This document shows, piece by piece, positions 1 through 64,000 of a stretch of 64,000 nt of DNA. Under the pieces are notes generated by a model, which saw only the letters and a program-made list of their open reading frames with translations, did not search any database and had not been told where the DNA came from. The stretch comes from Naegleria lovaniensis. Lineage: Eukaryota; Heterolobosea; Eutetramitea; Acrasida; Naegleriidae. The DNA is taken from positions 169,789-233,788 of the forward strand of contig NW_025407872.1 in NCBI RefSeq assembly GCF_003324165.1, in the 5' to 3' direction. A program made the position numbers and the translations under genes. Every line of letters begins with the position of its first letter. The first letter of the stretch is position 1.

Positions 1-1086
1 ATCCAGCTCCGATACCTTGAATTTTGTGTGGACTTGGTGAACTACCAGAAATGACGGCTGACTCCTCAGGTTCGAGGACAATGCCATGAACTTTGTGACG
101 TCCAGTCTTCTCTGTTTGTTCATTGAAATATCTCATACATCCAGTGAAAGTACCTGTCCATAACGGGACCCGTCATGTAATAAACAACAGTACAATGTAC
201 ACAATAAGTGAATGCAATAAACAATCAATACCATGTAAATCATATTCACATGTGATGCAGTATCAACTGGTTAAAGCATTTTGTGAAAAGAATCATACAT
301 ACCTCCAGTACCAGCACCACTAATGAAAATATCAACCTTTCCATCAGTATCGTTCCAAATCTCTGGTCCAGTTGTGTTATAGTGAATGAGAGGATTTGCT
401 GGATTGGTGAATTGACCCAAAGTAAATGAATTTGGTGTAGTCGTCAACAATTTTTCAGCAACAGCTACAGCTCCTTTCATTCCTTTTGCGGCTGGGGTGA
501 GAATGACTGTAGCACCAAGAGCTCTCAAAACGACGCGACGTTCGATACTCATCGAGTCAGGCATGACAATGATACACTGTTGATCCATGAATGACAAATG
601 TCATTTTCCATAAATGCAACATGTTGATATGAGAATGGAACTTACCTTGTAACCCTTCGATGCTGCAATGAATGCAATACCAATTCCTGTATTTCCTGAA
701 GTTGGTTCAACAAGAACTGTTTTTCCGGGCTCAATCTTTCCTTCCTTTTCAGCAGTTTCAATCATGGACAAGGCAATACGATCTTTTCAAAATGATCAAA
801 AACGAAAATTTCAATGATGAGATGTTTTTTCAATCATCATTGAATTTCAAACGATATTGAAATGATATTCAAATATTGATATTATCATGATCAAACAAGA
901 ATTTCAAATCATGATGAAAGGAATGATGATCTAAACGAAATACTTACCCTTGACGGAGGCCATTGGTTCCAGAGATTCCAATTTCAGGGCAATCTTGGCT
1001 ACTGCTCCATTCTCCTCGGCTAACTTGTTCAAGTACAACAATGGGGTGTTACCGATCAATTCAGTAATATTATTTGCAATCTTCAT
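1..1086 (-). CDS. Cysteine synthase (O-acetylserine sulfhydrylase), 3' end beyond window
   Basis: PLP enzyme that makes cysteine from O-acetylserine and sulfide. Four exons are visible: 948-1086, 646-782, 303-576 and <1-153, joined by GT-AG introns of 165, 69 and 149 bp with phases that fit. The start ATG is at 1086 and begins [19 protein letters not shown], the family's usual N-terminus. The PLP lysine lies in ASVKDR, whose codon is split by intron 1. The substrate and phosphate loops follow: [12 protein letters not shown], then SGAGTGGTFTG (spliced across intron 3), then [13 protein letters not shown] at the window edge. No transit peptide is seen, so it is probably cytosolic. The C-terminal third lies outside the window. 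A cystathionine beta-synthase is less likely because there is no N-terminal heme region, but a C-terminal CBS extension cannot be excluded. Confidence 0.93.
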
Positions 1087-1311
1087 GTCTTCAGAGAGTG
1101 AGGTAGATGTGTCTTTTTTGTTTTGATTTTATCGAGTTCATCCTCCTCCGAAGCAGTGATGAGGAAGCTTTAATTCTAAGAATCGGTGTTTTGAAGTTCA
1201 AACATGTTGTTCCGCTTTATTTTTCGCCTCAAAAATTACACCTTCGCTCTACAGCAATTCACAATTTTAACTGTGAAAATGGAGTGGGACTATCCAACCA
1301 ATGGTAATCTC

Positions 1312-1644
1312 TCAAGTGTTGACTTGCTTGGTTGAATTTTGCAATACACTGAAAGTATTTAATGTAGTTGCCATTTGGATGAATGTAGTCATTTCATTAG
1401 TGTCAGATATTAAGCGCACGAGAGGGAAAGAAAAAGGGACCGGCAAACGAGCACCAAAAAATACCTCCTCCCATTCATATGTGGCAATTAACACTGTACC
1501 ATCTTTCTCTTTGCAGTATTGGAAGAACACACAGTCTGACGTTCTAACTGGAGAAACTTTATCTTCCAAACGTTCTCCATTGTGAAATCTTGAACTTTGG
1601 ACACGTCCAATTCTCTTTGCCCTTCTCTCCAGGTTTATATTCAT
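1312..1644 (-). CDS. Possible small hypothetical gene (doubtful)
   Basis: An open frame of 110 codons from an ATG at 1644, lying between the cysteine synthase start and the aminotransferase stop. The part around VSPVRTSDCVFFQYC and IATYEWEEV has coding-like composition. The frame stays open for 11 codons upstream of the ATG, back to a TGA, so an upstream exon is possible. It weakly recalls the SPL..(T/S).CV.Y.Y core of GIDE/MUL1-type domains, but this is an impression only. An opposite-strand frame at 1301-1585 covers the same bases and looks less protein-like. It could equally be transcribed spacer. Confidence 0.3.
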   Translation of the reverse strand: MNINLERRAKRIGRVQSSRFHNGERLEDKVSPVRTSDCVFFQYCKEKDGTVLIATYEWEEVFFGARLPVPFSFPLVRLISDTNEMTTFIQMATTLNTFSVLQNSTKQVNT

Positions 1645-1848
1645 GAGGCCCTGGACAAATCTGAAGCCACCGTATCCAGCCGCTCACATTTCTAATTCCA
1701 TCCAAAACAAGGATTTTGTACAACAGTTGAAAACTATGATTCCATTACTAGAAGCGTTGCATAGTATGACTACCTCGATGTTTAAAAGGTTATCAAGATG
1801 TTTACTACATTGTAGACAGTCATCAAGTAATGTTTTTACTAGCAATAC

Positions 1849-3441
1849 TTATTCCTCAGACTTTGAAGGACCTACAGTTGTTGAGGAGCTTTGAGAGGAA
1901 CCAATGGATTGAAGAGCATCATAAAAACCATTCGCAACCATATTCAACTTATCTTCTTCAATAATGAATGGAGGTGTCATGATCACTACTTTATCATTCT
2001 GTGCACAATGATCAGCCAGAATATGACAATGATGTGCCAAGTAATGCTCCACTTTGGTAGATACCTTCTCTTTCAGCATGACACCAATCAAGAGACCCAT
2101 TCCTGACGTTCCTGCAAAGAGAGGACAATCTCGCAATCGTTCTGCCAAAATATTTCTGAACTGGTCACCCATGGCTTTGGCACGTTGAATTAGTTTTTCA
2201 TTTTCAATAATTTCCAAGTTTTTAAGGGCGACCATACAGCACACAGGGTGTCCCGAATATGTATAGTCATGCAAGAAGGTTTCCTCGGATTTGAACACAC
2301 ATTCAAAAATGTTTTTGGAAATGATAATTCCTCCTAATGGAACATAGCCACTGGTGATACCCTTGCCAAATACAATCATGTCTGGCTCAATGTTGAAATT
2401 ACTAATGGCAAACCATTTACCAGTTTTACCAAATCCAGTCATGACCTCATCCACGATGAGTAGAACGCCATACTTGTCACAAATTCTTTTGGCAAGAGGG
2501 AAGAAATCTGGATGAGGTTCGAGAGCACCTCCAGAACCTTGTATTGGTTCAGCAATGAATGCAGCAATGTTATCGGCTCCAACTTGCTTGATTAAATTCT
2601 CCAACTGCTCTGCTACATAATAACCATTATTCGAATGAGATTTGCTCTTCGAGTCAATGACCAAGTCATGTGGAAAGTCAATATTCAAACAACAAGCGTT
2701 TTGAGTTTGTTCCTTGACACTGACTCTTTCCAATCCATATTCTTCTTTCATGGATTCATTAAGGGAAGATGAAATAAATGTCGAGCCATGATAACAATTT
2801 TTAAAGGAGATTATTTTTCGTTTCGAGTTCTTTCCTTGTACTTGCCAATATTTCAAAGCACAATGAATGGCACTTTCGACTGCTTCACTTCCTCCACTGG
2901 TAAAGTAGACCTTGTCCATAGTGGGGCATTCGCTTTTAGCGAGAGAGAGTATCTTTTCAGCACATTGGATCACGCACACATGGGAATAGGACGCAACATT
3001 TAGGGAGAATTCCATTTGCTTCATTTGGTTGGCAGCAACGATTGCTAATTCTTCGCGTCCATGACCTACATGGTTATTATGAAGTCCACCTGGTAATAGT
3101 TGTTGGTGATGAATGAGGGTTAGCATTTCATTTGGAATTACAATTTGTTAATGAATCATATTCAAACACTACTCACCCATCATGTCAATGTACTCAACAT
3201 TATTAACATCCCAATAGGAAGAACCAAATGCTTTTTGGAAAACAACAGAATCTCTTGGGTTTACATAATGTTGATGACCATGAATGACACATTGTCGATC
3301 ACGAGAGATCCAATCCTTATTTGATGTGATATTCTCCTCTTCAGAGGTGACCAAGTTTGATGGACCTTGATCTAAGAGTGGAGGCTTGACTTGCTCTTGG
3401 CAAGGTACATAGGGTGGTTCTTGGAGTTTGTATTCGACCAT
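1849..3441 (-). CDS. Class III PLP-dependent aminotransferase
   Basis: Fold-type I transaminase of the class III group, which includes ornithine, GABA and beta-alanine/AGXT2-type enzymes. Two coding exons, 3177-3441 and 1849-3089, are joined by an 87-bp GT-AG intron that restores the motif DMMGGLHNNHVGHGR. Visible landmarks are FTSGGSEAVESAIHCAL (cofactor phosphate), a glycine-rich stretch before IVDEVMTGFGKTGKWF (the PLP-ring Asp and the class III signature) and FGKGITSGYVPLGG with the Schiff-base lysine. The C-terminus ends in a Ser/Thr-rich tail. The start is uncertain. The exon frame is open to 3515, but its first in-frame ATG is at 3441. A good donor (GTAAGT) near 3555 and an acceptor-like CAATAG near 3516 suggest a 5' UTR intron. 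The amino donor cannot be told from sequence; AGXT2-like is a guess. Confidence 0.88.
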
Positions 3442-3751
3442 TTCAAGTAATTTTTCAAAATAATAATCAGTGTGAAACAAGTCGAATCTTTGTCCATTGA
3501 ATTTCTATTGGACTAGATTGTTAAATGTACAAAAGAGGAGACTTGACATAAAACTTACTTTGAGGATTATTGAATTTTTGTGAAAATTTCTATTTTGGCG
3601 TTTTCCTTAATAAAGACGAGAACAATCTAAAACCAATAACACCAAGATGACCACAGTGAGCTGTCCTCACAGACTGTGGCTTGCATCAAGACTCGGAATG
3701 ATCTCTACATTCGCGCCAACGGCTCTACTGATTTTCAAACTCTAAAAAAAA

Positions 3752-4180
3752 ATGATGAGCCCAACCGACGATGATTTCAAAATCAAGGTGATCCAACACA
3801 CTCCGAGCAAAGGTAAAATTGAACATGTCATGGATGAATATGCTGTGAGTGAGGAGCATACGATCAACAAGGTTCGGGAAGAGAGAAAGACCTTCTTCAT
3901 GCAAATTTCAGTCTCAACTCTGGTGGTCACGGCATCTTTTGTAATGAGTATCTTGTTTCTTGGACTTCATGTTTGGCAACGATGGAATCAACGAAATTCA
4001 AAAAATAGCAAAGAGGATGAAGAAGCATATTTCGCAGCATCTGCAGGATTTTTCGCAGTGTTTTGTGTTTGCATCACTGTGTTCGTATTTTCAGTATTGT
4101 ATTGCTTGGCTAAAACCATATTGATCGTTTTGCTGGCAGAGCATGACCGAACATTGCTTAAGAGAAAGATGGTCAAGTAG
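3752..4180 (+). CDS. Small two-helix membrane protein, unknown function
   Basis: A 142-residue single-exon gene, not recognised. It has a charged N-terminal region of about 50 residues, a hydrophobic segment at about 53-75 (VSTLVVTASFVMSILFLGLH), a Lys/Glu-rich loop, and a second long hydrophobic segment at about 95-130 (FFAVFCVCITVFVFSVLYCL). The tail is basic and ends KRKMVK. The termini should lie on the same side of the membrane. An alternative start is the second Met, one codon later. It shares an upstream region with the divergent aminotransferase and converges with the DUF4116 gene. The opposite-strand frame at 3988-4176 is its shadow. Confidence 0.6.
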   Translation: MMSPTDDDFKIKVIQHTPSKGKIEHVMDEYAVSEEHTINKVREERKTFFMQISVSTLVVTASFVMSILFLGLHVWQRWNQRNSKNSKEDEEAYFAASAGFFAVFCVCITVFVFSVLYCLAKTILIVLLAEHDRTLLKRKMVK

Positions 4181-4323
4181 TTCGTTCATACATCAATAAC
4201 AACAAGATTCCTCTAGTGTTGCATGCTTTTGACAGAGTTGAATTTACACCCGAAGCAGCGATGTGCCAGTAGAAGCCAGTGAGTATGAAAAGTTTCTACA
4301 TGTCGTATCAACATGAAACACCC

Positions 4324-6224
4324 CTACAATCTCTGATTACTGTGTAGATGTGCTAAATAACAACCAACATAACAATGCTCCATTCTTGCCCTAAATAATT
4401 CGTCCCTATAATTGTTGACAAGAACAAATCCGTTTTGTTTCACAGCTTCCAATTCCAGTTCAGGATCAATACTACCTTTCACCCACTTCAAGACACAACC
4501 GTTTCTTTGAATGGCTTCTTTCATAAAAGTCTTGTCTCTTTGAAATGATGTTGGTACAATTGACATGACCTCTGCCGTTACCGCTACGCATTGCAGCATG
4601 AATTCTCGATCCATTTTCATCTCATCAGAAAAATAATCCATCACTCTGATGTTTTTCGTAAGAGCCTTCAATAACAAGTCACGATCTTTTTTAACCTTGT
4701 CAGACATGAGACGCCAAGGGTCGTTTTTACACGGAAGGCAAGTCAAAGCAGCCATTGCGATATCTTGATCTTCTGTAAGTTGTGGGGAAGCAAGCATCAA
4801 GGACCAAGGGTCTTTCATGAAAGCAGTAAGGACCACCTCTTTATCATTTCTCAATGTTTTGGAGGCAGTCTGAAGCATGAAAGGCCTTCGTTTCACTACT
4901 TCCAATACCATGTCCTTATCATGATTCCAATATTGATGGGCGTCCCAAAAATTACCGACATCTATTTCAATAGCTTTCCAAATGAATTCCTGTCATTCAA
5001 GAGAGCTTGAGAAGCATATTTCAGAGGATGATCATATTTTGCACGAATCATGCGCCAGCAAATTTCTTTCTCACACCATGTCAAGTCAGAGATGTCCATA
5101 GTGTTGTTGTTGTTAAGAGCAGTGTTGAGATGGGCAATGGCAGTTAAAGCAATTTCTGGATCTTTTTTCAGCTCATGACAAGCATACAAAAATGCAGAGT
5201 AGTGACTTTTCACTGCGTAAAGTACAACTTCTCGATCCCTACGTAGTTCATCAGATGCATTATTTAAATACTTTCCATGATGCTTCATAACCTCCAAAAC
5301 AATTTCTCTATCATTTCTGAAATGTGTAAAATCGACAATTTGTCCTTGTTGAGCTACTTTCAAAATAATATCCCGATCATTGTACAATTCTCTATCAACC
5401 CATTTAAACAAAGCACCGTGGTTCAATGCAAATAAAACAGTTTCTTTGTTTCTTTTCACATTTCTAGAAGCATATTCAAAGGCATTTCCATTTTGTCGCA
5501 CTGCTGCTTTTACAGTTCCAAAATCTTGTTTAAATTTTTCTGTTGCATATTGTAAAGCCATTCCATCTTGCTTGAGAATCTTTAAAACCTCTATTCTTTG
5601 TTGTTTATCAGAAGGATTTGTATATTGTTTCAATACTTCTTCTAGAGAATCGTTTGTTTTCGGTAGTACATTCTCTTTGGGTGCATATTCTCTGTCGTTA
5701 TCTACCTTAGTACATTCATTGAGTGCTGCTCTTTGATCCGTCGACGATAAAGCCATTATCAAGTCTTGGTATTGGGTAGATTCTTTCGGAAGAAATGCTT
5801 GTAAATGCTGTACAAACAGCTCCCGATTGTTTCTGTTGCAGAGTTGAACATTTTTTTCATCATGACAAGCTTTGCGATAAGCCTCCATGATCACTTGAGC
5901 ATCTTTTTGCAATTCATGCGAGCCGTATTGCAGTCCATAGCCATGACGTTCCACGAATTCCATCATGAATAATTTGTCATTCATGAATTCAACTGGAAGA
6001 AACATGTTAGAGAGTGCATTTGTAAAAATAGCAAGTTCGGAGGGATGGTAATGGACTGGGCCGTTGGTCAGGATGGCGTGTCGATATTCGAGATATTTGA
6101 TCATTCCTTGTTGTTGCATTTGGAATTTTCGTTTCAGTAAGCTTTCATAGCGGAAGTGTACATGAGGATGGAAGCTTGGGTCGAAATCAATGAGAATCAG
6201 AGAGGGAGAAGGTTCTTCTTGCAT
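4324..6224 (-). CDS. DUF4116 repeat protein, with one-base frameshift
   Basis: Tandem DUF4116 repeats of about 48 residues, a family greatly expanded in Naegleria. Units share the pattern L..DREVVL.AVK..G..L..AS; examples are LRRDREVVLYAVKSHYSAF and LKKDPEIALTAIAHL. The start at 6224 (MQEEPSPSLILIDFD) is followed by a unique region of about 80 residues. Between 4985 and 4992 the frame changes: the upstream frame runs NDRNSFGKLLK and stops, while the frame displaced by one base continues FIWKAIEID, VGNFWDAHQYW and DKDMVLEVVKRR. A missing base inside AGGAATTC would restore the consensus NDREF. No GT-AG intron fits. Molecular function is unknown; the repeats suggest a helical solenoid. About 633 residues if joined. 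Confidence 0.8.
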
Positions 6225-6626
6225 TTTTTACAGAGCTTTCGAACCAGTGATTGTTGACACCCGCTTCAATAATTCTCGCTTCTTGTTAGCCAACAAGGTA
6301 AAATTGTTTAACCAAGAATTAATTAAGAAGTAACAAGAAGGAATGATTCAGAGGTTCTTTGCAAACAACGAAATAGAACCTGAAAAAACTACCAAAAAAA
6401 TTCATCAACGGTGATACCACGAAAATTCATCATCCGCTGAATCTGTGTGCATCGTCATCATCCGATTTTTGGTCATCATCTTGAAGATAGCTCCGTGTTG
6501 ATTTATTGTATCATAGGTGTCTGTTGTATTATTATAATTGACCTCGCGTGATCATCTGGTGGTGCCATTCATACAAATTCATCATTCTCCCTTTCTAGAT
6601 CATCATCACGAAAACTACACCAAATA
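6225..6626. other. Divergent intergenic region, DUF4116 gene / TMC gene
   Basis: 402 bp between two divergent starts, so it should hold both promoters. It is AT-rich, with several TCATCATC-type clusters near 6430-6480, and CATCATCAC at 6601-6609 just upstream of the ATG at 6627. No RNA gene or open frame is convincing. Confidence 0.5.
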
Positions 6627-9086
6627 ATGGACACGCCTCCGATTCAACTCAACGACATTCCTGTCTATAACATTTCCATGTATCCCAATGAGAATAATAA
6701 TAACCCGAATAATGGCCAACCATCATCAGGTCAGATCAATCCCACAACCATATATATGCCATCGGGTTCAAAACAACTAGTAACAGCTTGGTGCAATCCC
6801 AATATATGCCTCAACAACCTCCACAGCAGTATGACATCGGTAACTCTGGAACCACCAATTATCCACCCACTCAATACAACATTGGTCTAGGAACGGTGGG
6901 AGCTCAATATTTACCGAATCAGCCACAACATGAACCAACAAGTACCACCACCTATGAAAAACCGCCAAGTTATGAACTGGATGAAGAAGATATGGCAGCA
7001 AATGAACACTCTCTTCCTCCTTCACAAAATACCATTGTCAACACCCAACAAGTGACTCTGCAAGATCAACAACAACCTCCTCGACAACTTCATCCTGCCA
7101 CTCAAATGGCAATGGGAGAAGACAATGAGCAAGATCCTCTCGAAAAACATCGTGATTTGTTCGGCTTAGGCTTTGTGAAGGATACAACCAAACATTTGAA
7201 AGAGACAACTATTTGGGAATCTGGATTTTTTGGTCTGAACATTTTCACAACTACAGCCCAAAAGAAGAAGAAATTGAAAGAAATTTCCGAAATGAACAGA
7301 GTAGAAAGTACCGATATATTAGGAAAAGATCAGCTTCAACATCACATGAAGCACCACAAAAAGTATACTGTGATGAGAACTGCGAGAGGTCAACCTTACC
7401 TACTCAAGACTGGACTTGATATTGACGAAGTTAAAGAGTAAGTGAAAATATATTTCCCTTTCGACTTTAATGAAACTATTGACATTTCGCTTCTCAGAGT
7501 TCAGAACGAATTCAGTCAAATAAGATTACCTTTTTGTTGCTCTTGGAAAACGTTAGAAGATCACTACGGCCTTGGAGTTCGGTTATATTTTGACTTCGGT
7601 CGTTTGGTTATTGTTTTGAATGCAATTTTACTATTTTTCCAATTGATCAATTTTATACCTCATCTCATTATCGATACTATTTATATTCAAACATTCACAA
7701 ACTTTTTCAAAGGAGAATTTTCAAATTATGGTGGTTTGATTGACATCTTGTATGGCAGTAGTTATGATCCTAATTTATATATTTTATGGGTTGTCACATC
7801 ATCGTAGGTTTTTTAAATAGTGAATTTCATTTAACTTGACAACAAATTGCACAATTTCAACAACTTCTCAATATGAAAAATAGATTTAGTATTCTAGCAA
7901 CAGTCCTGTTTGGACCTATTTACTGGTTTGTGGTCAGACGTTCCTTCCAAAAACGTGATGTTTATGACATGGAAGAGGCTGACATGGCTCTCGCTTTTGA
8001 TGCAGACGCAGATATTATCAAGGAAAATGTGGAAACACCAACATTGCACCGTGTTGGCCGATATTTGGTCAGCTATTCGATCTTTGTTGGATTTTTGATT
8101 CTTTCCTGCGCAATTACTATTGGTTTCACAATTCTTCAAAATTTTACAACGTATGTATTGGTGACATCATGTTTGATTTATCACTAATTTAAACGCCACG
8201 GTAACAATAATCAAACAACAGCATTTATGAAGCTGCTGATGCTGTATTCTCACAGAACACAGGTTATTTAACTCTTATTTCAATTGGTATTTCTTGCGTG
8301 GTTAACATTGTCAACTTTATTTGGAAAAAGATTTGTATTTATTTGACCAATTTCGAAAAACACAAAACATGGAGTGGATATAGAACTCATAACACAATGG
8401 TAAATATTTTCTTGAACTATTGTTATTTATACCGAACGATATAATGACATATTTCACTATTTACTTTTAAACATTGAACACTCTGTCAGAAATATTTATT
8501 TTTCAAGCTATTCAACGTGTTCTTGATGGGATTCACTAAGGGCTTATTCAACGTTCCATGTGTGATTCGTACATTGGGAAATCAGTACTTGATTCAAATG
8601 ATTTTAGACTTTGTAGTCTTTAACGCCATCGAACTCATTTTGCCCTATATTGAATACTATATCAAAAAGAAGAGAAATAAGGGAAGCGATGAAAATGTTC
8701 GACCCGACTTTGACGTCTCTGAAGAATATTTGGAACTCATCTATAGACAATATATTATTTATTGTGGAATGACAAGTTTCCCAATGATCACTTTAATTGC
8801 ATTTGTAGCCTCTATTTTGGAGTTGTATTTGGATAAGTGGAGATTGCTCAAACTCTGCAAGAAACCTCCAATGATCAACGGAAGTGTGAAGACTGTAGTG
8901 AGCTTTTTCCTTATCATCACGGCCATTCTACCAATGATTAACTGGGGAGGAGGCAACATTTACCCCATGGTTGGAGTGTATTGGTGCAACACTCCAAGCA
9001 ACTTGGAATGTGAACCATGCAGAATTTTGAATGGTAATGAAAATTACATTACAAACTTTGTGAACAAGTTGTATGGATACAGTTAA
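6627..9086 (+). CDS. TMC/TMEM16-superfamily multi-pass membrane protein
   Basis: Multi-exon gene: 6627-7437, 7498-7803, 7884-8150, 8222-8399 and 8490-9086, with introns of 60-90 bp and matching phases. The N-terminal 200 residues are Pro/Gln/Asn-rich and cytosolic. Then come LEDHYGLGVRLYFDFGRL and a long hydrophobic helix, followed by further hydrophobic blocks in each later exon. The last exon has FKLFNVFLMGFTKGLFNVP and EEYLELIYRQYIIYCGMTSF, which match the general plan of TMC channels and anoctamins. TMC is favoured over anoctamin by the first-helix region, but the two superfamily branches are hard to separate by eye. It may be an ion channel or scramblase. The first exon changes frame near 6771-6774 (TCAAAAC): one extra A would join the frame starting at 6627 to the frame of VQSQYMPQQPPQQYD. 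If that is not an error, translation could start at the ATG at 6806. Confidence 0.75.
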
Positions 9087-9248
9087 ACGATGCGCAAATA
9101 AAGTTTGATCAATGCTTATTTCATACCAGCAACAGACCTCAGATTGGATTAATTTCAAACTGAAGAAATCGTCAATCCAAAACCAGAATTACATTGACGT
9201 AAATAAATCACAACCGTACCTCAATAATTTATTCCATGTTCACAAACA

Positions 9249-11178
<1,930 letters not shown>

Positions 11179-13878
11179 TTACATGTCTAGTTTATCATAC
11201 CACGGCAAGTCTTTGTGGCCCATTTGTGACATCATTGCCTCAACAGTATTAGGGTCTCTAAAGTTCAACTCATCATTTTGTTCCTTTTCTAATTCCTCCT
11301 CTAATTGTTTTAGATAAGAAGCGTATTGAGAGATTCTCTCAACATCTTCGGTGAAATAATCCTCAATGTATGAAATGGTAACTTTGGAAAAACAGGCAGC
11401 AAGATCATCTGGCATGAACAAGTTGTAGTTTTTCACATTGGTGTGAGACTTTTCAAGTGCTAACAATGCAAAATGATGATTGATCGCTTGCACTCCTTTT
11501 GGTTTTGGCAAGGAGGAAATAAGAGATGCAAACTTTTTGACATTTTCTTCGTCTTGGAATTCAACTGGCTTCTTTCCAAATCCATTTCCTTCCACTATTC
11601 TGAACGTAAAAACATCCAAAGTATTGGTTTGGGAATTTGTGGAAAAGACCACAAGATCCAAATCGTTGTAAACGCTGAATTTTGGATAAACAACGTTTAG
11701 CTTGGAGAGTGATGTCTCTTGTTCGCAAATTGTTTTAACCATGTCACCAACAGTGGCGTCATTGGATACCTCAAAAATCTCCACTTCAAATGGTGGACTT
11801 CCTTCTTTTAGCACAAATTTCGTACCCTTATTCATTTCTGACAACTCTCTTCCAAAAATAAATAAGAAAGGGCTAGGTTGATTTAAACAAATAGAAAGGC
11901 CTTTCATGTCTAATGTAGGTGGTTTTTCTAATAATTCATCAATTTTTGATCGATGTTTTTTGCTTTCTTGCTCCTTAATCTTTTCTTTCAACAATTCCAG
12001 TTTTTTTCCAGCTGTATATTGCACAGTTCCAATAATTTGGGATTGGTCTTCAAGAAGCCGAGCTAATAATTCATAGAGTAATGCGTTTCTCTTTTTTGGG
12101 AAAGTTGCTTTTGTGGACCACAGTGACATTATTCTGTCAGACCTACTAGAATGCAAATTGAATTTTGTTGCATACAAATGATTGGCTAAATTTTGTTTAA
12201 AAACACGCTCTGCCATGGGGTTTCTGAACTTATATCTAGTTCCTAATTCGGATGCTACTCTGTACCAAATACCTGCATCTAAAAGCACAGATTCCAAGTA
12301 TGATGAATTATATCGCTCAGTAATATCGTTTCTACCTAAATACCAATCGAATGCATTATTGTAAAGAGTTAACCTATCGTTATCTAAGCACATTGTCACT
12401 TCCTCCTGGTTGTTGAATGTGACACCTCCAATAGTGAACGGCTTGTTTTCAATTGTAATGTCTGCAAATTCATTGTTCTCCAACAAATTTCGTTGACTTT
12501 CGATTTGCGCTCTATACCTAACTTGTTTTAATCTCTCTTCAAAGATTGATTGTACTAACTTAGTTTCATATTCCAATGTCTTATCTTGAATGTAGTCCTC
12601 AAATGATGAATAATTGTTCAACAATCTCACAATATCTCCAATGAAATTGCCTGTAACCCGCTTAATGTCATCAGGGTGATCAAGCAATGGACTTTCGTTC
12701 ACTTCTTTATAGCTCTCTAAAAAGTGGTCAACTTCTTCATTTGTCAGTCTTCCAATCTTCATTAGCTTGTGTTTTTCTGATTGACCTCGGAAGGAAGATG
12801 TGTATTTAAAAAGGTTTGTGTCTTCACTTCCCGCATAGACAAAATCTACATTCTTGAACATGGCTGTGGGTTTCACTGCTTCAAAAAATGGATAAATTGT
12901 AAACATGGCCTTATTGGGTTGTGGTTGCTCGAAAATAGCTTCATAGTCATCATACATTATTATTGTTTTCATAAAAGTATTATCTGAAAGAAGGTTGGTA
13001 AACTTGGATAGTGAGCCTATAAAATCTTTCTGAGATAATTCGTCTCTAACATTGTATAGTTCTTGAAGATATTCTTTCCAAGCTTCAAGTACTTGAACAG
13101 CTGCTCTAAGCCCAGAAAGAGCTGCTGAGTCGTTTTCTTCATCGTCATGATTCTCTTCATTGTTGTTGGGTTGCACCGACGGAGTGGATGGAGATTTGGA
13201 AGGGTCATTCAGAGATGATTGATGTGCTTTTAGCCTCTCAGCTTCTAATTTTTCCATGAGTCTAAACTTTCTCATATACCTTTCGTGCTCAGACTCAATC
13301 TCACCCAGCAGTACTTTCACAAAGTGAATACATGCAGGTTTTTGGGCACTACTGGCAGAAACATAAGTGTTGACCCATTCCTTGCAACTTCCGAATTCGA
13401 TGACTACGCTGTGATGATCATCATTCTCAGTTAATAAATTATCCTGTTCTCGAATTTTAGAAGCCATCTTTCGCATGAACATAGTTTTACCGCATCCTTC
13501 AGGCCCAAGTAATAGAATACCAGAACGTTTCTTGTCTGCTTGCGACGAAGATTGTTGGGAGGAAGAAAACAATTTCATAAATTGTTCCTCTAATATTGTT
13601 CTCTTCAAAAAGGGTGTAGAAGTTACTTTTCCACTATCAGATGATGCTGTCATCCTATTCCTGGAGGTTCCGAGCCATGTTGAAAAGCAGTGTTCTCCGA
13701 TGATATTTTGGAAATTTAAATTTGAAAATGTGCTCTTTGTTTCGGAATGAGAGGAAATTGTTGGATGATTGTAAATAAATGCTGGTTGTTGTGATTTTAT
13801 CGCTTGGTTTGAGAATCGAGAACGTGCCAATGACTTTAGGCCTAAACCTCGACTCCTGATGATCAAATTTCTTTTCAT
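11179..13878 (-). CDS. Large P-loop NTPase with mitochondrial-type N-terminus
   Basis: An 899-residue single-exon protein. The first 25 residues, beginning MKRNLIIRSRGLGLKSLAR, are basic with no acidic residues, as in a mitochondrial presequence. A Walker A motif GPEGCGKT stands near residue 125, after a hydrophobic strand (SGILLL). A Walker-B-like strand, TIIMYDDYEAIFE, lies near 305-320. A sensor-like stretch, VDFVYAGSEDTNLF, follows. The middle is helical and charged (a coiled coil is likely near 200-270, rich in Glu/Lys). The C-terminal 300 residues are not recognised. It has the look of a STAND or AAA-like ATPase, such as those in crinkler/RHS-type proteins, but I cannot name the family. 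Its ATG is only 61 bp downstream of the carbonic anhydrase stop, on the same strand. Confidence 0.72.
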   Translation of the reverse strand: MKRNLIIRSRGLGLKSLARSRFSNQAIKSQQPAFIYNHPTISSHSETKSTFSNLNFQNIIGEHCFSTWLGTSRNRMTASSDSGKVTSTPFLKRTILEEQFMKLFSSSQQSSSQADKKRSGILLLGPEGCGKTMFMRKMASKIREQDNLLTENDDHHSVVIEFGSCKEWVNTYVSASSAQKPACIHFVKVLLGEIESEHERYMRKFRLMEKLEAERLKAHQSSLNDPSKSPSTPSVQPNNNEENHDDEENDSAALSGLRAAVQVLEAWKEYLQELYNVRDELSQKDFIGSLSKFTNLLSDNTFMKTIIMYDDYEAIFEQPQPNKAMFTIYPFFEAVKPTAMFKNVDFVYAGSEDTNLFKYTSSFRGQSEKHKLMKIGRLTNEEVDHFLESYKEVNESPLLDHPDDIKRVTGNFIGDIVRLLNNYSSFEDYIQDKTLEYETKLVQSIFEERLKQVRYRAQIESQRNLLENNEFADITIENKPFTIGGVTFNNQEEVTMCLDNDRLTLYNNAFDWYLGRNDITERYNSSYLESVLLDAGIWYRVASELGTRYKFRNPMAERVFKQNLANHLYATKFNLHSSRSDRIMSLWSTKATFPKKRNALLYELLARLLEDQSQIIGTVQYTAGKKLELLKEKIKEQESKKHRSKIDELLEKPPTLDMKGLSICLNQPSPFLFIFGRELSEMNKGTKFVLKEGSPPFEVEIFEVSNDATVGDMVKTICEQETSLSKLNVVYPKFSVYNDLDLVVFSTNSQTNTLDVFTFRIVEGNGFGKKPVEFQDEENVKKFASLISSLPKPKGVQAINHHFALLALEKSHTNVKNYNLFMPDDLAACFSKVTISYIEDYFTEDVERISQYASYLKQLEEELEKEQNDELNFRDPNTVEAMMSQMGHKDLPWYDKLDM

Positions 13879-13939
13879 TTTTTTTTCTAAAACTTTGATG
13901 AAATTTATTCAAAGACTGAAAATATGTTCTTTTGAATGT

Positions 13940-15495
13940 TTACTCATCTGACTGTTGAAGATTAGGGAATTCAATGCGGTAAATGCTCTCAATTGGCGCC
14001 CACAAGTTTTCTTCAATTTCCAAATCTTGAATCAATCCACTGCTAATGTCATAAACCCATCCATGTACGTGAATTGGTTTTCCTAAATAGCAGAATTAAA
14101 ATATTGAATCAATAATGTCAACCTCAAAAAAATTTAACCTACCCATTGCCCATGCTTTTTGAATAATGGAAGTTTTACAAATATTCAAGGTCTGTTCAAT
14201 TACATTCAACTCTATCATTCTTTGCCATCTTTGGTCTTCATCTTTAATGGCATCAATTTCTTGTTTGTGTAACCTATAGACGTCTTTGATATTTCGCAAC
14301 CATTTGTCAATCAATCCATGAGATGTGTTTTCCAAAGCAGCTTTTACTCCTCCACATCTGATAATTGTGAACAAATTGATTCAAAAGTATCACAATGTTG
14401 ATCTCGAAATGTCATGTTGGAAAATAAGTAACACCTACCTCGTATGTCCCATAACAATCACGTGCTTAATATTTAAAACCTCAACTGCATATTGCAAAAC
14501 TGACATTAGATTCAAATCGGTATTTACAACTAAGTTAGCTACATTTCTGTGAATAAACATTTTGCCGGGATCAAGCTAAAGGTATTGTATCATGAATTGA
14601 TCAAAAATTCAAACAACAAACGAATACATCTAAAACCATCAAACTCGTCACTTACCTTAAGAATATTCTCACATGAAACTCTACTATCAGAACAGCCAAT
14701 TAACAAAAATGTTGGACTTTGGCTTGCCTTATGTTTCTTAAAGTATTCAGGGTCAATTTTAGTCTTTTCTCTGACATATTCAATATTATTACTTAATAAT
14801 TGGTCATACACTGCAAAGGATTCCATCTCTTGATCGACGCTTGTATGAAAACAATGTTGTGAATTTTCTTTGGTGTGAGGAACAAACACTACTTGTGGCT
14901 TTCCGCCACCAGGTGTTTGTTTAGCGTGAAATGAGAAGGATTTGGTCAAAGTGTTATTATCCTTGTTGGCTGACACGAGAGGCTCGGGTGTACCGAAAGG
15001 ATGGTAATTATGAAGATATTCGTCTTCGGGTGATGAAGAGCCTGAACTATCAACGTTCACATCTACAGCCTCATTGTGTTGAGCTTTTGACAGCACTTGA
15101 GCCACATTCTGAACCAACGGAGGTGGTGTTGAAGATGAACTAGCTGTAGCCTTTTTCCAAAGACCAATACCTCGTTTGGTGTTCTTCTTTGAAAGTAAAT
15201 GAGTGGCTGCCATGGTCGTGGGAGTTACTAGTTCTAAAGGCTCGGGAGAAGAAGAACCTTCACTCAAGTTGAGGTGAAACCGATGATTACTTTGAGTGGG
15301 CGATTGCTGTTCTTGAATGACTTCCTGCTGATGATCATTCTCATTATCCGTGATGCGCTTGGAGAGTAATTCAGAGATGGTTTGATGATTAGGCATTGCA
15401 TGATGATGAGCCTCACAGGTACAACACTCGTCATGAGTATGGTTTTCCGTTATGTTTTTAATATCATCCTGGTGATTGGACATTATTTTTCGCAT
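13940..15495 (-). CDS. Beta-carbonic anhydrase with N-terminal extension
   Basis: Zinc enzyme interconverting CO2 and bicarbonate. Four exons, 14655-15495, 14439-14575, 14143-14357 and 13940-14082, have in-phase GT-AG introns. The beta-class zinc site is complete: the first Cys and the Asp-Arg pair in [13 protein letters not shown], then the His and second Cys in [14 protein letters not shown], whose Arg codon is split by an intron. [15 protein letters not shown] and the terminal [15 protein letters not shown] are also canonical. Before the catalytic domain lie about 200 residues that are low-complexity, rich in Ser/His/Asn, with a CCTCEAHHH cluster, and not recognised. The start is the ATG at 15495 ([11 protein letters not shown]) or four codons later. 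No clear organelle signal is seen. Confidence 0.93.
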
Positions 15496-15916
15496 GCAAC
15501 AAATAACAAGATAACGGCAAGTTTCGTTTTTCTTTTTTTTCACTGTTTTTTCTCTTTCGTTGCAATTATTCAAAATCTGAGGGCGATGGCACGAAGGAGT
15601 CCACAACGTTGTCCAGAGAGCACTAGGGCACAGGATTCATAAGGAAAAACCGAGTTCAAAAAATCTTTCCACACCACCTTGATGAAGATTCAACGTAATT
15701 TTGAGGAAAGACCAAAGTCAAGTGTAAAATTGATCTCTTAGCGATCTCAAAGACAGCTGCTTCCTTAATACATTAAGGATTTGTAAAAGGCTCGGAATTT
15801 GATGAATTTTAAACAAGGTTCCTTTCCTATTTTTAACGTGCAACATTTTTTGGAGAGATTTAAAGAGAGATCTCTTAGGCAGCACTGGGAACTTTCCAAC
15901 AACAATCTAAAAAAAA
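15496..15916. other. Divergent promoter region, carbonic anhydrase / p62-like gene
   Basis: 421 bp between divergent starts. A T-rich run lies just upstream of the carbonic anhydrase ATG, and CTAAAAAAAA directly precedes the p62-like ATG. No RNA gene or repeat was seen. Confidence 0.45.
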
Positions 15917-17191
15917 ATGTTTCGCCCTTCTCAATTTCCTGCTAGTACGAACACCATCTATCAAACAATTCAACCAACCGCCAATAATATGAACAACAAC
16001 AACGCTATGGTGATTACTCATCCTTTTCAACCATCCACCATTGATGTTCAACAACATATAAAGGTTTATATCTTTGAAAAGAAGAAAGAGGAAATTACCT
16101 CTTGTTTGGAGGAGAAGGATGCTCAATCGATCCGAAGAAATATTGTGAGCCTTGCAAAATTCGGTTATACCGAATTGATCCAATACATCACTGAAAAGTG
16201 TGGAGTTAATGCTGAGAAGGCCATCATCCGTTACCTCGATGATGAAAATCAATGGGTCGATGTTTCTAGCGAGGAAGAATGGAAATTTGCCGTTCAAACT
16301 TTCCAATCAGCAAGAAAGATAAGCCACAATCGTCCAGTACTCAAATTGGCAATTGTTCAAATTAAATCTGAAGAGCCAAAGTCTCAAGAACAAGAATGCC
16401 CATTCGTACGTTGTCACAGACGGAGAAGAGCTGGAGTTTGTCCTTTCAAGCAACAACAACACCGTAGATGTCCCTATCTTTTCAGAAAGGATGAAAATAC
16501 TGGTGATGCTGTTTTGGAATTGGATGTTGATGTAAACGATTTGAAGAGTGGTAACATTTTGAAGAATTTGGACAAGGTTCAAATGCCACATTATGGTGTT
16601 ACTTGTGATGGATGTGGCGAGTATGCTTTTGTTGGAAGAAGATTTAAGTGTGACCAATGCCCAGATTTTGATTTTTGCGAAAAGTGTTACGAGACTGAAA
16701 CTTCTAACCATTACGGTGGTAACCATTCATTCACTGAAAGAATCGCTCCAGGTAGAAGCTATCTCAATCGTTTGTTCGAAGGACAACAACAACCAGAGAG
16801 CAGCAACACCACTCCTGAAGAAGAGACCGTTGTTGATAATCAATTGTACGAAAAGACTGTCGAGGTGGAACCAGAAGTAGTTGCTGAGGAGCAGCCAGTG
16901 TCCGTTGAACCAGTTGCTGTCGAACAACCTCAAGTTGTTGAGGAGCCTGAAGTGGTTGAACCTCCAGTCGTTGTCGAACAACAAGTTCCAGTTTCTAGAA
17001 TGCCTCACCCTTTGAACCCTGTCTTTATTCAATCACCAACAGTACCTGTGCAGCAACCAATTATTGTTCCTTATAGCACTGAATTGAACCTATTGAAAGA
17101 AATGGGCTTTTTCGATGAACGTCGCTGCCTTGAATTGTTGAAGAAGTACAATGGTGACATTCAGCGAGTAATTGTTGACTTATTGCACTAA
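15917..17191 (+). CDS. p62/SQSTM1-like PB1-ZZ-UBA protein
   Basis: A 424-residue single-exon protein with the order typical of autophagy receptors. A PB1-like domain spans about 47-148 (HIKVYIFEKKKEEI at its start, RYLDDENQWVDVSSEEEW as the acidic OPCA-like part). A Cys/His/Arg cluster lies at 161-187 (CPFVRC, CPFKQQQHRRCPYLF). A ZZ zinc finger at about 225-277 has VTCDGCG, FKCDQCPDFDFCEKCYE and closing histidines in GGNHSF. A Glu/Val/Pro-rich linker follows, then a UBA domain at about 380-424 with LLKEMGFFDERRCLELLKK. Known p62 proteins polymerise through PB1 and bind ubiquitin through UBA; the same role is inferred here. The NBR1 four-tryptophan domain is absent, and I did not find a sure Atg8-binding (LIR) motif. 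Confidence 0.85.
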   Translation: MFRPSQFPASTNTIYQTIQPTANNMNNNNAMVITHPFQPSTIDVQQHIKVYIFEKKKEEITSCLEEKDAQSIRRNIVSLAKFGYTELIQYITEKCGVNAEKAIIRYLDDENQWVDVSSEEEWKFAVQTFQSARKISHNRPVLKLAIVQIKSEEPKSQEQECPFVRCHRRRRAGVCPFKQQQHRRCPYLFRKDENTGDAVLELDVDVNDLKSGNILKNLDKVQMPHYGVTCDGCGEYAFVGRRFKCDQCPDFDFCEKCYETETSNHYGGNHSFTERIAPGRSYLNRLFEGQQQPESSNTTPEEETVVDNQLYEKTVEVEPEVVAEEQPVSVEPVAVEQPQVVEEPEVVEPPVVVEQQVPVSRMPHPLNPVFIQSPTVPVQQPIIVPYSTELNLLKEMGFFDERRCLELLKKYNGDIQRVIVDLLH

Positions 17192-17345
17192 CTGTTCGTT
17201 GCCAGATATACGTGAATCAGTTATTCCAATAAAACTGTAAATTATAACAAAGCTACTGTGTAATTCAAAATGTATATATGACCCTTCTTCGTTGTTCAAG
17301 AGATTTCTTTTGCAAAAACATTGAGCCTCACAAACATCGTCATGT

Positions 17346-20300
17346 TTATTGGAATAAATTTGGTGTAACTTCAGCTTTGGTGTTATTTTCCACTGACATT
17401 GTTGACGATGAAGTCACGTCCATTTCGATCATTAAGTCTGCATTGGTCGACGAGAAATCTTCTCCACCACCATTAGAAGCACTTGTGGTCTTTGTTTTTA
17501 ACTTGTTCTTGAATTTGGTTCCTGTATCTTTGATTTTCTTGGCTTTCTTCTTTCTTCGTTCCAGTGAAAATAGATTCGAAAATACGTCATTGATGGTTTC
17601 TTTTTTGTTGGTTGTTGACGATGTTAAATCTGTCGTGTTCTGATCATCATCCAATTCATCTACATCCAAACCAAAGACGACAGTTTCCATCATTTGTTCA
17701 CTCACTTTGGAGTCAGTACCACCATTCGTTGCAATTGAGTTCTTAATTTCTTCTAACTTTTCCTTAATCTTCTTTTCTTCCTTCTTCTTTCTTGTTCGAA
17801 TATCCCATAACACTGCCAAAACCAACACTGCGGAAGTTAACACGAAAATAATAATGGTAAGTACTAAAGCAAAGTTCGAATCCACAACACTCCCTGCAAA
17901 CTTGAAACATCATAGAAAAAGACAACTCCCAAAAATAAGGTAAATAGTGTAGCGACCAATGTCACATACTCAATCAAATTATGCATCTTTTTCGAATATG
18001 GAACTAACTGCATGTGAATCACAAATGAAATGAAAATCAAAATAAATCCTAAAGCAATCACTTGAAGTGGAGCTAAAAAGACATAGAGCACGGAAAAGAC
18101 CAATTTTCTCACTGTAATAATACTCTCATAATAGAAATAACGTGGCTTAAATTTGGTGAAGAGGAATTTAAATCTCTGAATAAAATCATTATCACCTGAC
18201 AATTTCACTGCTCGATAACGAATACCACTGTAAATGAAAAATACAGCAGCTCCCAATCCAAACAATAAAAAGTAAATCACTGAGAATGGGAACATGATCC
18301 ACCAACTTCCTTCAAAACATGTAATGTGAGGTGCTTGTTCCAAGTTCTTGGTTCCATCGTTTTGTCCCTTACATAAGAAAATATCGACTGAGGTCTGGAT
18401 GATGTACATGTATGCTAATGAGAGGAAGGTAATGAAGGAGTGAATGCAATTATTCATGAATTTCTTCATTTCCTTTCTTGGTAAGTAAGCAGTGAGCGTC
18501 CAAATGATTTTGTGTTGAACTTTGTAAATAGCCACTTTTGTGGAGTAGTAGAAGCCAGAAATCAAGAATTTGAATTGAGTTTGGATTCAAGTTTAGCTTC
18601 TTCCTCATTGCGTTGGATGAGTTCATTATAAAGTGAAGTGACGTCCCATTTCTTCCATGGAATTTTTTGTCCAACAAATTTGGCAAACAAATTTCTTAAT
18701 TCTCCCAATCCATATAAAAACACAAACAAGGCCAATAACATGATTGGAATACACATCTTCAAAATCCATTGAGGAACAAATCCAATTGGAAACACACATT
18801 GGAATTGAATAAAATCAAAGTTGAACGTAGAAGCAGCAGATGCTGCAAAAAGTCCTGAAATCTCTGTTGGTAATTCTATATCAAACTTTGTCCACATACT
18901 ATTCACTTGGAAGAAGAAGAGAGCAATCGAGAGTGAGGAAATGTGATGAACCTTAACTGAAGAAATCATAAAGAAAATGACAGCAATCACTGCAACACCT
19001 CCAATGAGGATGGCCAAAAAGAGAGGAGCCAATGCTGAACACTTTTGACAAGATCTTGAATTTCTATAATATCCTTCTTGACATAATCCACATACAAATC
19101 CTGTATAACCTTCAGTACAATTTTCAAATTGGCCTTCACCACACGAGCTACTTGGAATGCATTCATAAAAGTTGTAAGGATTGTAACCAGATGCATTTGA
19201 GTGCCAATAACCTGCTTGTGCAGTTGGGTAGGTCGTATTGAAGAATGAACATGTTGCTCCTTTTGGACATGATTCACATCGAGCATTGAAAACGTTATAA
19301 TAATATTTGGAAGAAGGACATCCACATTGAGTTACGGAAACAGCTCCTGTAGTTTGAGTGGTTTGAAGTGAAGGACATTTTGTGCAATATGTGGAGCCAA
19401 AAGTCGATGTGTAATGTCCAACATCACATGCAATACAAGGTCCACCAGTGTAATTCTTGTAGAACCCTGGTTGACATGGTTTACATAATTCAGCGAATGA
19501 TGCTTGTTCATATCCAGGTCCACATCCAATATAGGTGAACTTGTTGGCTGCTTTAACAAAGTTCACAGTATTTCTTGAGAGAAAGACATCGACTTCAGAA
19601 ACAGGGTTAGAGGTACCGTTGCATGTCACAATGGTGGATGAAATTCGAGAGCAGGCGACTGTTTCTCGAGATCCAAACTTGGCACGGAATTTCATTCTGC
19701 CTGATGCAAGATATACTTCTTCTTTCGGATGTATTGGGAAGTTTCCGTAAAATGTAGATTGGAATTGACCTGTAGTAAGACCTTGCAATGGAGTGAACGA
19801 ATCAATTCTGATTTGTTTGTAAAGAGGAATGTTAACACTTTCTCTACTTTCATCCAAATTAGATTTTAAGGATAGAACAGCTTCCAAAGAATTTTCAAGA
19901 CGCAATGTTGAAACTAATAGTTGAGTGTTCACTGAGCAACTGATAGAGAACTCGTCAATGAAATTGGCACTGATCACATAGGTGTCATTGGAGTCTCTGA
20001 AAGGTCTGAAAATGCAAAAAGTGTTGTTTGGATAGATTGAGGATGCCTTAATATCCATTCTGATCATTTCATCCAAAATTGGCAAGTCCATAGGAACCAC
20101 ACTGACAATGACTGGAGGGTCAGCAATCGAATCGTCATATACAAGCTCATTAGAGACATATTGATCATCACCAAGAATAGAAATGCCAAGACTAAGTGTG
20201 GATGGGAAACGAACCATACTCTTATCTACAGTTAACAATGATGACACTGCTGGAGCTGTTAAGGATAGTTGAGATATCATTGAAGTAGATCTTGCATTCG

Positions 20301-23300
20301 TGTTGACCACAGCTCGAGTGGCAGTTCCAAAGTAAGGTGTGAAAAATTGAGGATAATTCGAGGATGAAATTTTAAATTTGATTGGAAGACTGTCATCAAT
20401 TGGTAAGGCATTCAGGAAGGTGATTTTGAATGGTGTACTGGCAAAGGTGGATGCTTTAGATTTTTGATATTGATTAGTAATGGTAAAGCTAAATTGTTGG
20501 TACATGGTCAATTTGTTGTTTCCATCGTTGGCTACTGCAATGTAGTTCAGGGCATCAAATGAAATTGAGAAAATGGTCAATGTCGAGACAAACTGTACGA
20601 CTGGAACATGATCAAGAGTAGCTATGAAAGTAGTGGGTGATGTCCATTGAATCGAGGTTACAAGTACAGAACCATCAATATCTGGACATGAAATTTGCAA
20701 GTAAACATTGGGAATGTTCGATAGTATTCCGTTCGATAGAGATGCAGGCAACGAAATACTTAATGCCGTACTTGCTCCTTGTTGAATTTGCTTGTGTGAC
20801 AGAGTAATTGGAATTTGTTTCGATTTCATATTCTTGTTCAATAAGATAACCTTCTGTGCCAAATTGAAAATTTTCGAGGAAGCCATTTTCTCAACTCTCA
20901 ACCGATCAAATTCATAAAATTCAACATCAAAACTATTAGTGAATACAACTTGAGACCAATCCAACTTGCAAAGTCCCTGATTAGTACATTTCATGGAAAT
21001 AACATCTTGTTTCAAGGTACCAGAGGTCTTTGCTTTCAGAAGAGAAAGCTCCATCATGGTGGAACTGAAACCAGCGTTTGTGATCTGTACAGTATTAAAT
21101 CCATCCGAATAGAATAAATAATTGGAAAGCTGAATGTTGTGGATGGTTCCCTCAATCATTGAAAACTTTGCTGATGGAGAAGTGATAAATGTAAATCCAT
21201 CATCAATTGAGACTGAGAAGGAAATAATTCGAGGGAAGATCAAATCATGATACCACATCAATGGTGTTAAAGTCTCAATGAAACGTCCTTCATAAATTGT
21301 ACCATCTAACACGGATGATATCGTACCATCATCAAACTTGACCTTACAAGAAAATGAATTAATGACAGCATTGGAAGTATTCAATGCAATGTCCATTGTT
21401 CTTTGAGTATCTGCTGAAACAACAAATAGATCCTTATCCTTTTGGGAATTTATAATCAAAAACGAGTCAATGGTGATCAAGGAAGGATCGTAGGGGTAGA
21501 TGGATGGAAGAGAAACTGTAGCACCAGATCCAAAAACTAATTTGGCACTAAATGAGGCTGTGGATGTTGGTGAAGGAATCAACACATTATCAACAGTGAC
21601 AAGTGAAGAGCTCATCCATCTCGCAGGGAAATCCAATTTGACTAAATTCTTACTCAAACTCAAAGTGACAACATCTCTACTGTAGAAATATGAACCTGAA
21701 ATGTCCAAAGAGATTTTGGTATCCATCACGATGTAATTTCTTTTCAATGTTGCAGTTGGCTTGTTGTATAAAATCAAATCACCTCTTAATCTAAATGCCA
21801 ATTGAGAGTTGATGAGTAATTGAGGAATTGTGGTAATGGCCTTAGCTGTCTTGTAATCGAAGTGAGGTTTAGTGCAGTTTAGATATGGATTTTCCAATGT
21901 TGGTTGAGTACAAGGAGCTTTTCCAATCAATCTTTGCTTATCATAAATACCAATTTCAAAAATGTATCCATCAAAACTTCCGGTAAATGGAACTGGAAGA
22001 TATGAATTCAATGGTATTGATGTTGGATGCTCAAAGAAAGAAATTACAGGATCCATGGTGAAAGACTCATTAAATGTCACAAAGAAAGTCTTTGTACTGT
22101 ATAAATTTCTGCCCATCCATGTCAAGATGACGTTTCTATTTCCTTTCAATGGGTTGCCTCCTACATCTCGTTGAGGTTTAATCACACACTTTTGGTCTTT
22201 TGTCATGTTGGCCTTTGTGGTTCCGTATTCACACATAATTTGGAAATCTTCAGCGTTGAGACTTGTACTTGCGAACAAGAATTGTTGATCCACTCCATTC
22301 GCATATCGATAATCAGCCACGAAGGGAGATATATGTGAGATGTTAAATTCTGATTTTGGTACAAATAAAACCACGTCATCAGCAGTAACAAACGATTTCC
22401 TGTTCGATACATTGTTTGTGAATCGAATGGCACTGGCCATATAGGAAGGAACTTTGGAAATAAGGTTTTGGATCGAGTCGAATTTACATCGTTGACTTGG
22501 ATCACATTCTAATGGAATAGCAGCTAGATCATCAATCTTTTGAGATTTAGTGTATGGAACTGCAACGATGGTTTGAGTCAGATTATAGGTTTTTGATGTA
22601 GGAATATAATAATTGTGGAGTTGAAATTTCGTGTTCAAATCTATTTGCTCAACAACGGTTGGTACTTCCCATGTAAGTTTCTGAGTGTAGAGAACTAGTT
22701 CAACAGCATTGGAGGAAATGTTTAAAAGTTGGTTTCCTCCCAAATCAATAGCAAGAGAAGTCATAACACTTCCACTCAAGAAGGATCCATCATTTGTGTA
22801 AGAACAATCGAATAAACTGTTTTGACGATTGGAAACCTTTGCAATTTGTCTAATAATGTCTCCTTCTTGGAAAATACATGAAAGTGAACGAGGAATAAAG
22901 TTCAATGGAATGGAGTATGAAATTGTTGATTGAGAACCTTTTGCTGTGGATAAATAATAGGAAACAAATGGTTGAATAAAGTCAATAGTTTGGTATTGGT
23001 CAATGAAAGAAATCTCCATAGAGTTTGTCAGAATATCATCATTTGAGCCAATGGTAAACGAAATTTGAATGGTGAAAACACCTGACACCAAATTTCCAAC
23101 ATTGAATGGACATGATACAGTCTTACTGTTCTTATAAATACCAATTTGTCTTTCGGTAAGTCCAGTTTGTGGATTTTTCAATAAGCAAGAATAGCCTTCT
23201 GAAATTGGTACAAATGAATAATTGGCATTGAGAGTCACTTCCATGGGTCCAATTGTTGACACAAATGCATAGGGTGAAACATTGTCAATTTGCATTAATT

Positions 23301-26300
23301 TTGAAGGAAGCCATAAAAAGGAAAGAACACTGGATGATATTTTCATTGCTCCATTTTCTGCAATATCATTTAGATACCACACTTCCAATGAACTTCTATA
23401 AATTTGTGTATTATCAAAGAATCCCTTTGTAACTGAACATGTGAAGGTGATTAAGCTAGAAGTCACAGAGGTGATATTCGCTACAGAGAAAGTACCTTTG
23501 TCTGTTTGGAAACATTGAATAGAACCATTATACCCTCCATTTTCTAACATGAAATTAGTAGCCAAATTATTAGTAATTGAAAGAATAACTGTTGCGTCAG
23601 TTGATTTTGAACCTCTTTTGCTACTTGGATCATAATTGAGATTGACAATGTCTGCATTATTAATAACCACCTGTTTCTGAGCAACATGTACAGGAGAGGG
23701 AATGTCAATAATTGGAGTTAACATATTGTAATTGACATACTGCAGTTGAACACTTTCTTGAAGTCTTGAAGTTTGAACAACTAATTGAGTCTCAAGATTG
23801 GAATATTTTGAAGACGATGGTAACATAGCTAGTCCAGTATTAGATAAATAAATTCCAAAGTTTCCTTGAGGTAGTTGATTTGCAAGAACTCTTGAATCAC
23901 CGTTAATAGTGACATTAAATTTCTTGAAATCATTTCTATGTGCAGATTTTTGAACGATTAATGGTCTAATCTTTTCAACATAAAGGTATGTTGTTGGAAC
24001 CCATCCCAAAGAGAAGTTTGAAACATATAACATGTCAGGGCTTGTGTAGAGCTTCATTTCGTATTCTTGGAATGAATTAACGGTAGCCACATCCATTATA
24101 GGAAGAGTACAATTCAGTGTTGGGAAATCATTGACTACTGGCTGTTTTTCACATGTGAATGCAATGTTGGGTTGAGAAATTTTGCCAGTGAATTGATTAT
24201 ACGAGTCCAGGTTTGCAATTCCAGAAAGTGTCGCATACTTTGAAACTTTAAAAGGTGATACATGTCTATTATTGATTTCAGTTCTCAATCCGTATGATGT
24301 TGGTTGTAAGAACAGTCCATCAAGTACAATATAATTCAATGGATTAATGTTCAATGGTAAAGTAGTTCCATCCTTTGAAACAAATAAATCTATTTGAACT
24401 TCTCCAACATCGGGTGTCTTAATCAAGCACTCAAATGCCTCATTGTTAAATATAGATGCTGCTGAAGTGTATTTGTAAATATTCACATCAGCTCTTGGTT
24501 TGTAATCATATTTACAGTTAAAAGTTACTTTTCCATCTTGTTGGAAAGAAGGATCTGGAGAAAAGAGTAAAAAGTTGAAATTTGAATAAATTTGAACATT
24601 TCTCTCAGTCGATTCAACACCAAATGATGGAATACTTCTAGTGGTTGTAATCTTTCTAATAAACGTCAATACAAGATCAGAAACTTGAGTCAATACGTAA
24701 TCGTCTTGTGTGAGAGCACGAGAAGTTGAGGCAGTAGATTTCACTACTTTAACAAGTCTGAAAGGAACATAACCTTCATAGTCATTGGAAGGGTAAAACG
24801 ATAATTGGAATTTGTAATCGTTTCCAACCTTTCCGAGATACTGGATTGATTCAATAAGTTTGTCCTTTCCAAGAATTCCAAATTCCTTACTCAAATCATA
24901 CAATGTTCCATCTTGTGTAAAATTGGTATTGGTCACATAGATGGTGAGATTCACTAAAGAATAGGTATCTAAAGTGTAGTATAAAGTACTTTGTGACAGT
25001 TGTGGATCTAACATAATTTTTGGTGGAGAAATCACTTCAAAGTCTTTAGATACATCCTCTTCATTCACTAACAGCTGATTTGCTGTTCTATACCTGTTGC
25101 TCGATTCAAAATAGATCTTGACAGATTTCCTTCCAAGATTCAATGAATTAAAATTGCACTTCACACTCTTTGATCCAACACTGATGGCAGAATAATTTCC
25201 ATCTTGAATCGCACAACTTAATTTGAACTCTTTGGAATCAAAATTATCAAAGAAATTTTGAGACAGTGTAACTGTAGTATTGAGTTGCGAACTTTGAAGT
25301 AATAAAGTGGGCTGTACATTGTCTAGCGATACCTTCTTGAATATCACAAGTGGAAGGCCAATCTTTGTAATGGTGGTGTTGCCATCTAATAAAGTAAGCT
25401 TTTCTTGGTAAAAGGCTGCTCCTAAAAAAGAGAGTTGAATGGGACATGTGAAAGTTTTTAGGTTAAAAGTGCAAGGATAAGCCACATTCATAAATTTTAG
25501 AGCATATGAATTATTGATGGGTTGTGGGATCATGACATCGGTGGAGATGGTGAAATTTTGTAACACGTTAGATTGAACGATAATGTTCGGAGCTGTGTAC
25601 AATTCTCGAATGTAAATAGTGGAGGGAATATTATCCACACTAAAATCAATACCATTAAATGATGTCATGACTCTAGAAACAAGATCGGTGGGAGTTGAAG
25701 GAGCTACAATATTGTTCGACTGAATAATTCTTTGGGTATTCTCATCAAAAACATTGACTGGTACCAAGTCAGTGTTAATCTTTAACTTGTATGAGAAATC
25801 ACTGCTCAAATAGTACTTGGTTGAAATTCTCAAACTTGGAATTGTCTCTCCTAATGTACAATCGAAAATGAAAGGTATGTAATTGTTAATCTCAATTCTT
25901 GGATTGTATACAAATTTTTCAACTCGAAGTAATTGATTCACAATGAAATTTCCGTTTGTTAACGAAACCAAAATTTGATATTGCTGTAATACAGGTGCTG
26001 TCATGAATTGAGCCAAATAATCTGCTGAACATGTTCTACTACCCGTAAAATCACAGTTAGAAATTAAGGTAGTAATGTTTGGATTAGAAGAGACCAAAGA
26101 GTAATTCAAAGTTACTTGTTTGTACGTTGGTAACAAGTTAAAATTCATAGTAATGGAATTGTTTTTCTCAAGAATTGGATATCCTGAGAATTGAAAAGTA
26201 ATCCAATCTTTGTAGGTGTAGTGAACTGCTCTTGTAGAAATTTCAATTAATACCTGTTCTTCCGGTATGTATGAACCTAGAGAAAGTTCAAAAGGTCCCG

Positions 26301-29300
26301 ACCTCGTTGAAGGGTCAAAAGTTTTGAATTCACAAATCAACCGACTTTCATCCGGACTTATGCTCAATGGAACATACGTGAATGGTAAGGCAGCTCCAAC
26401 ATCGAATAAGAGACAATCTACATGTGGCTTATAGGCGGAATGCTGTGGTTTGGAAAGGGCTGTAAATAGGACTGAGTCATTTGAAATCATATTCGTAGAA
26501 ATAATTCCATCAGCTGGAATATGAGTCACAAAAGGTGATGTTGCATATAAGGTTTTTTGAGTTATAAACCGAACAGTCAGCATAAGGCCATATGTATAAT
26601 TCATAGCTTGGTGCTGTGCCAATAAGTAAAAGGAGTACTTTTTATCAGAAGAAACGGCAATATTCGAGAAGGTGCATTTGGTCATGTAGTATCCTCCATA
26701 GTTGATAGTTGAAATATTGTTACTGTAAATTGAATCATTACTTCCAAGAGATGATCTCAATGCACAAGCATACGAAATGCTGTACAAAGAGTCAGAGTAA
26801 AAGAAAGGCCCATAATGATACATGTACATTGTGTATGAATGTTGGTTCTCAAATCCGAACAGAGGTTTCATATCGAATGATGTCGAGTTCAAGACAAGCA
26901 TTTTCAGGGGCACAGTTGAAAAAATTCCATCTCCACAAATATAAACATCATTGTATCCAATGAATGGAGCATGATAACGAGAGGTCAAAACGTTGACAGG
27001 AGTATAGGTATTACGTTCTGTACTTTGCTGGCCAAAGCTATTCATCCAGCATATTTTGAATCTTGGTAACTCGCTTTCTGGTATTTGGAATGGAATCAAT
27101 AGTTTAACGCTGATCTCTGTACTTGCTGCTAATGGGTCATCATATCTACGATACATGAGTTTAGGGGAGTCGGCAGTGAACGTGAGGTTCATATTGCGAG
27201 TGACATGATAGAATGTTAACCCATTACTGGAGATGGTAAACCAATTTCCATTGTTAAAGTTGTCCACCTTTGCATCTACTCGAAGGTCCAAAGTCTCGGG
27301 ATTTCTTTGAGCTAATCCAGTAATGTTGCAAGTGAATACGCTGTTTGAATATGAAGCCACAAATGACTCATTTCGAGCTGTATTGAAACAACGATATTGG
27401 ATCTGAGATGTTGGCAAGTTGGTGGTAAGTGGTCTATCTGTTGACAATGAAACTAGAACATTGGAATCAAAACTGAGCAACGGACTCACTCTCTGCAATA
27501 CAAAAGGATTGTAGATTAATTGAGTGAAATTTTGTGAGAGAGAAGCTCCGTTCAAAAACAATCCCAAAGACTGTTTGTACAAATCTAAGGTAATTGGTTG
27601 TGAGTTAAAGTAACTTATGTACAAATTTGAACCTGTGGTATTGACACGATAAACCACAACATCATTCTCTCGGAATTCCAAATTTTCATTTGTAAGGAAA
27701 TTTTGCATACCACTGGATTGACCATAACTACTTATGGTTGGATATACAGTTGAATATTTCTGTATAATATTAGGAGTTAGGGTAAAGTTCAGAACATAAA
27801 CTCTAAACTCTCCAATTTTGTAGGATGATAGGTTACTGTGAGGAAAAGCGTACAACTCAACGGTAATGTTTTGGTTGTCTTCAACTCCACTTCGTACGAT
27901 GCAAGTTCCAATCGATGGTGCTGTTACATTTTGAATTAAGGGAGTGTTTCCAAAAACTGTACTGCAATAAATGTCGTTAAAGTTCAAAAAGTCTGGCAGT
28001 AAGCTACTTTCAAGAGTGACGACATTGTCGCTATCTCTTTGAACTATGTAAGGATACGTTTTGAAGTTTGGTAATGTTCTATAATATTCAATTAGCAATG
28101 TTCCTCGTAGTTGCTGTTTTGATGGAATCAGACTGTCGTATTTGTAAATCAATCCAAACTCTAAATACTGGATGTCATAATCGAGGAAGAGCCTTTCTTT
28201 AAAGTTGTCCAGTAGTAAGTTCACTCTTTCATCATTTCTATCAACAACAAGTGATCCAAAATCATTCGTCTCCAATGTGGTACCGTTTGGAAAGTTGAAG
28301 TAATACGAAAGTCTTGATTTGTCCATCGTTAAGAAATCCAAACAATTCAAAATTGAACATCCATTACAAATATCCAAAGGTATGGATAACTGTGCAGAAT
28401 CAAAGAACTGAGTAAATACAAGCTTGGGCTTCCTGAATGTTAAAGTTTTACACCAACTATTGTTAAAAGAAGGAAGCATGCAATAGATATTAGTGTTACT
28501 CAAATCATAATGAGAAGGATGCAACAAATAGTCTTCGAAGGGAATGTCACAAATCTTGGTATCAGAGAGATCAACAAAAATATCGTTCCGATAGGAAATG
28601 ACGCTAGTGTCGAAATAGCTTGCTGATTGTTCCAAATTCATATTACTTGATAGATCGATCAAATTCAACATGTCTCTAAAGTTGAAGGTTTGATGAATTG
28701 GATACTGGATGGAACTAATAGAATTGCTTTTAAATGCTTGAACATTCTTGAACGCGTCATCATTGAAGATGGGATACAAACTATAATTAAAGGAAGAGTG
28801 GAGTCTAATTTCTGAAATCATGCCATTGACGCTCGAACAAATTCCTGCTGAGCATAAGTCATTCAACACCTGGAAGGATTGTACGTTCATAGGAGTGATA
28901 GAGTTTACAGAGTAAACATTAAGAATACGCCTTTTCTGTTCAGTCTCCAAATAACTAGTTGCGTTGACATAACCATCAGGATAAAGTTGATTATCCATTT
29001 TCACATAAACCTTCAACCATTGATTTTCAACTTTAGTGTCCAATGTGTTGCCATTCACTGTGTAAACACAGTTAACCTTCACCTGTGTATCAGAGACGAG
29101 CTTTGAAACGTTCTTACTCAAAACTGAGTTGTCACTCTCTCCAGGAACTGAAAGAACAAAATTGACTGGTGGTGTCAACATGGAATCGTCTGATTGTAAA
29201 AAAGTCAAAGTAACATTTGCAGATGAAAAAGAGCTCATCGAAAAGATAAATTCTGTCCATTCTGTTGATGGTAGTTTGGAAGAGAAAGTCATTGCTGCAG

Positions 29301-32300
29301 TAAAGATGTTTCTACTAGTATTGAAACCATAGGGTAAATTTCCCAATAGCTCAAACTTGGAAGTGTCGAAATATTGAGTCGTCTTAGAGCCTGCGTAGTC
29401 AAGGAACGTGACAGCCACTCGATTTACTGCTGTCGTGCTTTCTTGATAAGTATTAACTTCACAAGTAGGACCATTAAATCCTGTATTGCATGAGCAACCT
29501 GATTTCACCCAGGTTGAAAAAGTACCTCTATTGTAACAATGACTTTTCTTGGTGATAATAAATCCAAACTTATCATTGGCTTGAACTGTTTCGAAAAGAT
29601 TTCCAAAAGAATTGAACCATTCGATTGGAACAATGCTTCCCATGTTATCTGGTTTGTTAAATAAACTACCAGATCCAAAATAAGTGAGTCCACTTGAACT
29701 ATTATAATAAAAGTTCAAGCTAGCAGATTGTGTAAAGAAAAATACACCACTCTTCACTCCATAATGTATGGATGGTGTTAAACCATAAAGTGGAACGTCA
29801 TTTCCAAATCCTGCACATCCATTCTTGTTTTTACCAAAGCAGTACCAAGTTTCAGATGTTTTTCCATTCTTAATACACATTGTTGAGTGGTATTTTTCAG
29901 GAGTTTGAGAAATATCAAATGTTGATGTCACATTGAAGAATGGCAGCAATCTCTTTACAACTCCCTTGTTTCCATAATCGTAGGGAATTTGCACTTTACC
30001 ACATCCAATAACGCCTCCATCCCTTGTGAAAATTATTGTTGCGTTGTGTCCTAACACAATTTTTTGATTAACAACGTCATAAGGAGAAAAATCAACAGGT
30101 GTTGGCAAAGTGATCTGTCGGGTGGTGGTGGAAGAATTGCAACATTGACCATGGGTATTGTCTCCCCACGAATAAATGACACTAGTCTCCGAAACAGCAA
30201 AGCAATGATAAGAATTACAATTCACATACACAATTTTGGATGTTGCTATAGAATCAATAGGTGTTAAAAAGTGTCTAGGAATAGTGTCTCCTAAACCTAA
30301 TTGACCGAGTGTGTTATCTCCAGCAGCATACAATCTTCCATTCGCTGTTAAAACAACGACAAAGTTACTTCCTGAAGTGATAGATTTGAATGTTTCACCA
30401 CTATATCTCAAAGGAAGTAATAAAATATTGTTTGACGTCAAGCCGTTGAAAGGTCTCTTACTTGCACCTCCAATTCCATGCATTCCAAATGTATTTTCGC
30501 CCAAACTATATGCTTTGAAATCATCCTGAAGAAATACAGAAAATGTTTCACCCGTAGCATGAGCAATTATATTTGTGGTGACGTTACTTAGGAATATGCC
30601 GGTAGATCTTGCATCTCCATTGCTACTGATGTATCTAGGCTGTCCAAACAAATTCAATTCGTTGATAGTTGTTGGGATTGATAAAGGAGGAGCACAAATA
30701 TTAGGACCAATACAAGAGGTTCCATAATTGAATGCACAATCATTGTCACACCAAGTAATATTGCAACTTTCTCCTGTATATCCTTCATCACAAACACAAG
30801 AGTCAGTGGCAAGACTGAAACTTCCTCTTAGGCACACGTTATTGTTCTTGATCGCATTAGTTGGAACAACAATACCTAAAATATCATTTCCCATGACTGC
30901 CACAGAAAGAGTAGTACTGTTTTCTTGAGAGAGAATTTTTGAGGCTGGAGAAATTTGTGTGAAAATTCCATTTCTATTCTTGGTAATGACAATATCATTT
31001 CTAACGGCAACAATAATTTCTCCATCACTCAATGTGTTGTTCATAAATGTTGGATATGCCAAATACTGTTCATTTGTGTCAATATTCATTAAATCTTTTC
31101 CCATCATGTACCACTTTAAATTACTTAATTGTAAGAATACAACCTGCTCACTATTTTTCACATCAAAAACTGGCAAGTCCACAAGCAGTGGCACAATATA
31201 ATCCTTAATATTCATGTTGTGTCCAAGGCCAAGTTGGAAATTAGTGTTTGCTCCAATACCAAAAACGGTTCCTACTTGATTGACAAACAAAGTGTAAGTG
31301 TTGGAAGGATACACTCTTGCCACCTTTCCATGGATATTGTTTTTCCAAAGAGAAACCATCACGGGTTGTGATTCAAAGGCTCCTCTTGTCTTGTAGTCAC
31401 TCAATCCTAATTGATTGAACTGATTGTCAAACACGCCATAGAGAGCTCCACTTGTATCGATATAAAAACATGTCATTTGAGAACAAAACAATGATTTGAC
31501 ATTGTTAGCTAGGAATTGGATGTTTGACCCATTCACAAAAACAGTTGAGGTTTGATATAGAGATCCATCACTGAATAGGACTACAGACTGTTGATCCATT
31601 GCAAATACAGAGGTAATATTACTGTTGATTTTCAAAGCTAATTTTTCTAATAAGACCGATATTTGAATAGTATCCATTAGCATATTTGCACTTGCAATAC
31701 CATTACCAAATTGTCCATAAATATTATTGTTCGATCCAAACACATAAACTCTTTGCTTATTTAAAAGAGAGGTCATCATTGAGTGAGATGTTCCACTCCT
31801 CAAATTTGAAAAATCGAATAAACTTGGGCTTGCAGAAAATTTGTTAAGTATTTTGCTTCGAGAAAAGCTAACCACAGATCGAATAGGTGCTGAAAATTGG
31901 CACTTTTCTCCATAATATCCCTCTGCCCCACAGTAACATTGGTTTGGTCTATTTGCAAAGTTATCAGCACTTGATGCATTGCAAATGAATTGAGTAGTAT
32001 CAAATTCGTGACATGCATGTCCGTTATAATTTGTATAGCAAGAACAACTTCTTGATGAATGGTTATAGTAACCTCCCAAACTACTGCAGTAAGCTCTAAA
32101 TTTACCAAAAGTAGTGTTAAATCCGGTTTGATGGTCTACTCGTTGCAATAGATATCCATTATTACATCCATTAGAGCTTTGGTTATCAATAATTCTACAA
32201 TTGTTATTGCTCTTAACTTCATTTAACAATGGATCAATATAGGTGAATGGAATAATGGTTGGAGAGGGAAACACAACCTCACCTCCAACTGTAAGTACAG

Positions 32301-34026
32301 ATGATAATTGTTTAAATTGATTGGAACCCCAAGCGTAAGCAGCTGTTGCATTTTGATAAATGATATGATAGAGTTGATACCCAGTCGAAAGGTCAAAATC
32401 AGCTGATTTCAAAGTTGGTATTTTGGTTGGTGTTGTGACTACCACATTTTGATCCATAATGCCCAATCCTAAAACAAATCCCACGTTTGCACCATTGACA
32501 TACAAGTCACCAGAGTCTGTTCCTAAAAACAAAGCATAGGCAGTCGTTGTTATCTTTACGACTTTCAGTGGTAATGGAATTTGTGTAAAGTGGTGAATAA
32601 TGGTATCACTAATACCCAACCCACATTGATGATTTAAATTCAATCCAGCACAATATACAGATCCATCATGGAAGAGAACTGCTGTGAAATTTAAACCAAA
32701 TGAAATAGTTTTAACTGATGAGGTTTGTTGAATGTAATTCGTCAAAAACGGATGAACCATTGGTGAGATTGAATTTTGTCCAGCATATTCTAATCCCAAT
32801 CCTAACTGGTTTACATCATTTCGTCCAAAAACAATCACCCTTTTTTGTTTGGTGATAATGACAACAGAAGAATAACCACAATAAAGAGCATCTACCCAGT
32901 CACCATTGACCTTTAAAAGAGACTCTAGTGAACTCAATCTAGTTGGAGAATTCACCTTAAAGTTTTCATCCGTTAAACCCATAGATTTGAACCTATTGGA
33001 ACCAAATCCATAAATTTCTCCATTCTTCAAAATTAAAAAACTGTTCAAATAACAGGCATGAATATTCTGTACAATATTATTCTCAGAGAAATAATGATGT
33101 TTGACTTCATCAATTGTTGGAATATTCCAATCTGCATAGGTCATGGCTCTTGATGGAAACTGATTATTTTCCACTGTTCGGTTCTTCAATAAAGCTTCAA
33201 TTTGATGAAGTCGAACAGCAGAACCCCATCTGATGTTATAGGTCGTATTCGCCCAATAAGGCCCACTTCTTGGATTGTCGTACTTGTCAATGGCTAATGC
33301 TCCATCTATATTATTTCCTTTTCCATACAATACCTGTTTCACAGTCATATTTCCGACACTGCCAGTATATTCAGCTCCCACCATGATGACATGGTCATAT
33401 CCAGCAATGAGTCGATACACGGTTACACCAACAAAATTTGATACTCCTGACCTTGGACAACTGTATCCATTGAAATAAAGTGAATTCCAACCTGGCTCGG
33501 GAAACTTGTAAGGATTTGGATAAACAGTGATGGCTTGAGTGTTCAAATTGGAACATGCGGATGAAGCTCCGGAAGCAATGATGGACCGGTCTTGCGTTAT
33601 GATTTCTGTTGCATTGGTATTGGGATTTACGTTAACCGTGTAAAGAGGAATGTCAGCACCTTCCACGAAAAGTGAGCCGTTCAAAGTGTCCATTGTCGTT
33701 ATCATGTGTTGTGGTTGATGGGAATGATTCATGATGAGAGAGAGAATGAGAACGAAAATGAAGAAAATGCTGAGAGCCGCAATGAATAATGAAGACATGC
33801 TGCTAGACCGCAGTAACCGTGTCATCTTTTTGTGTGTTTGTTGTTCTTGAATGGAGATGTCTGTATTGTGTAGACATAGTGAGGGACGCACGATGTGGAG
33901 TCTCCACCCATCATCATTCTCGTAATACTGGGTGTTCATAGTAACCATCGGTACAAAAAATTGCGTGTTGGTTGTTCTTGTAAATTCTTGATGAAAGCCA
34001 GAAATAGACAACAGAAGGGTAAACAA
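17346..34026 (-). CDS. Giant RCC1/EGF/IPT/Cys-rich multi-pass receptor
   Basis: About 5,560 residues, intronless. Domain order: a hydrophobic anchor or signal near residues 75-100 (SMSSLFIAALSIFFIF); RCC1-type repeats at about 330-575 (GEIYGFGSNRFKSMGL); EGF-like modules at 655-702; more RCC1 at 750-940; EGF near 1080-1110 (CVCDEGYTGESC); RCC1 at 1165-1460 (LYAAGDNTLGQLGLGD); EGF near 1510; an LRR-like stretch near 1790-1920; then some 2,800 residues of beta-sandwich repeats, the last clearly IPT/TIG-like; a GCC2/GCC3 Cys-rich region at about 4830-5000; then 8-10 hydrophobic helices and a charged tail with KKKEEKKIKEK. It is probably a surface receptor or adhesin. The frame shifts by one missing base twice in the membrane part: between about 18562 and 18590, and at about 17888-17907. 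Start: 34026 is the outermost ATG; 33825 (MTRLLRSSS) puts the signal at the N-terminus and may be the true start. Confidence 0.85.
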
Positions 34027-34559
34027 ATGAATAGAGTTCGGCTGAAGGGGTGAATGTGCTGATATTCTTTTGATGTTGTGTCAAACGAGCTGTTGGTGGC
34101 TAGAGATGATTTCTAGTGATGATTTTGCCGCATCTAGATTTTGACTTCGGAAGTTAGCGAGAAGTGGAAAAACCAACCAATACCCATCGGCGAATGAACA
34201 TTGTAAATGATGAAGGGTGACGAAATGATGATTTGTTTGGTTGATCATTTCCGACCAAGGCAAATTTCTGTGGTTCACGAAAGTTGGTTGCCGTAAATTT
34301 TATTCCATGCATTTTCTTTGTGTTGATGAAATATTTTCAAAAGAGGAAGGGAATGAGTCTTCTTCGAAATTCAAAGTCGACCCAAGTATTGGAAAACCGC
34401 TATATTCAATTGAATATCATCCTTTCTCAACACTACTAACATTCAACATTCCGTTCTAAGGACGGTATTCATGATTAAAGGAAAGACAACTTGTGCTAAA
34501 CGAACGAAATGTTTTGTCATGAAAATATGTTCTATCTATTTACTCTTATATTTATGTCT
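34027..34559. other. Intergenic region upstream of giant receptor
   Basis: 533 bp between the giant gene's start and tRNA-Lys. It holds the receptor promoter on the minus strand. The short frames at 34081-34278 (-) and 34241-34459 (+) overlap each other and have no family features. No repeat or RNA gene was recognised before the tRNA. Confidence 0.4.
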
Positions 34560-34632
34560 GCCCGTCTAGCTCAGTCGGTAGAGCGCAAGACTCTTAATCT
34601 TGTGGTCGTGGGTTCGAGCCCCACGGTGGGCG
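34560..34632 (+). tRNA. tRNA-Lys(CTT)
   Basis: A 73-nt complete cloverleaf without intron. The acceptor stem GCCCGTC pairs with GGTGGGC (two G-T wobbles), discriminator G. The D-arm box A is TAGCTCAGTCGG. The anticodon stem CAAGA/TCTTG holds loop CTCTTAA, with anticodon CTT at 34593-34595. The T-arm with box B is GGTTCGAGCCC. A Pol III terminator run of T follows within about 10 bp. Confidence 0.97.
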
Positions 34633-34731
34633 AAAAAATTTTATTTTTGGTTGACAAAAGGAAATTTTCCAATTGGGATACACAGGTTTGGTACCTCCCC
34701 AATTTCTCATGATTGTATTCATCAAAACAAA

Positions 34732-34990
34732 ATGAATTTGTATCGTTGGACTTTTACAGGTGCAATACTTGGTGCTGTGTATGCTGATATACATGCGTTG
34801 CCATCTGTTCAGGTGAGTCATCTCTAAATCGGCCCTATTAATTGTCTGCCTGTTGTTGTAGACATGGCTGACTGCGTTTGAAACAATTCAACCAGTCCAC
34901 ACGCTTATTTATGTTCTATCAAACGGTTATGGATATCCCTTGGATGTTCGAGTTTATTCCAAAAGCTTTGGCAATAAGAAAGTGGATTGA
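34732..34990 (+). CDS. Small two-exon protein, 69 residues, unknown
   Basis: Not recognised. Exon 1, 34732-34812, starts MNLYRWTFTGAILGAVYAD and ends exactly at a codon. A 49-bp intron with donor GTGAGT and acceptor TTGTAG follows. Exon 2, 34862-34990, runs from TWLTAFETIQPVHTL to SFGNKKVD and a TGA. The first 20 residues are mildly hydrophobic with a GAILGAVYA pattern, like a small membrane or mitochondrial inner-membrane subunit, but no family is claimed. It begins 100 bp after the tRNA and was missed by simple frame finding because of the intron. The clean splice signals and phase support it. Confidence 0.5.
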
Positions 34991-35165
34991 AAGGTTACCA
35001 TGTCAATTTATGTAAAGCTATTCAAATCTTTCAAGTAGAGAACATCCTGATGGAGTTGTTTGCAGCTGAATACAATTGCTGTATAAAAAATACATTCCAT
35101 CACACAAATCAACCTGCTGCCATCTTCACCTCGAATTCTCTTGGCTAAACTCGTTGAGCTACTTA

Positions 35166-36236
35166 CTACTGAATAGAACATTTATTTTTTGAGCTCTTAT
35201 CATCTACACCAAAACGATGAGCTTTCCCACACCTAGCAAGCATGACACATTTAACAATGACCTCTTCCAAGCCCATAAATCCTTCTCCCGTCTGTGCAGA
35301 TGTCTCCATGAACGAAATACATCCCATTTGTTTCGCCAGTTCTTGTCCCTTCTCGAAACTAATTGGATTCCAATAAGGATATTTGAGCTCCCCATTTCTC
35401 TCATTGTTCATATTCTCTCTCAAGTCCTTCTTTGTAGCAACTAGTAAAATCGGTACATTTGGACAATGATGAGTCACTTCAGGAATCCAGTGTGATTTTA
35501 CCATCTCATAACTATTCTTATCAATGGAACTAAAAGTTACTATAAAAATGTCACTACCAACATAGGACAGGGGCCTTAATCTCTCTCCATACTCGTCAGA
35601 TCCTGTCGAATCTACCAAATCAATGGTATATGTTTCACCTTCCACAGTGATGTTATGGCTACATTGCTCCATCACAGTTGGTGTGTATCCATCAAGACCA
35701 GGAATTGAATTTTGTGTCATTCTCATCAATAGCCATGTTTTTCCGGTTGCCCCATTTCCTACAACTAGTAGTTTGACACTTTTGAGAGTTGACAATTGGC
35801 TTTCAGTGGTTTGGACCTGGATCAGGTCTTTCAATTTGAATTTCATAATTTCTTGTTTGTCATAGTATTTACATTTCAATCGTTTCATATTGTACACTTT
35901 CGAAGCCTCAACTAAATGTTGTCTAAAATCTTGTGTCACTGTTTCCATCGTGCTTATTTTCCACTGGATGGAAAATCCTTTTGATTTGCTTTTTTTTCCA
36001 AGTTCTGACAATTTTAATTGATAAAAACGTTTCCACCAACAATCCATGGTGGTCATTTGACAAATTTGCAAACTTTGACTCACCAAATGTAAATTCATTA
36101 AATCCTTTGGTTGTAAATAGGAAAGAATAATCCGGAAAATATCTTCATTAAATAATTCATTGGAGAGAAGATGATGTTGTTTCTTGTTGCGGCTCGCTTT
36201 GAAGAGAGCAACTCGTTCCGAACCATGATGGGGCAT
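35166..36236 (-). CDS. F-box / Rho-type small GTPase fusion
   Basis: A 356-residue single-exon protein. An F-box-like motif lies near residues 24-57 (LFNEDIFRIILSYLQPKDLM). A linker of about 90 residues leads to a full Rho-family G domain at about 150-335. G1 is GNGATGKT, where Rho proteins have GDGAVGKT. Switch I keeps YTPTV with its Thr. G3 is DSTGSDEYGERLRPLSY against the usual DTAGQE.Y, so the catalytic Gln is replaced by Ser. G4 is VATKKDLR and G5 ETSAQ. The C-terminus is CSIQ, a CaaX prenylation box. An F-box normally links to Skp1-Cullin ubiquitin ligases, so this could be a membrane-anchored, GTP-regulated ligase adaptor (inference). The missing Gln predicts weak intrinsic hydrolysis. 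Confidence 0.88.
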   Translation of the reverse strand: MPHHGSERVALFKASRNKKQHHLLSNELFNEDIFRIILSYLQPKDLMNLHLVSQSLQICQMTTMDCWWKRFYQLKLSELGKKSKSKGFSIQWKISTMETVTQDFRQHLVEASKVYNMKRLKCKYYDKQEIMKFKLKDLIQVQTTESQLSTLKSVKLLVVGNGATGKTWLLMRMTQNSIPGLDGYTPTVMEQCSHNITVEGETYTIDLVDSTGSDEYGERLRPLSYVGSDIFIVTFSSIDKNSYEMVKSHWIPEVTHHCPNVPILLVATKKDLRENMNNERNGELKYPYWNPISFEKGQELAKQMGCISFMETSAQTGEGFMGLEEVIVKCVMLARCGKAHRFGVDDKSSKNKCSIQ

Positions 36237-36516
36237 TTTGTTGAGACTCCTTCAAATTCAATTTGTCTGTAAGTTCCTTTTTCATCATCCAAATTCCTTA
36301 TTGCTGGTGTGTTGTGTTGGGCTTCTTGTTCATGACGTATCAATGCGTTCGTCACGTCAATTCATTGCACCGTTAAACATTTTCAAAAAAATTTACTGCT
36401 CTGCAAACATTCTCACATTTTCATTTTTTCGTTTTGAGCAGCACGTCTCTGTGGTCATCATCATCACAAAGAAATAATATATATAGTTGGATAACAACAT
36501 TCATACAACATTCGGA

Positions 36517-37686
36517 ATGGCATCAAAGGGAGAAAACAATTCTAGGAACAAGAAAATTGTGGCTGATTTGTTAAAGTTGCCTGGAAACAAAGTTTGTGCT
36601 GATTGTAACGCTCGTGGTCCTCAATGGGCCAGTACCACTCAAGGAGTATTTGTTTGTATTCGATGTGCTGGTTTGCACAGAAAATTAGGTACTCACATTT
36701 CCAAAGTCCGAAGCGTTGGTTTAGATTCATGGAATGATGAACAAACAAGGATGGTTGAATTGTTCGGTAACGATAAAGCAAACGCCATCTTTGAAGCCAA
36801 GTTGGACAAGGAAAAACCAACTCCAGATACAGACACAGCCACTGTTGAAAAGTTTATCAGAGCCAAATATGAACGAAAAATCTGGATTGACAAAGAGGAA
36901 GAAGCTAGACAATATGGTAATTTACAATTGGGCAACGGTAGCGAAGAATCATCGCCTGCAACAACTCCAAGCACTCCTCTCAAAACATCAGTCTCTACAC
37001 AAAACTTTGCTTCAAAAACTCCATCAACTTCCAATTTACGTACAGTTTCATCACAAGAGGAAGTTAGTTCAATGACAAACGCCAATAGCAACAGCAGAAG
37101 CAACATCAGTAACGCCTCTAAAACACCAACTCCAAAAATTCAACCATCAACAAGCACTCCTTCTCTTATTTCTTTCGATGACAACAAGCAGGATGACTTG
37201 CAACAATTTGTCATTAGAGATAGTGTGTCTTCACAAAGTTCTAATAACACTCCAGTCGTCAGCGGAAAAGATAGCGTTCTTGCAATGTTTGAGTCTCCTC
37301 CAGTGCAACCTCTTCGAAATGGACCACCTCAAAATCCTAATCAACCAATCATGATTCCAGGAGGTCCACCTCCACTCAACAACAATAATGGTGTCAGAAT
37401 GCCTCCTCCTATCAACAATGGTGTCAGAAGTGGACCACCACCTCCATACATGATGCCACCAATGGGTAGAGGATATCCACCAACAACAGGATCACCTTTG
37501 ATGAATGGTCCACCACCACTCAACAACAATGGCTTTATGAATGGTCCACCTCCATTGAACGGAGGATTTATGAATGGCCCACCACCGCTTAACAATGGCA
37601 ATTTCATGAATGGTCCACCAATGATGGGAAGAGGTTATCCACCACAACCAACCTTCAACAACCACAACAATGGAATGAGATATTAA
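36517..37686 (+). CDS. ArfGAP (SMAP-like) with proline-rich tail
   Basis: GTPase-activating protein for Arf GTPases in vesicle traffic. The N-terminal ArfGAP domain (residues about 12-125) has the C4 zinc finger CADCNARGPQWASTTQGVFV followed by CIRC, then the catalytic-Arg region AGLHRKLGTHISKVRSV and LDSWNDEQTRMVELFGN. The middle is Ser/Thr/Asn-rich, and the last 100 residues hold repeated MNGPPPLN-like units, possibly SH3 or WW binding. The start is the ATG at 36517 (MASKGENNSRNKK); the frame extends upstream without another ATG. CATCATCATCAC lies about 50 bp upstream. One exon. Confidence 0.92.
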   Translation: MASKGENNSRNKKIVADLLKLPGNKVCADCNARGPQWASTTQGVFVCIRCAGLHRKLGTHISKVRSVGLDSWNDEQTRMVELFGNDKANAIFEAKLDKEKPTPDTDTATVEKFIRAKYERKIWIDKEEEARQYGNLQLGNGSEESSPATTPSTPLKTSVSTQNFASKTPSTSNLRTVSSQEEVSSMTNANSNSRSNISNASKTPTPKIQPSTSTPSLISFDDNKQDDLQQFVIRDSVSSQSSNNTPVVSGKDSVLAMFESPPVQPLRNGPPQNPNQPIMIPGGPPPLNNNNGVRMPPPINNGVRSGPPPPYMMPPMGRGYPPTTGSPLMNGPPPLNNNGFMNGPPPLNGGFMNGPPPLNNGNFMNGPPMMGRGYPPQPTFNNHNNGMRY

Positions 37687-37990
37687 TTTATTATTATACA
37701 TTCATGCAAAGCTGTGCATGTTTATTAGGACATTTTTCAAGGAGAAGTGAATTATTTTGCAATTACTGACCTATTTAATTCTTCCTCTATTTTGTAGCAT
37801 AAATGTTGTAGAGTTTCATATTTTCAACAATAACAACAATAATTTTGATCAAGTTATAAAATCATTTTAATTATTCCACGACACCATTGATGACATCAAT
37901 ATTTCCACTCACATTCCATTTGAGATGCAAAGTCCAAAAATCTCATTGCTTTTCAAATCCAAGTAAAAAAACCCAAAAAAAAATACAGGG
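37687..37990. other. Intergenic region, ArfGAP / ABCG
   Basis: 304 bp between tandem plus-strand genes. It holds the ArfGAP 3' UTR and the ABCG promoter; an A-rich run and ATACAG directly precede the ABCG ATG at 37991. That AG could also be an acceptor for an unseen upstream exon. Confidence 0.4.
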
Positions 37991-40900
37991 ATGGGTTTAT
38001 TGAAGAATAAACAAATTATAGGTACTCAATTGTCCGACGAGAGTGTTGCTGCACGAACAGCGTGTGATTGTATGCCCGGTTTCACCAACGATCTCTCACG
38101 AGGAATTAAAAATTGTTCACTCATTGATTGTGTACATGGATCTCCCATTTCATCATCATTGGAAACGGTTCGATCACAAATGAATATTTCAAGTGGTGCA
38201 ATGTCGTCGCCTCTGATTGTTTCAAATTTTGGTGATGCAAATTCTCCAGTGTGTACATGTGCATCTGGTTGGGGTGGATTAGATTGTAGACAATGTACAA
38301 CTGATTCTGTATGCAAATCATTATTGAACAATAATAATAGTATTTGTGATATGACCTATATTCCACACAAAGAAAAACTTTATAGTTGTGAAGTGACATC
38401 GCAAAGAATGATTCCACTTATGGGAAATTATATTACCATTGATTGCATGGGAATGGAAAATAGCCAAACAGAGGGAGGTACATGTTACTTTAGAGCATTT
38501 GACAAGACTGATTCAGCATTGGCGGAAACATTTTATTGTACTTTCCACGATTGTGTGCTTTCTCTAGGAGAGGATGGTATTGAAATTGAATACAAGTGTA
38601 AATCTACGAGTGGATGTAATTGTTCAATGATTAGTCCCAAATGTGAAAATCCTTTTGTACTATTTATTTTGTCTCACATGACCGGGTATGCTGATGTGAC
38701 ATGTAACAATGAGACAAAATCTTGTGTTGGTATGTTTTTATCTAATTTGGAGCACATGAATTCATGGTGTGGATGAAATTTATGTAGTGAAACATGAAAA
38801 TTTTCCTGGAATTATTGAAACATTATGTGACCACGCATCTGAATGTCTTGGAGAATACATTCCTCCACCAAAGCCACCAGTTCCAGATTATACTAGACAA
38901 ATTGTTTCAGCAACGATAGGTTCCGTTATATTACTGTTACTGATCATTGTCATCATATTCAGTATTATTTATTCAAAATATCAAACGAGAGTAATCACAC
39001 GAGAATACAAAGAAATGATGGACACTGGCAATAATCAATTTGGAGCTAAATTGGAAATTAGAAATTTGACATACATGATCAGAACTTCCTCAAAGAAATT
39101 AAAAACTTTACAAAGTGTGAGCGGAGTCAATGAAGAAGATATTGCCAAAGAAGAAAGCGAAGAAGAAAGAGAACAAGTGCTTCATATTAAGAGCAGGAAC
39201 AGAATTACTCTCTTGCATGGAATTACTCACATATTTAAACCTGGAAGTGTCACAGCCATCATGGGACCTTCTGGAGCAGGTAAGTGTTTAAGGCGTTCGA
39301 TTTGATTGATTTTGTATCATGCATATTTAAAATTCACACTTCTATTTCTTATGGCGATGCAATTTATAAATATAGGTAAATCATCACTGTTGGATATTCT
39401 AGCAGGCAGATGTAAAACTGGAGACGTGCGAGGAGAATTACTTGTGAATGACAAACCCATTGATTATGCTCAATATAAGCGAATGGCTGGTTACGTCTCA
39501 CAACAAGACGATCACTTAATGGGAACAATGACTGTTTTTGAATCTATCATGTTCAGCGCCGAACTACGTCTTCCAGATGCAATTCCATACGCAGAAAAGA
39601 AACGAAGAGTTGAACAAGTGATGGAAGAACTTGGAATTTCACACATTCGTGATAGAAAAATTGGTGACTCCATGACAAGAGGAATCAGCGGTGGAGAAAA
39701 ACGAAGAGTGAGCATTGCATGTGAATTGGTCATTTCTCCTCAAATATTGTATTGTGATGAACCAACTTCAGGATTAGATTCTTATCATGCAGTTTCTGTC
39801 ATGAAAATAATTTGTGAATTGGCCACCAAACACAACAGAACAGTTATTTTCAGTATTCATCAACCTCGTTCTAACATTTTCGAACAATTTGACAATTTAT
39901 TACTTTTGAAAGACGGAAGAATATTTTACAGTGGAAGTGCTATGGGCTCACTGACCTATCTCTCAAAACTAGGCTATGATTGCCCAGCTCACTATAATCC
40001 AGCTGACTTTTTATTGGACACCATGACCTTACTTTCTGAACATTCGAAATCGTCCAACAAGCACGATGAAATATTGCATCAGAATGCTGTAAATAATCAT
40101 GAAAAAGATTTCACACAAACAACTCACACTGAACAACCTATTTACAAATCATTTAATAGCAATGAGGAAGGTGAAGGTGAAAGTGTTCATCTCCTAACAG
40201 CAGATGATTCAAAACCAATCTATGATAAGAAAATTGAAGAATATGCAACATCGTTTTACACTCAACTATTTGTACTTTCTAAGAGATGTTTCCAAAACTT
40301 TTATAGAAATCTCTATCTAATGCCAGCTCACTATGCAAGCGCCATTATCATGGGATTGCTTTTGGGAATTGTTTATTTCCAACAAGGAAATAACATTCAA
40401 GCATGTCAGAATCGAATGGGTTCTATATTCTTCATGTGCGCCCTACTTAATTTTGCTGCCATGTCCAGTCTCGAATTATTTATCACTGAGAGAACGATTT
40501 ATGTTAGAGAACGAGCGAATGGCTATTACTATTCTTTTGCTTACTTTTTGTCCAAAATTTTGTTTGACCTGATCCCTCTGAGAGTCATTCCTCCAATTTT
40601 GATGGGTAGTATTGCCTATGTAAGTATTGATGTGCATTTGCATGTGTGAATATCTGAACTTGATTTGTTGTTGATTGATCATATTCACTAGTGGATGATT
40701 GGTTTGAGAGAAATTACTTCACACTTTTTCTGGTTCCTTCTTATTTTAATAATTTTCAACGTTGCAAGTGGTGCACTTTGTTATTGCATTGGAGCCATTG
40801 CACCAAATGTTGGATCAGGAAATTTATCAAGTATATTATTAATTCTTGGAAATATGCTCATGGCTGGATTTATTTTGAATATTGAATCTCTTCCAGTCTA

Positions 40901-41224
40901 CTTGTCATGGATCAAGTACTTTTCATATTTTGGATATGCCTATGAAGCTCTTTTAATTAATGAACTACATGGTAAGTAGTGTTCATTTCTATATGAAACA
41001 ACATTAGAATTTATTATTGAACACTTTTTGTTATAGGTTTTCCAATTGTGATTGACCCAAAGGGTTTTCCTTCATTCCCAGGAGATGGTGACTTTTTCTT
41101 AAAAGAATTAGGATTTCAATTTGAAAACTTTTATGCTGATGTGATTTTAACATCACTCTTTGCTGTATTCTTTATTGTACTTGCAGGATTTTTATTAAGA
41201 TTCTTTGTGAAAGAAAAGAGATAG
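37991..41224 (+). CDS. ABCG half-transporter with Cys-rich N-terminus
   Basis: ATP-driven membrane exporter of the ABCG family. Five exons, 37991-38729, 38788-39279, 39376-40619, 40692-40971 and 41037-41224, have in-phase GT-AG introns. The N-terminal 250 residues carry about 20 Cys with EGF-like spacing (CTCASGWGGLDCRQC), then a membrane helix (IGSVILLLLIIVIIFSIIYS). The nucleotide-binding domain has Walker A GPSGAGKS (split by intron 2), Q-loop VSQQDDHLMG, signature ISGGEKRRVSIA, Walker B ILYCDEPTSGLDS and H-loop SIHQPRSN. An ABC2 membrane domain with about six helices follows, ending FVKEKR. Plant ABCG24/28-type proteins share this N-terminal layout. No signal peptide is seen at the ATG, so an upstream exon may be missing. 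The substrate is unknown. Confidence 0.92.
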
Positions 41225-41587
41225 AGAATTCTGTTTGTTTGGTCTTGAGTGATTGATTACTCATTACTCAGGCTGCTGAATAGATGTTCCGAGACAAGTA
41301 GATGATTTGAACAATTGCACACACAAAAACATTCTCACAAGTGTGTGTGCGTGTGTGAATATTATTAAAAAAGAATGTTCAAGTTCACTTTTCACACTTT
41401 TTCTTGACCCTCAATACCGCTCCAACCTTGAAATCCAATCTTGTTTGATTCACTGAGAACGTACACATGTTATTGGAGAACAAAAAAGACAATGGAGTGA
41501 TGGCTGTCAGTGAACATTGCAATTTGGCACGTTGCCTTTTTAAAAATATTGAAACAAAAATTCCATCAACAACAACCCTTCATCGTT
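41225..41587. other. Intergenic region, ABCG / C2-PhoD
   Basis: 363 bp between tandem genes, with a short CA/GT-rich palindrome-like stretch near 41320-41358 (CACACACAAAAAC ... GTGTGTGTGCGTGTG) that could form a hairpin at the 3' end of the ABCG transcript. Nothing else is recognised. Confidence 0.35.
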
Positions 41588-44296
41588 ATGCGTCTCAAAG
41601 TGACAGTTGCAAAAGCCTTCGAGTTGCCTGCCATGGACAATAATGGGTTATCTGATCCGTAAGTTGAGAGAATTTTTCTCGATGTGAACAATTGTTATTA
41701 TTGATATTGAAACATCATGTGAATACCATCTCATCTCACACACATTTAGATTTGTTGAATTATGGGTCGTCAACTCAAAATTAAACAAGTATCTAGAACC
41801 TCCTAAAAATCAATCCGAAATTAAAAGAACAAAAACCATCATGAAAGAATTGAATCCTGTTTTTAATGAAACATTTGAATTTGATTTTCCAGTGAATCGA
41901 GAACAATTTAAAGCATTGAAGAATTCTTCAACATCAACGACGTCGGTGAGTGAAGAGGAAGATGTGGCTTCTGACGATGAAGATGAAAATGAATTTAATA
42001 GTGATCCTATGGATGCATTGTTGATGATTAGAGGTAGGTTGTCACTTGTGACAGGAGATGTGTTTTCTCATCATGTTCATGAACTTGGGTATTTGGTATG
42101 ACCATTTTGGGGCTTGAAATTTGCTGGACGCAAATGCGTCAAATTCATCAAATTCATGAACATACTTTGATCTAGTCATGGATTGGGATAAATTCACCAA
42201 GAATGATTGTAAGTTTATTCAAATCATGTCACATCATCACACCGATTGAACATTTCACATACCATTTAAAAACAAACATCTTTTATTCACACAAAGTCAT
42301 TGGTTTTGTCATGATTCAAGTCTTTGGTCTCAACTTGAAACCCAAACAAAAACAAAAACGTATCTATCCTCTTGTTGGTTCTGATCAAGGAAAAATTGAA
42401 TTAATTTTCGAAGCCATTCCTTCTCCTGAGGAAGAACAATTGGCTCAACAAAATTCACAATCCTTCTATGAAAAACCAATCACTCATCTCTTTGAGAATA
42501 CATTAATGACTGTAGGACCAGTGGTTGGACTTGTGAAATCCACCAGTGCAAGAATTTTAGTAGAATGTTCCACTCGAATGCCAAAAGAAGATCCATTGCA
42601 AGTCGTTTGTTATCCAATTGCTCCGAGAAGTCACTTGGAAAAGAGAAGAGATTATTTAGAAAAGAGATTTTTCCATCTTCATTTGAATGACACTCGATCT
42701 TCGTATCACAAAAATATTCTCAAACAATTGCACTATTCTTCCTCAAGAAAAGAATTAGAAAAGGTTCCAGAATTTGAGATTATCAAAAAAGATGTCATTA
42801 TTCCACACGCAAACATTCCCTATGGATTTACCATTGAAGGTTTAAAACCAGATTATGTCTATCGAGTTGAATTTTTAAATATTTTGAATCGAAGAAATCG
42901 ATTTGCAATTGTGAAAACCATGGTCGATGATACCATTGAAAATATTAGTGAAAAACCTCATCATTTGAATGTCTCTGTTGTGAGTTGCAATTTAATTGAA
43001 AGACGTATTCCAGATCGAGATATTTGGGAACGAATGTTGGAACGAGGAGATGAAATTGATGTTTTACTTCATGTTGGAGATCAAATTTATTCGGATTGTG
43101 GACATAATGCCTTTGATGAAGCTTTGCGTATTTGTGACGGAAGAACCAAATTGACACCCAATGAGGAAAATGAAATTAAGGAACTTTATAGAAAGTACTA
43201 TCGATTGAATTGGAATCATCCTCCAACTCGAAAAATGTTAGCACAAGTGAGCAATTTGATGATTTTGGATGATCATGAAATTCGTGACGATTGGGGAAGT
43301 GATGCATGTGATCGTGACAAAAATTCAGTTGAATATTATATTGGAACTCTTGCAAGGTAAGTATACAGATTTTTATCATGAGAGAATTGAATCTATACGC
43401 GTGTGTTTGGTGCGTGTGTGTTTGGTGTGTGTTTGGTGTGTGTGTTGTGTGTATGTGTATGTGTTTGTGTGTGAAAACATCATGATACGATACGATGGAT
43501 TTTTCCATTGCAATGACTTGTTCATGACTTGCTTCTTTCTAGACAAGTGTATTGGGAGTATCAACGACAATTACGTGATGAAGCTGATGTTTACAATCCC
43601 AACGTCGCTGCACAACTTTCTCAAAAACATGAAGCCTATTATCAAATTTATGGAGATTATGGTATTCTATTCTTTGATTTACGAGCTGCTCGATCCTTTC
43701 TCCATGAACAAGCAGGTGACAAGGTTTTCTTGACACAACCTCAATGGGATGATTTGCAGCAATGGCTCTTTAGTGGTGAGCTTGCATCTTCAAAAATTAA
43801 GGCATTGATTTGTGTATGCTCTGTACCTTTGGTATTCCTCACAAAGAAAATGACAGACACTCTTCCAAAAATCACGAGCAAACTATCAGACATGAGAGAT
43901 CATTGGAGTTATGGTAAAAATTATGATGAACAAATTGGAATTTTAGAACTCATCCGACAGTGGAAACAATCACACCCCAACAGAGAAGCGTTATTTGTTG
44001 GTGGTGATGTGCATATTGGAGGAGTGACTGAGATTCGTCACAACGATGAATTAATATTCAAACAGCTTACTAGCTCCTCGGTCTCGAATAATGAGTTTGA
44101 TTGGTGTACTGGTCTCTCTATGGAATTCATGCTCAAATTTAGTAGTGTATTGAAAAATGGATGGTCGTTCAAACATTTGAAGTGGACAAGAAAACGAAAC
44201 TATGGATTGATTCATGTCGCCACTGGTGATAGTCCAAAGCCTGTGATGAATCCATATATTAACACTTATTTGAAATCATACATTTACTATCAATAA
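41588..44296 (+). CDS. C2 domain fused to PhoD-like metallophosphatase
   Basis: Exons 41588-41658, 41750-42033, 42176-42208 (a 33-bp microexon), 42297-43356 and 43543-44296, with phases consistent throughout. The N-terminus is a C2 domain: MRLKVTVAKAFELPAMDNNG, LSDPFVELWV, an acidic insert, then VMDWDKFTKNDFIGF rebuilt from three exons, with Ca-binding Asp pairs. The C-terminal 600 residues are a PhoD-like phosphatase: SVVSCN, HVGDQIYSDCG, LMILDDHEIRDDWGSD and FVGGDVHIGGVTEI carry the metal-ligand Asp, Asn and His residues. PhoD enzymes hydrolyse phosphodiesters or monoesters. The C2 domain suggests Ca-dependent membrane recruitment, so phospholipid or membrane-linked substrates are plausible (inference). 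No signal peptide, so probably intracellular. Confidence 0.87.
43400..43473 (+). repeat. GT-rich microsatellite in intron
   Basis: About 74 bp of GTGTGT/TTTGGTGTG repeats inside intron 4 of the C2-PhoD gene (43357-43542). It is purine/pyrimidine-alternating and probably length-variable. No coding role. Confidence 0.85.
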
Positions 44297-44386
44297 TTGA
44301 TGGAACAACCTAAAGTAAACTTTCATACATGTTGAGCTTAAATTCGTTCAAAGTTTCGTGTCAAGACAGTTTCTTGTGTCGAATGA

Positions 44387-47300
44387 TTATTCTTCTTCAT
44401 CAAACGTTGAAGTATCAGATATTCGCTCCAGTTTTACGGCGCTCGAAGTGCTCACATGAGAGGAAGGCGAAGCTTCCATGCTGGACGCTAGTCGTTGCTT
44501 TAACTCTTTGAGCTTTCCTCTTGAACTGTTATAAGGAATGGCATCTGAATAGAATTGGATTGCTTTCTCCAGCATGTCAAATTGTTCATAAATTGTAGCA
44601 ATTCCAAACATTTCTTGTGGATCCTTTTGACCATATCCGTTTTCAATAGCTCTTTCTAAATATTTGATCGCAAAACTACACGATTCCTCTTTTGCAAATT
44701 GTGAGGCCACATAAAACAACGTGTCCTTATGTTTGAGATTGAACATGAAACAGTCCTCTATGCAAACAGATTTGCTTAATTCTTGATATGCTTTAAAAAG
44801 TAATGTCTGACAGGTCGATCAATTAGTATTGTCGTTTTGTTGTGTAACTGCGAATTGATCAATCATGTGCTCTAGAATCTCGATTGATTTTTTCACATCC
44901 TTGTCCACATGTTTTGCTCCAACTCGATACATCTCAGCCACCTTAAACATGGATTGAGGCAATCCTGATTGTTCATACCAATGTAATGCTTTTGAAGAGT
45001 TATTCAAATGACATTCGTAAATGAGAGCAATATCATGCTTTTTAAAGGAATTTCCAGTAGATGCAATTCGATCCAAATAATTAATACCTGTCTCTTCCTT
45101 TCCAGCATCTTTAAACATGTCATAAACCACCTTATCTATTGGAAGACCTCTATCTGTAACCATGTGATGACGTTTAAAAAAAAGGTTCAGTATTTCATCA
45201 CTAGCACACAAATCCTCAAAACGATCGAGAGTTGTTTTTAAAGAATAATTCAAACGGCCACGTGTGATTGGTCCTATCAATTCATGAATGGCCATTAATG
45301 GGTCGTTATGAATCAAATGTTTAAGCACTCGTTTTTTGATAGTTTGCATTTTTGTTTCGAGTAATTTCAATGCAAATTCTGAAAAATTGTGTTGATACAA
45401 TACTTTCATGAATAGAAATGGAATACGATCCACTGAAACTTGTGCTGTTGGCAATTCAGTAATTTTTAACAGTGCATATTCGATGGAGGATTCATCCACA
45501 GCATGTTCTTTCAAGTTATTTCTCAAATGTGTACAAAGATCTGAATATGCGCTTTCATTGGTTGCTGTGAAAAGTAAAATATCAATGACTCTCATCAAAT
45601 CTTTTGGTACGCCTTCTCCCTTAACAAACATGAGAGAAACCTTTCGGTTGATGATTTCGTCGCTGTTGGGTAACGAGTGCATCCAATCCATTAGAACATT
45701 GAATTGTTGAGTATTATACAAGTGAGTGGTAATGGATTCCTTTTGGTTATATGAGAGAGAATGTTTAGGAATGAATGGCAATTGATAAAGAGCCTCTTCA
45801 ATATTACCCATCTCCATGCATTGAGTAAATAATTGTAATCGAGAGGTGGCACCTGATTCAAATGCTCTCTTCATCCAAAATAATGATTTCTTGTAATTAT
45901 TTTCTGCAAAATATTGTTGAGAAAGACATAACTGAGCTTGTGAATATCCATTCTCAGCAGCTGTCTCTAGAAAATTCATAATCGTCTCTTGTGAGTAAGG
46001 TATAGGTTCATCATTATCATCATGATCTACCTGTGAGTAGTACACACCGATCTCTGCTTGTGCCTCTGGTAAATGATCAACCAATTGATAAAATTTCATG
46101 CTCTTCTTCCATTTGTCACGGTGGTGATTATAAATTCGAGCAATCTTGAGAGCAACACTTTCACAAAATTCGGCTTCATTCAAATATTCAGTTAAATAAT
46201 AGAGAGCACGTTTGTATCCTCCATTGTAGTAATCCATTTCACCTGTTATTTTCTTGGCTAATTTGTGACCAAGTGCAGCTGCTCTTTCATAGGGAAAATA
46301 AGCGCTTGTGCTGTCATTTTCAGCTTCAAATATTCTTCCAAGACAAAACCATGCGTCCTGATTGCGAAAATCATCCGGTAATTGTGTGAAATAGTGCTTG
46401 GCTTGATTGAGGTTTATCTCAATTCCATGCTCTCCATGATAGTAAAGCATTCCCAATCGACAGCGAGCTTTAGAAAATTTCGATAAATCATAAAAATGTA
46501 TGGCCTTATGAATGTCTTTCTCAACGAATGGGCTCATTCCGAGCTCATACCATTTTCCTAATCGATACAAGGATTTAGGATGCTTCAACTCTGCTCCAAT
46601 CATGAGATAACGATATGCTTTTTCCAACGACACATGAACACCCCTTCCCTTTTCGTACATTTTGGAAAGAAGATGTGCAGCTGCTCCCTCGTTTTCACAC
46701 TTCTCAAGATGTGAATAGGCCAATTGGAATTCTTTTTCATGATAATAAATTTTTCCAAGTACTTTGTGTCTTTTGTTGTCTTTTGATTTTTGTAAATAAC
46801 TTTTTGCTTTTTTCGGTCTTTCCAGCTTGTAGTAACAATATCCAATTTGATACTTTGTTGGAAGTCGGGTTTGTACATCACCTTCTAAATAATCTAAATA
46901 ATGACGTAACGCCTTTTCATAGTCCCTATTGATGCCTTTTCCATGAAAGTATATTTCTGCAACTTCGTAATTAGCACCGCTGTACGAACAGTTAAAGGCT
47001 TCAAGGGCCTCAATGTAGTCTTTTGTTAAAACGTGCATTTTACCAATCAAATATTGTGATTTAAGAGTATTCCGAACAGCCAAATATTTGATTGCTTGTT
47101 GTTTAAAGTAATCAGCCTCAGTCAACATATTTAACTTGATACATCTCGTAAATTGTTCATAATAAATATTTGCTTTGTCTAACCAACTATATGAAATTTT
47201 GAGTTTCAGCAGATAAAGAAAAGGAATATCAAGCTTATCCAAATCATAGATCTTATCTTGCTCGCCAGAGAAAATGGTGAGTTTTGAAGAAACATTAAAC

Positions 47301-48268
47301 GATTCTGAATCGAAATCATTTCCAGCAATATTCAAATATTTCAACTTGCAAAGTCCTTTAGAAACTTCCTTCCCGTTCATCTTATTAAAGGCGATTGATA
47401 GAGCCTTGAGAGAAGAGATGTTCAGTAATTGTTGAAATCCTTTCTCAGAAATGGTATTCGAGCTTACATTTAAATAGGTCAAGGAAGGCAAAGATGAGGA
47501 GGTCATAAACTCTGTGGCACCATCTGTGAGAATGTCGCTAGTGATTGCCAGACCAGCCAATTTTTGACCTAATTTTTCCACGATTACTCGAGCTCCATCA
47601 TCTCCCAATCGATTACGGTGAAAACAAATAAATTTGACATTCGAGAGACTTCCTTTGAGTATATATTTCACGCTCGTAAAATCCAATGAACAAGCATGAA
47701 AATATAATGCTTCCAATCTAGAAAAGTTGACATCTCTCAAGTGATATAAAAGGCCTTGCCCATCATTACAAAAAATCCGCCTTGCATTAGCAAACAACGA
47801 CAAGTATTCTTTTGGGGAATGTTCTGGAACTTTGGACAGGCAAATATTTGCTGCATTGATTAAATCATGCGTCTTTTCTGCATGCAAACTTGGATAAAAG
47901 AAAATTGAAAATTCTGGTGATGACACATAGGCCAAGACCAATTGATTTGCGAGTTTTGAAACATGTCGTAAGTTGAGAATAAATTGTAGCGAGAAATGCT
48001 GGAAAATTTCATGTTCAAAGATATCACTTGTTAATTGCGAGAATATATCTACAACAATTGGAGTAGTATCTGATGATGATACTTTTCTCTTTTTACCATT
48101 TTGATTCATGTTCATCTCGGAGGAGCTGTCGTGCTGATTCATCTGGTTTTCCTCGTTCAAAGATTCATCTTCGGAATCAAAACCCTGGGAAAATATGGAA
48201 AGATCTTCATCTTCAGAACTGCTCGAACTTTGGTCAGCACAGACAGTTTGGCGTCTCAATCGTTTCAT
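44387..48268 (-). CDS. F-box / LRR / SEL1-repeat protein
   Basis: About 1,280 residues if the two parts are joined. The start is the ATG at 48268 (MKRLRRQTVCADQ), followed by a Ser/Asp/Glu-rich tail of about 75 residues. An F-box-like segment (SDIFEHEIFQHFSLQFILNL) is followed by LRRs (LTYLNVSSNTISEKGFQQLL, LKYLNIAGNDFD), then some 800 residues of TPR-like SEL1 repeats (AAHLLSKMYEKGRGVHVSLE, KAYRYLMIGAELKHPKSLYR). An in-frame TGA stands at 44819-44821. The same frame goes on for 144 codons with more SEL1 helices (KYLERAIENGYGQKDPQEM). A 42-bp intron, GTTACA...TACTAAT...CTGTCAG (44805-44846), would remove the stop and keep phase, though its donor is weak. The architecture suggests a substrate adaptor of an SCF ubiquitin ligase (inference). 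Confidence 0.8.
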
Positions 48269-49143
48269 TTTTTTGATTTTGTGGTTTTCACTACCGATTA
48301 AACAATCAATAATTTCACAGAGTAGCAAAAACAGTTTTCAAAGTATTTTCAGCCTTAACTGCTTCGTTATGAACTCAGCTGAAAGATTTAATTGGCGGGG
48401 AAAATTTTATTTTTGTCTGACAACTGATGCGTCATTGACCAATTAAAATTAACGACAAACTTGTATTGTAAACGCGTTTCCCAAATCCACTAGAAGGATC
48501 TTTCTTTTCAAATTTTTCATTCCCTTTGATTCAACACCAACAACAACAACATCATTGATGACTTTTGTTCTTGTCGTCTCTTCTGCAAAACCTCACACTG
48601 CCTGAAATAACCAAACCCTCAATTTGTTCGGCTGACCTCCAAGATTCAAAAAAAACAACGGAAACAATCCAGTTGCACATTTTTAAAAATCGATTTTTTC
48701 AGTGTAGGTTTTTTCCTTCAAAAGCACACTTGCCTCATAACCTCTTTTTATCAACAACTCCCCAAATGAAATCGTTGATCCATACTCGTAACGTTTTTCA
48801 AATTTAAACATGGCCATCAACGAATTGGTGTTTTGACTCATCTACATACATGATGATACTTGCTAATACGGATGATACTACATCATGGTGTTGATCACCA
48901 TACCCTTCAACAATGATATATGGTTCTTCGTGATGATGATGATGGTGTTGATCATCATGACCCTTCCTCAATGTACTCCATCAAACACGATGCGATCATC
49001 TCAACACTTCTATACCTCTTCTGCATCTATATAATTACATTATAATAATCAAATAACAATATGTTGTTCGTTACTTCTCGCTACCATCAACTCCCAATGA
49101 CTCTGTCCTTCCTTGATGAATTCAGTAAACAACAGACCACAAA
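48269..49143. other. Divergent intergenic region, SEL1 gene / MADS gene
   Basis: 875 bp holding two divergent promoters. An imperfect direct repeat, ATGGTGTTGATCA-CAT-CCCTTC, occurs at about 48885-48908 and 48942-48966 with a GATGATGATGATG run before the second copy. Short frames at 48565-48807 show no family features. No RNA gene was recognised. Confidence 0.45.
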
Positions 49144-50293
49144 ATGTCCAACCCAGAGGAACAAAAGCTTCCACAAGGAGCAGGAGGAACCGATGTCATG
49201 ATGATGCTCCACCAACAAAACCAAGCGTACGTAGGACTTGTTGTTATATTACCTAACAATGACGATCATTTGTAAAAACAATACGACTGAACACTGTTCC
49301 TTTCGCTCGAATATTATTGATCACTGCTGCGCATCATTCTCATCTGAAACTGACGATTGTATTTCGTTTACCATGCTTTATTAATATCAAAACAAATTCC
49401 CAAAAAACAGTGCAACTCAAATGTCTCAAGGAGCTGGTGCCACTCAAAACACCCAAGCCAATACCGGTGGTGCATCATCCGGTGGTGATGCTGAGTCTCC
49501 ACAACAATCAGGTGGTGGAACCAACTCAAAGAAGAGAGCAGGACGTAGGAAAATCAATATTGAATTTATTCAAGACAAGTCGCGTCGTCACATCACGTTC
49601 AGTAAGAGAAAAGCTGGTATCATGAAGAAGGCATACGAACTTTCGACATTGACCGGTACTCAAGTGTTGTTGTTAGGTATGTTGTCAAGCAAAATATTTG
49701 ACATATTTAAATTGCTAATTGATCTATTATTCATTTGAAAAATTGTTCAACAAATCAAATTCCACCAATTCTCTTATTCCATGACACAAACAGTTGCTTC
49801 CGAGACGGGTCACGTGTATACATTCGCTACACCAAAACTTCAACCTTTGATCACTCAAACTGAGGGTAAAAATCTCATCCAACAATGCTTGAACGCTCCA
49901 GAGGCCTCTCAACAACAAATGCTGAATGGAGGAGGCGAAGAAGATGAAGAAGGAGATGAGGAAGAAGAAGATTACCAAGGAGGAATGATGCAAGGTGGTA
50001 TGATGCAAGGAGGAATGCCACAAGGCCAAATGATGGGACAAGGAATGGCACAAAATCAAATGATGGGACAACAAGGAATGATGCAACATGGTATGCCACA
50101 GGGCCAAATGATGGGTCAGGCTCAACACTCTGGACAAGTTCCTCAACAACAATACTATAATCAACAACAAGGAGGAATGCCTCAACAACGTGGCATGACC
50201 CAAAATGCTAACAATGGTATGGGCCATTTCCAAGTTCAAATGGGCAACCAACCACAAAATCAACCTCCACACCAAGGTAACTACTCATTCTAA
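49144..50293 (+). CDS. SRF/MCM1-type MADS-box transcription factor
   Basis: Three exons, 49144-49226, 49411-49676 and 49794-50293, have in-phase introns. The second and third encode a complete type I (SRF-like) MADS domain: GRRKINIEFIQDKSRRHITF, SKRKAGIMKKAYELSTLTGT, QVLLLVASETGHVYTF (spliced across intron 2), then ATPKLQPLITQTEGKNLIQQ and CLNAPE of the SAM extension. These are nearly identical to the animal and fungal SRF/MCM1 core, so binding to CArG boxes as a dimer in the nucleus is expected. The C-terminal 110 residues begin with an acidic run and continue as Gln/Met/Gly-rich repeats (QGGMMQ, QMMGQ), a prion-like low-complexity activation region. Confidence 0.95.
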
Positions 50294-51188
50294 GTTCGTC
50301 CAAACGATTGTACAAGTGCGTGTATAGTAGCTACTGATTAGCTGTCTTGACTAGAGACAAGTTGAGATGTTACAATTACGCTGTACTTGTTTCTCACTGC
50401 CCTCTCTAGAACCATTCCAACAATAAATTATTTAAACTATTTATCAAAGTTGGTGTTATCCTGTACTGTGTATTTCTAATAAGGATGTGAGCTGCATTTT
50501 GGTCCAAATCTCCGATACATCTTCACGAACTTTTCCTTATGAGAACATTTAATTCGAGCAATAAGCTTTTCCTAATATATTTTCTAAATCAGTGCTCAAA
50601 GCTAATCTAGATGGGTTCAAAGAATATACCTTTTTCATGATCCATTAACATAACAAGGACCATCGTAAAAGCCATTGCTAAATCATGCTTTCTTCAAAAA
50701 GCCTTGGTCATAACGCAAAAAACCATCCGTAAGAAAATGTTGGGGGCGTCGTCGAGGATGTTTATAAGGGCTGTAAACTTCTCAATGTTTTCAAACACAT
50801 GAAGAAGAGTTTAAGGAATGTTGGGCAGATCTTAGTAAAATATATAAACCAAACTACCTCCTCTGTGAGCTGAAGCTGCATGAATCTCTTACATTCTATT
50901 AGAGATAGTCCTCTTCCAAAATCGTTTTTCTTTTCATCAAGTGTCGAAACAAATGCTCTTCACTGACAGCAATGCGGTCAATTCAGATATAGTTCACTAC
51001 TTGCATTTTCAACAATTAGTGTCGAATTGTCAGCCTTTGCTTTGAAAAAATCATCATCACCCTTTTAATCACAATTGTTGTTGTTGAATAGTGACAGACA
51101 CGCTTGTAGAAAAGAATTTATCATTTATTTCATCGTTAAATTCCAATTCAAACCTATCATTCTCTTCACTACAATTGTCAACAACACA
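50294..51188. other. Intergenic region, MADS / G-alpha 1
   Basis: 895 bp without a credible frame. It holds the MADS 3' UTR and the first G-alpha promoter and 5' UTR; CATCATCAC lies at 51052-51060. No tRNA, snRNA or repeat was recognised, though a non-coding RNA cannot be excluded by eye. Confidence 0.4.
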
Positions 51189-53012
51189 ATGGGACAAATT
51201 GAAAGTAAAAACCTCGAATCCATCAGTGAACAACATGACCAATTCGAGAATCTTCAAAAACATCGCAAACATTCCAAGTTGTCATCTTCATCATCTTCAC
51301 AACAACAACAACAACCACTCTTAGGTTCATCATCATCATCAACCACTTCACCCTCTTCTCTTTTTCCTCCTCTAGCAACCACCACCACCACCACCACGAC
51401 TCGTCCTCATACAAAAAGTAATCATCATCCTACCGAGAACGATACCACTCGAGGTGGTGGTGGTCTCTTTTTGAGTCATTCTGAAAGTTCTGAAGAAACG
51501 GCTGAACTTTTATTACGAGGAGGATCCTCTTCCCATCATCAACAACAAGCCAATTCTACTCAATTTCTCTCCTTGTTGGGACATAATATTTTGAATCAGG
51601 TGAATCGATGGGAAGATTCTTCCGATGAGGAGGATGAAGCCTCCGAACCCAAAGTCCAATCCTCTCCATTATATTCATCCTTGAATCAAACAAATGGAGG
51701 TGTTGAACCCAAAGTGAAATTGGCGTTGTTTGGAACAGGAGGAAGTGGAAAATCGTCACTCACCAAACTCTTAAAATTGCATTCTGTGAATTATGTCATT
51801 TCGAACTATGACATTAGAAATTGGAAAACTTTATTGTTGAAGAACATTGCTTCTTCGTATTCGATTTTATTTGAAGTGAAACAAGCCTTGTTCCCTCACG
51901 TGAAATTTATTCATCCAGAAAGTGATAAAATTGCAAAACGTGTGGAAAAGTGTGACGAAGAGAAATCATCCATTCCTATTGAACAAGATGTTGAAATGGT
52001 AAAAGCAGTTCTCAAATTCTGGGAAACTGAACCACTTGCTCAGATTTGTTTATATTTTACAAATATTGCAAACAAATTCATTCCAAAATCATCCATGTCC
52101 ATTCCAGTACATGTTGTACGCCACATGAATGTTGAAAGATTGGCAAATCTCTTGTCCTATTATGAAGATATTTTAGATTATGATGCAAATTCGGATAAAT
52201 TGGCCATTCGTGACACTGAACATGTCTTTTCAGAACTCATTCTCAGTTCTTACATTAAAACAACAGGAATAATTGAGATTTGGGTGAAGGCTGGATCCGA
52301 CACCAATGATTGCATTGGAGTTTTCGATACAGGTGGTCAAAGAAATGAGAGAAAGAAGTGGAAACGACTGATCAATGGATCTTCTCCACTTTCTGGAATT
52401 CTCTACTTGGTACCTTTATCAGAATTTAATCAATTCTGTTATGAAGATGATGTGACTAATAGAACCACTGAGTCCTTGAAATTATTCTCAGAATTTGCCA
52501 ATGACCCAAGTGTGAAATCTTTACCCATTCATCTCATTTTCACTAAACGAAATATCATGGATTTCAAATTGAGAATGTATGACATGAGAGATGTTCCATT
52601 CTCCAACAAGACTGAGTTCCCAGAAGATTTGAAATTACCAATGAAACTCAATCCAAACCATTACGACCATTTAGTGAATTCTATTTTGAAACTAGGACAA
52701 TCAGATTTAGAAAAATTAAGCAAACAAGAACAACAATTACTAGAATTATTCAGTTCCAATCCATACTTCTCTCCTTCTGAACTTATTGAAATGTTAAAAA
52801 CTGAAGAAATTTCGAATCATTCACACGATGAAGAACATTCGAAATTTGTTGAAAAGAACATTGAATTTATAACTCAACAATTTTTCAACGTTATTCAAAA
52901 TCCTGAAAGAAAAGAACAAGTCATGAGAGATTTCAAAGTCATTGACATTTCACAAGTGGATGAAACCATGTCCACCATGAGTCAAGTATTCCACACTGTT
53001 CTTTCACAATAA
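51189..53012 (+). CDS. Divergent G-protein alpha subunit, copy 1
   Basis: A 607-residue single-exon protein. The start MGQIESKN at 51189 carries an N-myristoylation glycine. A Ser/Gln/His-rich insert of about 170 residues follows, then the G-alpha core. G1 is FGTGGSGKSSLTKLL. The helical domain includes LKFWETEPLAQICLYFTN. G2 is SYIKTTGI and G3 VFDTGGQRNERKKWKRL. The switch II Gln is kept. The arginine finger (RVKTTGI in usual G-alpha) is Tyr here. The G4 NKxD motif reads TKRN, and no TCAT (G5) is found near the C-terminus (RDFKVIDISQVDE). GTP hydrolysis and guanine recognition are therefore doubtful. The tandem copy lies 150 bp downstream. Confidence 0.85.
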   Translation: MGQIESKNLESISEQHDQFENLQKHRKHSKLSSSSSSQQQQQPLLGSSSSSTTSPSSLFPPLATTTTTTTTRPHTKSNHHPTENDTTRGGGGLFLSHSESSEETAELLLRGGSSSHHQQQANSTQFLSLLGHNILNQVNRWEDSSDEEDEASEPKVQSSPLYSSLNQTNGGVEPKVKLALFGTGGSGKSSLTKLLKLHSVNYVISNYDIRNWKTLLLKNIASSYSILFEVKQALFPHVKFIHPESDKIAKRVEKCDEEKSSIPIEQDVEMVKAVLKFWETEPLAQICLYFTNIANKFIPKSSMSIPVHVVRHMNVERLANLLSYYEDILDYDANSDKLAIRDTEHVFSELILSSYIKTTGIIEIWVKAGSDTNDCIGVFDTGGQRNERKKWKRLINGSSPLSGILYLVPLSEFNQFCYEDDVTNRTTESLKLFSEFANDPSVKSLPIHLIFTKRNIMDFKLRMYDMRDVPFSNKTEFPEDLKLPMKLNPNHYDHLVNSILKLGQSDLEKLSKQEQQLLELFSSNPYFSPSELIEMLKTEEISNHSHDEEHSKFVEKNIEFITQQFFNVIQNPERKEQVMRDFKVIDISQVDETMSTMSQVFHTVLSQ

Positions 53013-53162
53013 TTGAACTGTTCCAATGAATAATATACGCACGAAATAAATGATTTTCTCTCTCTCGATCATGAACTTGATTCAGTGACTTTTCAAGACG
53101 ACTTGACGACAGCTCTAAAAAATCTTTCAAAACCTCGCAAAACAAACTCAGGAGTGTATTCA

Positions 53163-54862
53163 ATGGGTCAACAAGAAAGTAAATCATCTTTGGATTCGGA
53201 ATCAACCATCCATAATGATTCTGAACCTCTCCAATTAAAAAACACTAGTCATCATCATCATGGAAGGTCAACGACTTCAAGAAACTTCTTCTCGAGTCTT
53301 CCTGAAAGTTCGAGTTCTTCCGATATGGACACCATCACGACATCTATGGGAGGAGGAACACCAGAGATTAATGATCAAATTGTGGTTGCAAATTTTGCCT
53401 TGTTAGGAACAGGTGGATCAGGTGTGTAGTATTAATTTTGAAATACTTGTATCACTTTCGAATATGATGATCATATGTGTGTTGAAAAAAAAAGGAAAAT
53501 CAACCTTGTTTAAAACATTGTCACTCCCGTTTCCGAATCATAAAAAAACGGTAAATCCACTCACCATGTATTTGGAACAGGTGATTCACTCGTTTGGTGC
53601 TTTGTATGATTTGAAAGATGTTCTCTTGCCAAATGTCAAATATTTCCAAAAAGAAAATGAGATTTTTATGAGCTACTTTAAAGATTATGAACCACAATTG
53701 TTGAGTGGTGGTGTTAACGAATTGAGAAATGTGTGGATGAATTTTCGTGTGGCGGACGGTTTGGAATTTTCCAAAAAAATTGTGAAATTATGGAACGAGG
53801 AACCAATTTTACAAATTTGTTATTATTTTACAAACTTTCCTTACAAATATATCCCTCCATCTCAGGCTCCACCTTTTAAATACTCTAGAAATTTGCAAAT
53901 TTGTAATTTATCTCTTTATATCAACTCTCTGGGAACGCTAATCCATAACTATGTGAATAATGTGAATTGTGACATGACCGATTTAATTTTGACAGCATAT
54001 ATGAAGACCACAGGTATTACTGAAATTAAGGTCGATCTTAATGATGGAATGTATCGTGAAGCTATTGTTGTGTACGACACAGGTATGTAATGATATCAAT
54101 GTTTTAATCCATTTCCATGATGAATATAAATATTCATCACAACACTTTCTTTTTTTAGGAGGTCAACGAAATGAAAGAAGAAAATGGAAACACATCCTAG
54201 ACGACTCTCCACAGAACAACATTTCAGGAATTATTTATTTGGTGTCATTGGCAGAATTCACAGAAGTATGCTACGAAGATCAAATTACAAATCGAACGTT
54301 GGAGTCTTTAAATTTATTTTCACAATATGTGAATGAAGAGAAATTACGATCCATTCCATTCTACTTAATTTTCACAAAGAGGAAATTATTTGATTTTAAA
54401 TTGAGAATGTTTGACTTGTCAAGCGTTCCATTCGAAAATAGAGAATCTTTGGAAACTTTAAAATTGTATTCCGTTTTGAATAGAGAGTACAGAGAAGAAT
54501 TATTTAATACTATTTTGAAAATTAGTCCTAGGGATTTGGAATTGTTGACACTGACAGAAATTGAATTGTTGGAAAAGTTATGTTCGAATCCAAATTACTC
54601 ACCATCTCAATTGATTGAAATGTTGAGAACTGATAGCGTGCCAGATGCAAATACCAATCCTGAACGTGAAGAGCAACAACAGGAATATGTAGCAAGAAAT
54701 ATTCAATTTCTAACTCAACAGTTTTTTAACACGATACAAAGTTCAGAAAGGTTCCATCAAGTAGTGAGAGATCACAAAATTCTTGACTTGTCCGATATTG
54801 AGAAAACGAAAAAGACTGTGCATGAAATATTTAACAACTTTTCTCCAGCCAACAAGATGTAA
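53163..54862 (+). CDS. Divergent G-protein alpha subunit, copy 2
   Basis: Tandem paralogue of the preceding gene. Three exons, 53163-53421, 53495-54082 and 54159-54862, have in-phase introns, one of them splitting the G1 motif (GTGGSGKST) and one splitting G3 (DTGGQRNERRKW). It starts MGQQESKS, again a myristoylation site. The N-terminal low-complexity part is shorter (about 85 residues). Switch I is AYMKTTGI, so the arginine finger is Tyr as in copy 1. G4 is TKRK and G5 is not recognisable. Shared blocks such as QICYYFTN, CYEDQITNRTLESLNLFSQY and FKLRMFDLSSVPF show recent common descent. Copy 1 has no introns, so intron gain or loss followed duplication, possibly through an RNA intermediate (inference). 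Confidence 0.85.
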
Positions 54863-54879
54863 ATACATAAAGAACAAAA

Positions 54880-54951
54880 TGTTGGAAGATGGATTTGAAC
54901 CATCGCCCTCTGGAGTATGTGTCCATCGCTCTCCCGCTGAGCTATTCCAAC
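54880..54951 (-). tRNA. tRNA, probably Met (anticodon CAT), unusual loop
   Basis: A 72-nt cloverleaf. The 7-bp acceptor stem GTTGGAA/TTCCAAC is perfect, discriminator A. Box A is TAGCTCAGCGGG and box B GGTTCAAATCC. The anticodon stem ATGGA/TCCAG has one A-G mismatch at its outer pair, and the loop is CACATAC. Read by position, the anticodon is CAT (54912-54914), but position 33 is A instead of the near-universal T. TTTT follows the 3' end directly. It starts 18 bp after the stop of G-alpha copy 2 on the other strand. Confidence 0.8.
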
Positions 54952-55222
54952 GAAAAAGTGGTTGACCAAAAATTCAAAACGAGAAGGTTCAGTTCATTGG
55001 TAAACAGACTGGTAAAAAGGTATTCCTCTGTACAAGGCTACCCTCATTCAGTCTTGGAAACATTCACAAGCATTCCAAAAGTTTTAGAATTACGAAAGCG
55101 TTCACAAAGCCTCGTTTAATAGTAGCAAGATGCAGTCGAGGAGTGTACATTCCAACATTTATTAATGTAATCATTTCTATGTTCATTAATTATTAATTTT
55201 ACTCATAATTATTATTATTTAA

Positions 55223-55651
55223 TTAATCATCATTTAAATACTTTCGAAAAGTAATTGAAATAAATATTATTGTTCCAATATATAATGCAACAACATATCT
55301 CACTATGAGTAAAATTGAGAGAAAAGTAGTTTTATCCAGCAACAACAATTCTTCCGATAATAATTTCAAATTCAATGCCCATATCATTAAATCAGTGCAA
55401 GCGTTTAGAATCAAAACAAAAAGTATATACACATTCATCTTCCGACAAGCTTTACTCATCATAAAACTTCCAAAAACAACAGAAGCAATGACAAGATAAT
55501 ACGAAATTAAAAATTGTGTTTCCATCTCTCCATTGTTGAGATAATGTATCCGTTGTACTTGATCAAGTATTTGATCTTTAATCGCAATTCGGAGCGACTT
55601 GAAAAACAGCAAAATGGTGTCTTGATAAAAAGATGTCAGCAGTGTGATCAT
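55223..55651 (-). CDS. Small multi-pass membrane protein, unknown
   Basis: A 142-residue single-exon gene from an ATG at 55651, not recognised. It has an amphipathic first 40 residues, then hydrophobic segments at about 47-66 (FLISYYLVIASVVFGSFMM), 73-92 (VYILFVLILNACTDLMIWAL) and 110-135 (FLSILLIVRYVVALYIGTII), and a short polar tail ending KYLNDD. Three to four membrane helices are likely. The pair of charged residues between helices (KACRK) suggests a cytosolic loop. It is divergent from the thioredoxin-fold gene at 55814. The plus-strand frame at 55305-55499 is its shadow. Confidence 0.5.
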   Translation of the reverse strand: MITLLTSFYQDTILLFFKSLRIAIKDQILDQVQRIHYLNNGEMETQFLISYYLVIASVVFGSFMMSKACRKMNVYILFVLILNACTDLMIWALNLKLLSEELLLLDKTTFLSILLIVRYVVALYIGTIIFISITFRKYLNDD

Positions 55652-55813
55652 TTTTTTTAGAAAAAATCAATTTCAGTATTTGCAAATCCTTTTGAATATT
55701 TTCTTAGAGTTCACAAACAATTCTTTATTACAGTTCTTTAAAAGATATATATTTTGAGATAACAATTTTAATAGAGACTCGACTGCCATCAAAGGTTTTG
55801 GCCAATAAAAAAA

Positions 55814-56965
55814 ATGAGCAGTCGAGTCTCGATCAAAATTCCAACACCCTTCGGGAATAGATTTAGGAAGGCATCAGAGAGTGCCTCTCGGACACAAGAT
55901 AGCCTTGATGATGATGAAGATTTAAATTCTATTCGAGATCAATCGCCAACTCTTTCGTCATCATCCAGAAAAGGAGAAAGTACTCCGACACCTACGGAGG
56001 CCAAACTGAATTCATTGGTTGGAACAACATTACCATTCACAAATATTTCGGAATTGAAAAGAATAATTCAACAAGAAACGGATATGTGGGTTTTGTTATT
56101 ATTTTGTTTTGGAATAATTAATAATTATTTTTATTGAATTTTTGAATGATATTAAATTTGAAAACGATTGACAACAATTTTAAATTCATATTTAGATTAA
56201 TAATTCTGGGATATGGCGTGGAATACATTCAACCTACAAGAAAAAGTCTGGAGGCATTGTTAGACTATGGTCGTGATCCTGGTGTAGAATATAAAAACAA
56301 AGTCAAAGTAGTGTTAATAGATCAAGAAATGAATGTAGGTTATTATGAGTTGAGCCATGGTTGTGTAATTATAACCTTTTTGCTCAAAGAGAAAATTTTG
56401 TAATGAAAATAATCTAGTGGTAGGAACCCCAATTTTGCAAATGTATTACAATTCGAAAAGTGTAAGATTTAGATTTCAAGACAGTTTAGTTCAGGACACA
56501 AAAGATTTGTCTGACAATTCATCCATGTCTTCGAGCAAGCCAAAAAAGAGGGAAAAAACATCAAAGCACGAAGACGATGATTTGGAGGATTTTGATATGG
56601 GAGAAAAAGGAAGTTCAAAACCCAGGAATGTATTTATTTCACAGCTGCATTATTCAATTATTCAAGCCCTTGTCGTGCTCACATTTGACACAATAGAAGA
56701 TATGGGCAACGACACCTCGAACGAAATTATTGTAGATGTTGACATGGCTATTCTTCGTGGTGATGTGGAACTAGATCAGGATGCAGAAGATAAATTTGAT
56801 TCCACCCTCAGCGATGAAACAGATAGTGGAGAAGAAACCGACGACGATGAAGATGAAGCTGCAAAAACCTTGCCAATAACTGCTTCACAAGCTCAGTCCA
56901 TGGATGATGGCGACGACGATGATGAAGACGATGAAATGTCAAGAGCCACCAACCTTAAAAATTGA
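55814..56965 (+). CDS. Thioredoxin-fold protein without active-site CxxC
   Basis: Exons 55814-56085, 56196-56334 and 56390-56965. The splices join a pattern typical of thioredoxin: a hydrophobic strand (DILIILGYGVEY), a helix (TRKSLEALLDYGR), a strand with the Asp (KVKVVLIDQEMN), then FCNENNLVVGTPILQMYYN, which holds the cis-proline GTP. Where thioredoxin has WCGPC this protein has VEYIQPT, so no redox cysteines remain. The first 75 residues are Ser/Asp-rich and disordered. The C-terminal half has KKREKTSKHE, a hydrophobic stretch, and a very acidic tail (DSGEETDDDEDEAA). The third-exon acceptor (AG at 56388-56389) was chosen because it is the one that keeps phase. A chaperone or adaptor role is only a guess. 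Confidence 0.6.
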
Positions 56966-56998
56966 GTTACATCTTTTGTGACATCAATATTTGCAAAT

Positions 56999-59002
56999 TT
57001 ATTGGGCCAACTTTGACAGGTAGAGCTCAAGAGCTTGTATTTCGTCGGAAAGTAAATTACTTTCATCGTCCTTGCTGTAAAAGGTGTTGACAATTTCTTC
57101 GTCAATAATATCTTCCATTGTTTCATTAAAAACGTTGTCAAGTGGTGTTCTTGGCTCCTCTTCTTCACTCTGATCATCATCCGTTGTTCCTGCTTCTTGT
57201 CCTTGAGGTTGATCAAAAATGGTGTCATGATTGGTATCTTCATCCTCTCCCTCATCAAACATGGAATCTTGAGATTCAAGATTAGTGTTTGGGTTATTGT
57301 CATTACTTGTTGTGGAGGTTGGTGGTTGCGCTAGTATTGTATTTTCCGTCGACTTTTTGATAATGAAAGAAGCAAGAGAATTCAAATCATCTGAGGGAAT
57401 TCTTGGGATGGCCTTTCCATTCACAAGCAAATCAACAGCAATTTGTTCTAGAGTTGTAGGTGATGATTGTGACGCTGCTTTTTTGAGAGCAAACGCAACA
57501 TTCTCTAAGGGAAATCCAAGCATACACAGCTTGTGAACCAAGTTGTAATCAACAACACGTCTGTGAACTCTTTTCTCTGCTTGGAATGATAAATCCTCGA
57601 GCGTTTGTTCATTGCACAAGAGTTGTGTGGACACCAATTCGTCATTATTAGATTGAATCAAAGCTTCTACTACAACCTCAGTGTCGACGTGAGGAAAAAC
57701 CTTTGACAATGCTTGCAGCAATTTCATGTCCACTAATTTTCCGTTTTTCGTTTTGCCATAAACTAGTTGCTTCTTTCGCTGTTGTTTTCGTTCCATTTCT
57801 TCCATTCGTTTTTGTTTTGCAATTTCTCTTTTTTCGAGAATGTATGACAGAGCCATTTCTACATTTCCATCACAATTTCTCAAAGCCTTTCTAGCTTCAT
57901 CTGTAGAAAATCCCATATTGACCAATTGATCCACAAGTGTTGGATCAATTCTCAACTTGTTGTAATCATTTTGAGACTGTTGAAGATAAACCTTTGCGTT
58001 TTCCTTATCTCCTATTTCTGTACAAATAATACCTTTCAGGAGAGAAAGCTTTGCATAGAGTGCACGTTGCGAAAAACGTCCTTGTTGTAAATTGAGAAGT
58101 CTCTCCAAATTCTCTCCATGTGCTTGTTTTAAAATCTTTTCTGCAAGTTGCAATCTTTGAATAGCATCAAAGAGCATGCTTGGATCTTGCAATTTGTACA
58201 TACACCAAACGTAATCAATCAATAAGGTAGCATAATTATCAACAATGGAGAGAAGTTGTGGAGACAATTTCCTAAATGATTCATCAGCAACCTTCAAGCA
58301 ATCAAAGGCATTTTCAAATTGTTTCTTTTTGAGGTATTCTTCAGATTTCTTTTGCAAGATCATTCCCATGACGAGAGCCTCACGTTCCCATTCAGGTAAA
58401 TGAACTTTCTTTCCGTTCTGATCTTCCAAAACAAAGTGATATTGTTCATATTGTGAGTCTCCACCGTTGGCTCGTTTTGCCATTTCGAGTGCAGCCTGAC
58501 GAACTTTTTCCAATCGAGAAATTTGTGCATGATGATGAGGATTACCACCTGAAGAGGATGATGGCAGCGATGGAGAGGTAACAGGTGAAGTAGTAGTGGT
58601 GGTTAATGTTGATGGTTTACTTCCCGAATTTGGTGAAGTTGGTTGTTGTTGATGAGGAGAGGATACCACAGTAGGACTAGTAGTAGTAGAAGTGGTTTGA
58701 TGATGAAGGTTCGTTGGAGAAGAAATATTTACATTGGTACTACTATTATTTCCTTCGGATGCTTTCAAATAAATCAAAAGGCTATTCTTTATCTTGGCAT
58801 CTGCAAGACTCTCGGAATCATTCTTTAAAAACTTTCCTCCACTCAACAGAGTGAGATCAGACAAGTTCCACTTCTCCGATGATGCACCATGGTTATGAGT
58901 ATCTAATATTAATTGCCGAAATTCAAGCACGGTGATTGAGAGATCGACCGCTGGAAAGGTGTGGGTCCATTTGGATTTGGTTTCTTTCACTGTGATGTCC
59001 AT
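56999..59002 (-). CDS. NUB1 (NEDD8 ultimate buster 1) homologue
   Basis: A 667-residue single-exon protein. A ubiquitin-like domain at 1-80 (DITVKETKSKWTHTF, LTLLSGGKFLKNDSES) is followed by a Ser/Thr/Pro-rich linker. A helical region typical of NUB1 (LSIVDNYATLLIDYVWCMYK, DAIQRLQLAEKILKQAHGEN) comes next, then three UBA-like domains: LVDQLVNMGFSTDEARKALR, LLQALSKVFPHVDTEVVVEA, and LVHKLCMLGFPLENVAFALK. The tail is acidic. NUB1 proteins bind NEDD8 and ubiquitin-like conjugates and bring them to the proteasome; the domain order fits that role here. It overlaps nothing and lies 33 bp from the stop of the convergent thioredoxin-fold gene. Confidence 0.9.
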   Translation of the reverse strand: MDITVKETKSKWTHTFPAVDLSITVLEFRQLILDTHNHGASSEKWNLSDLTLLSGGKFLKNDSESLADAKIKNSLLIYLKASEGNNSSTNVNISSPTNLHHQTTSTTTSPTVVSSPHQQQPTSPNSGSKPSTLTTTTTSPVTSPSLPSSSSGGNPHHHAQISRLEKVRQAALEMAKRANGGDSQYEQYHFVLEDQNGKKVHLPEWEREALVMGMILQKKSEEYLKKKQFENAFDCLKVADESFRKLSPQLLSIVDNYATLLIDYVWCMYKLQDPSMLFDAIQRLQLAEKILKQAHGENLERLLNLQQGRFSQRALYAKLSLLKGIICTEIGDKENAKVYLQQSQNDYNKLRIDPTLVDQLVNMGFSTDEARKALRNCDGNVEMALSYILEKREIAKQKRMEEMERKQQRKKQLVYGKTKNGKLVDMKLLQALSKVFPHVDTEVVVEALIQSNNDELVSTQLLCNEQTLEDLSFQAEKRVHRRVVDYNLVHKLCMLGFPLENVAFALKKAASQSSPTTLEQIAVDLLVNGKAIPRIPSDDLNSLASFIIKKSTENTILAQPPTSTTSNDNNPNTNLESQDSMFDEGEDEDTNHDTIFDQPQGQEAGTTDDDQSEEEEPRTPLDNVFNETMEDIIDEEIVNTFYSKDDESNLLSDEIQALELYLSKLAQ

Positions 59003-60311
59003 TCTGGAACTGCTGATTTTTTTCCTTGTTTAAATTGAATTTTCACGATTTATGTCCCTCGAAAAAAAAAAATTTCTGTAGTGTGAACTTGAGTCTTCAA
59101 TTTCAGTTTTGAGCCATGTCATCATCCCAGTCGATTAAAATGTTTTATTCATCAAAAAATGTGTGAAGTTTTGGAGATCAAACACCAATTACCTCCATTC
59201 CACTCTTTGAAATCATATGAATACAATGGACAGCAATACTTTGCAGCAGATGAAATTATTGATTCTTTTTTTGTTGGAAAAAACGAAAAAACATCAAGAT
59301 TACTTCTCACCATTAAAGATGGCAAAGATACACTCAATCATCAGCAGCAACAGGCTATCGGATTGCCATCTCCCTTCCGCAATGGAGTCATCATCACGAA
59401 TTTGGTAGCTTTATTACAAACAATTCTTAAATTATCTACAGGCAAAAAAGATCAAGAAAAACTAATACGCCACATATTCACCACTTTTTCAAAAGAAACG
59501 AGCTTGGTTGATGTTATGGATTTTGATAACGAGATCGATAGTGAAATATGGAATGATTGTGATCAATGTTATAGTAATTGTGAAGACAACAACTTAATCA
59601 ACGAAGCCGCTCTTTATTTTGATGACGTAGACAATGACGAAACAGAAGAAAACGATGAAGAATTTAGTGATGATTTATTTCAGTTCACAAATTTCTCCTC
59701 AATAAGTGAACAAAATCAAACCGATCAAAGTGAAGATAACACCATCAATACCATCTTGAATTTAATCTCTGAAAATGAAATGAACACGCAACATCAACCA
59801 CCAATTTCAGATTTTCCATCTCCACCAAGCCAGGACCAGACTCAACAATTCAATCCATCTCAAAACACTCACCCACACAGCCCGCAATTAAACGTTTGTG
59901 CATACTAATGAGCTATTTCATCAACAACTCTCTCAACATTGGCTTTGGCATTACTTGAATACTCATTTACACTCTCATGGGAATGGATTGACTAATAATT
60001 CACAACAACTTACAAATGAACATCAACAACATTCGCATCCTATTTTCACAAACCATGCTTGTTCACATCATCCTATATCAAGCAATAAAGATACCAATAC
60101 CGTCAACATGAAATTTTGGGAATGTTCACATTGTGGATGTCATGATATCCAAGCACATGACCATAAATATTCAAGTATGCAGTTAGGACAAGATTCTTTT
60201 TCTCAAATACTGATACCATTTCTCTAGCTCGATCTTTGTTATTGCGAGTAAATGTTAGGGACTCTTGGACACAATATTCACGCCTGGTTTGAAACATTCT
60301 TGCAAACAAAA

Positions 60312-60319
60312 GAAGGCAT
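60312..60319 (+). repeat. Target-site duplication, left copy
   Basis: GAAGGCAT, identical to 61645-61652 on the other side of the element. It lies within the host reading frame (codons Glu-Gly-Ile). Confidence 0.85.
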
Positions 60320-61644
60320 GAGGGCCCTTTCAAACCTGCAGCCACAGCAAACAGCCATTCAGCCAGGATAGTCCTCGCTGCCGAAATTATTTTCAGATGC
60401 AATCAACAGAATCCTTTGGCATCCGGTTGAAACAGGATTTTTGCGGCTGAGATAGGATTTCGATCAGGTGATCAGTTTATTTTGCTTACTAAAAAACCGT
60501 TCTCCACAATGACGGTTCTTGGAAACGAAGTAAATTCCTCATAATATTGTGTAAAATCTTTAGAAACGTCTATCAATCTGCAATCTGCTTCATTCACAAC
60601 AGTCTGCAAGCATGGCAAAAGTACGACATGCTCTTTCAAATTCACCAATAACAATATAATTAATATGTTCTGGTGATGGGAAGCAACAATAATACTCATA
60701 TGGTAATCTTGTGGATTGATCTTTCTCTTTGTTGAATTGTAAGCCAACAATTAAGGCACTTAAAAAATTATTGAGAGCATTCAAGAAATTTTCAGCGTTC
60801 AGATTGGTGTTGGAGCCACAATGTTGTCAAGCCACTCCATAAAAATTCTCGATCATATATTCTTGCAGTTGAAAAGGCAAAAATACTCTGTTGTTGGGTG
60901 ATGATTGAACTCTATACATTGTCAAACACAAACCGATCATTAATAACAACAATAATGGATAATGACAATTTATCTACCTTGAAGTCGAACTATAAATTGA
61001 CTCATCATCATCTTCGATGTCAGTATTGTTATGATTTGTTTCTTTTTCTTTGAGGAAGATGCGAGCGATTCCACAAAGCTCTCTTGTTATGAACATTTGT
61101 TTGACATCATCTTCAGTCATAATCTTGTTTTTACGTGAAATCTTTGGTTTGGATTATCATTTTCGGGTTGCATTCGGAAAGAAATCACTGCTTCACATGA
61201 AGTGCAAATGACATGATCTCTTCATCATCAAATAAATTTAGAACAGCAATGCTTCTGATAGCATTTTCTTCAAAAATACGAATTACTGAATTGATGTCTG
61301 ATGGTGTGAATTTCATATCGGTAAGATAGTCATAGAGAAGATGAAGATCAGAATTCGTTTCGTGGATGTACGTTGATGTGGTTGTCTAGCTCCACATTTG
61401 AATTCATTTCGGTCAAGGATAACATGCCAAAGCTTGTTCGGAATTGTTGTTGTTGTTGCTGTTGTTGTTTTGCATTTTTATTGTTAAAAATTTTATTCGT
61501 TTTAAAGCCAAAAACAACCGCCAAAATCCATAAACATCCAGATTCTGGAGGATTCTGGATTTCCACAAAGTTTGGGAAGTCAGCAGGAGCTGGCAGCCGT
61601 CCTTTTCGGCTGTTTGCTGCGGCTGCAGGTTTGAAAGGGCCCTC
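60320..61644. mobile_element. Non-autonomous hAT-like DNA transposon, 1,325 bp
   Basis: It has 37-bp terminal inverted repeats with one mismatch (ends GAGGGCCCTTTCAAACCTGC), left 60320-60356 and right 61608-61644. The 8-bp target duplication GAAGGCAT lies at 60312-60319 and 61645-61652. Eight-bp duplications and GGG-bearing ends are typical of the hAT superfamily; assignment beyond that is open. The subterminal 100 bp are also loosely similar in inverted orientation. There is no transposase. Inside are broken minus-strand coding fragments and a (GTT)n run near 61444-61470. Confidence 0.85.
60472..61350 (-). pseudogene. Decayed gene fragments inside the transposon
   Basis: Reading the minus strand from about 61350: a SAM-domain-like piece (FTPSDINSVIRIFEENAIRS, then IAVLNLFDDEEIMSF), a frame change, CTSCEAVISFRMQPENDNPN, then KIMTEDDVKQMFITRELCGI with an acidic end, a donor-like GTAGAT, a gap, and a last piece, FLSALIVGLQFNKEKDQSTR to VIVENGFLVSKIN at 60472, itself broken by one frame change near 60600. 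Several stops and shifts make it non-coding now. It may be a captured cellular gene or a relic of the element's own gene; I do not recognise a transposase. Confidence 0.45.
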
Positions 61645-61652
61645 GAAGGCAT
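61645..61652 (+). repeat. Target-site duplication, right copy
   Basis: GAAGGCAT, immediately after the right inverted repeat; the host frame resumes from here. Confidence 0.85.
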
Positions 61653-63415
61653 TCAAAAAACAATTAATATTATAGAAAAAAACTTGAAAGAAAATATTCG
61701 GTACAAACAACTGAAACAATATCTTATCGAAAAAAGAGATCCTACAATAGTTCAGTATTGGAGAGACAATAATTTAATTTCTGATAATACTTATCACAAC
61801 CTTCGAAAAGAAGTTTCCTTAATGAAGGAGTTGCCTTGTAAGAAAGAAATGAGTAATTTAAAAAAACAATTGAATGAGAGAGTGGAAGAAATATTCAAAT
61901 TAAGATGCCCAAGTGCTGAATTCATTGGTCACATCATAGATTTAGATGAAGCTATTTATTATATTCTAAAGTTATATCGATCTCTAGGAGGAAAACTTAA
62001 AAAGAAAATATTTTTCAAAATTTCTGTGGATGGACGTGAAATTAACAAAGTGAAACAAGTAGCCGTTGCATTAGTTCCTCTTAATTTAAGAGATGTGTTT
62101 CCTTCTCAAGCTGTATCCTCTGTCTTTTATATTGGATTATTTCAAATGTCTGAAACAAAAGAGAGTATTAAGGAAACCATTGGAACATTGACAGACGAAA
62201 TCAAAACTGTGTCACAAAAAACATATTTTGAAAAATCTGAGGTTCATTTGTTCTATGTTTCAGACATGCACAATGTTGGATTTACATTTGAATTTGATAT
62301 TTGTCCATACTGCATGGCAAAAACTGTTGAAGAATTTGGAGCAAACAATCGAACAACCCTTGGAGGTTCCTTGCCATTCAGTCCTAAAGATTTAATTATG
62401 TGTGCTCTTCATGTTAAACAGCGATTAGTTGAAAATACAATTGCTTATATGGCTTCAAGTGGGCAATACAATAATACCATATTGCAGAATTTGCAAAAAT
62501 TAAAAGGATTAGAGCATTTTAATTGGAGAGAGTTGAAACAACGAGTGACTGAATATGGTATTTCACAAACGTCAGAAAGAGTTACTGCCAAATCGAGCAT
62601 GCTGTCTGGGGATCAATGCAACACAATTTTAAGTAATGTTGAAGTGATAGTGAATGACATCGAACAGCACACTAAGGAGAAATATTTGAATATTTTGAAA
62701 TTATTAAGGAATATTATAATTATCGTTGAGGCTAAACAAGATGATCCCAATACCAAACAAATACTTACACCAGACAGAATCTTTAAATTGGACAAGATGA
62801 TCATGGAGTTTTTATGTGCTTGTTATCGAATATGGAGCAAAGGTATCAAAGCTCATTATTTTCATTTTCTTACACATCTTCCATCTATGATGACAGAATT
62901 GCTCGACGATGACTTGTCCTTATCTATTTTAAGTAATCAAGGGTTCGAACGTTCTCATTTGTTTCACCATGCCGTGTTTAATAGAGTGATTAATAACGGT
63001 GGTGGTCGTCACAAAATTCATGTAACCAAACAATTGCTGTTATGGCAATGGCGAAAAGTCCTGACTGCGATTGATATAGGAGAGAAATTTGGAAGTACTT
63101 ATTGGAATGAAAAACGGCTCAAACAAATTTATTCATGGAATTCAATTCACCTCAAAGAAGCACCTCAAGAATTACACGATTTGTATTACGATTTGGATGA
63201 GTCGAATGTGGATCTTGCTACTTTGCAGCAAACTATTTCTACAAGCTTTCAAGAACAAGAGCAACAATCACAAAACACAGAAAAACAATCAGAGAAAACG
63301 ACAACCAAGCGAAAACAAGCAAAGAATACACGACAAAGCGACCAGGCGACCAGTTTTAGTGGAACAATGAGTACACAAGTTTCTCAAAAGAAACGAAAAT
63401 TTTAATCGAAAATTT

Positions 63416-63954
63416 TCAAAAGCTCTCAATCCAATATTTTCCATCCTTCGCTTGAACCCAATGACACAAGTAGGCATAATATAATTCCAATCTGGTGTCG
63501 TAAGAGATCACCAACTTTGATACAATGCAACGGTAAGCAATATTGTCGAAATCTTCACTTAAATCAACTTGGAATCTTTTTCTAAGATTATCACCAACGT
63601 TCTTTTGATTTACGGTCATATAATTTTTGGCCATTCACCATCTCCAAAGGAAGGAAAATTTGGATATTCAAATTCATATATTATGTGACGATTGATTTCG
63701 GTGTCTCCTGTTCGATTGATCCAAGGAGAATATTGTTCTATTCTTGTGTACATATGTGGTTTCATTGTACGACACATATACATATCAAAGGTTTGTTCCT
63801 CACACTCACCAACTGGTAAACGACATCTTGCTTGTCCGTTGCATGGTGAATTAAAATCCCACAGAAAGTTTACGAGCTTCATTTCCATTCTAGATGCTTG
63901 TTTGTGATGGTCTTCATGTTCATAGTTGATGATGGACAAAGGACTTGGGTGCAT
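63416..63954 (-). CDS. Unrecognised protein, frame-shifted, possibly partial
   Basis: From an ATG at 63954 (MHPSPLSIINYEHEDHH) the frame runs to a TGA near 63616 after FPSFGDGEWPKII. The frame displaced by one base continues from MAKNYMTVNQKNVGDNLRK (63634) to CHWVQAKDGKYWIESF. Inserting one A in the GAATGG context would join them to about 177 residues, with the motif DGEMAKNYMTV. The N-terminal half has four Cys (SPCNGQARCRLPVGECEEQ, MYMCRTM). No family is recognised. A stop lies upstream of the ATG in the same frame, so this may be the true start, but an exon beyond 64000 is possible. It converges with the split gene, 11 bp apart. Confidence 0.5.
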
Positions 63955-64000
63955 ATTTATGGGTACTCATCGACCTTCACAAAGGCCTCCAATGGATGGC

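Follow-up and report, generated by a model that had tools for sequence, protein, structure and literature searches.

P elements are best known from animals, and interrupted gap repair is the usual origin of their internal deletions. To our knowledge, the THAP finger is a feature of the animal members and not of the superfamily as a whole. Two accounts of the Drosophila P transposase (DmTNP) place its catalytic residues at D230, D303, D339 and E531 (PMC7776569, PMC8230255), and one of them describes internal inverted repeats in Drosophila P elements too (PMC7776569).

The locus compared here lies in a 64,000-nt stretch of Naegleria lovaniensis DNA (the window, C51:169789-233788), which has a GC content of 33-39% in 2-kb windows; the genome searched comprises 30,690,286 bases in 97 contigs, to which the C-numbers refer. 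A 1,325-bp element occupies positions 60320-61644 of the window and is flanked on both sides by the 8-bp sequence GAAGGCAT. The original prediction had described a hAT-like transposon inserted into a coding exon at 60312-61652, coordinates that re-reading of the ends and the duplication in the window confirmed as exact, and the perfect 8-bp duplications and 37-bp terminal inverted repeats (TIRs) that it had reported were likewise borne out, with 36 of the 37 TIR positions matching. Our verdict is that a defective P-like transposon inserted here recently, nested within another repeat, and we hold it very likely that the insert belongs to a P-like cut-and-paste family (P/THAP9 superfamily) as a non-autonomous copy with internal deletions. 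The features of the locus are as follows:

59159..60319, plus strand: left part of the target gene, with an 11-bp deletion near 59892 that shifts the frame and a 3-bp deletion upstream
60198..60252, no strand: exact inversion of 55 bp when compared with the C20 copy, its right edge 59 bp short of the duplication
60312..60319, no strand: left target site duplication GAAGGCAT, present as a single copy at the C20 empty sites
60320..61644, minus strand (that of the transposase remnants): very likely a non-autonomous P-like transposon, 1,325 bp
60320..60356, plus strand: left TIR, 37 nt, starting GAGGGCCCTTTC
60407..60449, plus strand: left arm of the subterminal inverted repeat, in register with the right arm and occupying nt 88-130 counted from the element end
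60472..60601, minus strand: transposase frame, remnant of its 3' end (corresponds to nt 153-282 in the 3,671-bp relative)
60587..60943, minus strand: transposase remnant with a stop in its frame, covering the region of the third catalytic residue (nt 919-1274 in the 3,671-bp relative)
60940..61077, minus strand: remnant of the sequence surrounding the candidate intron (nt 2596-2751 in the 3,671-bp relative)
61067..61644, minus strand: remnant of the 5' end together with the first coding part (nt 3078-3671 in the 3,671-bp relative)
61515..61557, minus strand: right subterminal inverted repeat
61608..61644, minus strand: right TIR, 37 nt, one mismatch relative to the left
61645..61652, no strand: right target site duplication GAAGGCAT
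61645..63405, plus strand: target gene, right-hand part, 586 codons followed by a stop
63416..63966, minus strand: convergent second frame of the target repeat, split in the window; the C20 copy has it open, at 252 aa

In the 3,671-bp relative, the subterminal inverted repeats match in register at 31 of 43 positions (72%), compared with 25 for the best of 2,000 shuffles, and both arms could also be read in the window element. We regard these repeats at nt 88-130 as candidate transposase sites.

C20 holds two further, nearly identical copies of the target gene. One of these (L071) carries a single GAAGGCAT and no insert, reading FETFLQTKEGIQKTINIIEK within an unbroken 982-aa frame, and the second is 100% identical to it from query position 1058 to 5001, which spans the site. 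A 65% relative (L073) is uninterrupted in the region of the site, and three further 65% relatives have open 971-aa frames. It had been claimed that removal of the element and one duplication joins a left exon to a right exon in frame. The join holds, as borne out by the natural uninserted copies on C20 and not by joining the flanks in the window, while the two exons do not: the target is one open frame in the C20 copy, and the "left" and "right" exons are therefore halves of a single exon. The C20 copies thus supply, from within the genome, the empty site that the original prediction had proposed to look for, and the empty sites together with the duplications across the family support the claim that a DNA transposon inserted after the target gene had formed.

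The same copies also date the insertion event. To the left of the inversion, the window differs from the C20 target by 3 substitutions in 1,078 columns (14 of them gaps), one of which lies at the junction with a 222-bp repeat and may not count, and the right part differs by 5 substitutions in 2,358 columns, with 2 gaps. The window thus shows at most 8 substitutions relative to the empty-site copy in about 3,420 aligned bases, and, should the empty copy represent the ancestral state, the insertion postdates a divergence of at most 0.23%. Precise excision could also account for the empty site on C20, though only if one clean duplication stayed behind. The element had been called young from its near-identical TIRs; its youth is supported by the empty-site divergence and by an identical pair of 1,985-bp members elsewhere in the genome, and the TIR clock is not, because TIRs are kept in all copies and their identity is a poor clock.

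The "gene" that was hit is no ordinary gene: it is itself a repeated, multi-copy, transposon-like one. Its relatives comprise the near-identical copies, the 65% class and about 14 at 24-26%, nine with 1,044-aa frames. L071 and L073 also have a second frame, convergent with the first and 252 or 270 aa long, and a TIR-like end, CATAGCAAGAC, is common to the target repeat and to a 221-222-bp repeat. Since the target is multi-copy and has both a TIR-like end and a second frame, the locus most likely represents one transposon inside a second mobile element. As the target is repeated and its copy in the window is broken elsewhere too, the insertion need not have struck a healthy host gene. The outermost left bases of the target repeat are absent from the window copy. 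No Pfam family matched the 982-aa and 252-aa frames of the target, and a phmmer comparison of the target protein with solved structures returned three weak matches (E 0.082 to 2.7), which we took as chance. No relatives of the target protein or of the protein of the 3,671-bp relative (C67) were found among viral contigs, and a PHROGs search gave two weak, unspecific matches.

Several further observations were made around the target. The 55-bp inversion at 60198-60252 may be a separate lesion or may be linked to the insertion. The 221-222-bp repeat (L071 minus strand 1057-1280; L077-L085) has the ends CATAGCAAGAC/GTCTTGCTATG, with no duplication seen at 9 fetched copies. Contig C51 ends inside the target repeat (window position 64000), and the 174 bases that follow in the C20 copy are matched by C30:1-174, so that C51 and C30 may be neighbours or may share the repeat.

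Other copies of the TIR, for which the original prediction had proposed a search, are present in the genome, and the family occupies a minimum of 36-37 places (126 matching pieces, grouped by hand). A perfect 8-bp duplication was present in 16 of the 18 fetched members with both ends, in 15 different sequences, and absent from two, on C49 and C2; this count omits the L039 row, where the ends belong to two neighbouring elements. With perfect duplications in 16 of 18 two-ended members, the duplication at the window element is not due to chance. Members on C27 and C77 have one shared duplication and common flanks (99.9% over 4,069 bp) and are therefore copies of one insertion. The 1,985-bp members on C5 and C11 are 100% identical and occupy sites with different duplications, which, read from the sequences, is recent movement.

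Two other loci of the family drew our attention. The same 1,677-bp element (99.9% over 1,681 bp) is found on C49 (L006) and C55 (L005) with flanks that differ and without a duplication on C49, a case of rearrangement, one-end deletion or an assembly join. At C26:511800-530500 (L034 and L035), we observed an array of long frames with tandem repeats of about 25 aa, of the type VVLTAVxQNGxxLxFASxELKNDRE, and transposon fragments sit between these repeat frames.

An intact relative with a transposase had also been anticipated, and one with long transposase frames is present in the same genome, at C67:44093-47763 (3,671 bp, identical TIRs, duplication TATATTGC). Its minus strand holds frames of 290 and 824 aa, and seven GT-AG pairs would leave these frames joined and open; of these, we favour a 64-nt intron running from GTAGAT to TTATAG, which would give a predicted protein of 1,095 aa. 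The window element aligns with this relative in four blocks (nt 1-282, 919-1274, 2596-2751 and 3078-3671), and where two blocks meet they share 4 to 15 nt, as microhomology would give. By these block coordinates, the window element is without the candidate catalytic residues D152, D258 and D304, and retains the stretch around E483 in a frame with a stop. Having neither the first two catalytic aspartates nor the D-x-x-H motif, it is mobile only in trans. A derivative on C56 has all three internal deletions of the window copy, to which it is 99.3% identical over 1,327 columns; the two are unlinked and lie at different sites with different duplications. Since one deletion derivative occupies two sites, it must have been mobilised after it formed, by transposase from elsewhere. 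The deletions themselves probably arose from interrupted gap repair.

The hAT-like label of the original prediction was not supported, as the evidence on the transposase, drawn from Pfam scans of the relatives' frames (taking E up to 10), points to P. In the 568-aa frame of the C2 relative, TNP-like_RNaseH_N (E 0.074, residues 142-176) and TNP-like_RNaseH_C (E 0.055, residues 482-505), each below its curated cut-off, were the only Pfam families at E <=10, and they lie in P transposase order, covering D152 and E483. The C5 relative matched TNP-like_RNaseH_C alone (E 0.021, below the curated cut-off), and no Pfam family at E <=10 was found for the 824-aa C67 frame or for a 78-aa fragment from the window. 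When the genome was scanned with PF21789, the best three of six matches (E 0.18) were the family copies on C2, C5 and C11, with one of 14 control genomes matched, below the cut-off. A scan with PF21787 returned 15 places, all of another family and none of the window element's, and one with PF21788 (GTP-binding domain) returned a single place outside the window element's family.

The candidate catalytic residues, picked by eye, are D152, D258, D304 (with H three residues on, D-x-x-H) and E483, with 178 residues between the last two. They correspond in order to D230, D303, D339 and E531 of the Drosophila P transposase (ENFYGVARQYCG vs. EHFFGSMRSRGG). In Smith-Waterman comparisons of the C67 frame, 41 of 300 shuffles reached the score obtained with the Drosophila P transposase and 160 of 300 that obtained with a second P-like frame (L075), and phmmer found nothing among solved structures for the C67 frame or the C2 relative. 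No THAP family was listed for the relatives' frames, and the 290-aa first frame of C67 contains one cysteine, which makes a THAP zinc finger unlikely; we word the family as "P-like" because the finger is probably absent here and is taken as a feature of animal members. Each of these pieces is weak, and it is their joint pattern that makes P the best reading. Separately, the C67 frame scored 107 against the 982-aa target protein (shuffle mean 71.6; 1 of 300 shuffles reached it), which may reflect shared low complexity or a distant kinship of two transposases.

The first reading of this locus supposed a hAT element, with a hAT transposase acting in trans to make the 8-bp duplication. Duplications of 8 bp and short inverted repeats fit that account without being specific to it, and since such duplications are common to hAT, P and Merlin, they do not separate the three. 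We consider a hAT element quite improbable, given that the Pfam scans listed no hAT family for the relatives' frames, that P models are the ones that came up in them, and that the region of the E483 motif is presumably unlike the hAT C-terminal domain. The hAT dimer domain (PF05699) also matched nothing in the genome, a weak negative because none of the 14 controls matched either. It is unlikely, too, that the element belongs to another superfamily with 8-bp duplications (Merlin, KDZ), or to a new one near P within the D-D-[C/D]xxH-E transposases: the weak P matches and the absent THAP finger would suit such an assignment, and the two P domains matched in order in the C2 relative speak against it. 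Merlin transposases are much shorter, and the scans of relatives listed neither Merlin nor KDZ and no IS1595-type DDE family. Merlin TIRs begin 5'-GG (PMC8101967), whereas the TIR of this family begins GAGGG.

We give almost no credence to the view that no transposition took place and that the insert is instead intronic, a spacer or an artefact of assembly. The contig stops a short way to the right of the target (window position 64000) and C30:1-174 continues the repeat, so the region is repeat-rich, and an odd 55-bp inversion lies beside the insert; weighing against an artefact are the exact 8-bp duplications in 16 of 18 members, the two natural empty sites and the uninterrupted 65% relatives. 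For the preferred P-like transposon, a DDE transposase from another copy would have bound the element ends, excised the element and inserted it, with an 8-bp stagger, into one of the copies of the repeated transposon-like gene, and gap filling at the staggered site would then have produced the GAAGGCAT duplication. The window copy, its own catalytic aspartates lost, would have been mobilised only in trans, with internal deletions probably formed by interrupted gap repair.

A second P-like transposon was observed at C12:635900-640300 (L075, 645-4055), with inverted ends that start CAGGGAGGGTGAGCCA and an 8-bp duplication, TCTGTGTT. It holds one 1,038-aa frame with a weak match to the P RNase H domain (Pfam E 0.0034) and, at the C-terminus, a weak exonuclease match (RNase_T, E 0.0037; PolC exonuclease 2p1j, E 0.016). 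PF21787 lists 15 places for its family in the genome, of which L075 is the only one read.

A defective DNA transposon nested within another repeat is a textbook case; the value here comes from the natural empty sites, which date the event, and from the corrected family, which lends some taxonomic interest to an otherwise ordinary nested insertion. Tentatively, and with some doubt, we suggest that a THAP-less, deeply branching P lineage exists beside a P-like family fused to a DEDD-type exonuclease in this heterolobosean genome. If this is true, P would be an ancient eukaryotic superfamily that either predates the THAP finger or does without it, and P-type transposition could couple to an exonuclease. 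As P elements are known mainly from animals, a P-like family in this genome, apparently without the finger, would widen the range of the superfamily. A literature search returned no report of P elements in Naegleria, which leaves their absence there unproven.

Compared with known systems, hAT elements share the 8-bp duplications with this family and differ in that no hAT domain was listed here. From Drosophila P elements, the family differs in its TIR, which is 37 bp and of another sequence (31 bp in Drosophila; PMC7776569), in a D-to-D distance of 106 vs. 73, in having one cysteine in the N-terminal part, where a THAP finger is unlikely, and in the GTP-binding domain model, which is without a match in the family. 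It resembles them in its 8-bp duplications, in its short TIRs with subterminal inverted repeats, in its internally deleted copies mobilised in trans, and in the order of its RNase H motifs, the E being preceded by a long insert (PMC7776569, PMC8230255). The zebrafish P-like/THAP9 elements differ in their shorter TIRs (13 bp) and THAP domain, with very low sequence similarity, and they resemble the present family in having multiple internally deleted copies with 8-bp duplications (PMC7776569).
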